Of a DNA stretch of 64,000 bases, positions 1-64,000 are shown piece by piece (the stretch's first letter is position 1; the number at the start of each line of letters is the position of its first letter). This DNA is from Kineosporiaceae bacterium (GTDB taxonomy: Bacteria > Actinomycetota > Actinomycetes > Actinomycetales > Kineosporiaceae). The notes beneath the pieces are model-generated. The model saw nothing but the letters and a program-made list of their open reading frames with translations, ran no database searches and was not told where the DNA came from. A program made the position numbers and the translations under genes. The stretch lies in contig JAEUJN010000043.1 of NCBI GenBank assembly GCA_016794595.1, positions 62,001 through 126,000 of the forward strand, read 5' to 3'.

Positions 1-115
1 GTACTCCCCCAGCCTGCACCTGGCGCTACGGATCGCCGCCTTCTTCAGCGTGCCGGTCGAGGTGGTGTTCTCCACCGAGCCCTTCCCCCTGCTGGGCAGC
101 GGCCGCGCCGGCTGA
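1..115 (+). CDS. XRE-family HTH regulator, C-terminal end (5' end outside window)
   Basis: The last 37 codons of a gene that begins before the window. The visible peptide starts YSPSLHLALRIAAFF and continues with VPVEVVF. This is the hallmark end of short (about 65-75 aa) Cro/C1-type regulators, where a recognition-helix region and an ET-x-YSPSL turn are followed by the last helix and a short tail. Such stand-alone proteins are often encoded beside membrane proteins they regulate, but that neighbour would lie outside the window. The TGA stop at 113-115 is followed by a palindromic hairpin shared with the convergent GNAT gene. Confidence 0.75.
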   Translation, partial: YSPSLHLALRIAAFFSVPVEVVFSTEPFPLLGSGRAG

Positions 116-126
116 CGCGAGCCCAC

Positions 127-150
127 GCACTTTCGAACAGTCGAAAGTGC
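127..150. repeat. Palindromic repeat copy 1 (short form), shared convergent terminator
   Basis: The arm GCACTTTCGA (127-136) and its perfect complement (141-150) enclose a 4-base loop, ACAG. The sequence goes on ATGATCACGG, so the right flank of the longer family copies is present while the matching left flank (GTGATCAT) is missing. It lies between two stop codons (113-115 on + and 162-164 on -), which suits a bidirectional terminator. Confidence 0.75.
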
Positions 151-161
151 ATGATCACGGG

Positions 162-617
162 TTACAGGGTGCGGGTCATGAAGGTCGACAGTGGGTCGGG
201 ACGGTAGGAACCGAACGGCTCGCACTCGACGAACCCGTGCCGCGCGTACAGCGCCCGCGCCGGCGCGAAGAACTTCTCCGAGCCGGTCTCGAGGCTCACC
301 CGGGTGAACCCTCGAGCACGGGCGTGGTCGAGGATGTGGGCCACCAACCGCGAGGCGATCCCGCGGCGCAGGTGACTGTTCGCCGTCCGCATCGACTTGA
401 GTTCGGCGTGCACCGCGTCCAACGGCTTCAGTGCTCCGCAGGCGACCAGCGCCCCGTCCTCCCGCACGCTCCACACCGTGGCGCCGCCGGTTCGCAGGTC
501 GTCCAGGTCGAGGGTGTGGGTGCTCTCCGGCGGGGTGATCGAGCGCAGCTGGGCCGTGTGCTCGGCGAGGAACCGGGCGATCTCCGGCCCGGTCAGGGGA
601 TCGATCCTGATGTCCAC
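162..617 (-). CDS. GNAT family N-acetyltransferase
   Basis: A 151-aa single-domain acetyltransferase. The acetyl-CoA binding motif A is visible around residues 72-91, with a strand ELKSMRT followed by the loop RRGIASRL. Motif B is near 119-131 (APARALYARHGFVEC), ending in the usual Y-x-x-x-GF turn. By family knowledge it transfers an acetyl group from acetyl-CoA to an amine; it resembles small YsnE/PhnO-type enzymes, and the substrate cannot be read from sequence. It is convergent with the XRE gene and shares the hairpin at its 3' end. Starting at 617 gives full domain length. Confidence 0.85.
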   Translation of the reverse strand: MDIRIDPLTGPEIARFLAEHTAQLRSITPPESTHTLDLDDLRTGGATVWSVREDGALVACGALKPLDAVHAELKSMRTANSHLRRGIASRLVAHILDHARARGFTRVSLETGSEKFFAPARALYARHGFVECEPFGSYRPDPLSTFMTRTL

Positions 618-662
618 GACCGATCAGGATAGGCACCGTGTGGGGCGCCCAGAGACGTCTGT

Positions 663-1988
663 GTGAGCAAGGTGCTCAACGCGGGGACGCCGGATGCCGA
701 GACAGCCGGGGTGACCTCCCACCTGCCTGAGTCGAGCGCACGCCGTCGGCCCAGCGCCGACTTCTCGCTGACCGGACCGCTGATCGGCCCGCTGTGGATC
801 GCCGCGGGGATCAGCATGTTCCTGGCAGCCCTGCTGTCGGCGACCGGTGGCCGGTGGGTGCTGCTGCCGGTGGGGGTGATCACCCTGCTGACAGGTGCGG
901 CCCTCACCCGGGTCGAGGTGGCCAGGTTGCCCCGGCCCCTGCTGGTGGGCAGCGCCTACTTCGCGGTGCTGGTCATGGCGGTGGCCAGTGGGTTCAGCCG
1001 CGGGACGCTGTTGGTGTTCGTGGCCATGGTGCCGGCACTGCTGGTCTGGGTCGGCCTGGCGATGGAGTTGTCCCACCTGGTCGCCATCGTCGCTCTGTGC
1101 GAAGTGGTGCTGTTGCTCGCCGGTGCCGCCGCCGACGGCCTGCGTGACGGGCTGGCCACCGTGGCGCTGACCCTCCCGCTGTTCGCGGCCACCAGTGGTG
1201 CCTGCTTCACCTTCCGCCGGCTGCTCGACAGCGAGAAGGTCAACGGGGAGCAGGCTCGTGACCACGCCCGTGCGGTCGAGGCGGATGCCAGGGCGCGGTC
1301 GGAGGCCGAACAGCAGGAACTCGCCGCGCAGGCGGCAGTTCGACTGCAGGCCCGCGAGCGCCTCCAGGCGAACCTGGCCACCCAGGCGAGCGAGCTCGCT
1401 GCCGCCTCGGCCGAGGTCAGCGATCAGACCCAGACCGTCGCGACGGCTGCGGAGCAGATGTCCAGCTCGTTCTCCGAGATCAACCGGACGGCGCAGGCGA
1501 GCGAGGAGATCACCGCGAGTGTCGCCGAGATCGCCCGCCGCGCCCAGACCGTGATGGAGGAGCTGTCCTCCTCCAGCTCCGAGATCATGACCGCCTCGAG
1601 CGTCATCCGGGGCGTGGCCGAGAAGACGAACCTGCTCGCGCTCAACGCCACCATCGAGTCGGCCCGGGCCGGCGACACCGGGCGCGGGTTCGCCGTGGTC
1701 GCCCAGGAGGTCAAGGACCTCGCTCGCCAGTCCGGACAGCACGCCGACACGATCAGCGGCACCTTGGCCCAGGTCGAACAGCAGGTCCGCGCCGCCGTGG
1801 CCCACGTCGTCGAGATCACCTCGCGCATGCAGGAACTCCAGAGCCAGAACGGCACCCTGGCCTCGGCGATGGAACAGCAGAGTGCGGCCGTCGGCCAGAT
1901 CGTCCAGAGCATCCACCAGACGGCCGGCCAGACCGAGCGGATCACCGAGGGGATCCGCTCGGTCGAGCAGATCGCCCAGCAGGCCTGA
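663..1988 (+). CDS. Methyl-accepting chemotaxis protein with six-helix membrane sensor
   Basis: A 441-aa chemoreceptor. Residues about 40-185 hold roughly six hydrophobic segments joined by very short loops, so there is no extracellular ligand domain and no clear HAMP domain. A charged helix (about 190-245) leads into the methyl-accepting coiled coil. The CheA/CheW-contacting hairpin tip is intact at about residue 320 ([15 protein letters not shown] ... GFAVVAQEV). The protein stops soon after the second coiled-coil arm and has no methylation-enzyme tethering pentapeptide. It probably senses something in or near the membrane. The GTG at 663 is the first in-frame start; GTG at 661 is out of frame. 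No other chemotaxis genes are nearby. Confidence 0.9.
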
Positions 1989-2043
1989 CGAGTCGCGCCG
2001 CGGTCAGGGCAACCTCCGCCAGCGGTGTCCCCGGGCCGACGGC

Positions 2044-3651
2044 TCAGTAGAGCCGAAGGGCAGTGGCGTCCGCCCGGGCGGCCAGGTGCACCTGCGGGTT
2101 CCCCGCCGGGGTCAGGTCGGTGGCGCTGAACCGCACGGCCAGGCCGGAGCGGGAGGCGGTCAACATCAAGTACCCGCTGAGCTTGAAGGGGCTCACGACG
2201 TCCAGCGGGGTGATCCAGAACGCGTTGCCGGCGTCCGGGAAGCGGAAGGCGTACACGTCGAGGTTGCCGCCGGCAGTACGGATCGTCGAGCTCGCGTGCA
2301 GGAAGGTGCCGAACTTCTCGTTCACCAACTCCACCCCGTCCGCGACCGGACGGACGAACCACCGGTCCGACCGTGAGGCGCTCAGCGGGTGGTGGTAGAC
2401 CTCCTGGTGCATGCCCACGGACTCGCTCTGGCTCGCATGCGCGCACTCCCCGCTGCCGCGTTCGACCAGCGCCACGGCCAGGTCGGGTGGGACCTCGGTG
2501 AGCAGTAGCCCGCCGGAACGGATCAGGCGCACCTGGTCGCGCACGGTCTCGATCTCGGCGCCGAGGTCCGTCGTCCCGGCGGTGGCCAGGGCCGCCTCCA
2601 CCCGCGCGAGGTAGGGCATGATCACCGTCTCGATCGAGGCCCGGGAGAACACCGTCGCGAGCAGGTCTCGGAGCTGATCGCGGACGGCGTCCAGCAGCGT
2701 GGCGTCGGAGCGCACCAGGGCACCGAGCACGCTGTCGTCGTCCAGGTTGAAGGCGGCGTTCGGCTGCAGAATCTGGTCCAGCCCCCAGGGGATGAACCGC
2801 AGGGTGACCTGGTCGACGCCCGGGACCGCGACCGCGACCACGTCGTTGTACACGTAGGCGTTGTTCGCCTGCCCGGTGTAGCCGTCCCAGTGCTTCAGCA
2901 GGGTCTCCATGGCGTGGAAGCGCAGGAATTGCGCCAGGTCCACGACCTCGGCGGCGCCGGCCGGACCGGCGTCGGCGATCCGCTGAGCGGCCAGCAGCAG
3001 GTCGGCGCCGTCCTCGGCGTCCGAGAATCCCTGGTGGGTCAGACGACCGGCCGAGACCAGCGCCGAGGTCAGGTCCTCACCGAGCTCGATCTCGTAGAGG
3101 TTGCCCTCGTCGTTGCCGAAGGTGTTCTGGATGTGGCGTTTACGGACTGGCTCGCAGTTGACGTAGGTGCCCTGGTCCTCGCCGTTGACGATCACCCGGG
3201 CGATGTTGCAGCGGGAGAACGGCAGTCCGGCCAGGCGGAACAGCTCGTACCCGAGTGGCTGGCGGACGTAGGAGGGATCCTGGACGCAGTTGTGCAGCGT
3301 GACGTACTGGGTGCCGATGAGTGCCTCGATCGCGTCCTCGTGATCGAGGAACCGCGAGAAGTTCAGCCGCAGTGACGGTTTGGTCGTACTGAAGGATCCG
3401 CAGAACGACTTCTTCGAGATCCCGACGTCGGTGAACGAGTGCGGGCCGCCGGCCGGGAAGGCGGTGCCCGAGATCTCCACCGAGGTGGCGTGATACCAGT
3501 CGTAACGCTCCCCGGTGAAGGCGAAGTTGCAGAAGCCACCGCGCGGCTCGGCGGCCTTCAACGCCGCCCAGTCGGCGGGGGCCATGGTGACCCGGACGGT
3601 GAGTACGTTGTCGATCGCGTAGAAGGCGTTGCAGAGATCCTGGAGCGTCAT
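2044..3651 (-). CDS. CotH kinase family protein with C-terminal lectin-like domain
   Basis: A 535-aa protein. The CotH atypical kinase fold spans about residues 15-370. It carries the characteristic HWDGYTGQANNAYVYND block near 250 and the metal-binding aspartate block RFIPWGLDQIL near 288. CotH proteins of spore formers phosphorylate coat proteins; the actinobacterial members are of unknown target. Residues about 400-535 look like a beta-trefoil or similar carbohydrate-binding module (repeated G-x-F/Y-L-x-A strands). Odd points: secreted relatives usually carry a signal peptide and extra N-terminal residues, which are absent, and decayed DNA begins just upstream, so the 5' end may be lost. 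A partial copy lies at 10761-11051. Confidence 0.8.
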   Translation of the reverse strand: MTLQDLCNAFYAIDNVLTVRVTMAPADWAALKAAEPRGGFCNFAFTGERYDWYHATSVEISGTAFPAGGPHSFTDVGISKKSFCGSFSTTKPSLRLNFSRFLDHEDAIEALIGTQYVTLHNCVQDPSYVRQPLGYELFRLAGLPFSRCNIARVIVNGEDQGTYVNCEPVRKRHIQNTFGNDEGNLYEIELGEDLTSALVSAGRLTHQGFSDAEDGADLLLAAQRIADAGPAGAAEVVDLAQFLRFHAMETLLKHWDGYTGQANNAYVYNDVVAVAVPGVDQVTLRFIPWGLDQILQPNAAFNLDDDSVLGALVRSDATLLDAVRDQLRDLLATVFSRASIETVIMPYLARVEAALATAGTTDLGAEIETVRDQVRLIRSGGLLLTEVPPDLAVALVERGSGECAHASQSESVGMHQEVYHHPLSASRSDRWFVRPVADGVELVNEKFGTFLHASSTIRTAGGNLDVYAFRFPDAGNAFWITPLDVVSPFKLSGYLMLTASRSGLAVRFSATDLTPAGNPQVHLAARADATALRLY

Positions 3652-3729
3652 GCCGTTCCGAGTCGGGTCATGGTCGCTCTGATACCGCCAGGCGCAGCCG
3701 TGCCGGACCGGGGCTCGTCACTCGCCGCC

Positions 3730-3995
3730 CTACAGACGCTGCAGATCGACCGGCTGGACGTCACCGCCGTCGCTCGGATTCCGCGCTCGACTCGGCCGTC
3801 AATCCCTCGCGTGAGAACAACATCAGCCTGACACCGTCGTCCGGGTTCAGGAGGGCGCGAAGGTGTTCGAGGCGGCGCAGCTGATCCGTGCCGACTCACC
3901 GCGAGCGCCACTTCGCCTCACCGAGCGCGATCACGGCGGGGCTTGCTGCGGTCTCACGGTGGTGACAACGACGTCGATCTCATGATTCGTCCGAT
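3730..3995 (-). pseudogene. Remnant of a DUF234-type AAA ATPase (C-terminal nuclease-like part)
   Basis: Read on the minus strand in three frames, the DNA gives EIDVVV, then AVIALGEAKWRSR, a stop codon, VGTDQLRRLEHLRALL, a run ending RLMLFSREGL, and after another frameshift DVQPVDLQRL-stop. That order (E-I-D, G-E-x-K-W, RLEHLRALL, LFSR-x-G, DLQRL end) is what I know from the C-terminal domain of archaeal/bacterial ATPases with DUF234. At least one nonsense codon and two frameshifts separate the blocks, so no protein is made. The N-terminal ATPase part is not recognisable further upstream. It sits directly upstream of the CotH gene, in the same orientation. Confidence 0.6.
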
Positions 3996-4250
3996 GCTCA
4001 CGGCAGGGCACCGGCGGCGACTGGACGTGGCGGTCGGTCCGGTGCCGCCAGATCGGCTCCACCACCGAGGTGCGCCGGGCCAGCCCGGAGGATGCCTACC
4101 TGTCCCTCAGTCAGGTCACCCTGGCGCAGATCGGCATCCCCGGCCTGCTCGCCGTGAACCTGGTCAGGAACGTTTCCGCCGGGGGCGCCGGCTCAGCCTG
4201 CCGGCTTGCCGCCGGGGTCAGAGAGGGCCCTCGGGGTGTTGGCCTATGCG
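3996..4250. other. Intergenic stretch with no recognisable gene
   Basis: Open frames cross this stretch, but none has actinobacterial-looking codon use over a meaningful length or a recognisable domain. It probably holds further decayed sequence from the neighbouring ATPase remnant. I see no convincing RNA gene in it. Confidence 0.4.
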
Positions 4251-4254
4251 CGCC

Positions 4255-4360
4255 TTTGTGGAACCACATCACGATTCTGTTCGATATCTGTTCGTTACTG
4301 TTGCTTTGTGTGTGCGGGACAGTGTCCTCGGCACAGGCGCAGCGAGGCGCCTCGCCGGTG
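4255..4360 (+). promoter_or_regulatory. AT-rich promoter region of the sugar-uptake operon, with a 14-bp palindrome
   Basis: Positions 4261-4320 drop to about half GC, against roughly 70% around them, and include GATATCTGTTCGTTACTGTT. This is the only AT-rich stretch before the operon and the likely core promoter, though I cannot fix the -10 and -35 boxes. A perfect 14-bp palindrome, GCGAGGCGCCTCGC, follows at 4342-4355. Its dyad form would suit a dimeric sugar repressor, but no regulator gene is adjacent, so that role is speculative. Confidence 0.35.
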
Positions 4361-4390
4361 ACGGCGCCACCCATGTCGTGAGGTGCTCAC

Positions 4391-5761
4391 ATGTTTCCCG
4401 CTCCCCAAACCCGGCCCCGACGCCGTTGGGTGTCGATCCTGGCGGTCGCGCCACTGATGCTGGCCGCCGCCTGTGGTTCCGGTGGCAGTTCGGACGGCGC
4501 GGCGTCCGCCAGTGGTGCCGCCAGCAGCTCCGGCGAGGCGTGTGCCCCGGCCGGTGGCAAGGTTGCCCTGCAGTTCTGGACCTGGGTGCCGGGGATGGAC
4601 GAGGTGGTCGCCAAGTGGAACGCGGCCAACCCTGACATCCAGGTCACGGTCAAGAACACCCCGTCCGGCAACGCCGGCACGTACCAGAACATGTTCAACG
4701 CGCTGAAGGCCGGTACCGCCCCCGACCTCGGCCAGATCGAGTACGACACCCTCGCCAGCTTCCGCCTGCAGAAGGGGCTGCGGGACATCAGTGGGTGCCC
4801 CGGCGTCGCGGACGCCAAGAGCGACTTCGTGGGGTGGGCGTGGACGCAGTCCCAGATCGGCGGCCCCGGCGTCTACGCGATCCCGCAGGACACCGGCCCC
4901 ATGGCGCTGTACTACCGCAAGGACATCTTCGATGCCAATGGCATCGCGGTGCCGACAACCTGGGAGGAGTACGCCGCGGCAGGGGCGAAGCTCAAGGCCA
5001 AGGGCATCTTCCTCACCCACTTCCCGCAGCAGGACGCGAACTGGTTCGACGGTCTGCTCTGGCAGGCCGGGGCGAAGATCTTCGACACCACCGGTGACTC
5101 GGTGAAGGTGTCGCTGACCGATCCGCAGGCCGTCAAGGTGGCTGACTACTGGCAGAAGATGATCGACGACAAGGTGGTGGCAACCAACCTGCAGGGCTTC
5201 TCGCCCGATCTGTACAAGGCCTGGAACGACGGCAAGGTCGCGACCTGGATCTCGGCCTCCTGGGGCTACTCCACGATCCGGGACAACGCCAAGGGCAGCG
5301 CGGGCAAGTGGGCCGTTGCCCCGATGCCCCAGTGGAACGCCGGTGAGAAGAAGGCCGGCAACTGGGGTGGGTCGACCACCGGGGTGTTCTCGGGAAGCAA
5401 GTACCCCGCCGAGGCAGCGAAGTTCGCGCTGTGGCTGAACAGCGACCCGGCCGCGCTCGAACTGGCCAACGCCAAGGGCGGCCTGTACCCGGCCAATGTC
5501 GCGGGCCTCGAGCTGCCGGTCCTGAAGAAGGGTGTCGAGTTCTACGGTGGACAGCCGGTCTTCGACGTCTTCAAGGAGGCGGCGAGCAACGTGGACACCA
5601 CCTTCCAGTGGGGCCCGATCATGACCGACACCAACCGATTCCTGAGTGACGGGTTCACCAAGGCCCTCAACGGCCAGGGGACGCTCGGCGAGTCCCTGAA
5701 GGCGGCCCAGACCCAGACCGTGGCCGCGCTGAAGTCCCAGGGCATCGCGGTCACCGAGTGA
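4391..5761 (+). CDS. ABC sugar transporter, extracellular solute-binding lipoprotein
   Basis: A 456-aa family-1 solute-binding protein. It has a basic N-terminus, a hydrophobic core and a lipobox LAAAC with the lipidated cysteine at residue 28, followed by a Gly/Ser-rich linker. The mature part has the usual two-lobe features (ALKAGTAPDLGQIEYD; IPQDTGPMALYYRKDIFD; the WNDGKVATWISASW region). It captures an oligosaccharide outside the cell and hands it to the two permeases encoded next. The downstream GH42 gene suggests a beta-galactoside ligand (inference). The sequence GAGGTG before the ATG serves as ribosome site. The 91-bp gap to the permease is GC-rich. Confidence 0.92.
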   Translation: MFPAPQTRPRRRWVSILAVAPLMLAAACGSGGSSDGAASASGAASSSGEACAPAGGKVALQFWTWVPGMDEVVAKWNAANPDIQVTVKNTPSGNAGTYQNMFNALKAGTAPDLGQIEYDTLASFRLQKGLRDISGCPGVADAKSDFVGWAWTQSQIGGPGVYAIPQDTGPMALYYRKDIFDANGIAVPTTWEEYAAAGAKLKAKGIFLTHFPQQDANWFDGLLWQAGAKIFDTTGDSVKVSLTDPQAVKVADYWQKMIDDKVVATNLQGFSPDLYKAWNDGKVATWISASWGYSTIRDNAKGSAGKWAVAPMPQWNAGEKKAGNWGGSTTGVFSGSKYPAEAAKFALWLNSDPAALELANAKGGLYPANVAGLELPVLKKGVEFYGGQPVFDVFKEAASNVDTTFQWGPIMTDTNRFLSDGFTKALNGQGTLGESLKAAQTQTVAALKSQGIAVTE

Positions 5762-5852
5762 GCCGACGCTCCGGGACGCCGGCCCGCCGGCGTCCCGGAG
5801 CGGGTCCCTCCTCCAGCCACGTTCGGCCCCTTGCAGAGACGGAGCCAGTGCC

Positions 5853-6785
5853 ATGGCGGCCAGTTCACCGACGATGAGTTCGCCGACCGAGGTGTCGGCC
5901 GGACGACGAGAGCAGGGCCGACCCTGGCTGTGGTTCCTGCTGCCCTTCCTGGTTCCGTTCGTGCTGTTCTACGTGGTGCCGATCGGTTACGCGATTTACC
6001 AGAGCCTGTTCCGGATCCAGCGCTCGGGGGGGATCTTCGGGACCTCGGAACAGGTGTTCGCCGGGCTGAGTCAGTACCGCGACGTCCTGGCGGACGCCAC
6101 GTTCCGCGCCGGGGTCGGCCGGGTGCTGCTGTTCGGGGTGATCCAGGTACCGGTGATGCTCGGGCTGGCCCTGGTGATCGCCCTGATCCTGGACTCGGCC
6201 GTGGCCAGGTTGCGCAAGTTCTTCCGGGTCTCGTTCTTCGTGCCCTACGGCATTCCCGGGGTGATCGCCGCCCTCATGTGGGCCTTCCTGTACAGCCCCC
6301 AGCTCTCACCGATCGTCGACCTGCTGAACGCGATCGGCACTGCACCGAACTTCCTGGGCTCCGGACTGATCCTCTGGTCGATGGCCAACGTGACGACCTG
6401 GACCTACACCGGGTACAACATGTTGATCATCTACTCGGCCCTGCAGGCCCTCCCCCAGGAGATCTACGAGGCCGGCCGGCTGGACGGCGCCGGCGGCTTC
6501 CGGACCGCCTGGAGCATCAAGATCCCCCTGGTCTTCCCCGCACTGGTGCTGACCACAGTGTTCTCGATCATCGGCACGCTCCAGTTGTTCACCGAGCCCG
6601 TGGTGTTCCAGGCGATCTCGACCAACGTGCCCAGTGGCTACACGCCCAACATGCAGGCCTATGCGGTGGCGGCGTCCAACAACTACTCGTTCTCGGCCGC
6701 CCTGTCGGTGGTGCTGGCCGTGGCGACGTTCGTGCTGTCGTTCGGCTTCCTGCGATTCACCCAACGACGAGGGGAGGCGCTGTGA
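5853..6785 (+). CDS. ABC sugar transporter permease, MalF type
   Basis: A 310-aa inner-membrane permease with about six transmembrane helices, the first at roughly residues 28-50 (WFLLPFLVPFVLFYVV). The cytoplasmic EAA loop, which contacts the ATPase, is at about 205 (EAGRLDGAGGFRTAW). This fits the first permease of a CUT1 (carbohydrate uptake type 1) transporter. No ATPase gene is present in the operon; in many actinobacteria a shared MsiK-type ATPase encoded elsewhere serves such permease pairs. The stop codon overlaps the start of the next permease by 4 bases. Confidence 0.92.
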   Translation: MAASSPTMSSPTEVSAGRREQGRPWLWFLLPFLVPFVLFYVVPIGYAIYQSLFRIQRSGGIFGTSEQVFAGLSQYRDVLADATFRAGVGRVLLFGVIQVPVMLGLALVIALILDSAVARLRKFFRVSFFVPYGIPGVIAALMWAFLYSPQLSPIVDLLNAIGTAPNFLGSGLILWSMANVTTWTYTGYNMLIIYSALQALPQEIYEAGRLDGAGGFRTAWSIKIPLVFPALVLTTVFSIIGTLQLFTEPVVFQAISTNVPSGYTPNMQAYAVAASNNYSFSAALSVVLAVATFVLSFGFLRFTQRRGEAL

Positions 6786-7693
6786 GTGTGTCGACCGACC
6801 GGGCATCCCGGGGGTCCTCGACCGTCGACGCGATGCCTCGCAACCGGCGGGTACGCGAGGGGTCCCGCGGCTGGGGGCTGATCGCGATGGTCTTCCTGGT
6901 CTCGCTGACCGTCTACTTCCTGCTGCCGGTCTACTGGCTGGTGATCAACGCCACCAAGACCCAGAGCGACCTGGTCTCGACCAACGGCTTCTGGTTCTCT
7001 CGGATCGCGCTGTGGGACAACCTGTCCGCCCTGTTCGAGCGGGACAACACGGTCTTCCTGAGGTGGGTCGTCAACTCGCTGCTCTATGCCGGGGTGGGCG
7101 CCGCGATCGGGACCCTGCTGGCCGCGATGGCCGGGTATGCGCTGGCCAAGTACTCCTTCCCCGGCCGGGAGTTCATCTTCTCCTCGATCCTCGGCGGGGT
7201 GCTGGTGCCGGCCACGGCGTTGGCGTTGCCGCTGTTCCTGTTGTTCGCCAAGGTCGGCCAGACCGACACCATGTGGTCGGTGTTCCTGCCCAGCGTGGTG
7301 AGCCCGTTCGGGGTGTACCTCTCCCGGATCTTCGCGGCCTCGGCGGTGCCGGACGAGATCATCGAGGCGGCCCGGCTGGACGGCGCCGACGAACGCACGA
7401 TCTTCTTCTCGATCGCCACCCGGCTGATGTCGCCGGCACTGGTGACCATCTTCCTGTTCCAGTTCATCGCGATCTGGAACAACTTCCTCCTGCCCCGGGT
7501 CATGCTCAACGACGCCCGGCTGTACCCCCTGACCTACGGGTTGTTCTACTGGCAGACCCAGATCTCGCGCGACCCCCAGCTGCAGACCCTGGTGATCGTG
7601 GGCTCCTTGGTGTCGGTGATCCCACTGATCATCATCTTCCTGTCACTGCAACGATTCTGGCAGGCGGGCCTGTCGGCGGGTGCGGTGAAGTGA
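6782..7693 (+). CDS. ABC sugar transporter permease, MalG type
   Basis: A 303-aa permease. The GTG at 6782 overlaps the TGA of the preceding permease (GTGA), a typical sign of translational coupling; the longer open frame upstream is only the shadow of that gene. A leading polar tail of about 35 residues precedes the first helix (GLIAMVFLVSLTVYFLLPVY). The EAA loop is at about residue 194 (EAARLDGADERTIFF). Together with the upstream permease it forms the membrane channel of the CUT1 importer. The beta-galactosidase follows 7 bp downstream, which ties uptake to hydrolysis. Confidence 0.92.
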   Translation: MSVSTDRASRGSSTVDAMPRNRRVREGSRGWGLIAMVFLVSLTVYFLLPVYWLVINATKTQSDLVSTNGFWFSRIALWDNLSALFERDNTVFLRWVVNSLLYAGVGAAIGTLLAAMAGYALAKYSFPGREFIFSSILGGVLVPATALALPLFLLFAKVGQTDTMWSVFLPSVVSPFGVYLSRIFAASAVPDEIIEAARLDGADERTIFFSIATRLMSPALVTIFLFQFIAIWNNFLLPRVMLNDARLYPLTYGLFYWQTQISRDPQLQTLVIVGSLVSVIPLIIIFLSLQRFWQAGLSAGAVK

Positions 7694-7700
7694 GCCGACG

Positions 7701-9743
7701 ATGACGGGCGAGCCGCCGGCTCGGCAGCGGGACTGGTCGGCGCTGCGGGGTGGCCGGACCCGCATCGGGCTGGGCTGCGACTACAACCCTGAGCAGTGGC
7801 CCCGCGAGCTCTGGCCCCAGGATGTCGACCTCATGCGCCAGGCCGGGCTCACCTTCGTCACCCTCGGCGTCTTCTCGTGGTCCTTGCTCGAACCCGAGCC
7901 GGGCCGATTCGACCTGGACTGGCTGGGCGAGGTGATGGATCTGCTGCACGCGGGGGGAATCGCCGTCGACCTGGCCACCGGCACCGCCTCGCCCCCACCC
8001 TGGCTCTCGCACCGCCATCCCGAGACGCTCCCGGTCGACCGGGACGGGCGACGCGCCTGGCCAGGCGGCCGGCAGGCGTGGTGCCTGAGCTCGCCAGTCT
8101 TCCGGGACCGGGCGGTCGCCCTGGCGGAGGCGATGGCCACCCGGTTCGGTGATCATCCAGCGCTGGCCCTGTGGCATGTCGGCAACGAGTACGGGTGCCA
8201 CAACGCTGCTTGCTACTGCGACACCTGCGCCGAGTCGTTCCGCCACTGGCTCGCCGGCGCCTACCCCGACCTGGAGGCGCTCAACGCTGCCTGGGGCACT
8301 GCCTTCTGGAGCCAGCGCTACGGCGACCTGGCCCAGGTCCTGCCCCCACGGCGGGCGCTCACTCCGAGCAACCCGAGTCAGGTGCTGGACTACGCGCGGT
8401 TCTGCTCCGATGCGCTGCTCGGGCAGTTCCTGGCCGAACGCGACGTGCTGCGTCGGGTCTGCCCGGACGTACCGGTGACCACGAACTTCATGACACTCAA
8501 CCATTTTCGCGACCTTGACTATCACCGCTGGGCGTCTGAACAGGACGTGGTCAGCACCGACCACTACCTGGTCGCCACCCAGGTCGACGCCGAAGCGGAG
8601 CTGGCGTTCAGCGGTGACCTCACTCGGGGCCTGGCCCGAGGCGAGCCGTGGGTGCTGATGGAACACTCCACCTCGGCGGTGAACTGGCAGCCGGTCAACC
8701 CCGCCAAGCAACCCGGCCAGATGCTGCGCAACGCCGTCAGCCACTTGGCGCACGGCGCCGATGCCCTCGGCTTCTTCCAGTGGCGGGCCTCGCAGGCAGG
8801 CACCGAGAAATACCACTCGGCGCTGCTGCCGCACGCCGGCACCGACACCCGGATCTGGCGTGACGTGATGCGGCTGGGCTCGCTCGTGGAACGGCTCGAC
8901 GGCCTGGCCGGAACCCGGGTCAGCGCCGAGGTCGCGATCCTGTGGGACTACGCTGCCGGCTGGGCGCTGAACCAGCCGTCGCAGCCCAGCGAGTTGGTGC
9001 GTTACGGCGACGAGGCGCAGGCCCTGCACGCGGCCCTGCTGCGGCACGGCATCGCCGCCGACGTCGTGCATCCCCATCAGGACCTGACCGGCTACCGGCT
9101 GGTGATCGCGGCGACCCTGTACGCGTGCGATGACCGTGCGGTGCGAGGGATCAGCGATGCGGTGCGCGCCGGTAGCGATCTGCTGGTGACCTACTACTCC
9201 GGCATCGTCGACGAGCACGACCGAGTGCGGCTGGGGGGTTACCCCGGGGCGCTGCGTGACCTGCTCGGCATCCGGGTCGAGGAGTTCTGGCCGTTGCTGC
9301 CGGGCGAGAGGGTGCTGCTGGACGACGGCGCCACGGGCGGTATCTGGTCCGAGGACCTCCGGCTCGAGCAGGCCGCGGCCGTGGCCCGGTACGCGCACGG
9401 GCCGCTGGCCGGCGTCCCGGCGACGACCCGCCGGGACGCCGACGGGGCCACCCGTTGGTACCTGGCCACCAGCCTGCGGGGGGAAGACCTCGACCGTTTC
9501 GTCTCGATGGTGATTGCCCAGGCCGGCGTGGAGGCCCCGGTGGATGCGGCCCACGGTGTGGAGCGCGTCGTGCGCACGGGGGAATCGGGCAGCTACCTGT
9601 TCCTGATCAACCACACCGACCGGCCGGTACAGGTGGCCGCCCACGGCGTCGAACTGGTCTCGGCCCACCGCGTGGACGGCACCCTCACCCTGGCCGGCGG
9701 CGGCTGCGCCGTGGTGCGCCAGTCCAGCAACGAGAGCAGTTGA
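7701..9743 (+). CDS. Beta-galactosidase, glycoside hydrolase family 42
   Basis: A 680-aa cytoplasmic GH42 enzyme of normal length, with no signal peptide. The TIM barrel begins GCDYNPEQWP (about 25-35). The acid/base glutamate is E163 in HVGNEYGCH, followed by the cysteine cluster CHNAACYCDTC that binds a structural metal in many GH42 enzymes. The nucleophile is E321 in LMEHST. Trimerisation and C-terminal beta domains follow from about 400. It should cleave terminal beta-galactosides brought in by the neighbouring importer, possibly plant or algal galacto-oligosaccharides rather than lactose (inference). It lies 7 bp after the permease gene and so is co-transcribed. Confidence 0.92.
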   Translation: MTGEPPARQRDWSALRGGRTRIGLGCDYNPEQWPRELWPQDVDLMRQAGLTFVTLGVFSWSLLEPEPGRFDLDWLGEVMDLLHAGGIAVDLATGTASPPPWLSHRHPETLPVDRDGRRAWPGGRQAWCLSSPVFRDRAVALAEAMATRFGDHPALALWHVGNEYGCHNAACYCDTCAESFRHWLAGAYPDLEALNAAWGTAFWSQRYGDLAQVLPPRRALTPSNPSQVLDYARFCSDALLGQFLAERDVLRRVCPDVPVTTNFMTLNHFRDLDYHRWASEQDVVSTDHYLVATQVDAEAELAFSGDLTRGLARGEPWVLMEHSTSAVNWQPVNPAKQPGQMLRNAVSHLAHGADALGFFQWRASQAGTEKYHSALLPHAGTDTRIWRDVMRLGSLVERLDGLAGTRVSAEVAILWDYAAGWALNQPSQPSELVRYGDEAQALHAALLRHGIAADVVHPHQDLTGYRLVIAATLYACDDRAVRGISDAVRAGSDLLVTYYSGIVDEHDRVRLGGYPGALRDLLGIRVEEFWPLLPGERVLLDDGATGGIWSEDLRLEQAAAVARYAHGPLAGVPATTRRDADGATRWYLATSLRGEDLDRFVSMVIAQAGVEAPVDAAHGVERVVRTGESGSYLFLINHTDRPVQVAAHGVELVSAHRVDGTLTLAGGGCAVVRQSSNESS

Positions 9744-9787
9744 CGATCAGCCGGTGCACGCGGCCAACCAGGGAATGGTGACAGCAC

Positions 9788-10702
9788 ATGCCGAATCCGA
9801 GCGGATCGCCCGTCACCGCCGTCCCCAGCCCGTGGCACCTCGACGCAGACCAGGTCGAGTTCTTCGATGCGTACGGCTATCTCGTTCTGCCGCAACGTAT
9901 CCCAGATGAGCTGTTGACCCGGGTGCGGGCTGCGGCCGAGCACTGGATGGCCAGCGGTGAGCACCCTGACCGCGAACGCCCCGGGGACTGGCTGTTCGCC
10001 GATCGCCCGTCGGGCCGCGTGATGTACCGCGTCGACTACCTGCACGACAAGGGATCACCGGCGTCCTTGGAGCTGCTCGGCTCCCCCGAGATCCTGGGCA
10101 TCGCCGAGAGCCTGGCCGGCCCCGACTTCGTCCCGACCTACGAGTCGATGGTGTTCAAGGCAGCCGGGGACGCCGCCCCCATCCCCTGGCATCAGGACGC
10201 GGTACACGCGCGGCGGAGCCGGTTGTTCAACGTCGACGTGTACCTGGACGCCTCTCGGCGCGGAGGCGGGGCGCTGCACGTCGTCCCGGGGTCTCACGTG
10301 CGCCGCACCGACGCCTGCGCCCTGGCCGAGGAACACGGGTGGTCCCTGCCGGGGGCGATCGAGATCGAACTGGAGCCCGGTGACGTGCTGGTGCACGACG
10401 ACATGGTGGTGCACGGGTCGCCACCAGCGGTCGGCAGCGCGCTGCGCCGCACGGTGTACTACGAGTTCCGGTCGGCGCGGCACATCCTGGCCGAGGGACC
10501 CTGGACGCCGCACTGGGTGGACCGCCGGCTCCGCCTGGTGCCGCTGGCACTGGCCGAGCACGCCCGGAACTGGCCGCAGCAGCACCGGTTCACCTGGCGT
10601 GTCCCCGACGACCTGCGTCCGGTCCTCGGGCGTGACGAGCAAGCCGAGTTACGGATCGTGCACGAGGTGCACACCCCCGGCGAGTGGTGCAGTGCGGGTT
10701 GA
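9788..10702 (+). CDS. Phytanoyl-CoA dioxygenase (PhyH) family protein
   Basis: A 304-aa Fe(II)/2-oxoglutarate oxygenase. The metal triad is visible as H135-x-D137 (WHQDAVH) and H209 (MVVHGSPPAV), with a likely 2-oxoglutarate-binding arginine soon after (RRTVYYEF). The double-stranded beta-helix between them is of standard length, including the LHVVPGSH turn. Such enzymes hydroxylate small metabolites; the substrate is unknown. It lies 44 bp after the GH42 gene on the same strand and is likely part of the same transcript, where it might act on an unusual sugar or aglycone (inference). DNA immediately downstream is a recombination scar. Confidence 0.85.
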   Translation: MPNPSGSPVTAVPSPWHLDADQVEFFDAYGYLVLPQRIPDELLTRVRAAAEHWMASGEHPDRERPGDWLFADRPSGRVMYRVDYLHDKGSPASLELLGSPEILGIAESLAGPDFVPTYESMVFKAAGDAAPIPWHQDAVHARRSRLFNVDVYLDASRRGGGALHVVPGSHVRRTDACALAEEHGWSLPGAIEIELEPGDVLVHDDMVVHGSPPAVGSALRRTVYYEFRSARHILAEGPWTPHWVDRRLRLVPLALAEHARNWPQQHRFTWRVPDDLRPVLGRDEQAELRIVHEVHTPGEWCSAG

Positions 10703-10731
10703 CGGGCGGCCCCTCAGCCGACCACGTCCCC

Positions 10732-10760
10732 ACCTGGCCCGGCGTCCTGCGTCTGGCCCG
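10732..10760 (+). repeat. 29-bp direct repeat, left copy (identical to the start of msrB)
   Basis: The 29 bases starting ACCTGGCCCGGCGTCC and ending CTGGCCCG are identical to 12310-12338 inside msrB. They encode TWPGVLRLAR in the same register. From 10687 (GTG) the frame runs open into this copy, so it could be the cut-off 5' end of a former msrB. The partial CotH copy begins at the next base. Confidence 0.8.
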
Positions 10761-11051
10761 AAGTGGCCGGCGGACGTGAGAGGGATCCTGGACGCAGTTG
10801 TGCTGCGTGACGTACTGGGTGCCGATGAGTGCCTCGATCGCACCCTCGTGATCGGCGAACCGCGAGAAGTCCAGCCACAGTGAGGGTTTGGTCGTACTGG
10901 AGGATCCGCAGAACGACTTCTTCGAGATCCCGACGTCGGTGAACGAGTGCGGGCCGCCGGCCGGGAAGGCGGTGCCCGAGATCTCCTCCGAAGTGGCGTG
11001 ACACCAGTCGTAGCTCTCCCCGATGAAGGCGCAGTGGCAGACGCCGGTCAC
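10761..11051 (-). pseudogene. Partial duplicate of the CotH-kinase gene
   Basis: Aligned by eye, 10761-11040 matches 3253-3530 of the CotH gene almost without gaps, with roughly 18 differences in about 260 bases. It encodes the segment around FIGESYDWCH, SFTDVGISKKSFCG and TQYVTQHNCVQDPS, that is residues about 42-130 of the 535-aa protein. The kinase active-site blocks are absent, so this is a fragment, not a gene. One end abuts the 29-bp msrB-like repeat exactly; the other loses similarity before a DUF4143 ATPase remnant. The frame is still open, which suggests a fairly recent duplication. Confidence 0.85.
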
Positions 11052-11126
11052 GGTCGTTCTGATCCCAGAACTGCAGGCAGTTCGGGGACTCAGGCATGAC
11101 GCCGCCAGAGCACTCCGCGCCGGCCC

Positions 11127-12011
11127 TCACAACGCATGGCCCCACAACTGCTGCACCGGAAGGCTGATCAAACGGTCGCCCAGGGGAAGGACGCGCTCGC
11201 CGAGGTGCACCAGGGCCCCCCGGATGAATCTGTCGCCCACGCGATCGCGCAGCGCAGCCAATCCACGAAGGTCCTCTGGCCGCACACTCGCCGAGGCCTT
11301 GACCTCGACGGCGATGATCCGGCCGTCGTCCAACTCGAGGACCAGGTCGACCTCGAGGCCGTTGCGGTCGCGATAGTGCGTCAGGCGGTACCCGGTGCTG
11401 CTCCACCCCTGCTGGCGCAACAGTTCTGAGGCAATGAAGCCCTCGAGTTGAGCACCGAGGTGCTCTCCTCCAGTAATCGGGACCAGTCCGGCAGCGGTCA
11501 GACCGGCCAGGCGCATCGCGAGGCCCGGATCCACCACCACGGCCTTGGGGCGACTGACCTCGCATCGGGTGAGGTTCGGCGTCCACGGCTCGATCATCAT
11601 CACGAGAAACAGGGTGCGCAGCGTATCGGCATAGTTGATGATCGATGACGCCGGGATGCCGGCCAGTTCTCCCTGACTGAGCGGGAACAGGTGGACGGTC
11701 ACCGCACGGCCCGCGAGGCTGTCAGGGGTTCGCTCGAGGCGCAGAAGATCAGACGACCCGGTCAGCACGAACCGGCCGGGATCCCGACGACGGTCAACTG
11801 CCGCCTTGATCGCCGGGATCAGCTCCGGCACTCGTTGGATCTCATCGATGACAAGAATGAAGCGATCGACCGCGCCACGAAGCCTTCTGCATGCCCGCGC
11901 AGCGGTCAGCACCACCGAGTCGGCCAAGGTCACCATGGTTCGTGGACGACCCGCCGTGATCATGTCGGCGAAGGTGCTCTTGCCTACCTGCCGGGCACCT
12001 TCGATCACCAC
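11127..12011 (-). pseudogene. ATP-binding protein with DUF4143 domain, N-terminally truncated and internally deleted
   Basis: The open frame encodes 294 aa: a Walker A (GARQVGKST, residues 5-13), Walker B (FILVIDEIQ, near 51-59), a sensor segment (RFVLTGSSDLL) and LSQGEL. It then jumps directly to LRTLFLVMMIEPWTPNLT and the C-terminal DUF4143 nuclease-like part (NGLEVDLVLEL, IIAVEVKAS). Family members are about 400 aa, so roughly 100 residues between the ATPase and the C-terminal part are missing in frame. Upstream, the frame continues into the expected PVVV but hits TGA a few codons before it, so the first 20-30 residues are lost too. I treat it as a degraded gene, although a shortened protein could be made. 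Confidence 0.7.
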
Positions 12012-12252
12012 GACCGGGAAGGCCCCAGTGCTTCAGTGGCGAAGCCTTGTGATATTGCTTCTGATCAGGGAAGACACCCTACGTGGATGGCGAATTGCTT
12101 CCTTTGCATCGCCGTTCCGCTCATGATCATCTGTTGATTCGCTGGCCATGGGCTGTCGTTTCGCTCCATCGGACAGTCGTGCGGTCCGGACCGGTGGCCG
12201 GCCCTCGGGAGGGCATTGGAACAAGGATGACGCCGGCAGGGTTTGCCCCGGT

Positions 12253-12747
12253 GTGAGCGAGCAGACCCCGAGCGCCCAGGCCCCCGGCGCCGAGACGACC
12301 CAGACCCTGACCTGGCCCGGCGTCCTGCGTCTGGCCCGCGCCGGCAACCTGCCGGCCCCCCGGCGCGACGAGCGCACGCCCGAGCAGTGGCGCCAGGTGC
12401 TCAGCCGCGAGCAGTTCCGGGTCACCCGCAAGGCGGGCACCGAGATGCCGTTCAGCTCCAGCATGTGCTCGCTCTTCGAGCCCGGACGCTACGAGTGCCT
12501 CTGCTGCGGCACCGAGCTGTTCGACTCGACCACCAAGTTCGACAGCGGCACCGGCTGGCCGAGCTTCACCCAGGCCGTCCGACCCGACGTGGTGGCCTAC
12601 CACCTCGACTCCAGCCTCGGGATGGAGCGGGTCGAGGTGGTGTGCAACGTGTGCGACGCCCACCTGGGGCACGTGTTCCCCGACGGGCCCGCCCCGTCCG
12701 GGCTGCGGTACTGCATCAACGCCGTCTCGTTGAGCAAGGTGCACTGA
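12253..12747 (+). CDS. msrB: Peptide-methionine (R)-S-oxide reductase MsrB
   Basis: A 164-aa MsrB that reduces the R epimer of methionine sulfoxide in proteins. The zinc-binding pairs are C82/C85 (CLCCG) and C131/C134 (CNVCD). The substrate motifs GTGWPSF and HLGHVFPDGP are present, and the catalytic cysteine is C154 in RYCINAVSL. GTG 12253 is preferred because it begins just before the recognisable N-terminal region; upstream in-frame codons run into low-quality sequence. The region encoding residues 20-29 is duplicated at 10732-10760. The next gene, selO, starts 3 bp after the stop, so the two are surely co-transcribed. Confidence 0.93.
   Translation: MSEQTPSAQAPGAETTQTLTWPGVLRLARAGNLPAPRRDERTPEQWRQVLSREQFRVTRKAGTEMPFSSSMCSLFEPGRYECLCCGTELFDSTTKFDSGTGWPSFTQAVRPDVVAYHLDSSLGMERVEVVCNVCDAHLGHVFPDGPAPSGLRYCINAVSLSKVH
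12310..12338 (+). repeat. 29-bp direct repeat, right copy (inside msrB)
   Basis: Identical to 10732-10760. The two copies bracket about 1.55 kb that holds the CotH fragment, the broken DUF4143 gene and the present 5' end of msrB. Confidence 0.8.
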
Positions 12748-12750
12748 TCG

Positions 12751-14328
12751 GTGAGCGCCACCGTGGCCCCGGGCGGGCAACCGGTTCTCGACCACAGCTA
12801 TGCCCGGGAACTGAGCGGCGCCCACCTGCCCTGGACGCCGTCCCCGGTGACTCGGCCGCGCGCCGTCCGGCTCAATCACGCTCTGGCGGCGGAACTCGAC
12901 CTGCCGGCCGGCTGGCTGCAGGCCGAGTCGACGCTGCGCGTGCTGGCCGGGGCCGAGGTGCCGGACGGCGCCCAGCCGGTCGCCCAGGCCTACTCCGGCC
13001 ACCAGTTCGGGGTGTTCTCCCCGATGCTCGGCGACGGCCGGGCGGCGCTGCTCGGCGAGCTGATCGACCCCGCCGGACGGCGCTGGGACGTGGCGCTGAA
13101 GGGCTCCGGCCGAACTGCCTTCTCCCGCGGCGGGGACGGCCGGGCGGCGCTCGGCCCGGTGCTGCGCGAGTACCTGATGGGCGAGGCTATGCACGCGCTC
13201 GGGATCCCCACCACCCGGGCGCTGGCCGCGGTGACCACCGGCGAGCAGGTGTACCGCGAGCGCCCGCTGCCGGGCGCCGTCCTGACCCGGGTGGCCGCCT
13301 CCCACCTGCGCGTGGGCACCTTCGAGTTCGCGGCGCGCCGCGACCGTGACCTGCTGCGGCGGCTGGCCGAGCACGCGATCGCGCGGCACTACCCCCACCT
13401 GGCCGCGATCGAACCGGACGACGAGCGTTACCTCGCCCTGCTGCGCGCGGTGATCGAGACCCAGACCTCGCTGATCGCGCGGTGGATGGGCGTCGGGTTC
13501 ATCCACGGGGTGATGAACACCGACAACATGACGATCTCCGGCGAGACGATCGACTACGGCCCGTGCGCCTTTCTCGAGGTGTACGACCCGCGGACGGCGT
13601 TCAGCTCGATCGACCACGGCGGCCGCTACGCGTTCGGCAACCAGCCCGAGATCGCTGCCTGGAACCTCACCCGTTTCGCCGAGACCGTCGGGCCGCTGAT
13701 CGGCGAGGACCGTGAGGTGGTCGTGCCCCGCCTAATCGCGGCGCTCGAGACGTTCGACGTGGCCCACGACCGGCACTGGACGACGGTGCTGCGGGCCAAG
13801 CTCGGGCTGACGTCCGCCGGCCCGGACGACGCTGCCCACCGGCAGCGCGGGGATCGCGCCCTGGGCGAGGGCTATCTCGACCTGTTGCGACGCGGCGAGG
13901 TCGACTTCACCCTCGGCTGGCGGGCCCTGCTGGCCGAGGCAGAGGCCGATGCGGTGCCCGGGGACGGGACCGAGCGCAGTGGGGCATCGGATGCCGCGGG
14001 CGGGGTCCGAGCACTGCTGGCGGGCGGTTCGGTGCCCGCAGCGGAAGTGGAGGACTGGCTCTCACGCTGGCGCGGCCGGCGGCGCGAGGCCGCCCCCGGC
14101 GTCGAGGGGCTCGAGAGCATGCGCCGGGCGAACCCGATCTACATCCCGCGCAACCACCAGGTGGAGCTGGCCCTCGAGGCCGCCGTCGAGCACGAGGACC
14201 TCGGCCCGTTCGACCGGTTGCTGGCCGTGCTGGCCGACCCGTTCACCGAGCGGGCGCAGGACGCCGCGTACGCCGAACCCGCCCCGCAGTTCGTGACCGC
14301 GACCTACCGCACCTTCTGCGGCACCTGA
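12751..14328 (+). CDS. selO: Protein adenylyltransferase SelO (YdiU family)
   Basis: A 525-aa pseudokinase-fold enzyme of usual family length. It shows the nucleotide-binding block LKGSGRTAFSRGGDGRAALG at about residues 112-131, the REYLMGEAMHALGIPTTRAL helix, and the metal-binding loop HGVMNTDNMT at about 251-260 followed by IDYGPCAF. SelO transfers AMP to protein hydroxyl groups and is tied to oxidative-stress and glutathionylation control in the organisms studied. Bacterial members, like this one, lack the C-terminal selenocysteine. GTG at 12751 is 3 bp after msrB. The pairing of a methionine repair enzyme with SelO supports a shared redox-stress role (inference). Confidence 0.92.
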   Translation: MSATVAPGGQPVLDHSYARELSGAHLPWTPSPVTRPRAVRLNHALAAELDLPAGWLQAESTLRVLAGAEVPDGAQPVAQAYSGHQFGVFSPMLGDGRAALLGELIDPAGRRWDVALKGSGRTAFSRGGDGRAALGPVLREYLMGEAMHALGIPTTRALAAVTTGEQVYRERPLPGAVLTRVAASHLRVGTFEFAARRDRDLLRRLAEHAIARHYPHLAAIEPDDERYLALLRAVIETQTSLIARWMGVGFIHGVMNTDNMTISGETIDYGPCAFLEVYDPRTAFSSIDHGGRYAFGNQPEIAAWNLTRFAETVGPLIGEDREVVVPRLIAALETFDVAHDRHWTTVLRAKLGLTSAGPDDAAHRQRGDRALGEGYLDLLRRGEVDFTLGWRALLAEAEADAVPGDGTERSGASDAAGGVRALLAGGSVPAAEVEDWLSRWRGRRREAAPGVEGLESMRRANPIYIPRNHQVELALEAAVEHEDLGPFDRLLAVLADPFTERAQDAAYAEPAPQFVTATYRTFCGT

Positions 14329-14338
14329 TCGCGCCGGC

Positions 14339-14806
14339 TCACGAATCGGCTGCGGCGTCGGCGGTCGTGCCGTCGGACCTTGCGGCTGCGGCGGCGGCTG
14401 ACGAGATGGTGTCGCGGTAGGAGCGGCCGACCAGCTCACGCAGCACCGAGCGGTCGACGGCGTCCAGGCGCCTGAGATACAGGCAGGCTCGGCCGATCGA
14501 GTGCGGCCCGAGCGCCTGCAACAGGTCGGGGTAGGGCTCGAACCCGTTCAGCAGGTAGATGGTCAGGTTCGCCTTGCGGGGAGAGAACCCCACCGGAGGC
14601 CACTCCAGTGAAGGCCCGCGCGAGGTGGCGTAGGTGTGCCGGCCGAAGCCGACGATGCTCTCGCCCCACATCTCGGGCTCCTGACCGGTGACCGCGGTCA
14701 TCAGGGCACACACCTCACGGGCCTCGGCCTGGCGCCGAGGGTCACCGACCCGGTCCAGGAAGTCCTCGACGCTGGCTCCGGTGGGCCTGGTCTTCGGTTC
14801 TGCCAC
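14339..14806 (-). CDS. DUF1801 domain-containing protein
   Basis: A 155-aa protein. Residues about 12-135 form the DUF1801 (YdhG-like) domain, with EMWGESIVGFGRHTY, LTIYLLNGFEPY and a C-terminal basic segment (CLYLRRLDAVDRSVLRELV). The fold is shared with frataxin-like YdhG proteins, but no reaction is established. The last 20 residues are alanine-rich and variable. The stop lies 10 bp from the convergent selO stop. A second, more divergent DUF1801 protein is encoded at 31895-32233. Confidence 0.82.
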   Translation of the reverse strand: MAEPKTRPTGASVEDFLDRVGDPRRQAEAREVCALMTAVTGQEPEMWGESIVGFGRHTYATSRGPSLEWPPVGFSPRKANLTIYLLNGFEPYPDLLQALGPHSIGRACLYLRRLDAVDRSVLRELVGRSYRDTISSAAAAAARSDGTTADAAADS

Positions 14807-14890
14807 AACACCTCTCCTGTATCCGGGTCCCCTGCGGGACGGGCTCGTTCCGGTGTGCGTGCCTGCCGGCGTGTGTGCACGCCCGGCACC

Positions 14891-15280
14891 TCACGGTCGC
14901 GGGCGCGCGGCGTCCAACCGGGCCACCCGTCGTGGCCCGGCGGTGAGTCGGTAGGACGTCTCGAGCAGCTCGGTCACCTCCTGCCAGTCGGTGTCCTGGT
15001 CGAGGTCGAGGCCGATCCACCCGCTGGGCCCGAGGTAGGCCGGCACGTAACAGCGGGGGTCCTGCACCAGGGCAGGACGCTCCTGCCCGTCAGCCAGCAC
15101 CACGACCGAGTATCGGTGCGAGATCCACTCCCCGTCGCGGCGGATCGACCCGCCGTAGTAGGCGAACACCTTGGTGGTGAAGAACGCCGGGTGCCCGTGC
15201 GAGATCTTCTCGGCGGCGTCCGGCAGGGCGAACGCGATCGCGCGGACCCGGGCCAGCAACGGGTCGTCCTCGTCGAACAT
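14891..15280 (-). CDS. MmcQ/YjbR family DNA-binding-like protein
   Basis: A 129-aa protein with the YjbR fold: ARVRAIAFALPDAAEKISHGHPAFF at the N-terminus, the KVFAYY strand, and the C-terminal block GPSGWIGLDLDQ ... WQEVTELLETSYR. YjbR has a MotA/CyaY-like fold and is often annotated as DNA-binding, but the function is unproven. ATG 15280 is used; a GTG six codons upstream is possible. It is divergent from the quinone-oxidoreductase gene, and the space between them holds a long palindromic hairpin. Confidence 0.82.
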   Translation of the reverse strand: MFDEDDPLLARVRAIAFALPDAAEKISHGHPAFFTTKVFAYYGGSIRRDGEWISHRYSVVVLADGQERPALVQDPRCYVPAYLGPSGWIGLDLDQDTDWQEVTELLETSYRLTAGPRRVARLDAARPRP

Positions 15281-15329
15281 CAGCGGGTGCGCCACAGTGG
15301 TCAGCGTAGGTCGCCTGCCCGCTTGCGTC

Positions 15330-15395
15330 CCCTCACCCCTCGTGATCATGCACTTTCGACGACGTCGAAAGTGCATGGTCACGAGGGGGTGAGGG
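15330..15395. repeat. Palindromic repeat copy 2, in a divergent promoter region
   Basis: The core arm CACTTTCGAC pairs perfectly with GTCGAAAGTG around a 3-base loop (15361-15363). Pairing extends outward through GTGATCATG and further through a C-rich/G-rich arm, giving about 30 paired bases with one G-T pair and one bulge. Unlike the other copies it lies between two 5' ends, 50 bp before the MmcQ start and 24 bp before the oxidoreductase start. It could act on transcription of either gene or in the leader RNA. Confidence 0.85.
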
Positions 15396-15418
15396 AGGGG
15401 GGACGTAGGGTCCGGTGC

Positions 15419-16417
15419 ATGGAGGCTCTCCCGCAGGACCCGACCGTCGCCGCCGAGCACCGCTGCCGAGCGGTGGTCGCCACCGGCTACGGCGGCCCCG
15501 AGGTGCTCGCCGTGGTCGCGATCGATCGCCCGACCCCCGGCCCCGGGCAGGTACTGGTCGAGGTGCACGCGGCGTCCGCCAACCCCTACGACCACAAGGT
15601 CTACAGCGGCGCCTTCGGCAGTGACCCGAACGCCCTGCCGTTGCGCCTGGGCTCCGAGGTGGCCGGGGTCGTGGCCGAGGTGGGCGAGCCCCCGACCGGG
15701 TTCGCGGTCGGTGACCCGGTGATCGCCCACCCGGTGCGCGGAGGGTACGCCTGCCACGTGCTGGCCGAGGCGGCGAACGTGTTCGCCCTCCCGGGAACGC
15801 TCCCCGTCGAGCAGGCGGCCGGGCTGCTGCTCACCGGGACCACCGCCGCCCACCTGCTCGCGGCCGTTGGCGGCGGCGGGGACGTGGGCGTGGGGGACAC
15901 CGTCCTGGTCCACGGCGCCGCCGGTGGGGTGGGCTCGATGGCCACCCAGCTCGCCGTCGTCCGGGGGGCGCGGGTGATCGGGACGGCGAGCCCCGCCCGC
16001 CAGGACGCCGTCCGGGCCCTGGGCGGTGAACCCGTGGCCTACGGGCGCGGCGAGACGACGCTCGCCGAGCGGGTGCGGGCGCTCGCCCCGGACGGCGTCG
16101 ACGCGGCGCTGGACACCGTCGGCACCGACGAGGCGATCGACACCTCGCTCGATCTGGTGGCCGACCGCCGCCGGATCGCCACCATCGCCGCGTTCGGCCG
16201 CGCGCCCGCGCTCGGGATTCACCTGCTCGGGCACGGACCCGGCGCCGACCCCGGGACGGCGCTGCGCGCTGCCGCCCGCGCCGACCTGGTGGCCCTGGCC
16301 GCCGCCGGCCGGCTCGCGGTCACCGTCGACCGGGTGCTCCCGCTGGAGGAGGTGGCGGCTGCCCACGCGCACCTGGCGAGCGGGCACGCCAGGGGCAAGG
16401 TGATCCTTCGGCCCTGA
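15419..16417 (+). CDS. NAD(P)H quinone reductase/zinc-type alcohol dehydrogenase family (MDR)
   Basis: A 332-aa medium-chain dehydrogenase/reductase. The GroES-like N-terminal half runs to about residue 130 (VEVHAASANPYDHKVYSGAFG). The nucleotide-binding half has the motif VHGAAGGVGSMA near 163-174. There is no catalytic zinc signature (GHE), so it belongs with quinone-oxidoreductase-like members that reduce quinones or enones with NADPH. ATG 15419 is the clear start, soon after the palindromic hairpin. No operon partner is adjacent; the next gene is convergent and 12 bp away. Confidence 0.88.
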   Translation: MEALPQDPTVAAEHRCRAVVATGYGGPEVLAVVAIDRPTPGPGQVLVEVHAASANPYDHKVYSGAFGSDPNALPLRLGSEVAGVVAEVGEPPTGFAVGDPVIAHPVRGGYACHVLAEAANVFALPGTLPVEQAAGLLLTGTTAAHLLAAVGGGGDVGVGDTVLVHGAAGGVGSMATQLAVVRGARVIGTASPARQDAVRALGGEPVAYGRGETTLAERVRALAPDGVDAALDTVGTDEAIDTSLDLVADRRRIATIAAFGRAPALGIHLLGHGPGADPGTALRAAARADLVALAAAGRLAVTVDRVLPLEEVAAAHAHLASGHARGKVILRP

Positions 16418-16429
16418 GGTTCGGCCGGC

Positions 16430-17404
16430 TCAGCCGGTGCGGGCGGCCAGCAACCGGCGCCGGTCGCTCAGGTACCGGCGCAGGCCCTCGCGCAGCGGCA
16501 GCGGCTGCCAGTCCAGGGTGGCGATCGCCCGTTCGGGCCGGGGTTCGGAACCGGCGGTGATGAAGTCGAGCTGGGCCCGGCACAGGATCGGACGGCGCCC
16601 CAGCGCCCGGCAGGCCGCCTCCAACGGCAGCACTGCGGCGTAGACCAGCGGTGCCGGCAGGGTGGGCGGTGCCAGGCTGTGGGCCTGGCGGCGCAGCTCC
16701 GCGGCCAGGGTCGGCAGGTCGCACATGCCGTCGCTGAGCAGGAAGGCGCCCTCGTGGTCCAGGGCGGAGACGATGCCGGCCGCCAGGGATTCGGCGTGGA
16801 TCACCGGGAACCTGCCGGGTAGCACCGCCGGCAGCCGCCAGACCCGCCGCGCCAGCAGGTTCTCGATCACCGATGTGAGGCCGTACCCGGTGTCCAGGCC
16901 GCCGTAGAGGGCGGCCGGGTGGATCGTGGTCAGCCGGACGCCGGTGCGCTCGGCGAAGGCCAGCGCGTCGGCGTAGGCGAGCCGCATCGCGCGGAAGTAC
17001 GCGGAGAGCTCGGACGGGTCGCTGAGCCGGTGGCTCTCCCGGATCAGACCGTCACGTGCGGCGAACACCTCGTAGGTCGAGATGTAGGTCAGCCGGCGCA
17101 CCTCCGAGGCCTCCAGGGCCTGCAGGAAGGTGGCGAGCACCCCGCGGTTGACCCGCTCGAAGACCGTCTCGTCGAGCACGTACTGCTCGGGCAGGCCGAC
17201 CCCGTAGATCGCGCAGTCCATCCCGGCCAGCGCGTCGGCGAACACCTCGTGGGTGAACTCGGGCGCGAGGTGCACCCGGACGTCCTCGCCGAAGGCCACC
17301 CGATCCGAGCGGACGAGCACCGTCAGGTCGTGTCCGGCCGCGGTCAGGGCGCCGGCCACCGCGTAGCCGACCTGTCCCGTCGCGCCGACCAGAAGGATCT
17401 TCAT
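16430..17404 (-). CDS. NAD-dependent epimerase/dehydratase family protein
   Basis: A 324-aa extended short-chain dehydrogenase. The Rossmann motif GATGQVG lies at residues 7-13, right after the ATG, which fixes the start at 17404 rather than further upstream. The central serine/threonine-tyrosine region reads RLTYISTYEVFAARDG and is followed by an atypical Y-x-x-x-R (YFRAMR), so the canonical Y-x-x-x-K catalytic pair is not obvious; it may be a reductase-like or non-catalytic member. HPAALYGG and a C-terminal substrate lobe are present. Substrate unknown. It is divergent from the serine-hydrolase gene. Confidence 0.82.
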   Translation of the reverse strand: MKILLVGATGQVGYAVAGALTAAGHDLTVLVRSDRVAFGEDVRVHLAPEFTHEVFADALAGMDCAIYGVGLPEQYVLDETVFERVNRGVLATFLQALEASEVRRLTYISTYEVFAARDGLIRESHRLSDPSELSAYFRAMRLAYADALAFAERTGVRLTTIHPAALYGGLDTGYGLTSVIENLLARRVWRLPAVLPGRFPVIHAESLAAGIVSALDHEGAFLLSDGMCDLPTLAAELRRQAHSLAPPTLPAPLVYAAVLPLEAACRALGRRPILCRAQLDFITAGSEPRPERAIATLDWQPLPLREGLRRYLSDRRRLLAARTG

Positions 17405-17498
17405 GCCGGTCAGGGTAGGGGTTGACGGCCCGGTTCGCCCTCCCCTTCCCGGCCCATCACCACAGCTGCTCGTCCAGGCAGGGTGGCAGGATCCCCCC

Positions 17499-19346
17499 GT
17501 GGTGGACATCGATCTCGACCTCGTCGAGCACCTGGTGGACGAGCACGTCGCCGCAGGTGCCCAGCCAGGGCTCGCCTACGGTGTGGTGGACGGCCTGCGG
17601 CTGGTTCACACCGGGGGGCGCGGCGTCCGTCGGGTGTCACCGGGTGACACCGCAGCGCCGGACGCCGACACGCTGTTCCGGATCGCCTCGATGACCAAGA
17701 GCTTCACGGCGGCGACCGTGCTCCGGTTGCGCGACGAGGGCTTGCTGCGGCTGGACGACGAGGTGGCGGGCTGGGTACCGCAACTCGCCGGCGTGCTGCC
17801 GACCGCGGACTCCGCACCGCTGACCGTGCGCGCGGTGCTGACCATGACCGCCGGGTGGCCGACCGACGATCCGTGGGGAGATCGTCAACAGTCATTGCCG
17901 GACAACGAGTTCGCCGCTCTGCTCGCCGGTGGGCTGAGCAGTGCCTGGGCCCCCGGCACGGTCGCCGAGTACAGCAACCTGGGCTATGCGGTGCTCGGCC
18001 GGGTGATCGCCGCAGCGGCCGGCGAGCCGTACCCGGACGCCGTCCGGCGGCGCCTGCTGTCGCCCCTGGGGATGGCCTCCACCGGGTTCACCGAGGACGT
18101 CGTGGACGCCGGGCGCCGGGCTCTGGGTCATCGCCTCACCGGAACACTGTGGGAGAGCGTGCCTTTCGACGCGCTCGGGGCCTTCGCCCCGATGGGTGGA
18201 CTGTTCAGCACGGTGCGCGACCTCGCCCGGTGGGTGGGTTTCCTGGCCGATGCCTTCCCGGCCCGGGACGGCCCCGACGACCCGATCCTGCGTCGGGCCT
18301 CCCGGCGGGAACTGCAACTGCCGCAAGCGATGTGGGCCCCGATCCAGGCCTGGCCGACGCTGGCCGAGCCGCCCGTGGTGCGGGGATTCGGCTACGGCCT
18401 CGGGCTGATGGTCGAGCGTGACCTGCGCCGGGGCACGTTCGTGCAGCACAGCGGCGGCTACCCCGGGTTCGGGTCGCACATGCGCTGGCACCCGGCCACC
18501 GGGCTGGGGGTGGTCGTGCTGGCCAACTCGACCTACGCCCCCGCGGGGCGGCTGGGGTCGCGTCTGCTGGACGCCGTGCTGGATTCCGCTCTCGACAGTG
18601 GGCTCGGGCGTGGGCTCGACGCTGGGCCTCACGCTGGGCTCGGTACCCGTCCGGCACCCCTCGTGCGCACCGGCCGCCTGGAGCCGGCGCCCTCCATGCG
18701 GCCGGAGACCACGGACGCCCGAGAGGCGGTCACCCGGCTGATCACCCGCTGGGACGACGACCTCGCCGGGCAGTGGCTGGCGATGAACGTCGACCTCGAT
18801 GAGCCCTTGGAGCGCCGGCGAACCCAGTGGGCCGACGCGGTGGCCCGGATCGGACCGCTGGCTCCCGACCCCGAGCCGAGCCCCGACCCCGGCGTCGACC
18901 CGACCACGATCCCGAACTCGCCGGCTCACGACAGCTGGTGGCTCCGGGGGCCCGGCGGGCGGATCCGGGTCGAGATCCAACTCACCCCCGAGGTGCCCCC
19001 GCGGGTCCAGACCCTCACCGTGACACCGGTTCCCGACCCGAGCGAGCAGCTGCTGGCGGTCGCCACCGAGTTCTGCCGGGCGAGCGCGAGCCCGGCGCCG
19101 ACCTGGCCGGCGGGTCTGCCGATCTCGCCGGGCATCGCCGAGGACGCCGTGCGCCAGCTCACCGTGGCCGCCGCCTGGTCCGGGCCCTGCCGCCTCGGGC
19201 CCGCCGTCGCGGGGGACGGCGCGACCACGGCGACGTTCCTGCTCGACGGCCGCCACCGGCTGCTGCTCGCCCTGGCCGTGGCCGACGGCGAGGTCGTCGA
19301 ACTCACCGTGACGCCGGGGTGGGCGCCGGTCAGACTGGGCCGGTGA
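17499..19346 (+). CDS. Beta-lactamase-related serine hydrolase with C-terminal extension
   Basis: A 615-aa class C-type serine hydrolase. The SxxK motif is S64-M-T-K67, the Y-x-N motif is YSN near residue 158, and the third motif is HSGGYPG near 317. There is no signal peptide, so it acts in the cytoplasm or is exported some other way. After the hydrolase fold (about 10-370), a variable linker carries repeated L/G-D-S/A-G-L units. It leads to an extra domain of about 180 residues (RLITRWDDDLAGQWLAMN, then WWLRGPGGRIRVEIQLTP) found in some actinobacterial esterases; its role is unknown. Two adjacent GTG codons (17499, 17502) are possible starts. Confidence 0.85.
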   Translation: MVDIDLDLVEHLVDEHVAAGAQPGLAYGVVDGLRLVHTGGRGVRRVSPGDTAAPDADTLFRIASMTKSFTAATVLRLRDEGLLRLDDEVAGWVPQLAGVLPTADSAPLTVRAVLTMTAGWPTDDPWGDRQQSLPDNEFAALLAGGLSSAWAPGTVAEYSNLGYAVLGRVIAAAAGEPYPDAVRRRLLSPLGMASTGFTEDVVDAGRRALGHRLTGTLWESVPFDALGAFAPMGGLFSTVRDLARWVGFLADAFPARDGPDDPILRRASRRELQLPQAMWAPIQAWPTLAEPPVVRGFGYGLGLMVERDLRRGTFVQHSGGYPGFGSHMRWHPATGLGVVVLANSTYAPAGRLGSRLLDAVLDSALDSGLGRGLDAGPHAGLGTRPAPLVRTGRLEPAPSMRPETTDAREAVTRLITRWDDDLAGQWLAMNVDLDEPLERRRTQWADAVARIGPLAPDPEPSPDPGVDPTTIPNSPAHDSWWLRGPGGRIRVEIQLTPEVPPRVQTLTVTPVPDPSEQLLAVATEFCRASASPAPTWPAGLPISPGIAEDAVRQLTVAAAWSGPCRLGPAVAGDGATTATFLLDGRHRLLLALAVADGEVVELTVTPGWAPVRLGR

Positions 19347-20509
19347 CCCCGGACGAGGTGAGTCCGACGCCACGGCGGACGCCGATCGTGGCCCGGACCG
19401 TGGCCCGAACCGTGGGCCTGGTCGTGGCCCCGACCCTGGGCCTTGTCGTGGCCCTCACCCTGGGCCTGGTGGCCACCGGCATCGGCAGCGGGATCGCAGT
19501 CCGGCACGCCGCTGCCGGGTCGTGGTCGATCCTCACGGCGGGCGGTTCCGCGGTGGCGATGCTCGGTCTGGTCCTGACGGGGATCGGCGTCCGGGGGCTC
19601 TGGCGCGGCACCCGCCGGTGGTGGCGCCTGCTCGCCCTACCGGGCACACTCGCCGCCCTCGGCCTCCTCTACGCCTGCGTGATCGCGGCCATGGCCACGG
19701 TGGTCCCGCCGACCCCGCTCGGTGCCGGTGGCCCACACCAGCTCGGACCGGCCGCCCACGAGGTGCGGATCGAGACCGCGGACGGCGCCCCGCTGGCGGC
19801 CTGGTACCTGCCCTCGCGCACCGGAGCGGCCGTCGTCCTGCGTCATGGCTCGGGCAGTACCCGCACGGCCACCTTGCCCCAGGCGGCTGTGCTCGCCCGG
19901 CATGGCTACGGAGTACTGATGATCGATGCCCGAGGGCACGGGAACAGCGGCGGGCGGGGCATGGACCTGGGGTGGTTCGGCGAGCGGGACACCGCGGCGG
20001 CGGTCGACTTCCTGCTGGCGCGCGGCGACGTCCGCGACGGCCGGGTGGGACTGGTCGGCCTGTCCATGGGGGGCGAGGAGGCGATCGGTGCCGCCGGCGC
20101 CGACCCCCGGGTGCGGGTGGTGGTCGCCGAGGGCGCGACCGCCCGGACCGCCGCCGACAAGGACGCCTGGTTGCCGGGCGGCGTCCCGGGCGCCGTCCAG
20201 CGGGGCCTGGACCGGCTCACCGACGTGGCGGTGCGATCGATGACACCCGCCCCGAGACCACCCACCCTGGCGGATGCGGTCCGACGGGCGGGCAGGACGC
20301 CGTTCCTGCTGATCACCGCCGGGACCAGGCCGGACGAACAGCGGGCCGCCGAGGTGCTGCGCCGCCTCGCCCCCGAGCGGGTGCAGGTGTGGACGGTCGC
20401 GGGGGCGGAGCACACCGCCGGGCTGCGCGCGGCGCCCGATGAGTGGGAGCGACGGGTGATCGCGGCCCTGGACGAGGCGCTCGAACCCGCTACCCTGCCC
20501 GCGCCATGA
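19343..20509 (+). CDS. Membrane-anchored alpha/beta hydrolase
   Basis: A 388-aa protein. The GTG at 19343 overlaps the preceding stop (GTGA). Three hydrophobic segments (about residues 25-45, 55-75 and 95-115) place the hydrolase at the membrane. The soluble part has the nucleophile elbow GLSMGG and the conserved strand YGVLMIDARGHGNSGG. The acid and histidine follow in LLITAGTRPDEQ and GAEHTAGL. It resembles alpha/beta hydrolases predicted to act on lipids or peptides; substrate unknown. It is the middle member of a tightly coupled three-gene unit. Confidence 0.85.
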   Translation: MTPDEVSPTPRRTPIVARTVARTVGLVVAPTLGLVVALTLGLVATGIGSGIAVRHAAAGSWSILTAGGSAVAMLGLVLTGIGVRGLWRGTRRWWRLLALPGTLAALGLLYACVIAAMATVVPPTPLGAGGPHQLGPAAHEVRIETADGAPLAAWYLPSRTGAAVVLRHGSGSTRTATLPQAAVLARHGYGVLMIDARGHGNSGGRGMDLGWFGERDTAAAVDFLLARGDVRDGRVGLVGLSMGGEEAIGAAGADPRVRVVVAEGATARTAADKDAWLPGGVPGAVQRGLDRLTDVAVRSMTPAPRPPTLADAVRRAGRTPFLLITAGTRPDEQRAAEVLRRLAPERVQVWTVAGAEHTAGLRAAPDEWERRVIAALDEALEPATLPAP

Positions 20510-21054
20510 GACGACGAATCTGCGTGTTCTGTGGGTCCTCCCCCGGCGTCGATCCCGCTCACCGCGCCGCCGCGGCCGAGCTGGGACGCCGGATCGCCGA
20601 GGCCGGCTGGGGCGTGGTCTACGGCGGGGCATCGGTCGGGCTGATGGGGGCGGTCGCCGACGCCGCCCTCGCCGCCGGCGGGGAGGTGATCGGCGTGATC
20701 CCCCGGGAGCTGTTCGCCGCCGAGGTGCCGCACACCGGGCTGAGCGAGCTGCACCAGGTGCCGGACATGCACGCGCGCAAGGCCCTGATGTACGACCGGG
20801 CGGACGCCTTCGCCGTCCTGCCGGGAGGGCTCGGCACGCTGGAGGAACTCTTCGAGGCCGCCACCTGGAACCAGCTCGGCCTGCACGGCCGGCTCAAACC
20901 GATCGCCCTGCTCAACGTGGGCGGGTTCTACGACCCGCTGATCCACCTGCTGGACCACGCGACCTCCGCCGGGTTCGTCTCACCACACTGGCGAGCCACC
21001 ATCGCGGACGCCGCCACGGCCGCCGAGGTGCTGGACCGGCTGGCCGCGGGCTGA
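20506..21054 (+). CDS. LOG family protein (nucleoside 5'-monophosphate phosphoribohydrolase)
   Basis: A 182-aa Rossmann-fold protein of the TIGR00730/LOG family. It starts ICVFCGSSPG, has the GWGVVYGGASVGLMG loop, and carries the signature PGGLGTLEELFE at about residue 105, which binds the phosphoribosyl moiety. LOG enzymes hydrolyse cytokinin-type or other adenosine monophosphates to base plus ribose 5-phosphate. Bacterial members may act on purine nucleotides generally. ATG 20506 overlaps the hydrolase stop (ATGA), so the three genes from 17499 are one translationally coupled unit. Confidence 0.9.
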   Translation: MRRRICVFCGSSPGVDPAHRAAAAELGRRIAEAGWGVVYGGASVGLMGAVADAALAAGGEVIGVIPRELFAAEVPHTGLSELHQVPDMHARKALMYDRADAFAVLPGGLGTLEELFEAATWNQLGLHGRLKPIALLNVGGFYDPLIHLLDHATSAGFVSPHWRATIADAATAAEVLDRLAAG

Positions 21055-21098
21055 GCCGACCGTGGCCGGCCGGGCCGGCGAGCGGACCGGCGACAGGA

Positions 21099-21125
21099 CT
21101 GGCGGAGGTCAGCGATCTCCGCCAG
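21099..21125. terminator. Hairpin between convergent LOG and ankyrin genes
   Basis: The arm CTGGCGGAG (21099-21107) pairs with CTCCGCCAG (21117-21125) around a 9-base loop. It sits 45 bp after the LOG stop and 16 bp after the ankyrin-gene stop, so it may end both transcripts. There is no T-run, as usual in such GC-rich genomes. Confidence 0.55.
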
Positions 21126-21140
21126 GGTCCGAGATCCGGG

Positions 21141-22406
21141 TCAGCCCGGCTCGGGTGTGGCCTGCCGCAGCACCATGGCCACCTCGCCCTGGCAGGCGTA
21201 CTCGGCCCAGCCGAGCGGCGTGGCGTCATGGACGGCGTCGCGCAGCGTGGGGTCGGCCCCGGCCTCCAGCAACGCGCGCACCAGGGCGACGTCGCCGGCG
21301 AAGGCGGCCACATGCAGGGCGGTCCGGCCATCGACCACGGCGTCGACATCGGCACCGGACCGCAGCGCGCCGAGGACCTGGCCGGGTGTCCTGGACCGAT
21401 GGATCAGCGGCCGGCGGTCCGGCCCCTCGGCCGGCGGGCGCTCGGTGCCCCACCCGTGCCGCGCCAGCAGCGCCAGGCGCTCGGCGAACCCGTGCTGCGC
21501 GGCGTACTCGACCTGACGCTGCAGCATCTGCTCGACCGTCTGCGCGCTGGCGCCCAACCGCTTCTGCCACACGCTCGGCGCGGCGCCCAGACCGAACTCG
21601 AAGAGCAACTCGAGGTAGCTGTCGTCGGCCCGGAACATCCGGTTGTACAAGGCCTGACCGTCGTTCGGGTCGGCGCCGCGGGTGAGCAGCAGCCGGGCCA
21701 ACTCCTGCTCCTGCGGGTGGCGCGGCTGGCGTCCGGCGCCCTGCTCGCCTTCCCCGAACACGCCGGTCAGGGCCGTGAAAGGCGGGGTCAGCCCCTGCCA
21801 CAGGAATCCGGCGTTCACGTCGGCACCGGCATCGAGCAGCACCTCGGCCGCCGCCACGGCGTCCACGGGTGACACCCGCGAGTACGTCAGGTACAGCAGC
21901 GGCGCCCACCCGAACGGACCGCCCTCCCGGCTCGCGGCCGCCGGATCCTCGCGCAGGTGAGCAGCCAGGACGTGCGGATCGGCGGCCGCCGCCGCGGCGT
22001 GAGTGCTCCGATCCGGCAGGTCGGGATGCGCAGAGAGCAGGCGGGCTGCGACGGCCCGACGGTCAGGGTGATCCAGCTGGCTGTAGGTGAGGCAGGCCTG
22101 ACGGCAGAAGGCATCCGCCGGGTCTTCCTCGGCCGGCGCCTCGGCGGCGGGGTCGCGTCCCAGCGACGCGACCAGGTCCTGGTGGCGGCGGATCGCGGGC
22201 CAACTGGGGAAGCCGTGGGCCCGGGCGACGACGAGTTGCGCGGCGTGCAGCGGAAAGTCCACGGGATCGGCGGGGGCGCCCTCCGGGTGGTGGGCCGTCA
22301 CCAGCTCCAGCGCCGCTGGATCGCCCTCACGGACGGCGCGCTGCAGGCGACGGGAATCACGCCGGAACCGTTGCAGGTCAGGGTTGTTGGGCAGGTTCGG
22401 GGCCAC
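21141..22406 (-). CDS. Ankyrin-repeat protein
   Basis: A 421-aa soluble protein with no signal peptide. Recognisable ankyrin units include VEVLLDAGADVNAG-like segments at about 185-200, LARLLLTRGADPN at about 245, and a well-formed pair near the C-terminus (GRTALHVAAFAGDVALVRALLEAGADPTLRDAVHDATPLGWA split over about 375-405). The N-terminal 120 residues start from a basic helix and include DPVDFPLHAAQLVVARAHGF. Ankyrin repeats bind other proteins; no partner can be inferred from context. It may be transcribed alone. Confidence 0.8.
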   Translation of the reverse strand: MAPNLPNNPDLQRFRRDSRRLQRAVREGDPAALELVTAHHPEGAPADPVDFPLHAAQLVVARAHGFPSWPAIRRHQDLVASLGRDPAAEAPAEEDPADAFCRQACLTYSQLDHPDRRAVAARLLSAHPDLPDRSTHAAAAAADPHVLAAHLREDPAAASREGGPFGWAPLLYLTYSRVSPVDAVAAAEVLLDAGADVNAGFLWQGLTPPFTALTGVFGEGEQGAGRQPRHPQEQELARLLLTRGADPNDGQALYNRMFRADDSYLELLFEFGLGAAPSVWQKRLGASAQTVEQMLQRQVEYAAQHGFAERLALLARHGWGTERPPAEGPDRRPLIHRSRTPGQVLGALRSGADVDAVVDGRTALHVAAFAGDVALVRALLEAGADPTLRDAVHDATPLGWAEYACQGEVAMVLRQATPEPG

Positions 22407-22595
22407 GACGGCCTCCTCTCGTCATCCGATGTCCGCTGCGTCGGAGAAAGGAGGGTCGCGAGTCGTGATACACGAATTGCTCCAGGGGGGCCGAGCCCCT
22501 TCCCGCGGACCGGTGGCGACCTGGGCGCCAGGTCCATGCTACGCGGCCAGACCCGCCCGGCCGAGCGTTCGGGCGTCGTCCGGGCACGCCGAGGC

Positions 22596-23180
22596 TCAGC
22601 CGGCCGACGTCCAGGCTGGGTCGCGGCCGATGAATCCGATGAGACGAGTCTGCGCATCGGCGTCGGCCGGCACCGGCACCCGGCTGCCGAACTGACCCGA
22701 GGCCCGGATCATGTCCTCCATCGACTCCATGCCACCGACCAGCTCCCCGCACAGGTCGGCGTCCAGCCGGTCGTCCTGGCCGGTCGCCCGGGCGAGATCC
22801 CAGGTGTGCATGAACACGTCGACCGTGTAGAACCGGTCGATCAGCGCGGTCAACGGCATCGCGCCGAACCGCGGGTCGTCAACGATCCGGGACGACGCGG
22901 GGTCATCGAGCAACTCCTGCACCGCGGCTGTGTGGGCATCCCACGCGGCCACGGGATCGTCGTCCACGCTCGGCCCCTGCCGGTTCAGGTCGACCCCGGC
23001 CACCGAGCCGAGGAAGCCCGGCAGCCAGTCGATCAGGTGCCGGACGACATCGCGCGCCTGCCATTGTGCGACCGGCGTCGGAGCCGCCCAGGCGCCGATG
23101 GCGTCCGCACCCTTCACCCGGTCGGCGAAGGTGGCGGCCACGACACGATGACGGGCGCCGGGTTCGGTGGGCAGTGCCAT
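22596..23180 (-). CDS. TIGR03086-type DinB-fold protein (mycothiol-dependent maleylpyruvate isomerase-like)
   Basis: A 194-aa four-helix protein. It has the conserved QWQARDVVRHLIDWLPGFL helix, the helix with LIDRFYTVDVFMHTWDLARATGQDDRLD, and metal-ligand histidines spaced as in the DinB/MDMPI family. These proteins bind a divalent metal and often use mycothiol, which fits an actinobacterium. It follows the AHSA1-type gene by 6 bp on the same strand, the last of a three-gene ArsR operon. Its reaction is unknown; detoxification by thiol transfer is a guess from the family. Confidence 0.83.
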   Translation of the reverse strand: MALPTEPGARHRVVAATFADRVKGADAIGAWAAPTPVAQWQARDVVRHLIDWLPGFLGSVAGVDLNRQGPSVDDDPVAAWDAHTAAVQELLDDPASSRIVDDPRFGAMPLTALIDRFYTVDVFMHTWDLARATGQDDRLDADLCGELVGGMESMEDMIRASGQFGSRVPVPADADAQTRLIGFIGRDPAWTSAG

Positions 23181-23186
23181 GACTGA

Positions 23187-23693
23187 TCAGAGCCTTCCGT
23201 CGGCGAGCAGGGCGTCGAGCTTGGCGTAGCCGTCGTTCACCCCGACGTCCATCCCGCTGCGCAGCATGGTGTCGCGGTCCTCGAAGCTGTCGCACAGCGA
23301 CTGGGCGTGCAGCCGGGTCCGGCCGTCGCCCAGATCCTCGAAGGTCAGGGTCTCCAGCGCCACCCCGTCGGGCATGCCCTCCCAGGTGAAGGTCTGCACG
23401 ATCCGGTCGGGGCGCACCTCGTGGAAGCAGCCGTGGAAGGCGAACTCCATGCCGTCCGAGCCGTCACCGTGCTGGGCGACGTACCGCCAGCTGCCGCCCG
23501 TGCGGGCGTCCCACACGTCGATCGTGGTTCGCATGCCATGCGGGCCGACCCACTGGGTGAACAGCTCGGGGTCGGTGTGGGCCCGCAGCAGCTGCGCGGG
23601 CGTGGCGGCGAAGTCCCGGGTGATCCGGATCGCCGGCACCGTGGGGTCGGCCTCGATGGTCGCCTCGGTGATCAGCTGTCGGATGGTGGTCAT
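23187..23693 (-). CDS. AHSA1/SRPBCC family protein
   Basis: A 168-aa START-like hydrophobic-pocket protein of the activator-of-Hsp90 C-terminal class. It opens with ITRDFAATPAQLLRAHTDPELFTQWVGP and has GGSWRYVAQ, GCFHEVRPDRIVQTF and LTFEDLGDGRTRL. ATG 23693 overlaps the stop of the ArsR gene by 4 bases, so the pair is translationally coupled. ArsR-AHSA1 pairs are very common in actinobacteria; the ligand and role remain unknown. Confidence 0.88.
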   Translation of the reverse strand: MTTIRQLITEATIEADPTVPAIRITRDFAATPAQLLRAHTDPELFTQWVGPHGMRTTIDVWDARTGGSWRYVAQHGDGSDGMEFAFHGCFHEVRPDRIVQTFTWEGMPDGVALETLTFEDLGDGRTRLHAQSLCDSFEDRDTMLRSGMDVGVNDGYAKLDALLADGRL

Positions 23694-24076
23694 GATGCGG
23701 TTCCCTCCTGTGGGGTCGATGGCGCGGTCTCGGGGTTCTCGGCGTACTGCAGGGCGGCGAGGACGGCGTCCAGGCGCTGGTAGCGCTGTTCGGCCTGGCG
23801 GCGATAGCGCTCGATCCACTTCGTCATCAGGTCGAACACCTCCGCCTCCAGATGCACCGGACGCCGCTGCGCGTCCCGGCCGCGACTGACCAGACCGGCC
23901 TCCTCGAGCACCTTGAGGTGCTTGGACACCGCCTGCACGCTGACGTCGTACGGGGCGGCGAGCTCGCCCACCGTGGCGTCGCCCACCGTGAGCCGGGCGA
24001 CCATGTCGCGCCGGGTGGGATCGGCCAGGGCGGCGAAGACCCTGGAGAGTTGTTCCGAGGAGTGCTGATCGGTCAT
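23690..24076 (-). CDS. ArsR-family HTH repressor
   Basis: A 128-aa winged-helix regulator. The helix-turn-helix reads LADPTRRDMVARL ... VGELAAPYDVSVQAVSKHLKVLEEAGLVSRGRDAQRRP (residues about 17-70). No metal-binding cysteine pair (ELCVCD) is present, so it is not a metal sensor of the classic type. The C-terminal helix contains KWIERYRRQAEQRY, typical of the group paired with AHSA1 proteins. Two matching dyads upstream (24081-24106 and 24133-24148) are its probable operators, which would give autorepression of the three-gene unit. Confidence 0.9.
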   Translation of the reverse strand: MTDQHSSEQLSRVFAALADPTRRDMVARLTVGDATVGELAAPYDVSVQAVSKHLKVLEEAGLVSRGRDAQRRPVHLEAEVFDLMTKWIERYRRQAEQRYQRLDAVLAALQYAENPETAPSTPQEGTAS

Positions 24077-24080
24077 GTCG

Positions 24081-24106
24081 CTTCCTCAACCGTTTGGTTG
24101 AGGAAG
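24081..24106. promoter_or_regulatory. Probable ArsR operator 1
   Basis: A perfect inverted repeat: CTTCCTCAACC (24081-24091), spacer GTTT, GGTTGAGGAAG (24096-24106). It lies 5 bp before the arsR-type start codon and so would overlap the transcription or translation start. It shares TCAACC-N4-GGTTGA with the second site. Confidence 0.7.
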
Positions 24107-24132
24107 ACCGTACGACCGCTTCCAGCTGGTTG

Positions 24133-24148
24133 TCAACCGACTGGTTGA
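24133..24148. promoter_or_regulatory. Probable ArsR operator 2
   Basis: TCAACC-GACT-GGTTGA, the same dyad as operator 1 with a different 4-base spacer, centred 47 bp away. It overlaps the last codons and stop of the upstream glycosyltransferase gene, so the arsR promoter probably lies between the two dyads. Confidence 0.65.
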
Positions 24149-25446
24149 GAAAGCCGAGGGCGGCCCGGCTCCGGCTCGGGGCCGGCGGGCGTCACCGGGC
24201 CCGTCAGCTCGGCGGGCACAGTCGACACGGCCGGCACAGGTGGCACAGGTGGCACCGTCGACACGGCTGGCCCGGCGAACATCCAGTGCCGCATCAGGAC
24301 GAACTTGACCGCCGTCGAGGTCACCGTCGCCACCGCGAGCACCATCGTGCTGACCACCGTCGGTGCCCCGGGCCACAGGAACCCGAACCCACCCAACGCC
24401 ACGGCGGTCACGGCCCACGTCAGCGCGAACACCCCGAATCCCTGAACCTGGCTGGTCAGGGCGCCCTCGCGCCGGCGGACGCCGAAGGTCCACTGCCGGT
24501 TCACCGCAGTGTTGACCACCGTCGCCAGACCGAGCGCCACCGTGTTCGCGGTCTGCGCCCGCCAGCCCATCCACGAGCTGTTCAGCGCAGCGAACAGGCC
24601 GAGGTGCAGCACCGTGGTCAGCGCCCCCACCACCGCGAACCGCACCGACTGCGCCCCCAGCCCGGCCCCGGACGTCGTCCGGCCCCACCGGTCACGGATC
24701 GCTGCGAGCGGCAGGGTGTCCATCGTGCGCTGCAGCCGGCGCACGCCGCGCAGGTCCTCGGCGGCGGTGGCGACGATGTCCACCCGCGAGTCGGGGTCGT
24801 CGACCCAATCGACCGGGACCTCGTGGATCCGCAACCCGCACCGCTGGGCGAGCACCAGCAGCTCGGTGTCGAAGAACCACGACGGGTCCTCGACCAGCGG
24901 CAGCAGCTCCGCGGCGACGTCCGCCCTGATCGCCTTGAAACCGCACTGGGCGTCACTGAAGCTCGCCCCCAGCGCGGTGCGCAGGATCAGGTTGTAGGTC
25001 CGCGAGATCGCCTCCCGGCGCGGACCCCGCACGACCCGCGAGTCGCGGTGCAGCCGGGTACCGATGGCGAGGTCGGAGTGCCCCGAGAGCAACGGGGCGA
25101 CCAGAGGCCACAGCGCGTCCAGATCCGTGGACAGGTCGACGTCCATGTAGGCCAACACCTGCGCGGGCGAGCCGGACCACACCTGCTTCAGCGCCCGTCC
25201 GCGGCCCTTGCGCTCCAGCCGGACCCAGACCACCTCGGGCAGGCTCGCCGCCAGCTCGGCAGCCACGGACGGCGTCGCGTCGGTGCTGGCGTTGTCGGCG
25301 ATGGTGATCCGGAACGCGTACGGGAAGCTCTCCCGCAGGCGGGCGTGCAGGCGGTGCACGGACCGGGACAGCGAGTGCTGTTCGTTGAACACCGGGACGA
25401 CGACGTCGACCACCAGGGGGCCGGACGGCGACTGATCGCTGCACAT
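24133..25446 (-). CDS. Family 2 glycosyltransferase fused to a GtrA-like membrane domain
   Basis: A 437-aa two-part protein. The N-terminal GT2 domain (about 12-245) shows VVDVVVPVFNEQHSL, the metal-binding AYMDVDLSTD, and FSDAQCGFKAIR, as in dolichyl/polyprenyl-phosphate glycosyltransferases. The C-terminal part (about 270-400) has four hydrophobic helices starting RFAVVGALTTVLHLGLFA, typical of GtrA, thought to flip lipid-linked sugars. A Pro/Val-rich tail follows. ATG 25446 is the best start; upstream codons are not domain-like. It likely charges a lipid carrier for cell-wall or glycan decoration. Confidence 0.88.
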   Translation of the reverse strand: MCSDQSPSGPLVVDVVVPVFNEQHSLSRSVHRLHARLRESFPYAFRITIADNASTDATPSVAAELAASLPEVVWVRLERKGRGRALKQVWSGSPAQVLAYMDVDLSTDLDALWPLVAPLLSGHSDLAIGTRLHRDSRVVRGPRREAISRTYNLILRTALGASFSDAQCGFKAIRADVAAELLPLVEDPSWFFDTELLVLAQRCGLRIHEVPVDWVDDPDSRVDIVATAAEDLRGVRRLQRTMDTLPLAAIRDRWGRTTSGAGLGAQSVRFAVVGALTTVLHLGLFAALNSSWMGWRAQTANTVALGLATVVNTAVNRQWTFGVRRREGALTSQVQGFGVFALTWAVTAVALGGFGFLWPGAPTVVSTMVLAVATVTSTAVKFVLMRHWMFAGPAVSTVPPVPPVPAVSTVPAELTGPVTPAGPEPEPGRPRLSQPVG

Positions 25447-25577
25447 GTGATCACCCTCGTCCCCGTGGCTGGGGGCAGGCTGAATGTGACCTGAGCGCCG
25501 ACGGTGAGCGGGACCACGCCTGAGCGGGGACACCTGCGGTTGCCCTCCTGCGGGGTGAGGCTGAAAGGATCGAGGGC

Positions 25578-26549
25578 ATGACCACTTCGGGACAGGCCGC
25601 GGTAGCGACCGCGGGACACGGCGGGAGTACCCCGGGAACGCGGATCGAGATCCGCAACCTGACCAAGCACTTCGGCTCCGTGATCGCCGTGGCCAACCTC
25701 ACCTTCGACGTCGAACCGGGGCGGATCACCGGCTTCCTGGGCCCCAATGGCGCCGGCAAGACCACCACCCTGCGGATGGCGCTCGGTCTGGTCCGGCCGA
25801 CCAGCGGGACGGCGCTGATCGGCGGGGTGCCCTACCGGCGGATCGCCCGACCGTTACGGGTCGTGGGCTCGGCGCTGGAGGCCACCAACTTCCACCCCGG
25901 CCGCAGCGGCCGTGATCACCTGCGGGTGCTGGGCGACACCGCGGGCATCGGCGCCGCACGGGTGGACGAGTTGCTCGACCTGGTCGGCCTGAAGGACGCC
26001 GCCCGCAAACGGGCCGGCGGCTACTCGATGGGCATGCGCCAGCGCCTCGGCCTGGCCGCCGCGCTGATCGGTGACCCGCCGGTGCTACTGCTCGACGAGC
26101 CGACCAACGGCCTGGACCCGGAGGGCATCCGGTGGTTGCGCGGGTTCCTGCGGCACCTGAGCAGCCAGGGCCGCACGATCCTGATCTCGAGCCACCTGCT
26201 GTCCGAGGTGGAGCAGACCGTGGACGACGTGGTGATCATCAACCACGGGCGCCTGGTCAAGGCCGGGCCGATCGAGGAGCTGCACGGGGAGTCCACCTGC
26301 CTGGTGCGCACCTCCGATCCCACCCGGCTGGCGCAGGCGCTGTCCGACTCGGCCGGGGTGCGCAGCCACCCGGCCGAGGACGGCGCACTGGTGGCCTCGA
26401 CCGCGGACCTGCGGTTGGTCGGCGACATCGCCCTGAAGACGGGGCTTCCGATCTGGGAACTGCGCGCCCAGGGCGGCGACCTGGAGCAGCTCTTCTTCGC
26501 CCTCACCGAGGAGCCCTCGGGCGCGGCACAGACGGGAGCAGTGGCATGA
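25578..26549 (+). CDS. ABC transporter ATP-binding protein (ABC-2 export type)
   Basis: A 323-aa ATPase. Walker A is GPNGAGKTT (near residues 55-63). The signature is GYSMGMRQRLGLAAAL, Walker B is PVLLLDEPTNGLDPEGI, and the switch histidine lies in ILISSHLLSEVEQ. The C-terminal 80 residues form the extra domain of drug or lipid exporters of the DrrA/BcrA group. ATG 25578 follows a weak ribosome site. It overlaps the permease gene by 4 bases, so both subunits are made together. Export substrate unknown. Confidence 0.9.
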   Translation: MTTSGQAAVATAGHGGSTPGTRIEIRNLTKHFGSVIAVANLTFDVEPGRITGFLGPNGAGKTTTLRMALGLVRPTSGTALIGGVPYRRIARPLRVVGSALEATNFHPGRSGRDHLRVLGDTAGIGAARVDELLDLVGLKDAARKRAGGYSMGMRQRLGLAAALIGDPPVLLLDEPTNGLDPEGIRWLRGFLRHLSSQGRTILISSHLLSEVEQTVDDVVIINHGRLVKAGPIEELHGESTCLVRTSDPTRLAQALSDSAGVRSHPAEDGALVASTADLRLVGDIALKTGLPIWELRAQGGDLEQLFFALTEEPSGAAQTGAVA

Positions 26550-27394
26550 ACGGGGCCATCCGATCCGAGATCCGCAAGGTCTTCACCACCCGGCTGTGGT
26601 GGGGCATGGCCCTGGGAATGGCCGCGCTGGCCGCTCTGATCTCGATGGGGTTCGCCGCCCTGGTCTCCACGGACTTCGGCGACGGTGGCGATCAGCCCGG
26701 CGGCAACCAGGGGAACCCATTCGCCCGGATGACCGTCGGCACCGCGCAGTTGATCTACAACGCCGGTCTGGTGCAGCAGATGACCACCCTGTTCCCGCTG
26801 GCTCTGGGCACGCTGTTGATCACGAGCGAGTATCGGCACAAGACGATCAGTGCCACCTTCCTCAGCACTCCCAACCGCTGGGTGGTGATGGTCTCCAAGG
26901 CGATCGCCGTGTCGGTGACCGGGGTCCTGTACGCCGTCGTGCACGCCGCGGCGAGCGTCGGTGGCGGTGCGGCAATCCTGATCGGGGTCAAGGGTGAGCC
27001 GACCCTGCTCGACCAGGGCGAGGTGTGGAAGTCGCTCGGGATCGGCGTGATCGCCTTCGTGGTCTGGATGTTGTTCGGGTTCGGGATCGGGATGCTGATC
27101 CGCAACCAGATCGCCGCGGTGCTGATCGGCGTCGGGGTGGCGTTCGTCGCGCAGATCGCCCTGAACGTCATCTTCACCGTGCAGGAGTGGTACTCGGCCA
27201 TGAAGTGGCTGCCCGGCAACCTGACCGCCAACATGCTGATCACGTCCGACCCGGTCGAGGGGCAGCAGGTCGACCCGGCCACCCAGAGCCAGTACTTCGA
27301 GTTCTGGTGGCAGTCGGCGCTGGTGCTGCTGGTCTACGCCGCCGTGCTGGCCGTGAGCGGAGCCTTCCTGACCACCCGGCGGGACGTCACCTGA
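26546..27394 (+). CDS. ABC-2 type transporter permease
   Basis: A 282-aa membrane protein whose ATG (26546) overlaps the ATPase stop (ATGA). Six hydrophobic segments are visible: residues about 20-42, 73-95, 110-140, 160-185, 190-212 and 255-275. The segment ITSEYRHKTISATFLSTPNR after the second helix is typical of ABC-2 exporters. It pairs with the preceding ATPase as a half-size exporter. The App1-like gene follows 3 bp later on the same strand and may share the transcript. Confidence 0.88.
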   Translation: MNGAIRSEIRKVFTTRLWWGMALGMAALAALISMGFAALVSTDFGDGGDQPGGNQGNPFARMTVGTAQLIYNAGLVQQMTTLFPLALGTLLITSEYRHKTISATFLSTPNRWVVMVSKAIAVSVTGVLYAVVHAAASVGGGAAILIGVKGEPTLLDQGEVWKSLGIGVIAFVVWMLFGFGIGMLIRNQIAAVLIGVGVAFVAQIALNVIFTVQEWYSAMKWLPGNLTANMLITSDPVEGQQVDPATQSQYFEFWWQSALVLLVYAAVLAVSGAFLTTRRDVT

Positions 27395-27397
27395 GCC

Positions 27398-28585
27398 ATG
27401 GGTGCGCATCCCGCCGGACGCCTGGAGGACGCCTGGAACGCACTGTGGGGCAAGGTGTTCCGCCGGCGTGGGTGGCGTCCCCTGATCGTCGCCTACCAGG
27501 GGTACGGGCGGGCCGGGGCCGGCGAGCCGTTCGTCCGGGTGCTGGCCAGGGTGCTGCTGGTCCCGGCGGCTCCCGTTCCCGTTCCCGCGCCGTCAGGCGG
27601 GCCCACCACCGGGCAGGATGCCTCCCTCACGGGGGGCCGCGGCCGACTCCGGGAATGGTCCCGCCGGGGCCGCCCGGCACACCACTCCGCTCCCGTGCGC
27701 ACCCCGCCGCCCGGGCTGCCGGACCGCCGCGGCTGGCGCGCCTTCTTCACCCTGCCGGCAGCCCATGCCCGGGTGAGGGTGAGCATCGGTGACACTGACC
27801 ACGAGGTGAGCGCGGATCGCTCCGGGATCATCGACGCCCGCCTGCCCGCGCCCGACCTGAGCCCGGGATGGCAACAGGTGACGCTGCGGATCGGGCAGGT
27901 CGAGCCCGCGGACGGGGCGCCCGAGGTATCCGTGGACGCGGTGACCGCACCGGTGCTGATGGTGGCCGGCGACCAACGCTTCGGGTTGATCAGCGACATC
28001 GACGACACCGTGATCCGCACCCTGCTGCCGCGGCCGATGCTGGCCGCCTACAACACCCTCGTGCTGCGCGAGACTGCCCGGCGGCCGGTGCCGGGGATGG
28101 CCGAGCTGTACCGCTCACTGCTCGCCGAGCACCCCGGCGCACCGACGGTCTATGTCTCGACCGGGGCCTGGAACACCGCCGGGATGCTCACCCGCTTCCT
28201 CTACCGGCACGGCTACCCCGCCGGACCCTTGCTGCTCACGGACTGGGGGCCGACGAACACCGGGTGGTTCCGCAGCGGGCAGGACCACAAGCGCGCCTGC
28301 CTGGCGGCCCTGGCGGCCGACCTGCCCGCCGTCCGGTGGATTCTGTTCGGCGACGACGGGCAGCACGATCCCAGTCTGTACGCCGAGTTCGCGCGACAGC
28401 ACCCCGACCGGGTGCGGGTGATCGCGATCCGGCAGCTGACCGTCACCGAACAGGTGCTGGCGCACGGCACGGCCACGAATCGCCCCGGCGAGCACCGAGA
28501 GCCGGCGCGCGCCGCCGTGCCCGAGGTGCGCGCCCCCGACGGCCGCGCACTGGCCGTCGCCCTCACCGGCTTCCCCCTCACCTGA
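27398..28585 (+). CDS. App1-like phosphatase (DUF2183)
   Basis: A 395-aa haloacid-dehalogenase-fold protein. The catalytic D-x-D-x-T loop is ISDIDDTVIRT at about residue 195. It is followed by LPRPMLAAYNTLVLRETARRPVPGM, the VYVSTGAWNT strand, and the acidic loop ILFGDDGQHDP. App1 of yeast is a phosphatidate phosphatase; bacterial members are uncharacterised. The first 150 residues contain a Pro/Gly-rich insertion (about 55-105) and a beta-rich part. It directly follows the ABC-2 permease, hinting at a membrane-lipid role (inference). Confidence 0.87.
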   Translation: MGAHPAGRLEDAWNALWGKVFRRRGWRPLIVAYQGYGRAGAGEPFVRVLARVLLVPAAPVPVPAPSGGPTTGQDASLTGGRGRLREWSRRGRPAHHSAPVRTPPPGLPDRRGWRAFFTLPAAHARVRVSIGDTDHEVSADRSGIIDARLPAPDLSPGWQQVTLRIGQVEPADGAPEVSVDAVTAPVLMVAGDQRFGLISDIDDTVIRTLLPRPMLAAYNTLVLRETARRPVPGMAELYRSLLAEHPGAPTVYVSTGAWNTAGMLTRFLYRHGYPAGPLLLTDWGPTNTGWFRSGQDHKRACLAALAADLPAVRWILFGDDGQHDPSLYAEFARQHPDRVRVIAIRQLTVTEQVLAHGTATNRPGEHREPARAAVPEVRAPDGRALAVALTGFPLT

Positions 28586-28621
28586 GAGCACCGAGGAGCC
28601 ACCACTCTGGAGGGGCGGTGC

Positions 28622-28653
28622 AGGGTTTGCCACCGTCTGCGGTGGCAAACCCT
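28622..28653. terminator. Strong 14-bp hairpin between App1-like gene and thrC
   Basis: The arm AGGGTTTGCCACCG (28622-28635) pairs perfectly with 28640-28653 around the loop TCTG. It begins 37 bp after the App1 stop and ends 39 bp before the thrC start. It most simply ends the ABC-2/App1 transcript. Because there is no T-run and it is close to thrC, it could also lie in the thrC leader. Confidence 0.6.
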
Positions 28654-28692
28654 CCACCTTGTCGGGCATCCGCACCCCAGTACCCTGACCAG

Positions 28693-30210
28693 GTGCCCGC
28701 CGAGCAGCCGATACCACCCCCCGTGCGCTACCTGAGCACTCGCAGTGACGCTGCGCCGCTCACGTTCACCGAGATCCTGCTCGAGGGGCTGGCACCGGAC
28801 GGTGGGCTGTACCTGCCGACCCACTACCCCCGGCTGGATCCCGCGACCCTGGCCTCCTGGCGCGGGCTGAGTTACGCCGAACTCGCCGAGCGCGTGCTGG
28901 CGCTGTTCATCGACGACATCCCGGCCAGGGATCTGCACGAGCTGGTGCACGGCACCTACACCGCGCAGGTGTTCGGCACCGAGGCGATCACTCCGCTGAC
29001 CCCGCTGCCCGGCGTCCGGGGGCTGCAGTCAGCGGCCGACCAGGAGCTTGCGCTGCTCGAGCTGTCCAATGGCCCGACGCTGGCCTTCAAGGACATGGCG
29101 ATGCAGCTGCTCGGCGCCCTGTTCGAGTACCAGTTGCGCCGCGAGGGCAGGCCGCTGAACATCCTCGGTGCGACCTCGGGGGATACCGGCAGCGCCGCGG
29201 AGTACGCCATGCGCGGCCGCGAGGGGATCGCGGTGTTCATGCTCAGCCCGCACGGGCGGATGAGCCCGTTCCAGCAGGCGCAGATGTTCACCCTGGCCGA
29301 GGAGAACATCCACAACCTCGCCGTCGAGGGCGTCTTCGACGACTGTCAGGACCTGGTGAAGGCGGTCTCGGGCGACCTGGACTTCAAGCGCCGGCTGAAC
29401 ATCGGCACGGTGAACTCGATCAACTGGGCCCGCCTGGTGGCCCAGGTGGTCTACTACGTGGCCGGCTGGCTGGCGGCGACCGACCCGGCACTGGACGGCA
29501 GGCAGGGGGACGACGGTGAGCACGCCGCACCGCAGCAGGTGAGCTTCACCGTGCCGTCCGGCAACTTCGGCAACATCTGCGCCGGGCACGTGGCCCGCAT
29601 GATGGGCCTGCCGATCCGACGACTGGTACTGGCCACCAACGAGAACAACGTGCTGGAGGAGTTCATCCGCACCGGCACCTACCGGGTGCGCGGTGGCGCC
29701 GACACCTACGAGACCTCGAGTCCCTCGATGGACATCTCCAAGGCGTCCAACATCGAGCGGTTCGTCTTCGACCTGCTCGGCCGGGACGCCGATCGGGTGG
29801 CCGACCTGTTCGGCAGGCAGGTGACAGAAGCGGGCGGCTTCACGATCACGCCCGAGGAGCACGCCCGGATCGCCGACGAGTTCGGCTTCGTCGCCGGCAC
29901 CAGCACTCACGCCGATCGGCTGGCGACGATCGCAGCGGTGTATGCCGCCTGTGGGCGACTGATCGACACCCACACCGCGGACGGCGTGCACGTGGCGCTC
30001 GAGCACCTCAAGGACGGCGTCCCGATGGTGGTGCTCGAGACCGCTCAGCCGATCAAGTTCGCCGCCGTGGTCGAGCAGGCCACCGGGGTGCGGCCGCCGT
30101 TGCCCGCCACCGTGGCCGACCTCGAGGACCTCCCCTGGCAGGTCGAGGTGGTACCCCCCGACCTCGAGCTGATCAAGCGCTACCTCGAGAAACACGCCCT
30201 CCCCCACTGA
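28693..30210 (+). CDS. thrC: Threonine synthase
   Basis: A 505-aa PLP enzyme of the longer threonine-synthase class, which converts O-phosphohomoserine to threonine. It starts VRYLSTRSDAAPLTFTEILLEGLAPDGGLY. The PLP lysine is K133 in GPTLAFKDMAMQ. The phosphate-binding GATSGDTGSAAEYA loop and VPSGNFGNICAG are intact, and the C-terminal lobe ends YLEKHALPH. GTG 28693 gives the usual N-terminus; the much longer open frame upstream is a shadow of the App1 gene. No other threonine genes are adjacent. It is convergent with the GH16 gene. Confidence 0.95.
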   Translation: MPAEQPIPPPVRYLSTRSDAAPLTFTEILLEGLAPDGGLYLPTHYPRLDPATLASWRGLSYAELAERVLALFIDDIPARDLHELVHGTYTAQVFGTEAITPLTPLPGVRGLQSAADQELALLELSNGPTLAFKDMAMQLLGALFEYQLRREGRPLNILGATSGDTGSAAEYAMRGREGIAVFMLSPHGRMSPFQQAQMFTLAEENIHNLAVEGVFDDCQDLVKAVSGDLDFKRRLNIGTVNSINWARLVAQVVYYVAGWLAATDPALDGRQGDDGEHAAPQQVSFTVPSGNFGNICAGHVARMMGLPIRRLVLATNENNVLEEFIRTGTYRVRGGADTYETSSPSMDISKASNIERFVFDLLGRDADRVADLFGRQVTEAGGFTITPEEHARIADEFGFVAGTSTHADRLATIAAVYAACGRLIDTHTADGVHVALEHLKDGVPMVVLETAQPIKFAAVVEQATGVRPPLPATVADLEDLPWQVEVVPPDLELIKRYLEKHALPH

Positions 30211-30221
30211 CCCACCCCACC

Positions 30222-30340
30222 CCCAACCCGCTCATGCTCCGCGGGGGACGCCTCATGCTCCGCCGGTGACCGGCAATTTGGGTGTTTTGTCCTCGATGTC
30301 AGATCATCGCGGGTCGGCTGGGGAGCATGAGCGGGTTGGG
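30222..30340. terminator. Long-range 19-bp inverted repeat between thrC and GH16
   Basis: CCCAACCCGCTCATGCTCC at 30222-30240 is the exact complement of 30322-30340. The 81-base interior includes a second TCATGCTCCGC and an AT-richer core (30274-30300). Such a structure could fold on either strand's transcript and end both convergent genes. The 3' arm leads into a G-run cluster. Confidence 0.55.
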
Positions 30341-30366
30341 ATGGGTTGGGATGGGTTGGGGTGGGG
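30334..30366 (+). other. G-run cluster, possible G-quadruplex
   Basis: The plus strand has at least six runs of three or more G separated by two bases or fewer (GGGTTGGGATGGGTTGGGAT, continuing to a final run of five G). This meets the usual sequence rule for a G-quadruplex. It lies between the 3' ends of thrC and the GH16 gene and reaches the GH16 stop codon. Confidence 0.6.
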
Positions 30367-30367
30367 G

Positions 30368-31741
30368 TCAGGTGGCGGGGGTGTGGACGCTGACCTGGTC
30401 GATCAGGTAGGTCGCCGGGAAGCGGGTGGTGGCGTCGGGGGTGCCTGGCCAGCGTCCGCCGACGGCCAGGTTGAGGCGCAGGTACATCGGCCGGCTGAAG
30501 GCCGCGGCCAGCCAGGGGGTGGACGCCGTGGTGCGGGTCTGGGTCAGGCGACCGTCGATGAACCACTGGATCTGACCGGCATCCCACTCGACCGCATAGG
30601 TGTGCAGCCCGCCGCTCGGCAGGGCCCCACCGGGCAGGGTCGCCGTCACCTTCTGCACCGGCTGGGTGGGCAGGTAGTCGTAGTGCAGGCTCTGGTGAAC
30701 CCGCGTGGACTCCACGCTCGCCGCACCGTCAGCACTGTCAGCACCGTCAGAACTGTCGCTGCCGCTGCCGATGGCCTCCATGATGTCCAGTTCACCGAGG
30801 CCACCATCGACCGGCCGCATCCAGAACGCCGGCCACATCCCCCGGGAAACCCCAGGTGCCGTGGGCAGTTGGGCCCGGACGGCGAATCGCCCGTAGGTGA
30901 AAGCCCGCTTGCCCTTGGTCTGCACGAACGCCGAGGAGTACTCCCGCCCACCGGGAAAGCGGTCGTCGCCGCTGCCGCAGGACACCCGGTCCGGCTCGCG
31001 GCGCGCGGTCAGGGCCAGCGCCCCGTCGGCAACGGTGAGGTTCTGCGGACGGCTGGTGAGGCAGGCCAGTTCGAGGTTGCCGTCGCCGAACGTCGAGGCG
31101 TTCAGCGCCGTCCACGATCGGCTGTCCAGGGTTTCGCTGTCGAAGTCGTCCACCCAGGACGGCGTGCGCGAGCGGAAGGTGACGTCGTCGACGTCCACCG
31201 CTGCCCTCGCCGGCAGCGCCGGCGCCAGCAGGTTCAGGTCCAGGCCCGACCCCGCCCTGGTCGCCACGTGGTTGACGCCGATCAGGGTCCAGGTGGTCCC
31301 GACGGTCACGGTGGAGGCGACCTCTGCCCGCTTGACCCCGCCCGACCACTCCTGCAGCCGCAGGCTGACCGGGGTGGAGGTCGTCGCGCGCACCCACGCG
31401 GTGGCGGTGTAGCTGCCACCTGCCACCGTACGGGTGACGGTGTTGGCGGTGTCGTTCAGGATGACGGTGTAGCGCGAGGTCGCGGTGTGCGTGAGCCGGA
31501 CGCCGGCGCCTCGCCGCCCGGCGACGCCGCTGAGGCTGCCCTTCGCCGTCGATTCGAACCAGCCGGCCAGCCCGGTGTCGAAGGTCGGGTTGACCAGGGT
31601 GTGCAGTGGTGCGGCCTGCGCCGGTGCGGTGCCGAGCGGCCCGCTCGACCCGGTCGCGGCGGCCAGCATGGGGGCGGCCAGGGCGAGGACCAGCGCGGCG
31701 GCGGCTCGACGGACACCCGTGGACGGCGTCCGTCGAGCCAT
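30368..31741 (-). CDS. Secreted glycoside hydrolase family 16 with N-terminal carbohydrate-binding module
   Basis: A 457-aa exported protein. The signal peptide covers residues 1-44, a basic start then an Ala/Leu core, with a likely cut after AQA. Residues about 48-190 look like a CBM4/9-type beta-sandwich (NPTFDTGLAGW ... VDVDDVTF). The GH16 domain follows (about 197-457), with the catalytic motif E317-L-D-I-M-E322: E317 nucleophile, E322 acid/base. GH16 enzymes cut beta-1,3/1,4-glucans or related galactans. Right after the motif a low-complexity Ser/Asp/Gly insert replaces a normally short loop. ATG 31741 starts the signal peptide; an upstream ATG would add 18 residues before it. Confidence 0.9.
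   Translation of the reverse strand: MARRTPSTGVRRAAAALVLALAAPMLAAATGSSGPLGTAPAQAAPLHTLVNPTFDTGLAGWFESTAKGSLSGVAGRRGAGVRLTHTATSRYTVILNDTANTVTRTVAGGSYTATAWVRATTSTPVSLRLQEWSGGVKRAEVASTVTVGTTWTLIGVNHVATRAGSGLDLNLLAPALPARAAVDVDDVTFRSRTPSWVDDFDSETLDSRSWTALNASTFGDGNLELACLTSRPQNLTVADGALALTARREPDRVSCGSGDDRFPGGREYSSAFVQTKGKRAFTYGRFAVRAQLPTAPGVSRGMWPAFWMRPVDGGLGELDIMEAIGSGSDSSDGADSADGAASVESTRVHQSLHYDYLPTQPVQKVTATLPGGALPSGGLHTYAVEWDAGQIQWFIDGRLTQTRTTASTPWLAAAFSRPMYLRLNLAVGGRWPGTPDATTRFPATYLIDQVSVHTPAT
30728..30763. repeat. Four 9-bp tandem repeats inside the GH16 gene
   Basis: Units GTCAGCACT, GTCAGCACC, GTCAGAACT and GTCGCTGCC follow one another. On the coding strand they encode a run of Ser, Asp, Ala and Gly directly after the catalytic ELDIMEAIG. 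Copy-number change would keep the frame and lengthen or shorten this loop. Confidence 0.65.
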
Positions 31742-31851
31742 ACGCCGAGAACCTCCGCGTCGTCGAGGCTGCGGGATGCAGCCCTGATGACTCAAAGCTA
31801 GATCTCGACCACTCAGAGTGTCGATCGCCCTGCCGAGTGACCTCCCCCCTG

Positions 31852-31891
31852 GTGATCATGCACTTTCGAATAGTCGAAAGTGCATGATCAC
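31852..31891. repeat. Palindromic repeat copy 3, terminator of the FGGY operon
   Basis: An 18-bp perfect stem with a loop ATAG (31870-31873). The core is the family's CACTTTCGA/TCGAAAGTG, extended by GTGATCATG. It ends 3 bp before the stop codon of the DUF1801 gene, the last gene of the minus-strand operon, and about 110 bp upstream of the GH16 start, so it separates the two transcripts. Confidence 0.85.
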
Positions 31892-31894
31892 GGG

Positions 31895-32233
31895 TCACAG
31901 GGTCAGGCGGTACCGGACCATCCGCTCGATCAGCTCCATCGGCAAGGGCTCGTCGTGCGGGAACTGCACCGAGCCCTTGGCCCAGGTGCGCCCACCGAAC
32001 TCCGCGGCGAAGTGCTCGATGGTGGCCGGGCCGGGGTAGAACCCGACGTGCCGGGCGAACCCGGCCCAGTGCACGAAGTTCTTCCCCGTGCGCTTGAACG
32101 TCGGGATCCCGTAAGAGATCGCCGCGGTGACGTCCGGCACGATCGAACGCACCAGGGACTCGATCTGCTCCAGCCGCTCGCGGGCCACCTCGTCCACTGC
32201 CGCATAGCTCTCGGCGAACACCGGGTCGGTCAT
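31895..32233 (-). CDS. Small DUF1801 (YdhG-like) protein
   Basis: A 112-aa protein with the YdhG-type domain. It shows SLVRSIVPDVTAAISYGIPTFKR, the NFVHWAGFARHVGFYPGP strand pair, and SVQFPHDEPLP near the end. B. subtilis YdhG is called an iron chaperone because of its frataxin-like fold, but this is not settled for the wider family. ATG 32233 overlaps the FGGY-kinase stop by 4 bases, so it is translated with that operon. Its link to sugar metabolism is unclear. Confidence 0.85.
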   Translation of the reverse strand: MTDPVFAESYAAVDEVARERLEQIESLVRSIVPDVTAAISYGIPTFKRTGKNFVHWAGFARHVGFYPGPATIEHFAAEFGGRTWAKGSVQFPHDEPLPMELIERMVRYRLTL

Positions 32234-33711
32234 GCCTCACCCACTCCTCGTCCGTCTCGGGTCCTGATCGGATCCTGGTCCCCGGCCTGGGCCACCCACC
32301 GGAACAACGGGTCGGTGAAGGCTCGCAGCCCGGAGTACACCGCACGCACCTGCGCGTACTGCGCCACCGCCGCCGGGTCGGGGTGGATCAGCGGCCCCGG
32401 GGTCACCATCGCCGCCACCGCCTCCTCGAACCCCGGGTGGACGCCGGCACCCACCGCGGCACAGATCGCCGATCCCAGCAGCGCGCCGTCCGCGACCGCC
32501 GTGCGGCGGGTCGGTCGGCCGGTCACCTCGGCCAGGATCTGCAGCATCAACTCCGCCCGGGCACCGCCGCCGGAGACCATCAGGGTCGAGAACGACCGGC
32601 CCAGAGCGGATTCCATCGCCTCCAGGTGCTCGACCATGGTCAGCGCGATCCCCTCGAGGATCGCCCGGTGGACCGCGCCCCGGTGCTGGGTGCCGTCGAA
32701 CCCGAGCAACGCCCCCCGCCGGAACGGGGCCTCGGTCGGGGCCAGCCAGTCCAGTACGGCCATCAGGCCGCCGGATCCGCGCGGCACCTGGGCCGCCTCG
32801 GCGTCCAGCAGTTCCTCACCCGGCCCCGGGGCCAGGCCGACCAGGTCGCGGTACCACCCCACCGTCCACATCCCGCGGCGGATCCCGCCCGACTCGTACA
32901 GGTACTCCCCCGGCACCGCGGCGGTGTTCACCCAGTAGGCGGCGTGGCCCGCAGCCGACCCGCCGGGTGTCATCGCGGCGATGTAGGTGCCCAGCGAGAG
33001 CAGAACCGTTGCCGGGGAACGCAATCCACAACCCAGTGCCTCGACTGCCTTGTCGTTCGCCGTGGCATACACCGGGATCCCGGCCGGGATCGTGGTCGCC
33101 GCGGACGCCTGCTCGCTGACCACCCCGAGCCGCTCACCCGGCTGGACGAGCTCGGGCAGCAGTTCCCGCGGCATCCCCGTGGCCCGGTGGACCTGCGGGT
33201 CGCGCGTCCAGTCCATGCGGGCGGCGTCGAACGGCCACAGCCCCTGGTAGTTGGCGGCGGTGTCGGCGAATCGGCCGGTCAACCGGCCGGTGACATACCC
33301 CGAGGACGCCGCGAGCCGCCGGACGCGTCCCGAGGGGTCGCGGTGGGGTTCGCCCACGCGGACGTCCATCCAGCTGAGCAGCGGTTCGACCAGTAGCCCG
33401 TCGGCGTCCATCAGCGCCCGGCAGAACCGGATGGTGCACAGCCCGACCCCGACCACCCGTCCCGGATCGCCCGCGTACGAGGCGAACAGGCTGCGGCAGG
33501 CCTGCACGATCGAGTCCCACACGTCGTCGTCCGGGTGCACCACGTGCCCGGGCTGCGGGTGCTGCGAGGCACGCAACGGACGGCGCGCCGAACAGATCAC
33601 CCGGCCGGCGGCGTCCACCAGGGCGACCTTGGTCGACTGCGAGCCGTTGTCGATCGCCAGCAGCAGCGGCCCGTCACCGTCCTCCGGTGAGGTCGGGCCC
33701 CTCAAGCGCAC
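32230..33711 (-). CDS. FGGY-family carbohydrate kinase
   Basis: A 493-aa kinase with both FGGY halves. The N-terminal phosphate loop is LLLAIDNGSQSTKVALVD (about 16-33). Later come YVTGRLTGRFADTAANYQGLW and, in the second half, LSLGTYIAAMTPGG and the adenosine-binding VSGGGARAELMLQILAEVTGRP. It should phosphorylate a pentulose, polyol or sugar acid; the residues do not let me choose. GTG 33711 is the start. It is third in a unit with an SDR and an FAD oxidase, which suggests oxidation of a polyol to a ketose followed by phosphorylation. Confidence 0.88.
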   Translation of the reverse strand: MRLRGPTSPEDGDGPLLLAIDNGSQSTKVALVDAAGRVICSARRPLRASQHPQPGHVVHPDDDVWDSIVQACRSLFASYAGDPGRVVGVGLCTIRFCRALMDADGLLVEPLLSWMDVRVGEPHRDPSGRVRRLAASSGYVTGRLTGRFADTAANYQGLWPFDAARMDWTRDPQVHRATGMPRELLPELVQPGERLGVVSEQASAATTIPAGIPVYATANDKAVEALGCGLRSPATVLLSLGTYIAAMTPGGSAAGHAAYWVNTAAVPGEYLYESGGIRRGMWTVGWYRDLVGLAPGPGEELLDAEAAQVPRGSGGLMAVLDWLAPTEAPFRRGALLGFDGTQHRGAVHRAILEGIALTMVEHLEAMESALGRSFSTLMVSGGGARAELMLQILAEVTGRPTRRTAVADGALLGSAICAAVGAGVHPGFEEAVAAMVTPGPLIHPDPAAVAQYAQVRAVYSGLRAFTDPLFRWVAQAGDQDPIRTRDGRGVGEA

Positions 33712-33721
33712 ACCCGCCCGG

Positions 33722-35260
33722 TCACGGCTCCTCCGGTGCGAACAACGTGCCGGTGTTCATGATCCCGCGAGGGTCGAACTGCTGCTTGAGCCCGGCCAGC
33801 AACCGGTAGGCGCTGCCGTGCTCGGCGCGAATCCACGGCGTGCGGTACTTGCCCACCCCGTGGTGGTGCACCATCGACCCCCCCACCCGCAACGCCTCCT
33901 CGACCACGATGGCGTTCAGCGGGATGTGATAAGTGGTGATCTCTTCCGTTGGCGCGCAACGGATGTGGTAGTCGTACACGAAGTACAGATTGGTGCCCGT
34001 CTGATAGCTGTGCGAGGAGTGTGCGCCCAGCATGGTCAGGTCGCCGGCCCGGGTGAACTCGGTGCGCACCCGGCGCATCACCGACTCGTACAGCTCGCTC
34101 ACGCGGGACCAGTCGCAGCTGACCTCGGTGGTGAACCCCAGGTGAGCCTGCTCGCGCATGGCCACCTTCTCGGCCTCGATCCGCTCCGGTCCCCAGTTGA
34201 GGCCGGCGAACCAGCGCTCGATCACCGCCGGGTCCACGGGGGTGTGCGGACGGCGGGCGAAAACCTCCTCGAAGGCCCCGGCCGTGGCGTCCGCCAGGGG
34301 TTTGGGGCCCTCGGCGATCAGCACCACGACGCACTTGCCCCGGTACAGGTCCGCGAAGTGCTGGCGGGCGTCCTCGGGCGAGTACACCCGGCACACGGAC
34401 GGCCGGTACCCGGCGGTCACCAGCTCGCGCAGCGCGTCGACCCCGTCGGCGAAATCGTCCACCAGGCAGGCGAAGTAGCGGTTGTTCTGCGGGGTGTACC
34501 GGAACAGCTTCACGGTCACCTCGGTGATCACGGCCAGGGCACCCTCGTTGCCGATCAGGAGGTGCCGGATGTCGGGGCCGGCCGCGCGCCGGGGGACGCT
34601 CTTGATCCGCACCACCTCGCCACCCGGTAACACGGCCTCGAGCCCGACCACCAGGTCCTCGATCCCGCCGTAGAGGGTGGACAGCTGACCGATGGAGCGG
34701 GTGGCGACCAGCCCGCCGTACTGGGCGATCGGTTTGGACTGCGGGGAGTGCCCGGTGGTCAGCCCGCGCGCCCGCACCGCGTCCTCGAGCACCTGCAACG
34801 GGACGCCGCACTGCACGGTGGCCATCAGGTTCGCCTCGTCGATGGCGACGATGGCGTCCAGCCCCGAGGCGTCGAGCACGATCGAGTCGGCCACCACCAC
34901 CTCGAGGCCTCCCTCGGTGGCCGTGCCCCCGGTGCGCGGCACCACGGTGATCAGCGCCTCGTCGGCGAGACGCAGCACGGCGGCGACGTCGTCCGTCGAG
35001 TGCGCCCGCACGATGGCCGCCGGGAACGGCCCGGCGTGGATCCCGTGCACCGCGGTGTACTTGCGGAAGCGGTCGACGCTGGCCTCACGCAGCGCCTGCT
35101 CGTCGGTGACCACCTCGAGGGTGTGCCGCGCGGACAGGTCGCGCAGGGCGGCGACGATCCCCTCCCGGCTCAGGGTCGAGCGGGACGGCAGGTGCGCGGG
35201 GGGGTCGGGGAACGAGGCGGGCGGGCCGGGCGAGGGCGGGGTGGTGGTCACGGACCTCAC
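33722..35260 (-). CDS. FAD-linked oxidase (AGPS/glycolate-oxidase type)
   Basis: A 512-aa flavoprotein. The FAD-binding PCMH fold spans about residues 60-250, with VVPRTGGTATEGGLEVVVADSI, the long substrate-side LTTGHSPQSKPIAQYGGLVAT, and the loop LIGNEGALAVITEVTVKLF. The C-terminal oxidase domain follows, ending FDPRGIMNTGTLF. Such enzymes oxidise 2-hydroxy acids, alditols or act like alkyl-DHAP synthase. Within this operon a hydroxy-acid or polyol substrate is likely (inference). It overlaps the upstream SDR stop by 4 bases and ends 10 bp before the kinase. Confidence 0.87.
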   Translation of the reverse strand: MRSVTTTPPSPGPPASFPDPPAHLPSRSTLSREGIVAALRDLSARHTLEVVTDEQALREASVDRFRKYTAVHGIHAGPFPAAIVRAHSTDDVAAVLRLADEALITVVPRTGGTATEGGLEVVVADSIVLDASGLDAIVAIDEANLMATVQCGVPLQVLEDAVRARGLTTGHSPQSKPIAQYGGLVATRSIGQLSTLYGGIEDLVVGLEAVLPGGEVVRIKSVPRRAAGPDIRHLLIGNEGALAVITEVTVKLFRYTPQNNRYFACLVDDFADGVDALRELVTAGYRPSVCRVYSPEDARQHFADLYRGKCVVVLIAEGPKPLADATAGAFEEVFARRPHTPVDPAVIERWFAGLNWGPERIEAEKVAMREQAHLGFTTEVSCDWSRVSELYESVMRRVRTEFTRAGDLTMLGAHSSHSYQTGTNLYFVYDYHIRCAPTEEITTYHIPLNAIVVEEALRVGGSMVHHHGVGKYRTPWIRAEHGSAYRLLAGLKQQFDPRGIMNTGTLFAPEEP

Positions 35261-36033
35261 CGAACCAGGTATCCGCCGTCGACCACCAGCACCTGGCCGT
35301 TGACGTAGTCCGAGGCGGGGCCGGCGAGGAACACCAGGGCACCCATCAGGTCCGCCGGCTGCCCCCAGCGTCCGGTGGGGATGTGCTCGAGCACCCGCCG
35401 GTTGGCGTCCGGGTCACTGCGGGTGGCCTGCGTGATGGCGGTGGCGAAGTAGCCCGGGGCGATCGCGTTCACCTGCACGTTGTGCTCGGCGAGCTCGTCG
35501 CAATAGGCGCGGGTGAGGCCGACCAGCCCGGCCTTGGTCGCGGCGTAGGCCGGCGAGGTGCGCCCGCCCAGGTAGGAGAACAGCGAGGCGATGTTGACGA
35601 TCTTGCCGGAGCGCTGCCCGATCATGACCTTGGCCGCCTCGTGGGCCAGCTCGAAGGCCGCGGTGAGGTTGACCGCGACCATGCGGTCCCACGGCGCGCG
35701 ATCGAACTCCTCCACCGGGGCGAGCTCGCAGATCCCGGCCGAGTTGACCAGGACGTCGATCCGGCCCCATTCCCGCACGCACCGGCCGATCACCTCCGCC
35801 GGGGCCCCGGGCGCGGTGATGTCGGCCTGGACGAACACCATGCGCCCTCCGGCGGCCCGGACCAGCTCGGCGGTCGTGCCGTCGTCCGGGGCGAGCGCGG
35901 CGACCAGCACCTCGGCGCCGGCGGCGGCCAGCGCCACGGTGAACGCGCGTCCCAGCCCGGTGTTGCCGCCCGTGACCACGGCGACCCGCCCGGTCAGGGA
36001 GAACAGGTGCAACCCGAAGTCGGTGATGTCCAT
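35257..36033 (-). CDS. Short-chain dehydrogenase/reductase, first gene of the FGGY operon
   Basis: A 258-aa classical SDR. The cofactor motif is TGGNTGLGRA at 21-30, then NSAG, and the catalytic S...Y-x-x-x-K is seen as IASLFSYLGG followed by YAATK. The C-terminal end VNGQVLVVDGGYLVR is standard. The overall layout resembles KduD/gluconate or sorbitol dehydrogenases. ATG 36033 is 45 bp from the divergent acyl-CoA-dehydrogenase-like gene, so the operon promoter must lie in that short gap or overlap it. Confidence 0.9.
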   Translation of the reverse strand: MDITDFGLHLFSLTGRVAVVTGGNTGLGRAFTVALAAAGAEVLVAALAPDDGTTAELVRAAGGRMVFVQADITAPGAPAEVIGRCVREWGRIDVLVNSAGICELAPVEEFDRAPWDRMVAVNLTAAFELAHEAAKVMIGQRSGKIVNIASLFSYLGGRTSPAYAATKAGLVGLTRAYCDELAEHNVQVNAIAPGYFATAITQATRSDPDANRRVLEHIPTGRWGQPADLMGALVFLAGPASDYVNGQVLVVDGGYLVR

Positions 36034-36078
36034 GGTGGGCGCAGGCTACCCGGACCTCATCCGGCGTACCCTGCGCGG

Positions 36079-37110
36079 GTGGACTCCGGCGTGGTGCAGC
36101 AGGCCCGGCACCTGGCCGAGGAGCTGCTGTTCCCGGCTGCGGGTGAGGTCGACCGGGCCGAGCGGGTCCCCGGTCGGCTACTGGATGCACTGGCGGGCAA
36201 CGGGTTCTACGGCATCGGCGCTCCAGCCGAGCTGTCCGGACTCGACCTGGACGACGCCGGCCGAGCCGCCGTCACCGAGGCCTTCGCCGGGGGCTGCCTG
36301 GCAGCGGCGTTCGTCTGGATGCAGCACCGGGGAGCGGTCCGCGCGGTCGCGGCCAGCGGGTCGGACGCCGCCGCCCGGCTCCTGCCCGACCTGGTCGCCG
36401 GGCGGGTACGGGCTGGGATCGCCATCGGGGCCGCCACGCGCACCGGTCCGCCGGTGATCAGGGCCACCGCCGACCCCGACCCGGCGGCACCGGGGGGCCC
36501 GGGTGGCCCGGGCGGGTGGCGATTCGACGGCACCGCCCCCTGGGTGACCGGCTGGGGCATGATCGACACCCTGCTGATGACCGCCCGGGACGAGCGCGAC
36601 CAGCTGATCTGGGCCCTGATCCCCACGGACGCCGCCGGGTTGCGGGCCGAGCCGCTCGACCTGGTCGCGGTCCGGGCCAGCGGCACAGTCACCCTCACCG
36701 TGGACGCCGTGCGGGTGCCGGCCGACCGGGTGCTGCGGATCGAGCCGCACGCCGCCTACCTGGCCCGGGACGCCGAGTCGTTGGCCGGCAACGGGTTCCT
36801 GGCCCTCGGGGTGGCCGGACGGGCGATCAGCCTGCTGGGGTCGACGGCTCTAGACCGCGAGCTGCGCCGGGCCCGCCGGCGGCTGCTCGCGGCCACCGGG
36901 GACGACGCCCCGCAGGCCCGGGCAGCGGCCGGCGAGCTGGCCCTGCGCGCGGCCGGGGCGCTCGCCGTCCATCAGGGATCCGGTTCGGTGCTGGCGAGCT
37001 CACATGCCGCCCGGTTGATCCGCGAGGCCACCTTCCTGCTCACCTTCGGCACCCGCCCCTCGATCCGTGCGGCTCTGCTCGACCGGCTGGGGGCCACCCG
37101 CCCTCGGTGA
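36079..37110 (+). CDS. Acyl-CoA dehydrogenase-like flavoprotein
   Basis: A 343-aa protein with the acyl-CoA dehydrogenase architecture. An N-terminal helical part (about 1-95) includes LAGNGFYGIGAPAELSGLDLD. The beta-domain has GGWRFDGTAPWVTGWGMIDTLLMTARD. A C-terminal helical bundle is shorter than usual, as it lacks about 30-40 residues of the typical 380. No obvious catalytic glutamate can be assigned, so it may be a flavin monooxygenase-like or degenerate member. GTG 36079 is chosen because upstream codons are the shadow of the SDR. It is divergent from the SDR operon. Confidence 0.8.
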   Translation: MDSGVVQQARHLAEELLFPAAGEVDRAERVPGRLLDALAGNGFYGIGAPAELSGLDLDDAGRAAVTEAFAGGCLAAAFVWMQHRGAVRAVAASGSDAAARLLPDLVAGRVRAGIAIGAATRTGPPVIRATADPDPAAPGGPGGPGGWRFDGTAPWVTGWGMIDTLLMTARDERDQLIWALIPTDAAGLRAEPLDLVAVRASGTVTLTVDAVRVPADRVLRIEPHAAYLARDAESLAGNGFLALGVAGRAISLLGSTALDRELRRARRRLLAATGDDAPQARAAAGELALRAAGALAVHQGSGSVLASSHAARLIREATFLLTFGTRPSIRAALLDRLGATRPR

Positions 37111-37194
37111 CGCTGGGTATCGACCACCGGTGCGCAAGGCCTGAGCCGGTGACGGATCCGTGGAAGGTCTCACAATCCAGCCTCCCCACGCCGC

Positions 37195-39033
37195 GTGTCG
37201 GACACCTACCGTGAAACGGTGCGTCACCTCCCCGTCACCCATCCCGGTGAGGCCGACCACCGTTCCCCCGCCCGCTTCCTGCTCTGGACCGCTCGCGGTC
37301 AGTGGCTCACCCTGCTCGGCGGTATGGCCTTCGGTGTCACCTGGATGATCGCCCAGGCCCTGACCCCTGCCCTGATCGGCCGGGCCATCGACCAGGGGGT
37401 GGCCGGGGGCGACCTCGATGCCCTGGGCCGCACCGCCCTCTGGATGCTGCTGCTGGGCTCGGTGCAGGCCGTCAGCGCGATCATGCGCCATCGGTTCGCC
37501 GTCACCAACTGGCTGATCGCGGCCTATCGCACGGTGCAGCTCGTGGTGCGCCACGTCGTCCGGGTCGGGGTCGAGCTGCCACGCCGGATGCCCACCGGAG
37601 AAGTGGTCACCATCGCCACGGCGGACATGGCCCAGATCGGGCGGGTGATGGACGTCGTCCCCCGGTTCACCGGCTCGGTGGTCTCCTTCGTGGTGGTGGC
37701 CGTGATCGTGCTGGGGACCTCGGTGCCGCTCGGGCTGCTGGTGCTGGTCGGGGTGCCGGTGCTCACGGCGACCATCGGACCGCTGCTCCACCCGTTGCAG
37801 CGTCGGGCCGGCCGGGTGCGAGGACTGGCCGCCGAGCTGTCCACCATGGCGACCGACATCGTCGCCGGGCTGCGGGTGCTGCGCGGACTGGGGGGTGAGT
37901 CGCTGTTCGCGGCGCGCTATCACCGCGCCTCGCAACGGGTTCGACGGGCGGGGGTGCGCCTGGCCGAGGTGGCCTCGCTCACCGACGCCCTGCAGGTGCT
38001 GCTGCCCGGGGTCTTCGTGGTGGTGGTGGTCTGGGCCGGGGCGCGGGCCGCGGTGGCGGGCAGGCTGTCGCCCGGTGAGCTGGTGGCCTTCTACGGCTAC
38101 ACCGCCTTCCTGACCATCCCGCTGCGCACGGTGACCGAGTTCGCGGACAAGCTGGTCCGGGCGCTGGTCTCGGCCCGGCGGATCTGCCACCTGCTGGCCC
38201 TCGGGCCGCCGGTGACCTCCGCGGATCGGGACTCGTTCTCCGAGAATCGGTTCGACGTGGCCGGGCTCGCAACCGCCGACCTGACCGATGATCGCTCGGG
38301 GGTGCGCGCCCGCGCCGGACGGCTGACCGCCGTGGTCCCCGCCGACCCGGACGCCGGCACTCACCTCGCCGATCGGCTGAGCCTGCTCGGGACGGCGCCG
38401 GGCGAGGACGTCCAGCTCGGCGGCGTCCCGTTGTGCACGCTGTCCCGGACTGCCCTGCGCCGGACCGTGGTGCTCTGCGATCCCGACTCGATGCTCTTCG
38501 CAGGTCAGGTGGCCGATGTGCTCGACGTCCGGCAGCGGGCCACCGAGGGCGACCTGAGGCAGGCACTGCACGTCGCCGCCGCCCTGGACATCGTCGACTC
38601 CCTGCCCGACGGCCTGGCCGCGCCCGTGGACGAACGCGGGCGGACGTTCTCGGGGGGGCAACGCCAGCGCCTGGCCCTGGCGCGCGCCGTCCTGGCCGAT
38701 CCGCCCGTGCTGGTGCTCGTCGAGCCCACCTGTGCCGTCGATGCGCACACCGAGGCCCGGATCGCTCGCCGGTTGCACGCCCACCGTCAGGGACGGACCA
38801 CGGTCGTGGTCACCACCTCACCGCTGATCCTGGAGGTGGCCGACGAGGTGGCCTTCCTCGAGGGCGGGCGGGTGGTCGCGGTCGGACGGCACGAGGAGCT
38901 GCTGATGTCCTCGGCCGCCTATCACGCGGTGGTCGACCGCAGCGTGGGCGAGAACGCTGGCGAGCAGAGTGGGCAGCACGGTGGCCACCCGAGCGACGCG
39001 GCCGATCGCCCGATCGGCGAAGGCGCGGCGTGA
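37195..39033 (+). CDS. ABC exporter half with degenerate ATP site (subunit 1 of heterodimer)
   Basis: A 612-aa membrane-ATPase fusion. Six helices span about 35-310. The nucleotide domain follows from about 345 but is unusual: where Walker A should be (about 380-395) it reads VVPADPDAGTHLADRL with no G-x-x-G-x-G-K. Walker B reads VLVLVEPTC, with valine instead of the aspartate, and the switch histidine is replaced (VVVTTSPLI). By contrast its signature FSGGQRQRLALARAVL is perfect. The protein therefore cannot hydrolyse ATP alone but can supply the signature for the partner encoded next (4-base overlap). Confidence 0.88.
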   Translation: MSDTYRETVRHLPVTHPGEADHRSPARFLLWTARGQWLTLLGGMAFGVTWMIAQALTPALIGRAIDQGVAGGDLDALGRTALWMLLLGSVQAVSAIMRHRFAVTNWLIAAYRTVQLVVRHVVRVGVELPRRMPTGEVVTIATADMAQIGRVMDVVPRFTGSVVSFVVVAVIVLGTSVPLGLLVLVGVPVLTATIGPLLHPLQRRAGRVRGLAAELSTMATDIVAGLRVLRGLGGESLFAARYHRASQRVRRAGVRLAEVASLTDALQVLLPGVFVVVVVWAGARAAVAGRLSPGELVAFYGYTAFLTIPLRTVTEFADKLVRALVSARRICHLLALGPPVTSADRDSFSENRFDVAGLATADLTDDRSGVRARAGRLTAVVPADPDAGTHLADRLSLLGTAPGEDVQLGGVPLCTLSRTALRRTVVLCDPDSMLFAGQVADVLDVRQRATEGDLRQALHVAAALDIVDSLPDGLAAPVDERGRTFSGGQRQRLALARAVLADPPVLVLVEPTCAVDAHTEARIARRLHAHRQGRTTVVVTTSPLILEVADEVAFLEGGRVVAVGRHEELLMSSAAYHAVVDRSVGENAGEQSGQHGGHPSDAADRPIGEGAA

Positions 39034-40919
39034 GGGCCGCGGCCACAGGCGCGGCACCCCGGGACGGCGGGGGGCTGCCGGTCGCCGACACCCCGGACGT
39101 TCGCCGGTACGCCGCCCAGCTGGCCCGCCGCCATCCGCGAGCGCTGTGGGGTGGCGTCGGGTTGCACCTGGCGGCGGCCGCGGCCGCGCTCGCCGCGCCG
39201 CGGCTGCTCGGCGACCTGGTGCAGGCGGTGCAGGACGGCACCACCGCGGCGCACGTCGACCGGGTGATGCCGGTACTGGCCGGCTTCTTACTGCTGCAGG
39301 CGATCCTCACCCGGTACGCCCACCTGGCCTCCCAGGTCTTCGGTGAGGGCATGCTCGCCGAGTTGCGCGAGGACTTCGTGGACAGCGTGCTCGCCCTGCC
39401 GATCGCCGTGGTGGAGTCCGGCGGCTCGGGCGACCTGCTCACCCGCACCTCGCGGGACGTCGACCAACTCGGCTGGACGGCGCGCTGGGCCGTGCCGCAG
39501 GCGATCGTGGCCGGGGTGCGTGCCCTCGCCGTGCTGGCCGCTGCGCTCTGGGCAGGGTGGTGGGTGGCGTTGGCCATCCTGCCGGTGGTGCCGGTGGTCG
39601 CCTGGCGAGCCCGGGTCTACCTGGCCCGGGCAGGGCAGGGCTACCTGCGGACGGCGGTGGCCTACTCCCGGATCACCGCGACCGTCGCCGAGACGGCCGA
39701 GGGCGCCCGGACCGTGGAGTCGCTGGACCTCGGGCCTGCCCGGGTGGCGCGGATCGACGCCGACTGCGCGCGCTCCTTCGCCGCCGAGCGCTACACCCTG
39801 GGGCTGCGCACCCGGTTCTTCCCGGTGGTCGAGTTCTCTTACGTGGTGCCGGCGATCGGCACGCTGGTGGTGGGAGGCATTCTCGCCCAACGGGGTTCGG
39901 TGTCCCTGGCGGACGTCACCGCGGCCACGCTCTACGTGCAGATGCTGGTGGACCCAGTGGACCGGCTGATCATCCTGCTCGACGAGCTGCAGGCCGCCCA
40001 GGCCTCGCTGGCCCGGCTGCTCGGCGTCGCCCAGGTGGGCGACGACCGCGAGGTGAGCGGCGCCGTCCCGGACGGCGAGCAGTTGGAGGCGCACGACGTC
40101 CACTTCGCCTACGTCCCCGGGCGGGACGTGCTGCGCGGGGTGAGCCTGGACGTCGCCGCGGGCGAGCGGATCGCCGTGGTGGGACCCTCGGGCGCGGGCA
40201 AGTCCACCCTCGGCCGGTTGCTGGCGGGGATCCACTCCCCGCGGGCCGGGTCGGTCCGCCTCGGTGGGGTCTCGCTGAGCGAACTGCCGCTCGACGTCCT
40301 GCGCAGCCGGGTGGCCCTGGTGACCCAGGAGCATCACGTGTTCGCCGGCACCCTGCGGGACAACCTGGCCCTGGCCTCCGGCGCCCGATCGAGTGACGCC
40401 CGGATCCTGGAGGCGCTGTCCTCGGTGGACGCCGACGACTGGGTGAGTGGACTGCCCGACGGGCTGGACACCCGGGTCGGCTCGGGTGCGCGCCGGCTCA
40501 CGCCACCCCAGGCCCAACAGGTGGCCCTGGCCCGGCTGGTGCTCGCCGACCCGCACACCCTGGTGCTGGACGAGGCAACCTCCCTGCTCGACCCGCGGGC
40601 GGCCCGGCACCTCGAGCGCTCGCTGGCCGCGGTGCTGCGCGGGCGAACCGTGATCGCGATTGCCCATCGCCTGTTCTCGGCGCACGACGCCGACCGGGTC
40701 GCGGTGATGGAGGACGGGGTGATCTGCGAACTCGGGCCGCACGCCGACCTGGTCGCGGCCGACGGCGCCTACGCGCAGCTGTGGCGTTCCTGGCACGGCC
40801 GGGACCGCGACCACTTCTCAGCGCCACCCTCAGCGCCACCCTCAGCGCCACCTTCGCCGCCACCCCAGCCCGGGCCAGGAGTGGCCGCGAGCGGACCGGT
40901 CCCCGAAGATCGAGCGTGA
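39030..40919 (+). CDS. ABC exporter half with catalytic ATP site (subunit 2 of heterodimer)
   Basis: A 629-aa partner of the preceding half-transporter, starting with GTG at 39030 in the GTGA overlap. After six membrane helices (about 45-320) the nucleotide domain has a canonical Walker A, VGPSGAGKST (about 385), Walker B TLVLDEATSLLD, and switch histidine AIAHRLFSA. Its signature is degenerate, RLTPPQAQQVALARL, so the two subunits are complementary: one good site and one dead site. The C-terminus is a Pro/Ser/Ala-rich tail made by three 12-bp repeats (40818-40853). Substrate unknown. Confidence 0.9.
   Translation: MRAAATGAAPRDGGGLPVADTPDVRRYAAQLARRHPRALWGGVGLHLAAAAAALAAPRLLGDLVQAVQDGTTAAHVDRVMPVLAGFLLLQAILTRYAHLASQVFGEGMLAELREDFVDSVLALPIAVVESGGSGDLLTRTSRDVDQLGWTARWAVPQAIVAGVRALAVLAAALWAGWWVALAILPVVPVVAWRARVYLARAGQGYLRTAVAYSRITATVAETAEGARTVESLDLGPARVARIDADCARSFAAERYTLGLRTRFFPVVEFSYVVPAIGTLVVGGILAQRGSVSLADVTAATLYVQMLVDPVDRLIILLDELQAAQASLARLLGVAQVGDDREVSGAVPDGEQLEAHDVHFAYVPGRDVLRGVSLDVAAGERIAVVGPSGAGKSTLGRLLAGIHSPRAGSVRLGGVSLSELPLDVLRSRVALVTQEHHVFAGTLRDNLALASGARSSDARILEALSSVDADDWVSGLPDGLDTRVGSGARRLTPPQAQQVALARLVLADPHTLVLDEATSLLDPRAARHLERSLAAVLRGRTVIAIAHRLFSAHDADRVAVMEDGVICELGPHADLVAADGAYAQLWRSWHGRDRDHFSAPPSAPPSAPPSPPPQPGPGVAASGPVPEDRA
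40818..40853 (+). repeat. Three 12-bp tandem repeats at the 3' end of the exporter gene
   Basis: The unit TCAGCGCCACCC is present three times (last base differs in the third) and encodes SAPP in each copy, in the C-terminal tail. In-frame expansion or loss would only change tail length. Confidence 0.7.
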
Positions 40920-40974
40920 CCACCGACCTGCGGGGCCGCTGCCCTGCGGACCACTCACCGAACGGGAGCCGCTC

Positions 40975-41877
40975 GTGACCCAGGCCTGGAAGCCCGCACA
41001 GCTCGGCGACCTCAGCGGCCGGCGCGCGATCGTCACCGGCGCCAACTCCGGGATCGGTGCGGCGGTGGCCCACGAACTGGCCGCACGCGGGGCGCGCGTC
41101 GTCCTGGCGGTGCGCTCGCTCGAGTCGGGGCGTGCGGTTGCGGCGTCCATCGGCGAGCGGGCCGTGGTGGCCCACCTCGATCTGGCCTCGCAGGACTCGA
41201 TCCGCGCCTTCGCCGAGTCGATCGAGGGACCGATCGACCTGCTGGTCAACAACGCCGGGGTGATGGCCCCTCCGCGTCACCGGACGACGGTCGACGGGCA
41301 CGAGCTGCAGTTCGCCACCAACCACCTGGGCCATTTCGCGCTCACCGCGCGCCTGCTGCCGGCCCTGCTCGCGGCCCCGTCGCCGAGGGTGACCACCGTG
41401 TCGTCCATCCGCCACCGGGTCGGGGACCAGCGCGTGCTCGAGGGCAATCCTGCCCAGGGTTACACGCCCACCGTGTCCTACGGGCAGTCGAAACTGGCGA
41501 ACCTGCTGTTCGCACTCGAGCTGCACCGCCGGGCCACCGCCGCCGGGTCGGCCCTGACCTCCACCGCGGCCCATCCCGGGGTGGCGGTGACCAACCTGGT
41601 CTCCAGCCCGGACGGCATGGGCGCCAACAGATTCCTGGCCCGGGTGGCGCCCCCGCTGATGCGCCTGGTGCTGCCCGGAGCCGCTGGCGGCGCGGAGTCG
41701 ATCCTGTACGCGGCCACCACCGCCGAGCCGGGCAGTTACTCCGGACCCCAGTGGCTCGGCGGCATCCGGGGCCCGGTCGGGCCGGCCGCCTTCGGCCGGT
41801 GGGCGAGCGATCCGGACCTGGCCGCCCGGCTGTGGGCCGTCAGCGAGGACCTCACCGGCCTGACCTTCGACCTCTGA
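40975..41877 (+). CDS. Short-chain dehydrogenase (retinol-dehydrogenase-like SDR)
   Basis: A 300-aa SDR with TGANSGIGAAVAHELAARG (residues 19-37), LVNNAGVMAPP, the substrate-side TNHLGHFALTARLLP, and catalytic S...YGQSK (SSIRHR then YGQSKLANL). The C-terminal region from 235 extends like the human WW-domain oxidoreductase/retinol dehydrogenase group common in actinobacteria. The GTG start at 40975 has a GGGAG ribosome site a few bases upstream. It follows the exporter by 55 bp and may be co-transcribed. Substrate unknown. Confidence 0.88.
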   Translation: MTQAWKPAQLGDLSGRRAIVTGANSGIGAAVAHELAARGARVVLAVRSLESGRAVAASIGERAVVAHLDLASQDSIRAFAESIEGPIDLLVNNAGVMAPPRHRTTVDGHELQFATNHLGHFALTARLLPALLAAPSPRVTTVSSIRHRVGDQRVLEGNPAQGYTPTVSYGQSKLANLLFALELHRRATAAGSALTSTAAHPGVAVTNLVSSPDGMGANRFLARVAPPLMRLVLPGAAGGAESILYAATTAEPGSYSGPQWLGGIRGPVGPAAFGRWASDPDLAARLWAVSEDLTGLTFDL

Positions 41878-41999
41878 GTCGCTCGTGAGGGTGCGCCAGA
41901 CGAGCCGGTTCACAGCCGGGGCCCAGGCGACCCACAGAGCGCACCGTCATGCTGGGTGGCCTGTGCGCAGCAGGCCAGGGCCTCGACCGGGAGACGATC

Positions 42000-42962
42000 A
42001 TGAACGTCGGAACGAACGGAACCCAGGGCGCCACGGATCGTCCGGACCCTGCTCGGCTGCAGGAACGGATCCGGCGCGAGCGCCGGCTGACCCTGCTGAT
42101 CAATGTCCGGTCCCGCCGCGGGGTGACCCTGCACCGGCTCGCCCGGGCCTCGTTCGAGGCCCAGGGCTGGACCGTCGACGCCGAGTACCTCGTGCACGAT
42201 CCGGCCGGTGAGCTGCCCGAGTTGCTCCCGCGGATCGCCGCCGAGAAGCCCGGGCTGCTGGTGGTGGGCAGCGGCGACGGGACGGTCTCGCACGTCGTCC
42301 ACCACCTGGCGCACTCACCCACCGTGCTCGGCTACCTGCCCCTGGGCACGACGAACAACTTCGGCCGCTCGCTGGGCCTGCCGCTGCGCTTGCCCGGGGC
42401 GGTCGGGGTGATCACCACCGGTCGGGTCGCCGACATCGACCTCGGCCTGGTCAACGGCCGCTACTTCGCCAACCTGGTCAGCATCGGCATCTCCGGAGAG
42501 GTGGCCGGGCGGACCCCCCACCAGCTCAAGCGCCGCCTCGGCCGGCCCGCCTACGCGATCACCGGCGCACGAACCCTGGTGCGGCACAAGCCGTTCACCG
42601 CGGAGGTGCGCAGCGGGACGACGACCTGGCGGGTGCGCACCCATCAACTCAACGTGGCCAACGGCTCGATGCACGCCGGGACGGCGATCGCTGCTGACGC
42701 GAGCCTGGACGACGGGCTGCTGATGGCCTACGTCCTCGGCGGGCGCTCGCGCGCCTCGACCGTGCGGGCCACGGTGCGCCAGGTGCTGACCCCGAACCAC
42801 CCGTCGGAGAACAAGGGCTACCTGCTCGGGGCCGACTTCACCGTGAGCACCGACCGGCCGCTGCCGGTCGACGTGGACGGCGAGATCATCGGCTCCACCC
42901 CGATCGAGATCCAGGTCGTGCCCGAGGCGCTGCGTGTCATGGTGCCGGCAGCTCAGGCGTAG
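42000..42962 (+). CDS. Diacylglycerol/lipid kinase family protein
   Basis: A 320-aa DAGK-catalytic-domain protein. The nucleotide motif GSGDGTVSHVV is at about residues 91-101, GYLPLGTTNNFGRSLG follows, and the C-terminal beta-rich lobe has VANGSMHAG and ASLDDGLLMAYVL, as in YegS/DgkB-type kinases. It should phosphorylate a lipid alcohol at the membrane. ATG 42000 is preferred to an upstream in-frame ATG at 41949 because the intervening codons carry no domain. Its last 10 bases overlap the convergent S66 peptidase gene. Confidence 0.88.
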   Translation: MNVGTNGTQGATDRPDPARLQERIRRERRLTLLINVRSRRGVTLHRLARASFEAQGWTVDAEYLVHDPAGELPELLPRIAAEKPGLLVVGSGDGTVSHVVHHLAHSPTVLGYLPLGTTNNFGRSLGLPLRLPGAVGVITTGRVADIDLGLVNGRYFANLVSIGISGEVAGRTPHQLKRRLGRPAYAITGARTLVRHKPFTAEVRSGTTTWRVRTHQLNVANGSMHAGTAIAADASLDDGLLMAYVLGGRSRASTVRATVRQVLTPNHPSENKGYLLGADFTVSTDRPLPVDVDGEIIGSTPIEIQVVPEALRVMVPAAQA

Positions 42963-44023
42963 TCGGCGAACACCCGGCGCGCCGCGCCGTCCAGGGTGAT
43001 CAACCCGCCGTGCGGCACGATCCACTGCGGGCGGGTGTGCCCGAACGGGACGCCGACGCACACCACGGCCTCCGGGTTGTAGCGCGCGACCGTCTCGACC
43101 ACGACGTCGCGTTGCTCGGCGCGCAACCGGGCGCGCTCGGCCGGTTCCGGGCGGCGGTCGTGATCGCTGGTCGGCGGGCGCGCCACCAGGACGCCGGCCA
43201 CCTCGGCCAGCAGTCCGCGCTCGCCCAGCGAGCGCAGGATCCAGCCGACCTCGCGGGCCGGGATCAGGTCCTCGGAGGTCTCGACCAGCAGGATGGCACC
43301 GGCCAGGTCACTCGGCGGGCCGGCGAACCGGCCGGCGGTCAGGATCCACTGCAGCACCTCGATGCAGCCGCCCCACGTGGGTCCCGTGACCTCGCGCGCC
43401 GGGCCGTGCCAGGACCACGGCTCGCCGGGCCCGGTCGGTTCGCGCTCGCCGAAGCTGGTCAGCGCGCGGGGGTCGTTCCAGTCCAGGCCGACGTCTTCCG
43501 ACTCCCCGGGGTCGGTGAGCTCGAGCCGCTCGCCGGTCAGCAACGCCGCACGCAGCGAGGCGAGGTGGACGGCGTCCACGTGTGGCCCGGGGCCGAGGTG
43601 CACCTGGGTCGAGCCGCCGTAGAAGCTCGCGATGCCGAGGGTCCACAACCAGTGGGTCAGGTTGGTGTTGTCGCTGTAGCCGAGGAACGGCTTGGGGTCC
43701 GCCCGCGCCGCCTCGGCGTCCAGGTGGGGGACGACCGTGATCTGATCCTCACCGCCGATGGTCGCCACGATCGCCCGGATCGAGGGGTCGGCGAAGGCGG
43801 CGTTCAGATCGGCGGCGCGCTCGTGGGCACTCGCGCCGAGGCGGCGAGTGGTGGGGTACTCCACCGGCACCAGACCGGTGATCTCGGCCAGGCGGCGCAT
43901 CGCCTGCTCGTGCACGGCCGCGAACAGAGCTGGGGCGGCGAACGACGGGGAGAGCACCGCGACCCGATCACCGGGCCGGGCCTTCGGCGGGGCGATCAGC
44001 GTGCGGGAGAGTGCCTCGGACAT
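42953..44023 (-). CDS. S66 family peptidase (LD-carboxypeptidase/MccF-like)
   Basis: A 356-aa serine peptidase. The nucleophile is S117 in FLGYSDNTNL. The glutamate lies in ILLVETSED and the histidine in VPFGHTRPQW, which together form the Ser-Glu-His triad of S66 enzymes. Family members trim muropeptide L,D-bonds or, as MccF, cleave microcin C-type aminoacyl nucleotides. The long WGGCIEVLQWILTAGRF segment is typical of the MccF-like group. No microcin cluster is present, so a self-protection or recycling role is open. The 3' end overlaps the lipid-kinase gene by 10 bases. Confidence 0.88.
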   Translation of the reverse strand: MSEALSRTLIAPPKARPGDRVAVLSPSFAAPALFAAVHEQAMRRLAEITGLVPVEYPTTRRLGASAHERAADLNAAFADPSIRAIVATIGGEDQITVVPHLDAEAARADPKPFLGYSDNTNLTHWLWTLGIASFYGGSTQVHLGPGPHVDAVHLASLRAALLTGERLELTDPGESEDVGLDWNDPRALTSFGEREPTGPGEPWSWHGPAREVTGPTWGGCIEVLQWILTAGRFAGPPSDLAGAILLVETSEDLIPAREVGWILRSLGERGLLAEVAGVLVARPPTSDHDRRPEPAERARLRAEQRDVVVETVARYNPEAVVCVGVPFGHTRPQWIVPHGGLITLDGAARRVFADYA

Positions 44024-44129
44024 GTCGGCATCCTGGCAGTCGTGGGGGAGGACGCCCGAGAAGTGCGCGCTCGGTTACCGTCGTGCGGGTGACCTGCCAG
44101 CCGCCGTCGAGCACCGTGGAGCGCCGTCG

Positions 44130-44603
44130 ATGACCTGCCGATTCGAGGGCCTCACCGTCGACTGTGCCGACCCTCGGACCCTCGCCGCCTTCTGGTGCGC
44201 GGTGCTCGGGTACACGGTCGGGGAGGACCGGGACGGGGAGCTGGTCGAGATCGGCCCGTCAGAGCCGTCCGACCTGGCGGAATTGCGAACCCGCCCACTG
44301 GCGCCCGAGATCCTCTTCGTCCGGGTACCCGAGGCACGCTCGGGCAAGAACCGCCTGCATCTCGACGTCTGCCCGATCGATGGTGGGCAGGCCGAGGAGC
44401 TGAGGCGCATCCTGGCGCTCGGGGCCCGGCACGTGGACATCGGGCAGGGTGAGGGTCGTTCCTGGTACGTGCTGGCCGACCCCGAGGGCAACGAGTTCTG
44501 CCTCGTACGCAGCCTGGCCGAGGGCCACTTCGTCGACCAGCCTCCCCACGACCAGCAGCCCGACGACCAGCCGCGCCGGTCCGAGTCCCCAGAGGCCACG
44601 TGA
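44130..44603 (+). CDS. VOC superfamily (glyoxalase-like) protein
   Basis: A 157-aa protein with two beta-alpha-beta-beta-beta units. It opens FEGLTVDCADPRTLAAFWCAVLGY and includes ILFVRVPEARSGKNRLHLDV and YVLADPEGNEFCLVR, the typical metal-ligand H and E positions. VOC proteins act in glyoxal detoxification, antibiotic resistance or ring cleavage; this sort is usually of unknown substrate. A charged Gln/Asp/Pro tail ends it. ATG 44130 begins just before the domain. It is divergent from the S66 gene. Confidence 0.85.
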   Translation: MTCRFEGLTVDCADPRTLAAFWCAVLGYTVGEDRDGELVEIGPSEPSDLAELRTRPLAPEILFVRVPEARSGKNRLHLDVCPIDGGQAEELRRILALGARHVDIGQGEGRSWYVLADPEGNEFCLVRSLAEGHFVDQPPHDQQPDDQPRRSESPEAT

Positions 44604-44616
44604 CCCCGGTCCTGAC

Positions 44617-45183
44617 GTGAGCACCCCGCAGGACCGCGTCCGGGCCGCGGCCGCCGCGTGGACGCCGCACGACGACCTGGGCCGGCGCCAGCGTGGCCAG
44701 GTGCTCGACTGGCTCGCCTCGACCGAGGACATCTACCGGCGGGTCAAGCCTGACACTCCGCCGATGCACCTGGTCGCGTACTTCCTGCTGGTCGATCGGG
44801 CGGCCGGGCAGGTGCTGCTGTGCGACCACCGGCTGGCGGGTCTGTGGTTGCCCACCGGTGGGCACGTCGAGCCGGGTGAGGACCCCGCCCACACCGTCCG
44901 GCGCGAGGTCAGGGAGGAACTGGGCGTACCGGCCGCCTTCGTCGACGGTGCGGACTTGCCGTTCTTCTGGACCGTCACGCTCACCTCGGGGCACTCCGGG
45001 CCGCAGCACACCGATGTCAGCGCCTGGTTCGCCCTGCTCGGTGAGGTGGGGATGCCCCTGGAGCCCGATGCCGGCGAGTTCCACGGCGTCCGGTGGTACT
45101 CCCGGGGTGGGGTCGAGCGGCTGCGGCCGGAGCGCCGCGATCCGCACCTGCTGCGTGCACTGGATGCCCTCGGGCTGGCCTGA
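44617..45183 (+). CDS. NUDIX hydrolase
   Basis: A 188-aa NUDIX protein. The box G-H-V-E-P-G-E-D-P-A-H-T-V-R-R-E-V-R-E-E-L-G-V fits GX5EX7REUXEEXGU exactly and lies at about residues 87-109. It hydrolyses nucleoside diphosphates linked to another group. The N-terminal 45 residues form a helical extension (RRQRGQVLDWLASTEDIYRR) seen in some actinobacterial members. GTG 44617 is 13 bp after the VOC gene, so they are likely co-transcribed. It is convergent with the MerR gene. Confidence 0.9.
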   Translation: MSTPQDRVRAAAAAWTPHDDLGRRQRGQVLDWLASTEDIYRRVKPDTPPMHLVAYFLLVDRAAGQVLLCDHRLAGLWLPTGGHVEPGEDPAHTVRREVREELGVPAAFVDGADLPFFWTVTLTSGHSGPQHTDVSAWFALLGEVGMPLEPDAGEFHGVRWYSRGGVERLRPERRDPHLLRALDALGLA

Positions 45184-45198
45184 GCACCGTCGCCGTGA

Positions 45199-46002
45199 TC
45201 AGCGGGCGACAGGCTGCTGGAGCTCGGTGACCCAGCCGGACTGGTCATCATCCGGCGAGGCCACCAGGTAGATCTCCCGGCACGGGCCGGCCGGCGTCCA
45301 CCCCTGCGCCTCGACCCAGGCGAACAGCGCCTGCCAGGAGGCACCGATGGTGTCCATGGCGCCCAGGTGGACGGCGCACACCGCCTGCTCCACCGCCGGC
45401 AGGGTGTGCACGTCGAACCCCGGCGCCGGCTCCCCGGAATAGTCGTACCCCAGCACGATCCGGACGCCCTCCTCGTCCGCTGCATAGGTGGCCACGCCCG
45501 TCTGCGGGCAGCCACCGGTCGCACCCACCGCACTCGCCACGGCTCCGAACAGCGGCTCGACCACCGCGGCAATCTCCGGCTGCGAGGTGACGGTCGCCTC
45601 GCGAGCGGCAATCCGCCTGCCCGGCAAGGACTTCACCACGTACTCCACCTGGGACATCTGGTCCTCCCTCTCGATCAGTCGGAGGCGCTGCTCGACGCCG
45701 GCCAGCTGTTGCTCGGCACGGGCGTGCTCGTCGATCAACTCCGCCCGCCGCAATCGCACCATGCCGCGCAGTTCCTCCGGCGTCAGCTCGTCGTCGAGGA
45801 TTCGGCGCACTTGGTCGAGGCTGAACCCCAGATCCTTCAGGGCCACCACCCGGTGGAGGCGGGCGAGCTGGGCGGCGGCGTAGCTGCGGTACCCGGACGA
45901 CGGGTCGACCCGCCCCGGGACCAGCAGCCCGATGCGGTCGTAGTGCCGCAACATGCGGACCGTGACCTGGCCGAGCCGAGCGAACTCTCCGATGGACACC
46001 AT
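45199..46002 (-). CDS. MerR-family regulator with GyrI-like effector domain
   Basis: A 267-aa regulator. The N-terminal MerR winged helix reads MVSIGEFARLGQVTVRMLRHYDRIGLLVPGRVDPSSGYRSY (split at about 1-42). A dimerisation coiled coil spans about 75-115. Residues about 118-265 form a GyrI/BmrR-like ligand-binding domain (VVKSLPGRRIAAREATV ... GWTPAGPCREIYL). Such proteins bind hydrophobic drugs and switch efflux genes by DNA distortion. It is divergent from the methyltransferase at 46199; targets may lie in the 195-bp gap. Confidence 0.9.
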   Translation of the reverse strand: MVSIGEFARLGQVTVRMLRHYDRIGLLVPGRVDPSSGYRSYAAAQLARLHRVVALKDLGFSLDQVRRILDDELTPEELRGMVRLRRAELIDEHARAEQQLAGVEQRLRLIEREDQMSQVEYVVKSLPGRRIAAREATVTSQPEIAAVVEPLFGAVASAVGATGGCPQTGVATYAADEEGVRIVLGYDYSGEPAPGFDVHTLPAVEQAVCAVHLGAMDTIGASWQALFAWVEAQGWTPAGPCREIYLVASPDDDQSGWVTELQQPVAR

Positions 46003-46198
46003 GTGCCCGTTCTCCCCCCTGCCACGATGTGAGGGTCAAGTCAGCCCGGCCGAGTGCCGACCGCCGCGCGTGGGCAAGGCGACACAGTAGCTGCACGCGG
46101 GGCCGATACCGAGCCGCGATTCGCCTCCCCGGATCCGTGGCATGCACGTGGGTCAGAGGCGGATGCGCACGCCACGGGTCCGGCCTACGGTGATCGTC

Positions 46199-47014
46199 AT
46201 GAATCCGCCGGGTGGCGAGGGATCGGACGACGAGGCGTACGCCGGGTTGGCCCTGGTCTACGAGTGGCTGGTACCGGACGCCTTGCTCGAACCCCGGGAT
46301 GCGGCGGATGCCTTCGCCCCGGCCGTGGAGCTGATCCCGGCAGGCGGGCGAGTGATCGACTGCGCGGCGGGCTCCGGCCAGCTCGCCGTGGGCCTGGCTT
46401 CCAGAGGATTCGACGTCACGGCCACCGACGCCAGCCCAGCCATGATCACCCGCACCCGGGACCTCGCCGCGCACCACGCGGTGAGCCTGGCCACGGCGGT
46501 GTGCACCTGGCAGGACCTGCCCACCCTGGCCGTGTCCGGACCGTTCGACGCGGTGTTCTGCGTGGGCAACTCGATCTCGCATGCTGACGGACGTCAGGCG
46601 CGACGCTCTGCCCTCGCCGCCATGGCAAACCTGCTGTCGCCGAAGGGGATTCTCGCGATCTCCGCGCGCGACTGGGAGCAGGTGCGCGCCGCGGGCGACC
46701 GGCTCGACGTCCAGGATCGTCTGGTGCACCGGCGCGGTCGGGCCGGGGTCGTCGTCCGTGCCTGGCGCCTCGGCGAGACCTGGGACGATGCCCACCAGCT
46801 CGAGGTGGCGATCGCGCTGCCGGCGGCCGACGGGTCGATCGCGACGCATCAGGAACGGTTGACGCTGTGGGCCTTTCGCCGACACGAGCTGGTCGAGGAT
46901 CTCGCCGCGGTCGGCCAGGACGTCGTCACCGTGACGACCTTCCTGGGGCCTGGTGAATACCTGATCGTGGCCCGCCCGGCGGCAACTCCGCCGGCGAGGG
47001 AGGGACGGCCATGA
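46199..47014 (+). CDS. Class I SAM-dependent methyltransferase
   Basis: A 271-aa methyltransferase. Motif I is VIDCAAGSGQLAVGLASRGF (about 53-72), followed by VTATDASPAMI (motif II) and a GPFDAVFCVGNSISH strand (motif IV). The C-terminal part has a beta-strand cap from about 185. Small-molecule substrate is likely; not determined. ATG 46199 is chosen over one at 46142, since the extra residues are not conserved-looking. The MerR regulator upstream is divergent and may control it (inference). Confidence 0.87.
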   Translation: MNPPGGEGSDDEAYAGLALVYEWLVPDALLEPRDAADAFAPAVELIPAGGRVIDCAAGSGQLAVGLASRGFDVTATDASPAMITRTRDLAAHHAVSLATAVCTWQDLPTLAVSGPFDAVFCVGNSISHADGRQARRSALAAMANLLSPKGILAISARDWEQVRAAGDRLDVQDRLVHRRGRAGVVVRAWRLGETWDDAHQLEVAIALPAADGSIATHQERLTLWAFRRHELVEDLAAVGQDVVTVTTFLGPGEYLIVARPAATPPAREGRP

Positions 47015-47062
47015 GCGAGCAGACCCGATCGGGCGGCGGAGGCCCCACCACGTGGCGCGTGA

Positions 47063-47458
47063 TCAGTCGCGCGCCGAGGCGACGTCCGTGTGGTCGAAGT
47101 CATCACCGACCCAGAGCAGCGGTTCGCGAGTGGCCTTCGCCGTGGCGTAACTGAAGCAGTCACCCAGGTTCAGCCCGGCGCGATGACCACTGCCCCGACC
47201 GAAGTCGCGATAGGCACCCCTGGCCATCGTGGCCTGTTCGGCGTCGGACGGCACCAACTCGACCCCCATGCTGTCGAGCAGCTCGTCCAGCCGACGCGAC
47301 AAGACCGGGTTACGCCGCCGCTCGACGACCGCAGCGATCTCGACGTAGCTCGCGGCCGACATGCGGACGACATCCGCCCGGGCCACCGCTGTGACCAGGT
47401 CCGCACGCTCCGGCTCGTCCAGCATGATGGCCAGCACGGCCGAAGGGTCGATGATCAT
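47063..47458 (-). CDS. vapC: VapC-type PIN-domain toxin
   Basis: A 131-aa PIN ribonuclease. Acidic residues at the expected sites are D4 (MIIDPSAV), E40 (SYVEIAAVVERR), D99 (NLGDCFSYA) and the D-D-x-D near 117 (WVGDDFDHTD). VapC toxins cut tRNA, rRNA or mRNA and are held in check by the VapB partner. ATG 47458 overlaps the vapB stop by 4 bases. Length and motifs look intact, so it should be active when freed from its antitoxin. Confidence 0.92.
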   Translation of the reverse strand: MIIDPSAVLAIMLDEPERADLVTAVARADVVRMSAASYVEIAAVVERRRNPVLSRRLDELLDSMGVELVPSDAEQATMARGAYRDFGRGSGHRAGLNLGDCFSYATAKATREPLLWVGDDFDHTDVASARD

Positions 47459-47715
47459 GCTGGCAGGCCCTGGTCGTCGTACATCCGCAGCGCGTCCTCA
47501 CGCAGTGCGGCACGATCATCGGCTGTGAGTTCGACGTCCACCTGGGCGAGGACGCCCTGGATCACGTCGAGCCGGCTCTGATCCGGTCGAGCCGGGGCCG
47601 CCTGCAACATTCGTCGCAACGCCTCTTCGATGACACTGGTCTGACTCATGCCGAAGCGCTCGGCGGCCGTTCGCGCCAGCTCGTGAACCCGCGGGTTCTT
47701 GATGTTGAGTCCCAT
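47455..47715 (-). CDS. vapB: VapB-type antitoxin
   Basis: An 86-aa antitoxin of the Rv0623-like group. The N-terminal ribbon-helix-helix starts MGLNIKNPRVHELARTAAERFG and continues with MSQTSVIEEALRRML. The flexible C-terminal part (VDVELTADDRAALREDALRMYDD) should wrap the toxin. It is the first gene of the vapBC unit; two dyads upstream are the probable operator through which the VapBC complex represses itself. Confidence 0.9.
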   Translation of the reverse strand: MGLNIKNPRVHELARTAAERFGMSQTSVIEEALRRMLQAAPARPDQSRLDVIQGVLAQVDVELTADDRAALREDALRMYDDQGLPA

Positions 47716-47723
47716 GGAACCAT

Positions 47724-47767
47724 GGTAGATGGACTCTCTACCTTGATCTACCGTGGTTTACCACGGT
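47724..47767. promoter_or_regulatory. Probable vapBC operator/promoter
   Basis: Two dyads lie directly upstream of vapB: GGTAGA-N7-TCTACC (47724-47742) and ACCGTGG-TTTA-CCACGGT (47750-47767). A third TCTACC occurs at 47747-47752. Spacing of such half-sites fits binding of two ribbon-helix-helix dimers. The DNA between the dyads is AT-richer, suited to a core promoter. Confidence 0.6.
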
Positions 47768-47804
47768 CCACCTCTCTTGACGTTGCTGCTCGGGCTTCGG
47801 CCGA

Positions 47805-48965
47805 TCACGAGGGGTCGGGCAGGGAGTGGCAGAACCGGACCACGGCGTGCCGGACGTGCCGGAAGCGCACCGAGTCGAGCAGGTCGAAGGTGTGCTGGGC
47901 ACCCGGCAGGATCACTGCACGGACTCGGCCGCCGCTGCTCGAGCGCAGGCGATCGGCCAGTTCCCGCGCATCCCGGGGGGAGGTCTGCGTGTCGTGGCTG
48001 CCGTGCACGATCAGGCCCGGGGGGCACGGGCGATCGACGTGTGCGAACGGTGAGCTGTCGTCGTCCGGGGTTGTCGCCAGCGGGCCGTAGTACCCGGCGA
48101 AGCCCACGAAGGCGCTGATCGAGGTGTCGGCGTCCTCGAACCCCGGCTGGTACCGGGCCCGGTTGGCCGTCAGGGCGGCCATCGTCGCCAGATGAGCACC
48201 CGCCGACGTCCCCAGCAGCACGATCCGGCGCGGGTCCAGGTTCAGCGCCGGTGCCTGCGTGCGCGCCCAGGAGATGACCCGCTTCACATCGATCAGGTGC
48301 TCCGGGTGCCCCTGCCCCGGCGTTCGCGCCAGCCGGTAGTCGGCCGAGAGGCACACCCAGCCCGCCCGGGCCAGGTCGTGGATCAGCCCCAGGGATTCCT
48401 TGGACCGGCGGCCCGAGACGAAGCCGCCGCCGTGCAACTGGATCAGCACGGGCGCGGGCCCGCCAGGGGAGGCCTCGTCCGAGCGGCGGTAGAGGTCGAG
48501 TCGCTGGTGCGCCTCCGGCCCATAGGCGAGCCCCCGGGTCAGGGCGACCGAGCGCGGCCGCCACGGGATCGGCAGCAGCAACGCGGCCGGCCAGCCCAAC
48601 CGTCGCGGGGTCCCGGTAGCCGGCACCGCCGAGCGCATCGCACGCCCGGCCCACTGGGCCTGCACGAGCAGCCAAACCAGCAAGCTTGCGGCGAGGCCGG
48701 CGACCAGGAAGGCCAGGATGCCGGCCGGTGGGACGGCGCCCCCACCGTCACCCCCAGCCTCACCGCCGGCGCCGAGCCACAGGGTGTCGATCGTGCTCGC
48801 CAGCAGCCCGAGCAGCACCAGGGCCGGAATCTCTCCGTAGAGCACGCTCACCCACCAGCTGACCCGGCCCAGGAGGCGGGGTCGGCGTGGTGCCCACACC
48901 ACGAGCCCCGCGGCCAGCGCGGTGACGGTGGCACCGATGAGATAGCCCCAGGACGGTTCGGACAC
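47805..48965 (-). CDS. Membrane-anchored alpha/beta hydrolase (esterase/lipase, HSL-like)
   Basis: A 386-aa protein. The GTG at 48965 has a strong GAGGAGG ribosome site six bases upstream, which fixes the start. Three hydrophobic segments lie at about 8-27, 40-65 and 80-110, and then a soluble hydrolase. It has the oxyanion motif LHGGGFVSG (about 190), the nucleophile GTSAGAH (about 267), and the late acid and histidine (VHGSHDTQTSP; GAQHTFDLL). This is the hormone-sensitive-lipase or acetyl-xylan-esterase type. The active site should face the cytoplasm or membrane surface, depending on helix count. Confidence 0.88.
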   Translation of the reverse strand: MSEPSWGYLIGATVTALAAGLVVWAPRRPRLLGRVSWWVSVLYGEIPALVLLGLLASTIDTLWLGAGGEAGGDGGGAVPPAGILAFLVAGLAASLLVWLLVQAQWAGRAMRSAVPATGTPRRLGWPAALLLPIPWRPRSVALTRGLAYGPEAHQRLDLYRRSDEASPGGPAPVLIQLHGGGFVSGRRSKESLGLIHDLARAGWVCLSADYRLARTPGQGHPEHLIDVKRVISWARTQAPALNLDPRRIVLLGTSAGAHLATMAALTANRARYQPGFEDADTSISAFVGFAGYYGPLATTPDDDSSPFAHVDRPCPPGLIVHGSHDTQTSPRDARELADRLRSSSGGRVRAVILPGAQHTFDLLDSVRFRHVRHAVVRFCHSLPDPS

Positions 48966-49098
48966 GGTGTTCCTCCTCACGTCGACGGTCGCCGTCGTCG
49001 CGCACCTGCCCGCGACGACGGCGTACCACCTACCCAGGCAGCACCATCTCCACCCAGCTCGGGGAGGGCGGGGGTGAGCGCCGTGCGAGGATCGCGCC

Positions 49099-49803
49099 GT
49101 GGACTGGGTCGGCGAGCTACGGCTGCGGGTGCTGCCGGTCGCCGGGGACGTCGCCGGGCCGGACGGGCGCACCGTGGCGATCACCCTGGCGGCGGCGTCC
49201 GCCCTGGTGTTCGTGCCCGGGCTGTGGAGCCTGGCCCGCGTGGCGGTCACCCTGGTGCACGAACTCGGGCACGCCCTGGTCGGCATGGCCGTCGGACGCC
49301 GGTTCACCGGCTTCGTCGTCCGCAACGACATGTCGGGGCACGCGGTCACCGCGGGGCGGCCGCGTGGCCCGGGGCTGGTGCTGACCACCTGGGCGGGGTA
49401 CCCGGCCCCGGCCCTGGTCGGGGCCGGGCTGGTGTGGACCGCCGTCCGCGGCTGGTCGGCGCCGGTGCTGACCGGCGCACTGCTGATCATCCTGTTGGCC
49501 GTGCTGCGGATCCGCTCGGCCTACACCGCGCTGGTGATGGCCGCCGCCCTGGGTGGGCTGGGCGCGTTGTGGTGGTGGCGCGCGGACGGCGTCCAGCAGC
49601 AGGTACTGATCGCCGCGGGGCTGCTGCTCATCGTGGGGGCGTGGCGGCACGTGCTGGCGGTGATGAGCGCCGGGTCGGGCGGCGATGACCCCGCGGTGCT
49701 GGCCCGCCTCACCGGCGTGCCGCGGCTGGTGTGGAGTCTCAGCTATCTGGCGGTGGCCGCGGGGTCGGCCTGGCTGGTGGTGGGCCAGCTCACCGGGCTG
49801 TGA
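49099..49803 (+). CDS. M50B-like membrane zinc metalloprotease
   Basis: A 234-aa integral membrane protein with the zinc motif HELGH at about residue 54, inside the second hydrophobic segment (ARVAVTLVHELGHALVGMAVG). About five or six helices follow, including GLVLTTWAGYPAPALVGAGLVW. It fits the small actinobacterial M50B-like family, of intramembrane protease type but without PDZ domains. The GTG 49099 start gives a normal N-terminus. Its stop codon TGA (49801-49803) forms the left edge of the palindromic repeat. Substrates unknown. Confidence 0.85.
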   Translation: MDWVGELRLRVLPVAGDVAGPDGRTVAITLAAASALVFVPGLWSLARVAVTLVHELGHALVGMAVGRRFTGFVVRNDMSGHAVTAGRPRGPGLVLTTWAGYPAPALVGAGLVWTAVRGWSAPVLTGALLIILLAVLRIRSAYTALVMAAALGGLGALWWWRADGVQQQVLIAAGLLLIVGAWRHVLAVMSAGSGGDDPAVLARLTGVPRLVWSLSYLAVAAGSAWLVVGQLTGL

Positions 49804-49867
49804 CCACCACCCCTCGTGATCATGCACTTTCGAATAGTCGAAAGTGCATGATCACGAGGGGTGGTCA
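49801..49867. repeat. Palindromic repeat copy 4, stop-to-stop terminator
   Basis: The longest and cleanest copy: a 28-bp perfect stem (49806-49833 with 49838-49865) and loop ATAG. It spans exactly from the TGA of the metalloprotease gene to the TGA (complement) of the GPP34 gene, so both stop codons are part of the palindrome edges. This is a clear bidirectional terminator position. Confidence 0.9.
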
Positions 49868-50560
49868 GTTCGTGGCGCCCGCGGTGACCGCCACCGTGGT
49901 GGCGATCATGACCGCGGCACGGATGGCGGCCAGGGCCTCCCGGACGGCCGCTCCCGCCCAATCGCCCTGACTGATCTGCTTGCCCCGGTGCACCAGGGCC
50001 TTCTTGTTCGCCGCCGGGAACACCTTGGGCAGGGCATCCACCGCGCTCAGGATCGCGATCAGGGCGCCGGTGCGGGGGTCGGGCGGTTGCTCGTCGATCA
50101 GGACGTCGCGCACCCGGGCCAGCACCTCGTCCTCGAGGTCGCGGCGATGCCCCTGGGGCCAGCGCGTGGTGGGGATGAACCCGAGCAGGGTGCCCTTCTG
50201 CTGGGACAGCACTCCCCGCGCGACCAGGTCCTCCAGCAGGCTGTTGCGCAGATCCGTGGCCGGAGAGCGGAATCCGGACGACATCACCCGCCCCACGGCG
50301 TCCTTGGGCTTGCGACCCTCCATCCGCGGGATCAGTGCCATCAGCCGCGGGTCGCGCGCGGAGCGCCCGGTACCGACCAGCCGGCCCTTCTTTGCCCGCG
50401 GTTCGTCGGTGGCGGTCAGCCGGATGGCGCCGTCCAGGGTCAGTTCGACCAGCGCGGCCCCGGCGAGTGCGGCGTTCAGGGCGGTGCCGTCGACCAGCAC
50501 CTTGCCGCGGACGTCGTCCAGCAGGAGGAGCAGCACCTCGTCCGGGATCGAGAGGGTCAT
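49865..50560 (-). CDS. GOLPH3/GPP34 family protein
   Basis: A 231-aa helical protein of the GPP34 family. It starts LSIPDEVLLLLLDDVRGKV and has LAGAALVELTLDGAIRL, VARGVLSQQKGTLLGFIPTTRWP and a C-terminal hydrophobic helix (AAIRAAVMIATTVAVTAG). Eukaryotic GOLPH3 binds PI4P and Golgi glycosyltransferases; the bacterial members are widespread in actinobacteria but uncharacterised. It is co-transcribed with the WYL regulator upstream (4-base overlap). The stop lies in the palindrome. Confidence 0.85.
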   Translation of the reverse strand: MTLSIPDEVLLLLLDDVRGKVLVDGTALNAALAGAALVELTLDGAIRLTATDEPRAKKGRLVGTGRSARDPRLMALIPRMEGRKPKDAVGRVMSSGFRSPATDLRNSLLEDLVARGVLSQQKGTLLGFIPTTRWPQGHRRDLEDEVLARVRDVLIDEQPPDPRTGALIAILSAVDALPKVFPAANKKALVHRGKQISQGDWAGAAVREALAAIRAAVMIATTVAVTAGATN

Positions 50561-51549
50561 GTCCTCGACTGTAGGTCCGCGCCGTCGTGGCCCACCACCG
50601 CTGGACACGCCGCGATCAACCGGTGCCCGAGTCCGGCGACCGCCGCCCGCACCTCGACTCCGCCGAGCACCCGGAACGGCGAGGGTAGCCGGGTGAGCTG
50701 CCCGGCGTACCAGGCCGGGTTGCTCGTGCTCGCCTCGAGCCGGCAGCGGTCGCCGTCCAGCGGGTCCAGCCGGCCCAGGGAGCGGGGCAGGTGCCGGCGG
50801 ACCTCGGCGACCGGGGCCTCGATCACCACCTCCACCCGGTACTCCCAGCCGACCGCGAGCCGGGCTTCCAGCTCGGTCGCCGGGTCGAGGTCGGGCGGCG
50901 GATCGAAGCTCACCTCGAGCACCCGGACGGCGCCGACCCGATCCACCCGCAGGACGCGCCCGTCCTGCGCGGCGTGCGACCAGCAGAGCAGGTACCACCG
51001 GCCGTGGCGCACGACCACGGCCCACGGGTCGACCTCCACCGACCAGGCCGACCCCGCCTCGGTGCGATAGTCGAGGTGCACCCGCCGGTGGTCGGCGCAG
51101 GCACCGACCAGGGTCACTGCCGTGCCGGGGTCGGGCGGGGCAGCGGTTCGGTCGGGCACCGAGGCCGCCGTCCGGCGCATCGTCTCGGCCTGTGCCGCAA
51201 CGGATTCCGGCAGCGCGCGAACCAACTTGCCGAGCGCCGACCCGACCGGGTCGCTGACGTCCGAGGCATCGTGATGCCCATCGAGCACCGCCATCACCAG
51301 GCCGAGGGCCTCGGCCGAGGTGAACCGCAGCGGCGCGGGTCGCAGTCCCCGCCCCAGCCGGTAGCCGCCGTACGGCCCGCGCACGGCCTCGATCGGGATG
51401 CCGGCGCGGCGCAGGATCGAGACGTACCGCCGCGCCGCCCGATCGGAGACGCCGAGCGCGCGGGCCAGCCGGTCGGCGGTCAGCCCGGGCTGGTCCTGGA
51501 GCAGCTCGAGGCAGCGCAGCGCGCGGGCCGTGGGGTTGGCGTCGTCCAC
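50557..51549 (-). CDS. WYL-domain HTH transcriptional regulator (YafY-like)
   Basis: A 330-aa regulator. The N-terminal winged helix (about 8-65) reads RALRCLELLQDQPGLTADRLARALGVSDRAARRYVSILRRAGIPI, broken over that span. The WYL domain lies at about 140-225 (VTLVGACADHRRVHLDYRT ... VVRHGRWYLLCWS), and a C-terminal WCX domain follows. WYL proteins sense nucleotides or nucleic-acid ends and act in DNA-damage and metabolic control. The GTG 51549 start is 61 bp from the divergent DinB gene. The 4-base overlap with the GPP34 gene suggests it regulates that gene. Confidence 0.9.
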   Translation of the reverse strand: MDDANPTARALRCLELLQDQPGLTADRLARALGVSDRAARRYVSILRRAGIPIEAVRGPYGGYRLGRGLRPAPLRFTSAEALGLVMAVLDGHHDASDVSDPVGSALGKLVRALPESVAAQAETMRRTAASVPDRTAAPPDPGTAVTLVGACADHRRVHLDYRTEAGSAWSVEVDPWAVVVRHGRWYLLCWSHAAQDGRVLRVDRVGAVRVLEVSFDPPPDLDPATELEARLAVGWEYRVEVVIEAPVAEVRRHLPRSLGRLDPLDGDRCRLEASTSNPAWYAGQLTRLPSPFRVLGGVEVRAAVAGLGHRLIAACPAVVGHDGADLQSRT

Positions 51550-51610
51550 CGGGCCAGCCTGGCACGAGAGGCGGACGGCGATCGTCCGGAAGAGCCCCTA
51601 CGGTGACCGC

Positions 51611-52159
51611 ATGAGGGATCGTCCGTGGGAACCCCCGCTGGCCGGAACCGAGGTGGAGCACCTGCTGGGTGCCCTCGAGCGGCAGCGGCTGACCTTCCGC
51701 TGGAAGGCCGGTGGCCTGGACGCCGCGGCGCTCGGCGCGCGCGTCGGCGCCTCCACGCTGACCATCGGGCGGCTGCTCGAGCACCTGGCCTTCGTCGAGG
51801 ACTTCACGTTCACGGTCAAGCTGGCCGGGCGGTCACCGGGTGAGCCGTGGCAGGGCGTCGACTGGGACGCCGAGCCCGAGTGGCCGTTCACCTCGGCCGA
51901 TCACTACTCCCCCGAGGAGCTCTACGCGCACTGGGACGCCGCGGTCGCCCGGTCGCGGGAGCGGGTGGCGGCCGCCCTGGCCGAGGGCGGGCTCGACCAA
52001 CCGGTGCATGCCGCCGACGAGGGCCGGCACGCCAGCCTGCGCCGGCTGCTGTTCGACCTGCTGGAGGAGTACGCCCGGCACACCGGACACACGGATCTGT
52101 TGCGCGAGGCCATCGACGGCCTGGTCGGCGAGGATCCTCCGGACGGCTGGCGCCCCTGA
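51611..52159 (+). CDS. DinB/DUF664 family protein
   Basis: A 182-aa four-helix protein of the DinB-like/DUF664 class: GTEVEHLLGALERQRLTFRWKAGGLD, then STLTIGRLLEHLAFVEDFTF with the first metal-ligand histidine, and LRRLLFDLLEEYARHTGHTDLLREAIDG with the paired histidines near the C-terminus. Many family members bind a divalent metal and thiol cofactors. Function unknown. ATG 51611 gives the full-length domain. It is divergent from the WYL regulator, which could control it (inference). Confidence 0.86.
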   Translation: MRDRPWEPPLAGTEVEHLLGALERQRLTFRWKAGGLDAAALGARVGASTLTIGRLLEHLAFVEDFTFTVKLAGRSPGEPWQGVDWDAEPEWPFTSADHYSPEELYAHWDAAVARSRERVAAALAEGGLDQPVHAADEGRHASLRRLLFDLLEEYARHTGHTDLLREAIDGLVGEDPPDGWRP

Positions 52160-52198
52160 CCGACGACCACCCCGACCACCACCCTGGCGGCCACCCCG

Positions 52199-52259
52199 GC
52201 GCGCGGTCCCTGGCGCGCGGTCCCTGGCTCGCGGTCCCTGGCTCGCGGTCCCTGGCTCG
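52199..52259 (+). repeat. 14-bp tandem repeat (about 4.4 copies)
   Basis: The unit GC(G/T)CGCGGTCCCTG is repeated four times and then cut after GCTCG. The first two copies have GCGCG, the last two GCTCG. It lies 40 bp after the DinB-like gene and about 105 bp before the antitoxin-like gene. No open frame explains it. Confidence 0.85.
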
Positions 52260-52362
52260 TCGCAGCGCCTCGGCCGAGATGCCGATCACCGCCCCGCGAC
52301 GTACGGTCGGGACAACGGCACACGGTGCCGGAATCGTCGGCACGACACGGCAAAGGGTGAGC

Positions 52363-52770
52363 ATGGGCTTCCTGGACAAGGCCAAGCAGAAGGCTCAGCA
52401 GTACGAGCTGCAGGCCAAGGCGGAGCAGCTGGCGGCAGCGGCCGAGAGGGCGACCCGGCAGACGGTGCACAAGGCCGGTGACCTGGCCCATGACAAGCAC
52501 GACACCGTGATCTCGCGGCTCGACGCGATCGCCGCGAGGATCGACGCCCGGACCGACGGCAAGTACGCCGGCACGGTGGCCAAGGCCAAGCAGCAGCTGG
52601 CCAAGGGGGTCGACAAACTCGCCGAGCAGCGCTCGGCCGGTGCGGCAGCGGACGGCCCGACCGCTCAGCGGCCGACCCCTCCCCCGACTCCCCCACCTCC
52701 CGCTCCCCCGGCTGGGTCACCGGCACCGGCCCCGGCAGACCCCACCCTGTTCGAGCCGCCGGCCCATTGA
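52363..52770 (+). CDS. MT0933-antitoxin-like small protein with proline-rich tail
   Basis: A 135-aa protein. The first 90 residues are helical and charged and match the PF14013 (MT0933_antitox) style: MGFLDKAKQKAQQ at the start, then ARIDARTDGKYAGTVAKAKQQLAKGVDKL. The tail (about 95-135) is almost all Pro, Ala and Thr. Despite the family name, no toxin gene is adjacent; many such proteins occur alone and may be stress- or envelope-linked (CsbD-like). The tail is unusual for the family, which is often near 65-90 aa. Confidence 0.8.
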   Translation: MGFLDKAKQKAQQYELQAKAEQLAAAAERATRQTVHKAGDLAHDKHDTVISRLDAIAARIDARTDGKYAGTVAKAKQQLAKGVDKLAEQRSAGAAADGPTAQRPTPPPTPPPPAPPAGSPAPAPADPTLFEPPAH

Positions 52771-52801
52771 CCGGCACGACCGACCTCCTCCCCCGCCGGG
52801 G

Positions 52802-53365
52802 TCAGCCCGCCTCGACCATCCCGTGCAGGATCCAGGCGTGCTTGCCGACCTGCCTGATCCGCCGGAACCCGAAGGACTCGAGCAGTTCGGCGGTGGCGCT
52901 GAACAGGAACCGTCCGTGAGCCTTCCGGCCGGCGGTGACCTCCGAGATCGCCTCGACCAGGCCCCCACCGGCAGCGGCGATCTGCTCCAGTGCCCCGGCC
53001 ACCGCGGCCCTCGCGATGCCCGACCCCCGGTGCCGGGGATCGACGAACACACAGGCGATCCGCCAATCCGGGTGCGGGGGAAGGTCTTTGGCGTACTCAC
53101 GACTGTTCTTGATCCGGGGCAGCTCGACCGGTGTGCCGTACTGGCACCACCCCTGCACCACACCGTCCTGGTCGTAGACCAGCGCCGAGTGCGTGGTCCC
53201 GGACAGCACCCGTTCGTGCTTGGCCGCTCGGTTGTCGGCGGGAAACCCGGGCGGGGTGTGGAACCCGATGCACCAGCACCCGCCGAACACCCCGTTGTTG
53301 CGGTCCATCAGCTCGACGAAGTCGTCCCAGGTGGACGGGTCGAGAGGCCTCGTGGTCAGCCTCAT
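52802..53365 (-). CDS. GNAT family N-acetyltransferase
   Basis: A 187-aa acetyltransferase. It opens with TTRPLDPSTWDDFVELMDRNNGVFGGCWCIGFH, a region found in a distinct actinobacterial GNAT group carrying a GCWC motif. Motif A is CVFVDPRHRGSGIARAAVAGALEQI at about 107-131, with the R-G-S-G-I-A loop for acetyl-CoA. The acceptor is unknown. It lies 4 bp after an alpha/beta hydrolase gene on the same strand, so the two are likely co-transcribed. Confidence 0.87.
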   Translation of the reverse strand: MRLTTRPLDPSTWDDFVELMDRNNGVFGGCWCIGFHTPPGFPADNRAAKHERVLSGTTHSALVYDQDGVVQGWCQYGTPVELPRIKNSREYAKDLPPHPDWRIACVFVDPRHRGSGIARAAVAGALEQIAAAGGGLVEAISEVTAGRKAHGRFLFSATAELLESFGFRRIRQVGKHAWILHGMVEAG

Positions 53366-53369
53366 GTGC

Positions 53370-54065
53370 TCAGCCCTGAGCGATCCGGGCGAGGGACTCG
53401 GCCAGCTCGACCGGCCGGCTGACCATCGGCCAGTGCCCGGAGTCCAGGTCCACCAGCTCGAGCCGCCTGGCCCTGGCCAGCTCGGGCAGCTGACCGCTCT
53501 CGATCCACTCGCGTGCCTGCTCGGGGGTGAACTCGGGGCAGATCAGCACCGCCCGGACGTCGTACCTGCGCTCGTCGTGCAGGTGCACGATGCCACTGCT
53601 CACCCCGACCGGGACGGCGATCGCGGCGGCCGCCAGCTCGGCCTTCGCGTGATCGTCCAGGTCGTCACTGTCCGGTCCCGCGAACGGCTCCCACCCCGGG
53701 AACGGCATCGCGCCCTCGGTGACCGGGAAGAACTCGGCGTAGGGCTGCCCGTCCGCGGCCGGGTAGCCGCCGATGAAGACCACCGGCGAGACGACGTCCG
53801 GGCGGGCGTCGGCCGCCAGCCAGGCCAGGGTCGAGGCGGCGGAGTGGCCGACCACCATCACCGGGCCAGCGCCGGTACCCGCCGCGGCGTCCACGGCGGC
53901 GAGTACGGCGTCCACCTGATCGGCCAGGGTTGCCGACGTCGCGCCGTCACCCTGCCCGGGCACGGTGACCGGAATGCCCTGGTGGCCCAGGCGCCCGAGC
54001 TCGGTGACCACCGGGCTCCAGACCGAGGCGGGGAACCAGAGACCGGCGATGAGGATGATCTGCAT
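53370..54065 (-). CDS. Alpha/beta hydrolase
   Basis: A 231-aa soluble hydrolase. It begins IILIAGLWFPASVWSPVVTEL; the oxyanion region precedes the nucleophile elbow GHSAAS (S93 region, VMVVGHSAASTLAWLAAD). The catalytic histidine is near the end in VDLDSGHWPMVSRP. The layout resembles salicylate-esterase or haloalkane-type small hydrolases. Starting ATG 54065 gives the expected short N-terminus. It is upstream of, and likely co-transcribed with, the GNAT at 52802. Confidence 0.87.
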   Translation of the reverse strand: MQIILIAGLWFPASVWSPVVTELGRLGHQGIPVTVPGQGDGATSATLADQVDAVLAAVDAAAGTGAGPVMVVGHSAASTLAWLAADARPDVVSPVVFIGGYPAADGQPYAEFFPVTEGAMPFPGWEPFAGPDSDDLDDHAKAELAAAAIAVPVGVSSGIVHLHDERRYDVRAVLICPEFTPEQAREWIESGQLPELARARRLELVDLDSGHWPMVSRPVELAESLARIAQG

Positions 54066-54149
54066 GCCGGAACGCTAGACCGGATTGCGGACGATCGGCG
54101 TCCGAGTCGGCACGGCCGCCCCGCAGCCCTGCCGCCCTCCGCCGACCGG

Positions 54150-54932
54150 TCAGCGGAACAGGCCCACCGCCGCCCGCGAGCGCCGGTTCTGCTCGGGGTA
54201 GCCGGCAGTCCAGGCGGCCAGGTAGCCGGGCCGACCCTGCTCGGCCCGGGAGCGCATCGAGTGCAGCGCCCGGTCGAGGAAGTCCGCCACGTGGTCCAGC
54301 ACGCGGCTGCGGCGCGCGGCGTCCAGCTCGTGCACCTCGCAGACGGCCTCGAAGCGCCGGCGCAGGTCGAGGTCGGCCCAGGCCGGGGGCAGGTCCCGGG
54401 GGTCGCGGATCGGCACCCAGTGCCGGGCGGCGATCGCGATGTCCAGCAACGCCTCCGAGGGCGCAGCGAAGTCGAAGTCGATCACCCCGACGGCGCGGCC
54501 GCCGTCCACCACGACGTTCTCGACGCACAGGTCGTTGTGACAGACCAGCGCATCCGGACCGGACCCGAGCGCCGGCGGCAGGTTGGCCCGCTGCCACGCG
54601 GCATCCGGCGGGGGTGCGAAACCTCGGGACGCCGCGTGCAGGCGGCGCTGCAGGCTCGCCACCGAGATCAGCAGGGACTCCTCGCCCGCCCAGGCGGGGA
54701 ACGGCGGGTGGGCGACCTGACCGGGCAGGTAGGTGAGGATCTCACGCCCCAGCTCGTCATGGCCCAGCGGGCGCGGTGCGGCGTCGAACCCGTTGGCGTG
54801 CAGGTGGTTCAGAAACGCCCGCACGGCGGCCGAGTACTCCCGCTCCGGACGGCGCACGGTGTCGCCGACCCGCACGACCAGCCCGTCCGAGCCGAGGCCA
54901 CCGGGCAGTGGCTGCTCGCCGGCAGGGCTCAT
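54150..54932 (-). CDS. Phosphotransferase of the aminoglycoside/choline kinase fold
   Basis: A 260-aa APH-type kinase. It shows the catalytic loop [13 protein letters not shown] (Brenner motif, about 131-143) and the metal-binding [16 protein letters not shown] (about 151-166). The N-lobe is short ([14 protein letters not shown]), with a Lys/Arg-poor nucleotide region. Such kinases phosphorylate small alcohols (aminoglycosides, choline, homoserine and others); the substrate is not readable. ATG 54932 overlaps the stop of the exporter gene, so it is the last gene of the XRE-cupin operon. Phosphorylation of the exported or sensed compound is a possible role. Confidence 0.87.
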
Positions 54933-55945
54933 GGCTGACGCCGCCCGCCGCGCTGAGCCGCAGCCCCGGCCAGTACCACCAGAGCGATGCCGAGCACCTG
55001 CAGCAGGTCGGGCTGCTGGTGCAGCACCACCAGGCCGAGCAGCACCCCGATCGCGGGCTCGAGCGCCATCAGGGTGCCGAAGGCGGTCGGGGTCATCCGG
55101 CGCAGGGCGAGCATCTCGAGCGCGTAGGGCAGCACCGGCAGCAACAGGGCCAGGCCCGCGGCGAGCACCAGGGTGGACGGCGTCAGGTGACCCTTGGCCT
55201 GGGCGAACCCCGGGATCGCCGCGGTGAGGGCCGCGATCGGGATGGTGATCGACAGCCCGCTGATGCCGCCGAACCGGTCGCCGACCCGCTGGGTGAGCAC
55301 GATGTAGGTCGCCCAGCCGATGGCGGCCAGCACGGCGAAGGCCAGCCCGGTGGGGTCGACGACGCCCTGCCACGGACGGGTCAGGGTCACCACCCCGACC
55401 AGGGCCAGGGCGGGCCAGGCGAGGGACCGCCGGCTGTGGCTGCGCACGGCGGCGACCGTCAGCGGGCCGAGGAACTCCACGGCGACGGCGGTGCCGAGGG
55501 GGATGCGCTCGATCGCCGCCAGGAAGGCGATCATCACCAGCCCGGTGGTCACGCCCAGGGCCACCAGTGCCGGGACGTCGCGCCGCCGGATCGACCGCAG
55601 GGGCGGGCGGGCGACGAGCACGAAGACGAGTGCCCCGAAGGTCAGGCGCAACCAGGCGGTGCCGGCCGCGCCGACGGTCTCGATCAGCCCCACCGACAAT
55701 GCCGACCCGAGCTGCACCGACAGCATCGCCGCCACGGCCAGCGACCACGGCGGCAGCCCGGAGGGAGCCGAGGCCCACGACCAGGGCCCGCCGGTCCTGG
55801 CCCGCACGGCCGGGGCGGTTATGACCGATCCGGTGGCCGATCCAGTGGTCGATCCGGTGGACGGGGTGGCCGACGGTGCGGTGGTCGACGGCACCGGGGA
55901 CGCCGGCACCGGGAACGACGGCACTGGGAACGACGGCTCAGCCAT
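54929..55945 (-). CDS. EamA-family exporter (RhtA-like)
   Basis: A 338-aa transporter with about ten transmembrane helices in two EamA repeats: the first begins after residue 57 ([34 protein letters not shown] region), the second ends [18 protein letters not shown]. The first 50 residues are a variable Pro/Ser/Val-rich tail. RhtA-type members export amino acids such as threonine and homoserine. The gene overlaps the B3/B4 gene by 8 bases upstream and the kinase by 4 downstream, so the whole operon is coupled. Confidence 0.88.
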
Positions 55946-56735
55946 GGCGGACGCCGTGCGGGTGCGGCCTGCCGATCAGGCGCTGGGTCGTGCGGAGTGC
56001 GCGGCCGGGCAGCTGGTCCAGCAATTCCGCCGCGGCGGCCAGGGCGGCGGCGTCCGTGACCGGCTCGAGCACGTCCAGGATGAACAGCGCGGCGGTGGTG
56101 TCCTCGCGCAGTCGGGTTCGGAGGGACTGCCTCCAGTTCCAGCGCCGGCAGGTCACGCCCGCGTCGTCACACCAGACCACCTCGCCCACCGGCGGGGTCT
56201 CGATCACCGATACGCCGTCGGCCGTGGTGGCGAAGGGCTCGGTGCCGGTCGATCTGATCAGCCGCGGGGGGCCGACGTAGTGCATCAGGTCCTCCCCACC
56301 GAGCGGGATCCGGTGCAGCACCGAGATCGCGTTGTACAGGTCGGTCAGCCGGTTCACCCGCGGCAGTCCGGATGCCGCGCGGCGCATCAGGGATTCGAGG
56401 CTGTTCCGGGTGCGCTGGGGCTTGGCGCCGAAGGACCGGTAGGCCTGCCGCCAGGCAGCCACGTGCTCGACGTCCTCGACCCGCCGCTCGGCGAGCAGCT
56501 CGCGCGCGGACGCCTCGGCCCGGCGGAGCAGTGCCTCACCGACGGCATCGCTGGGTCCGGGTTCGAGCCCGTCGACCGCGAGCAGCACGACCCGATAGTC
56601 GGGCCGCAGCGCGAACACCGCCTCGTCCACCGTCGCGCCGGCCACGGGATCCGGCAGGGCATCGGCCAGATGATCAGCCCGGTGATCGGTCAGGGGAGCG
56701 GCCGGGTGATCGGCCGCGGGGTGCGACTCAGCCAC
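55938..56735 (-). CDS. Free-standing B3/B4 tRNA-editing-like domain protein
   Basis: A 265-aa protein whose central part (about 80-230) is a B3/B4 domain, as in the beta subunit of PheRS, where it clears mischarged Tyr-tRNA. Visible blocks are [47 protein letters not shown] and [23 protein letters not shown]. Free-standing forms are thought to deacylate tRNA or sense amino acids. GTG 56735 overlaps the upstream regulator by 8 bases. Paired with an amino-acid-type exporter, it may remove unwanted amino acids from tRNA while the exporter removes them from the cell (inference). Confidence 0.85.
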
Positions 56736-57354
56736 GGTGGCCCTCCGCTCCGGGCGCCGGGGCCGCCGGGGCGCCGCGCTCGGCCACCACCAGGCTGAAC
56801 CTGGACGGCGTCGCCCCCGGCTGGGTCGCCGGGTTGGCGTAGGCGTGGGCGACGTCGCCCCGGAAGCGGGCGGCATCCCCGGGAGCCAGCCGAACCGCCG
56901 TCCCGTCAACCTCGAGGACGAGGTCGCCCTCGAGGACCTGCAGCAGCTCCACGGTGCCGGGCAGGTGGGCCTCGCTGGTCAGGCGATCCCCCGGGCCCAG
57001 GGTCCAGTCCCACAGTTCGACCACGTCCGGCGGCTGGGTGCCGGCGAGCATGACCCCTCGACCTCCGGCCTCGCCGGTCCACAGGACGGCGCCCTCGCCC
57101 CGGCGGGTGACGCTCACGGGTTGCGCGCTCGCCGGCGGCTCCACCAGGGTCGGCAGCCCGACCCCCAGGGCGGCGCTGATCCGCAGCAGCGTGGCCACGC
57201 TCGGGTTGGCGCCGCCCTGCTCCACCGTGACCAGTAGCCGCCGGCTCACCCCGGCCGAGGTCGCCAGCTGATCGAGGGTCCACCCCCGGGCCCGTCGCTC
57301 CCGCTTGACCCGGGAGCCGATGGCCGAGGCGAGTCGGGCCGCATCGTCGTCCAT
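56728..57354 (-). CDS. XRE-family regulator with C-terminal cupin domain
   Basis: A 208-aa regulator. The HTH spans about residues 8-65 (VKRERRARGWTLDQLATSAGVSRRLLVTVEQGGANPSVATLLRIS, broken up here). The cupin sits at about 110-180, with LEGDLVLEVDGTAVRLAPGDAARFRGDVAHAYAN as the metal/ligand sheet. XRE-cupin proteins sense a small molecule, often an amino acid or polyamine. It is the first gene of a four-gene unit and probably controls it. ATG 57354 lacks a ribosome site but is exactly seven bases after a -10-like TAGAGT, so the mRNA is probably leaderless. Confidence 0.9.
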   Translation of the reverse strand: MDDDAARLASAIGSRVKRERRARGWTLDQLATSAGVSRRLLVTVEQGGANPSVATLLRISAALGVGLPTLVEPPASAQPVSVTRRGEGAVLWTGEAGGRGVMLAGTQPPDVVELWDWTLGPGDRLTSEAHLPGTVELLQVLEGDLVLEVDGTAVRLAPGDAARFRGDVAHAYANPATQPGATPSRFSLVVAERGAPAAPAPGAEGHRG

Positions 57355-57385
57355 TTAGTGCACTCTACTGCACTCTTGGTGCACT
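57355..57385 (-). promoter_or_regulatory. Leaderless promoter and TGCACT operator of the XRE-cupin operon
   Basis: On the plus strand TGCACT occurs at 57359-57364, 57369-57374 and 57380-57385, spaced 10 and 11 bp, so the hexamers lie on one face of the helix. The first two also make a dyad, AGTGCA-N6-TGCACT (57357-57374). On the minus strand TAGAGT (57362-57367) followed by seven bases and the ATG fits a -10 box for leaderless transcription. Repressor binding here would cover the core promoter. Confidence 0.6.
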
Positions 57386-57396
57386 GAGGGCGGCGG

Positions 57397-57744
57397 TCAG
57401 TGCGATCCGCCGGCCACCTCGTAGGACCACAGCTCGGCCGCCACGCCCACCGGGCGTTGCCTGCTGCCCGGCTCGGGCGGCGAGGCCATGCCCGAGGCAT
57501 CCGCGGGACGGCCGCCGTGCCCGTCGGCGAAGCGCGACGAGGCGACCCAGGCCTGGAACGAGGCCTCGTCGGCCCATCGGGTGACCACCAGCCAGACCAG
57601 ACGGTCGTCCGTGGGTCGCAGCAGCTCGAACCCCTCGAACCCGGGCTGGCCGTCGACGGCGCCGGCCCGGGCCGCGAACCGGCGGGCCAGTTCGTCACCG
57701 CTGTCGGCGGGCACGGTGATGGCGTTGATCTTGATCACGGTCAT
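57397..57744 (-). CDS. MhuD-like heme-degrading monooxygenase (ABM fold)
   Basis: A 115-aa dimeric ABM-fold protein. The first 66 residues closely follow M. tuberculosis MhuD as I remember it (VIKINAITVPADSGDELARRF, then GFEGFELLRP). The residues used by MhuD for heme binding and turnover are kept: N7, R26 and W66; the heme-ligand histidine appears as H76 in DGHGGRP, one position later. It would open heme to mycobilin-like products and release iron. It lies upstream of, and in the same direction as, the XRE-cupin operon, with 42 bp between. Confidence 0.85.
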   Translation of the reverse strand: MTVIKINAITVPADSGDELARRFAARAGAVDGQPGFEGFELLRPTDDRLVWLVVTRWADEASFQAWVASSRFADGHGGRPADASGMASPPEPGSRQRPVGVAAELWSYEVAGGSH

Positions 57745-57789
57745 GGGTTCATCATGGCCGCCGCGCCCGGCCGGACGCGCCCCCAGGGG

Positions 57790-58248
57790 TCAGCGCCCGC
57801 AGCGGTCGAGCCGTGCCCACGGCCACTGTTCGGACAGCCAATCCGCCACGGCATCGGCGAGCCGGCCGTCGAGTTCGGCCCGGTCGGCGCGCACCCACGA
57901 CTGCACGGTCACCTCGTGCTCCTCCGATGCGGACGGGTACAGGTAGACGCACCCGATCACGTCGCCACCGGCCGGGTCGAGCACGGTGAAGGTGAAACCG
58001 ACCCTGCGGTCGAAGTCCTCGGCATGGCGGCGCAGATCGGCCAGATTGCCCTCGGCGGTCATGCCCCCGAGCGGCGGCCACTCGCCGTCCGGGAAGCCGG
58101 GAGTCGTCCGGATGTGATCGATGCTCTGCGTCCAGGCCGCCAGATCCGACTCGTTGTGCCGCGGTCCCAGCGGTTCGAGCCGGAATCGCTCGGTGACCAA
58201 GGAGGTCGGCGGGACGAAGCCGGCAGGGACGAACGGGGTCGACACCAT
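57790..58248 (-). CDS. GNAT family N-acetyltransferase
   Basis: A 152-aa acetyltransferase. It begins RFRLEPLGPRHNESDLAAW and includes RVGFTFTVLDPAGGDVIGCVYLYPSASEEHEV, the beta-sheet before the cofactor site. The pyrophosphate loop itself is atypical: where R/Q-x-x-G-x-G/A is expected, the sequence reads RADRAELDGRLADAV. The cofactor site may therefore be altered, and acetyl-CoA binding is not certain. ATG 58248 is chosen from several upstream in-frame codons because it starts just before the domain. Confidence 0.75.
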   Translation of the reverse strand: MVSTPFVPAGFVPPTSLVTERFRLEPLGPRHNESDLAAWTQSIDHIRTTPGFPDGEWPPLGGMTAEGNLADLRRHAEDFDRRVGFTFTVLDPAGGDVIGCVYLYPSASEEHEVTVQSWVRADRAELDGRLADAVADWLSEQWPWARLDRCGR

Positions 58249-58467
58249 GGGCCGACGATACGTCGGCCCCGACCACCGAGTCGCTCGGCGGAGGGTCCCA
58301 CCCTCTCCGACCCACCGTTCGCCATTCTCGACGCACAGGGCGCCTGCCCGGCACCGGGGCGTATCAGCACCCACCACGTGGTGCTCGTGCCCTGCAGGGG
58401 GTGAATGTCATGCGCAACCCGCTGGGGGCGTGGGCGGCCGGTTGGCCGGCGGCCGCCGCGTCCGTCG

Positions 58468-60102
58468 ATGCCTGACTCCGGCCCGGTCCCGCTGCCCGAC
58501 GTCCAGGGCTGGCTGACCGGTGCCGCCCTCGCCGCCGCGGTGGTGACGCCGATGGTCTCGCTGCTGCTTCTCGGCTGGTACCGGCGGGTCGTCACCGCGC
58601 GGATGACCACCGGTGCCCCAGCGGTGGGCAGCCGCCGCTGGGGCTCGGGCCAGTGGCGCCCACCCCCTCGGGCCGCCGCGACGCCGACCCCGGAGCCGAC
58701 CGCGCGGCGTCCGGCTCGCCCCGCGACATTCACCGAACTCGTTCGGCGCCAACGACGCTCATTGCTCGCCTGGCATGCCCTCGCCGCCGTGGCCTACGGG
58801 CTGATCGGCTCCCTGGCCCTGCTGACCGAGACCGACACCCTCACCGTGCCGCGCCTCCTGGTGGTGACCCTGCTGTACGCCTGGCCCTGGGTGCCGACCG
58901 CCGTTCTGGTGCTGGGGCTTCGGGCGCGCCAGGCGGTGCTGCTCACCGCGGGATACTTCCTGGCGCTGGTCGCCGCCGGGTCGATGGGAACCGCGAGCCT
59001 TCGGGGTGGCGTGCTGGCTTTCGCGGCCTGGGCTCTCATGGCCGGCCCGGCCACCGTGCTGATGGCGGCCTTCGCAGCCCCCCGGCTCCGGGCCGCCGCT
59101 CCACACGTGGCGCTCGTGGTCTTCTCCGTCGCGGCGGGCCTGTTCGTCTGGCCCTGGACGGCGTACAGCGCCCTGACAGCGGGCAGTTCGTTCGGCCTCT
59201 CCGTGCTCCTGGGCGTGACCCTCCCGCTGCTGATGATCCCGCTGGCCGTCGCCAACCTCGCCTGGTCGGCCCGCCGATACGCCACCAAGCGCGCCAGCGA
59301 GCAGAGTCTGGCGATCGATCAATGGTGGCTGATCTTCACATTGGCCCAGTGCCTGATGCAGTACAACCAGGTGCGGGCCTGGTTCGCGATGCTGGGCGCT
59401 CACCTCGCCCACCGGCTGGTGATGGCCCTCGGACGGCGCCGGCTCGGTCGAGCGGTCGCCGGCCATGCCGGACCACAACTGCTGCTGCTCCGCGTGTTCG
59501 CCCGACGCCGCGGCGAGCAGGTGTTGCGCGACCTCAACGCCACCTGGTGCCACGCCGGCAGTGTCCACCTGATCGCGGGGTGGGATCTCGCGACGGCCAC
59601 CATGGGTCCCGACGAGTTCCTCGACTTCACCCTCGGCCGGCTCTCCCGCCACTTCGTGACCGACCAGGGCCACCTCGCCAGGCGCCTTGCCGAGCTCGAC
59701 CTCGCCCCCGACGGCGACGGTCGCCACCGGGTCAATGACTTCTTCTGCTACCGGGACACCTGGCAGCCCGCCGTCCGGGCCCTGGTCGAGCGGGCCGACG
59801 TCGTGCTCGTGGATCTGCGTGGCCTGACCCCGCGGAACGAGGGCGTCACCTTCGAGTTGCAGTACCTGGTGCACTGCCGGGCACTGCATCGCGTGGTCGC
59901 GCTGATCGACGACACCACGGACCTCGCGCACGTCCACTGGGCTCTGGACTCCGCTGCCAGGGGTGCCTCCCGGTGGCTGAACGCCGTCCGGGTGGAGGAC
60001 GACATCACCGCGATGGAGCTGCTGCACCGGATCACCGCGGCGTCGAGCGACGGCTCCGCGGTGCTCGAACTCACCCGGGCCAGCACGAGCGACCCTGTGT
60101 GA
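58468..60102 (+). CDS. Multi-pass membrane protein with an unrecognised cytosolic C-terminal domain
   Basis: A 544-aa protein. One helix near the N-terminus (about 15-37) is followed by a Pro/Arg-rich loop, and then about six more helices (roughly 95-280). The soluble part (about 330-544) starts LLLLRVFARRRGEQVLRDL, has VHLIAGWDLATATMGPDEFLDF, DFFCYRDTWQPAVRALV and the striking block ADVVLVDLRGLTPRNEGV followed by TFELQYL. This alternation of strands and acidic turns suggests a Rossmann- or TIR-like nucleotide-binding fold. I recall similar domains in uncharacterised membrane proteins but no function. ATG 58468 is preferred to 58405. Confidence 0.75.
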   Translation: MPDSGPVPLPDVQGWLTGAALAAAVVTPMVSLLLLGWYRRVVTARMTTGAPAVGSRRWGSGQWRPPPRAAATPTPEPTARRPARPATFTELVRRQRRSLLAWHALAAVAYGLIGSLALLTETDTLTVPRLLVVTLLYAWPWVPTAVLVLGLRARQAVLLTAGYFLALVAAGSMGTASLRGGVLAFAAWALMAGPATVLMAAFAAPRLRAAAPHVALVVFSVAAGLFVWPWTAYSALTAGSSFGLSVLLGVTLPLLMIPLAVANLAWSARRYATKRASEQSLAIDQWWLIFTLAQCLMQYNQVRAWFAMLGAHLAHRLVMALGRRRLGRAVAGHAGPQLLLLRVFARRRGEQVLRDLNATWCHAGSVHLIAGWDLATATMGPDEFLDFTLGRLSRHFVTDQGHLARRLAELDLAPDGDGRHRVNDFFCYRDTWQPAVRALVERADVVLVDLRGLTPRNEGVTFELQYLVHCRALHRVVALIDDTTDLAHVHWALDSAARGASRWLNAVRVEDDITAMELLHRITAASSDGSAVLELTRASTSDPV

Positions 60103-60162
60103 GTGCGGGCAGCCGTCGGCGCCGGTCGTCTCACCCCGGGAGCAGGCGGCCGGCCCCGGGCT

Positions 60163-60732
60163 TCACGGGCGCTCGTTGCGGGCCGAGCGCTCGACGATGC
60201 CGGCGATCCGGCGGGCCTTGGTCTCCGGCCGCTTGGCGAAGGCCAGTTGGGACAGCGCCAACTTGCGGGCACTGGGCGGGAAGGCGTCCCAGTTGGCGCG
60301 GGCGAGCGGGTCGGCGTCCAGGGCAGCGGCGAGGTCAGGGGACTCGATCAACGCCTCGGCGTCGTCCAGCAGGGTCCACAGACCGCGCGCCTTGGCGTCC
60401 TCGATCACCGCCTGCCCCGCCGGCTGCATGCGCCCCTCGGCGATCAGCTCGCTCACCCGGGCCTTGTTGGACGCCGCCCAGGCGCTGTCCCGCCCGCGGC
60501 GGGTGAACCGCAGCAGGCGGCGCTCGGCGTCCAGCACCTTGGTGTGGCCGTCGACCCAACCCCAGCACAGCGCCTCGCGGACGGCCTCGTCGTAGTCGAG
60601 CGGCTCGCGCCCGGAGCCCCTGCGCCAGAACACCAACCACACTCCGCGGGACGTCGCGTGGTGCTCCGCCAGCCAGGCGTGCCACTCCTCGAGGTCGACG
60701 GCGTGCAGCAGGGGCAGGTCAGGGTCGGCCAT
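60163..60732 (-). CDS. YdeI/OmpD-associated family protein
   Basis: A 189-aa protein of the YdeI-like family. It includes WHAWLAEHHATSRGVWLVFWRR near the N-terminus, YDEAVREALCWGWVDGHTKVLDAERRLLRFTRRG in the middle, and a C-terminal ARANWDAFPPSARKLALSQLAFAKRPETKARRI. The family has been linked to resistance to cationic peptides in E. coli, but the mechanism is unknown and other members may simply be stress proteins. It is convergent with the membrane-protein gene and divergent from the PPOX gene. Confidence 0.87.
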   Translation of the reverse strand: MADPDLPLLHAVDLEEWHAWLAEHHATSRGVWLVFWRRGSGREPLDYDEAVREALCWGWVDGHTKVLDAERRLLRFTRRGRDSAWAASNKARVSELIAEGRMQPAGQAVIEDAKARGLWTLLDDAEALIESPDLAAALDADPLARANWDAFPPSARKLALSQLAFAKRPETKARRIAGIVERSARNERP

Positions 60733-60891
60733 GACCCAGGACTGTAGGCGTCCCAGTGGGCGACCGGCGCGTGGGCGGCGCCCGGCCGGCGGCGACGGGC
60801 ACGAGGGTGCGTGGACACCAGCGGGATCGAGCTGATCTCATGACCGTGCGCCTGCCGCGCAGGCCACGCCCGATCGAGAGGAGCACGCGTC

Positions 60892-61284
60892 GTGACCGAT
60901 GCCGCTGCGCCGCCGCTGGCAGCCGAGTCCTACGTCCGGCTCACCACGTTCCGCCGGGACGGGACGGCGGTCGCCACCCCGGTCTGGATCGTCGCCGACG
61001 GTGCCGGTCACCTGCTCGTGGTCAGCGCGCCCGACGCCGGCAAGGTCAAGCGGCTGCGCCACACCGCGCGGGTGCTCCTCACCCCGTGCGATTACCGGGG
61101 ACGGGTGGCTCCGGGTGCGGTCGAGGTCGAGGGAAGCGCCGTCCTGTTCGACGATCCGGTGCGGGTGGCGCAGCTGCACCGCCTGCTGGCCGGCAAGTAC
61201 GGGTTGGTGGCCCGGGCCGTCCAGCTGGGCGGCAGGCTGCGCCGCCGCCGTGGCAGCGCCGGGATCGAGATCACGCTGACCTGA
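60892..61284 (+). CDS. PPOX-class F420/flavin-dependent oxidoreductase
   Basis: A 130-aa split-barrel flavoprotein of the PPOX class. It starts with SYVRLTTFRRDGTAVATPVWIVADGAGHLLVVSAP, then GKVKRLRHTARVLLTPCDYRGR, all typical of the F420-binding subgroup in actinobacteria. The C-terminal helix HRLLAGKYGLVARAV is present. It probably reduces or oxidises a small substrate with F420 or FMN. The GTG 60892 start has GAGGAG nine bases upstream. It is transcribed alone. Confidence 0.88.
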   Translation: MTDAAAPPLAAESYVRLTTFRRDGTAVATPVWIVADGAGHLLVVSAPDAGKVKRLRHTARVLLTPCDYRGRVAPGAVEVEGSAVLFDDPVRVAQLHRLLAGKYGLVARAVQLGGRLRRRRGSAGIEITLT

Positions 61285-61310
61285 CGGGGCCCAGACGACG
61301 CCCTCGGCCG

Positions 61311-61763
61311 TCACCCCGCGGGCGGGTCGGCGAGCAGCTTGGTCCAGACACGGGCCAGGGTCCGCAGCTCCTGCTGGGTGAGCCGGTCGTGGAAGCGCTC
61401 ACGGACGAACCGCACGTGCTCGGCGCGGAGGTCGTCGAACAGCTGCATTCCGGCCGCGGTGAGCACCGCGTAGGACCCCCGGCCGTCCTCGGGCGCCACC
61501 TGGCGGGTGACCAGGCCGGCAACCTCGAGCCGGTTGACCAGGCGGCTGGTGCCCGAACGGGTCAGCAGGCTGGTCGTGGCGAGCTCCTGGATCCGCATCC
61601 GCCCGCCGGGCGCCACCCGTAACCGCAGGAGCACCTCGAACTCGGTGTGCCGCAGGCCGTGCCGCGCCTGCAGGTCGGCGTCGATCGCCTGGTCGAGCAC
61701 GGCGAAGGTGCGCAGGAACCCGCCCCACGCCTGCTGGTCCGTCCCGGTGAACCGATCCTCCAT
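61311..61763 (-). CDS. MarR-family transcriptional regulator
   Basis: A 150-aa winged-helix regulator. The DNA-binding part reads LRHTEFEVLLRLRVAPGGRMRIQELATTSLLTRSGTSRLVNRLEVAGLVTRQVAPEDGRGSYAVLT, broken over residues 37-105, with the D-x-R-G wing tip. The N- and C-terminal helices form the dimer interface. MarR proteins release DNA on binding phenolic or other ligands. The gene is divergent from a small membrane protein, and two 20-bp repeats lie between their starts. Confidence 0.92.
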   Translation of the reverse strand: MEDRFTGTDQQAWGGFLRTFAVLDQAIDADLQARHGLRHTEFEVLLRLRVAPGGRMRIQELATTSLLTRSGTSRLVNRLEVAGLVTRQVAPEDGRGSYAVLTAAGMQLFDDLRAEHVRFVRERFHDRLTQQELRTLARVWTKLLADPPAG

Positions 61764-61796
61764 CGCAGGCGCAGCCTACAAGAGGGATGGAATTCA

Positions 61797-61836
61797 GGTG
61801 CGCAGTCACCTATCTTGGTGCGCAGTCACCTATCTC
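61797..61836. promoter_or_regulatory. Tandem 20-bp repeat, probable MarR operators
   Basis: The unit GGTGCGCAGTCACCTATCTT occurs twice back to back (61797-61816 and 61817-61836), differing only in the last base. Each contains the half-sites GGTG and CACC separated by CGCAGT, a short dyad. A spacing of 20 bp, about two helical turns, would place two MarR dimers on the same face. Its place in the divergent region suits control of both genes. Confidence 0.6.
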
Positions 61837-61891
61837 CAGAGCCGAGGCGCCGCCGCTCCTCGTCCTTTGCCCGTCACCCCGTGGAGACCCC

Positions 61892-62371
61892 GTGCCGCTC
61901 ACCTCCAGCCGCCCCCGCGGCGCCCTGATCTTCCTGGCGATCTGGTGCCTGCTGCAGCTGCCACGGCTGATCGCCATCCCCTTGATCCGCGACGTCGCCG
62001 CCGGCCGCGACGACCCGGCCTGGATGTACCCGGCGATCCTCGACATCGTCGTGGCCGTCGCCGCCATCCCGGTCGCCTGGCTGCTGTGGCGCCGCAGGGG
62101 ACTGCTGCCCTACGTCGCCGGGGTGGTCTTCCTCGTGGTCTCGATCATCGATCACGGGGACGCCGTGACCGCGGCGTTCCTCTCCCCCACCCCGCACGTG
62201 TTCGGCGGTCCGGACGGCGGCGCGTCGGGCCGCGTGGTCCCTGCCGTGCAGGCCGTGTTCGATGTCCTCGCCCTCTGGCTGCTCAGCCGGCCCTCGATGC
62301 GGGCCTGGTTCGGGGTCGCCTCACCTGCGGCGGACGTGGTCGAACCGTGGGGCGCACCGGCCGGCCGATGA
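61892..62371 (+). CDS. Small four-helix membrane protein of unknown function
   Basis: A 159-aa protein with hydrophobic segments at about residues 10-30, 43-62, 68-90 and 115-133, separated by short polar loops. No family is recognised with confidence. GTG 61892 is preferred; in-frame codons up to 61787 would read through the MarR operator repeats. Being divergent from a MarR gene, it may be the regulator's target, for example an accessory permease or sensor (inference). Confidence 0.65.
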   Translation: MPLTSSRPRGALIFLAIWCLLQLPRLIAIPLIRDVAAGRDDPAWMYPAILDIVVAVAAIPVAWLLWRRRGLLPYVAGVVFLVVSIIDHGDAVTAAFLSPTPHVFGGPDGGASGRVVPAVQAVFDVLALWLLSRPSMRAWFGVASPAADVVEPWGAPAGR

Positions 62372-62409
62372 CCCTCGACCTCACTGCGTGCTCTCCCGCA
62401 GGCACCGCA

Positions 62410-62826
62410 TCACGATCCGCCGTCGAGCGGTGCCTTCACGGCGAGCACCGGGCAGTCGGCCTCCAGCAGGATCCGCTGGGCGGAGCTGCCCAGCAGCAGC
62501 TTGCCCACCGGGGTCCGCCGCCGCAGCCCCAGCACGATCAGGTCGGCGGCGTGGTGTCGGGCCACGTCCAGCAGCTGCTCGGCGGGGTCCTCGGACCGCA
62601 GCAGCTGGAGCAGTTCGCACTCCACCCCGGCACCGGCGACCTGCCGGTTGACGGCGTCCCAGTCGTCGGTGGAGGAGAACCGGTGGTCCACCAGGGCGTC
62701 ACCGCGGCTGGCGTTGACCACGACCAGCCGGGTCCGGCGCAGCCGGGCCACGTCGATGGCGGCGTCCAGGGCCGCCCGGCCCTCGGGGGTGGGGATGTAG
62801 CCCACGACCACAACCATGACCCTCAC
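62410..62826 (-). CDS. Universal stress protein (UspA family)
   Basis: A 138-aa single-domain USP. It starts VMVVVVGYIPTPEGRAALDAAIDVARLRRTRLVVVNA and ends with the ATP-binding motif GLRRRTPVGKLLLGSSAQRILLEADCPVLAVK, broken at about 100-131 (G-x2-G... G-S/T). USPs bind ATP or cAMP and adjust stress survival. GTG 62826 overlaps the preceding TctA stop by 4 bases, so the two are translationally coupled. Coupling of a USP to a transporter is common and suggests a regulatory role for uptake. Confidence 0.88.
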   Translation of the reverse strand: MRVMVVVVGYIPTPEGRAALDAAIDVARLRRTRLVVVNASRGDALVDHRFSSTDDWDAVNRQVAGAGVECELLQLLRSEDPAEQLLDVARHHAADLIVLGLRRRTPVGKLLLGSSAQRILLEADCPVLAVKAPLDGGS

Positions 62827-64000
62827 TCCTCCTCGGCGAAGACGGCCTCACGCTTGGACCGGACGGCGGGCAGCACCGCGACGACCAGCGCGGCAGCCGC
62901 GATGACCAGCATCGTCAGGGAGATCGGCCGCGTGACCAGCACGGAGACGTCCCCCCGGGAGATCGTCATGGCTCGCCGGAAGTTCTCCTCCAGCAGGGGC
63001 CCCAGCACGAATCCGAGCAACAGCGGGGCCGGTTCGCACCCCACCCGGATGAGCACGTACCCGAGCACGGCGAAGAACGCGATCGCGAAGACGTGGTACC
63101 TGTTCAGCCCCAACGAGTAACACCCGATCGCCGAGAAGGCGATGATCGCCGGGAAGAGGATGCGGTACGGGATCGAGAGCAGCTTCACCCACATCCCGAT
63201 CAGCGGCAGGTTGAGCAGGACGAGCATCAGGTTGCCCACCCACATGGAGGCGATCAAACCCCAGAACAGCACCGGCTCGTCGGTGATCACATTGGGTCCG
63301 GGTGTGATGCCCTGGATGATGAAGGCCCCGATCAACAGGGCCATCACCGGGTGCGCCGGCAGACCCAGGGTCAGCAACGGGATGAACGAGGTCTGCGCCG
63401 CCGCATTGTTCGCCGACTCCGGGGCGGCAACTCCCTCGATCGCCCCGCGGCCGAACTGCTCGGGGTGCCGGGAGACCCGCTTCTCGACCGAGTAGGAGGT
63501 GAACGAGGCCAGCACGTGCCCCCCGCCGGGCAGGATCCCGAGCGCCGAACCCATCGCCGTCCCGCGAAGGACCGGCGCGACGATCCGCCGCAGGTCGGTC
63601 CGCGTCAGGCGCAGGGTCTGCACCTGACGCACCATGGACGGCCGCTGGATGCCGGTCTGGAGGTTGCGCAGGATCTCGGCGATGCCGAACATGCCCACGG
63701 CGAGTGAGACGAAGTTGAGTCCGCCGTAGAGCTCGCGGGCACCGAAGGTGAAGCGGGGGAATCCGGACTCGACGTCCTGGCCCACCAGGCCCAGCAACAA
63801 TCCCAGGACGATCATCGCCAGGGCCTTCCACAGCGATCCGCTGGCCAGCGAGATCGAGGCCACCAGCCCGAGGACGACGAGGGAGAAGTACTCGGCCGGA
63901 CCGAACTTCAGCGCGGCCTCCGCCAGGGGCGGGGCGAAGGCGGCGAGCACCACGGTGGCCACGGTGCCGGCGAAGAACGACCCCAGCGCCGCCGTGGCCA
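62823..64000 (-). CDS. tctA: Tripartite tricarboxylate transporter permease TctA (start outside window)
   Basis: The last 392 codons of a TctA permease, which is usually about 500 aa, so some 110 N-terminal residues lie beyond 64000. Visible are GSFFAGTVATVVLAAFAPPLAE, the conserved GILPGGGHVLASF loop with PESANNAAAQTSFIPLLTLGLP, and several hydrophobic helices ending ALVVAVLPAVRSKRE. TctA is the large membrane channel of the TTT family, which imports citrate-like or other carboxylates with TctB and an extracellular TctC. The USP gene follows in the same unit. TctB and TctC, if present, are outside the window. Confidence 0.92.
   Translation of the reverse strand, partial: ATAALGSFFAGTVATVVLAAFAPPLAEAALKFGPAEYFSLVVLGLVASISLASGSLWKALAMIVLGLLLGLVGQDVESGFPRFTFGARELYGGLNFVSLAVGMFGIAEILRNLQTGIQRPSMVRQVQTLRLTRTDLRRIVAPVLRGTAMGSALGILPGGGHVLASFTSYSVEKRVSRHPEQFGRGAIEGVAAPESANNAAAQTSFIPLLTLGLPAHPVMALLIGAFIIQGITPGPNVITDEPVLFWGLIASMWVGNLMLVLLNLPLIGMWVKLLSIPYRILFPAIIAFSAIGCYSLGLNRYHVFAIAFFAVLGYVLIRVGCEPAPLLLGFVLGPLLEENFRRAMTISRGDVSVLVTRPISLTMLVIAAAALVVAVLPAVRSKREAVFAEEE

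Follow-up and report, generated by a model that had tools for sequence, protein, structure and literature searches.

Within the window, i.e., the whole 64-kb stretch of DNA that we analysed, a 29-base sequence lying inside msrB is repeated upstream of the gene, raising the question of whether the upstream copy is the original beginning of msrB, cut off by an insertion, or a stray piece of the gene joined there by recombination. The two copies lie on the plus strand at 10732-10760 (left copy) and 12310-12338 (right copy, which begins at codon 20 of msrB and ends within codon 29), with a spacing of 1578 bases and no mismatch between them, as the initial annotation had reported. Its judgement that such a match is not expected by chance was borne out: the longest direct repeat in 100 windows simulated with an order-4 Markov model averaged 17.8 bases and never exceeded 20, and thus the 29-mer is a real repeat of a length beyond chance. 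Allowing up to three mismatches, it occurs twice in the window and not once in 100 dinucleotide shuffles, and a search for further copies, extended to the whole draft assembly (123 contigs, 4,954,352 bases), again returned only these two. A 27-base core of the repeat was present in 6 of 137 loci, all six from the same genome, and the exact 29-mer was absent from viral contigs.

Four exact direct repeats in the window are longer than the 29-mer (86, 41, 37 and 30 bases). The 86- and 37-base repeats are part of a pair formed by a CotH gene and its copy, discussed below, and an exact 30-base direct repeat at 52216-52259, with an offset of 14 bases, is a short tandem repeat. The window also carries a dispersed palindromic repeat of ~45-60 bp with the core GTGATCATGCACTTTCGA (113-170, 15331-15394, 31837-31903 and 49800-49863), which presumably resembles the REP-type repeat family. 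The one copy that was folded (49805-49865) forms a single 28-pair hairpin (z -15), and the 18-base half-site, with at most one mismatch, occurs 68 times in forward and 74 times in reverse orientation in the assembly (0 for a reversed control).

To which of the two places does the 29-mer belong? On the right, msrB (methionine-R-sulfoxide reductase; 12253-12747, plus strand) is intact: its SelR domain (PF01641, 159.3 bits) is nearly full-length (positions 1-113 of 116), its probable start is the GTG at 12253, and selO (12751-14328, plus strand; PF02696, 341.8 bits) lies directly downstream. The 57 nt preceding the right copy, i.e., codons 1-19 of msrB, have a GC content of 77% with G or C at all 19 third positions, versus 68% and 23 of 35 in the 105 nt (35 codons) upstream of them and 55-68% in the debris. 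Moreover, the residue preceding the 29-mer is a leucine (Leu19, before Thr-Trp) at the right copy, whereas it is a proline at the left copy. When 109 relatives from 123 indexed loci (L124-L139 left out) were compared, 59 aligned to residue 19, and 58 of these carry L, I, M, V or F at this position, a count biased upward, as 36 of the 59 alignments begin exactly at residue 19 and local alignments favour good-match starts; by eye, the extended translations of the relatives present the same hydrophobic pattern there. In many relatives msrB apparently begins Met-(Leu/Ile)-X-Trp, as read from translations with putative starts, and the sequence upstream of this conserved start differs among them. 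The leucine before the right copy and the coding-like composition of the 57 nt make it most likely that 12253 is where the msrB coding sequence begins, so that the right repeat, which we read as the original, most likely falls within the gene and does not mark the boundary of the debris. Of note, selO and msrB are also adjacent in loci L041 and L050, with selO first in those loci and msrB first here; msrB has been found over-represented near SELO genes (PMC3281104), and the adjacency seen here agrees with it.

The left copy stands downstream of phyH (phytanoyl-CoA dioxygenase family; 9788-10702, plus strand; PF05721, 66.4 bits), which is intact to its natural C-terminus. Three homologues (59-70% identity) align up to its last residue, 304, and this gene was therefore not cut. 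A 29-nt spacer (10703-10731) separates the phyH stop from the left copy, and its similarity to the msrB N-terminus is what chance would give: the anchored score was 12, and 662 of 1000 shuffles and 188 of 1000 random 29-base window stretches scored at least as high. A gapped extension of the repeat downstream was likewise at chance level (948 of 1000 reach its score). The composition on this side gives no argument against a coding origin, as the codons at 10699-10731 have G or C at the third position in 10 of 11 cases. In addition, the left copy can be read in frame from a TTG at 10699 that overlaps the stop of phyH (TTGA), as in coupled genes, and an older msrB start at this TTG is conceivable.

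The initial annotation had set store by the two copies being in the same register, each in an open frame with a GTG upstream. This description is true, the GTG at 10687 lying inside phyH, but it carries little information: an in-frame upstream GTG before any stop within 300 nt was found for 55.5% of 5,000 random window positions, and since such a GTG is so common by chance, we dropped the frame of the left copy as evidence. The accompanying proposal, in which the left copy represents the 5' end that msrB originally had, was not upheld, given the proline that precedes it, a spacer matching the msrB N-terminus no better than chance, and the native-like right copy.

What lies between the copies is largely pseudogene debris, consisting of a decayed CotH copy and a degraded ATPase gene, so that the term pseudogene island, used for it earlier, is apt. 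The CotH fragment (10757-11045, minus strand) is 92% identical to 3250-3537, corresponding to about codons 39-133 of 535 of its source, an intact CotH kinase-like gene at 2044-3651 on the minus strand (PF08757, 80.4 bits). Copy and source differ by 22 substitutions in 285 positions (7.7%), 6 synonymous and 16 non-synonymous, and the synonymous share is the random proportion (24% expected, p 0.80). Because this split matches the random one, the copy has drifted as a pseudogene and not diverged as a working donor gene.

The differences are clustered: 86 identical bases run from 3393 to 3478 in the gene and from 10901 to 10986 in the copy (chance 0.006), the other 199 compared positions holding all 22 differences, and the identical run may reflect later gene conversion with the intact CotH gene. 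A possible continuation of the copy after a deletion lies at 11046-11066 (minus strand), where 18 of 21 bases match 3666-3686; the match is weak, for although only 0.8% of 3,000 random 300-base segments reach its score, other places in the window score as high or slightly higher. Two further observations concern the neighbourhoods of copy and gene. An imperfect palindrome lies within the debris at 11059-11093 (opposite-strand self-match, score 36), and upstream of the intact CotH gene, at 3780-3990 on the minus strand, an apparent ATPase-like remnant was noted by eye only.

Where exactly does the CotH piece begin? It had been placed at the very next base after the left copy, which is nearly correct, but the alignment in fact starts within the repeat, at 10757. 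The CCCG that closes the left 29-mer (10757-10760) is common to the msrB piece and the CotH piece, after which the copy has one extra A. Because the CotH match begins inside the 29-mer with this common CCCG, we read the left 29-mer and the CotH piece as one fusion, with the microhomology as its joint. An overlap of at least four bases at a random joint has a chance of 0.031, and for a genome rich in GC, four bases are a modest overlap. The joint leads from msrB (up to 12338) to CotH (from 3254) in direct orientation, with plus-strand coordinates rising in both pieces. With CotH upstream, msrB downstream and a joint running from msrB to CotH, the coordinates are those expected for a direct duplication of 3254-12338.

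The other main component of the debris is a degraded AAA_14/DUF4143 ATPase gene (11127-12035, minus strand) with an in-frame internal deletion. Its stop, TGA at 12035-12033, sits just upstream of a stretch that we take to be Walker A-like. In its middle, ~100 residues are missing in comparison with the paralogues L035, L036, L037 and L038 of the same genome (gaps of 85-110 codons), so that deletion decay is visible at the site. Since the best of the paralogues is only 47-49% identical at the protein level, the gene does not look like a recent copy from elsewhere in the assembly.

At E ≤ 1, Pfam returned AAA_14, DUF4143 and two weak sub-threshold families for the ATPase frame, and nothing for the CotH piece or for nine further frames in or across the debris. 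Thus, none of the 11 debris reading frames has a transposase, recombinase or integrase domain at this threshold, although a non-autonomous element would also lack a transposase. Comparing the 40-base ends of the putative insert, the best inverted match comprised 8 of 9 bases and lay at least 26 bases from the tips; 34.5% of 3,000 random pairs attained its score of 13. Models in which the 29-mers are a target-site duplication or att sites found no support when the ends were compared for inverted repeats and the domain content was scanned. The suggestion that an insertion split msrB and created a second start fared no better: in addition to the want of terminal inverted repeats and of a recognised recombinase, 12253-12309 has coding composition.

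An ancestral, uninterrupted phyH-msrB junction was not seen in any genome searched, none of which had the flanking genes closely enough. Among 58 relatives including the genome itself, in which the genus is represented by the window's genome alone, msrB gave 55 matches of at most 53% identity apart from itself. At E ≤ 1e-45 it matched 1 of 396 genomes of the order, i.e., itself (at most nine candidates scored per genome, among the matches listed), and in the phylum sample of 396 genomes, 32 had a match at E ≤ 1e-42, its own genome counted, with at most 59% identity apart from itself. The best of the matches listed in genome contigs (80 of at least 594 loci kept) was 70% identical, to a Gemmatimonadota contig. 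As an aside, some Gemmatimonadota and Proteobacteria have sequences nearer to this msrB (up to 70% among the matches listed) than do the 57 other genomes of its family and order (up to 53%), a pattern that may reflect transfer.

Matches to phyH were found in 3 of the 58 relatives at E ≤ 1e-3 and in 4 of 394 class-sample genomes at E ≤ 1e-30 (at most five candidates scored per genome, among the matches listed), both counts including the genome itself. Three phyH homologue loci, with up to 1.5 kb of flank, had no match to msrB, selO, CotH, the ATPase or GH42 at E ≤ 1e-5, and among the 58 genomes, at E ≤ 1e-60, the ATPase and CotH matched no genome but their own. Among plasmid records there was a single short match, with the gene of an ATP-binding protein, and phage records gave none.

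Taken together, these results lead us to read the left 29-mer and the CotH piece as one scar next to an msrB that was never split, left most likely by a ~9-kb tandem duplication and subsequent deletions, a reading to which we give a probability of about 0.5. Our confidence in it is moderate because no close relatives of msrB, phyH, CotH or the ATPase turned up in the genomes searched. The two copies present in the genome, their order and orientation, the common CCCG and the decay of the CotH copy are all observed. The proposed course is as follows. Illegitimate recombination at CCCG would have duplicated 3254-12338 in tandem, and the new joint would read the 5' piece of msrB followed by CotH. 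One deletion would then have removed the duplicate sequence between phyH and the 29-mer, and another would have extended from ~11046 into the neighbouring ATPase pseudogene, while the msrB starting at GTG 12253 would have stayed uninterrupted throughout. A single event producing both pieces, the passage through a tandem duplication and the later deletions are thus the parts that we infer.

Several points count against this scheme, among them the modest overlap at the joint and the TTG at 10699 described above. The 29-mer has no differences whereas the CotH copy has 22 in 285, for which the chance is 0.097 if both are of the same age, a counterpoint to their origin in one event; the clustering of the differences in the CotH copy points to a history that is not simple; and the preferred course calls for no fewer than two deletions on top of the duplication. 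Of the presumed second copy, msrB would be represented by 29 nt and CotH by 289 nt, and beyond the weak 21-base match no further remnant was found, either when the debris at 11040-11160 and 12012-12309 was compared with the window or by self-BLAST. The scar is probably without a function of its own, debris upstream of msrB, and on this reading it matters little in itself, being a remnant of duplication or repair and of deletion such as bacterial genomes are known to carry. It does carry a warning: an exact flanking repeat need not be a target duplication, since one of its boundaries here falls within a stretch homologous to a gene that is 7.5 kb distant.

Could the same fusion have arisen more directly? 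Template switching or filler capture at a break between phyH and the pre-existing ATPase pseudogene would have copied in 29 nt of msrB and ~285-310 nt of CotH, and the fusion of short stretches from two nearby genes through a microhomology of 4 bases is consistent with it. One event would be enough, in keeping with the lack of any other clear trace of a 9-kb second copy. It would not lead one to expect both pieces in their source orientation and in the order of a tandem duplication (each orientation being a one-in-two outcome), and although the evidence separates the two routes poorly, we prefer duplication, from which order and orientation follow, and consider template switching unlikely. Assembly error has in its favour that the draft consists of 123 contigs, that a 29-base repeat is short enough to cause a misjoin and that the joint is chimeric; with the CotH copy 22 changes away from its source, and therefore no read-level duplicate, and with a misjoin alone unable to make a second copy of the 29-mer, it is highly improbable that the assembler made both repeat and joint.

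The other alternatives treat the left copy as a former msrB start, or the repeat pair as a site of exchange. In homology-facilitated illegitimate recombination, a mechanism described in bacteria (PMC3240628), a foreign or sister-strain CotH-ATPase-msrB segment would have come in through a homologous crossover within msrB at its right end and an illegitimate join at CCCG at its left end, with the left copy as the old start of msrB (TTG 10699). The in-frame TTG overlapping the phyH stop, the third-position G or C in 10 of 11 codons and the variability before the conserved msrB start among relatives all accord with such an event, which we nevertheless find quite unlikely: the left copy has a proline where 58 of 59 aligned relatives, by the upward-biased count given above, have a hydrophobic residue, the 29 nt past the phyH stop resemble the msrB N-terminus no more than chance allows, and the CotH piece drifted unconstrained, not as a working gene.

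Very unlikely, in our estimation, is a model in which an element entered close to the start of msrB, with duplication of a 29-bp target, left the original start on the left and supplied a new one; if true, it would make msrB an instance of a gene that acquired a new start through an insertion. Debris of foreign appearance is indeed bracketed by exact 29-bp direct repeats with a spacing of 1578, and the length of the repeat alone was not weighed against insertion because target duplications in the IS1202 group are unusually long, at 16-28 bp (PMC10132070). Against it, the debris lacks both a transposase domain (in its 11 frames) and terminal inverted repeats, and its left boundary falls within homology to the resident CotH gene. 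The right edge, moreover, lies within the msrB coding sequence, where 12253-12309 is coding-like with a Leu as in relatives, so that an insert would not end at 12309. Last, a pair of 29-mers serving as a recombination core, through which a small non-autonomous segment enters and leaves the 5' end of msrB and swaps its N-terminus and its coupling to phyH, is an extremely improbable account of the site.

Among known systems, the IS1202 group (PMC10132070) comes close in the length of the flanking direct repeat (16-28 bp there and 29 here, just above the range), and the ISAjo2 group of the same family is described there with a 1.5-kb size and 5-bp duplications. Unlike in the IS1202 group, transposase domain and terminal inverted repeats are absent here, and the insert has a copy of a resident gene at one end. 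With homology-facilitated illegitimate recombination (PMC3240628), our site would share the joining of one end of the new DNA at a short homology, whereas the CotH piece here is a copy of a resident gene and the left copy bears no positive sign of having belonged to an older msrB.

There is also a likeness to the duplications and deletions that arise spontaneously in bacteria at short direct repeats. From Salmonella chemostat cultures, a cut-off of at least 11 bp was deduced for duplications (PMC3411829), whereas the overlap here is only 4 bases and the duplication, its route inferred, would have been almost wholly lost. What these cases, together with tandem duplication by illegitimate recombination (PMC11111574), have in common with the scar upstream of msrB is a direct-orientation joint of two distant sites and, less clearly, a short common sequence.
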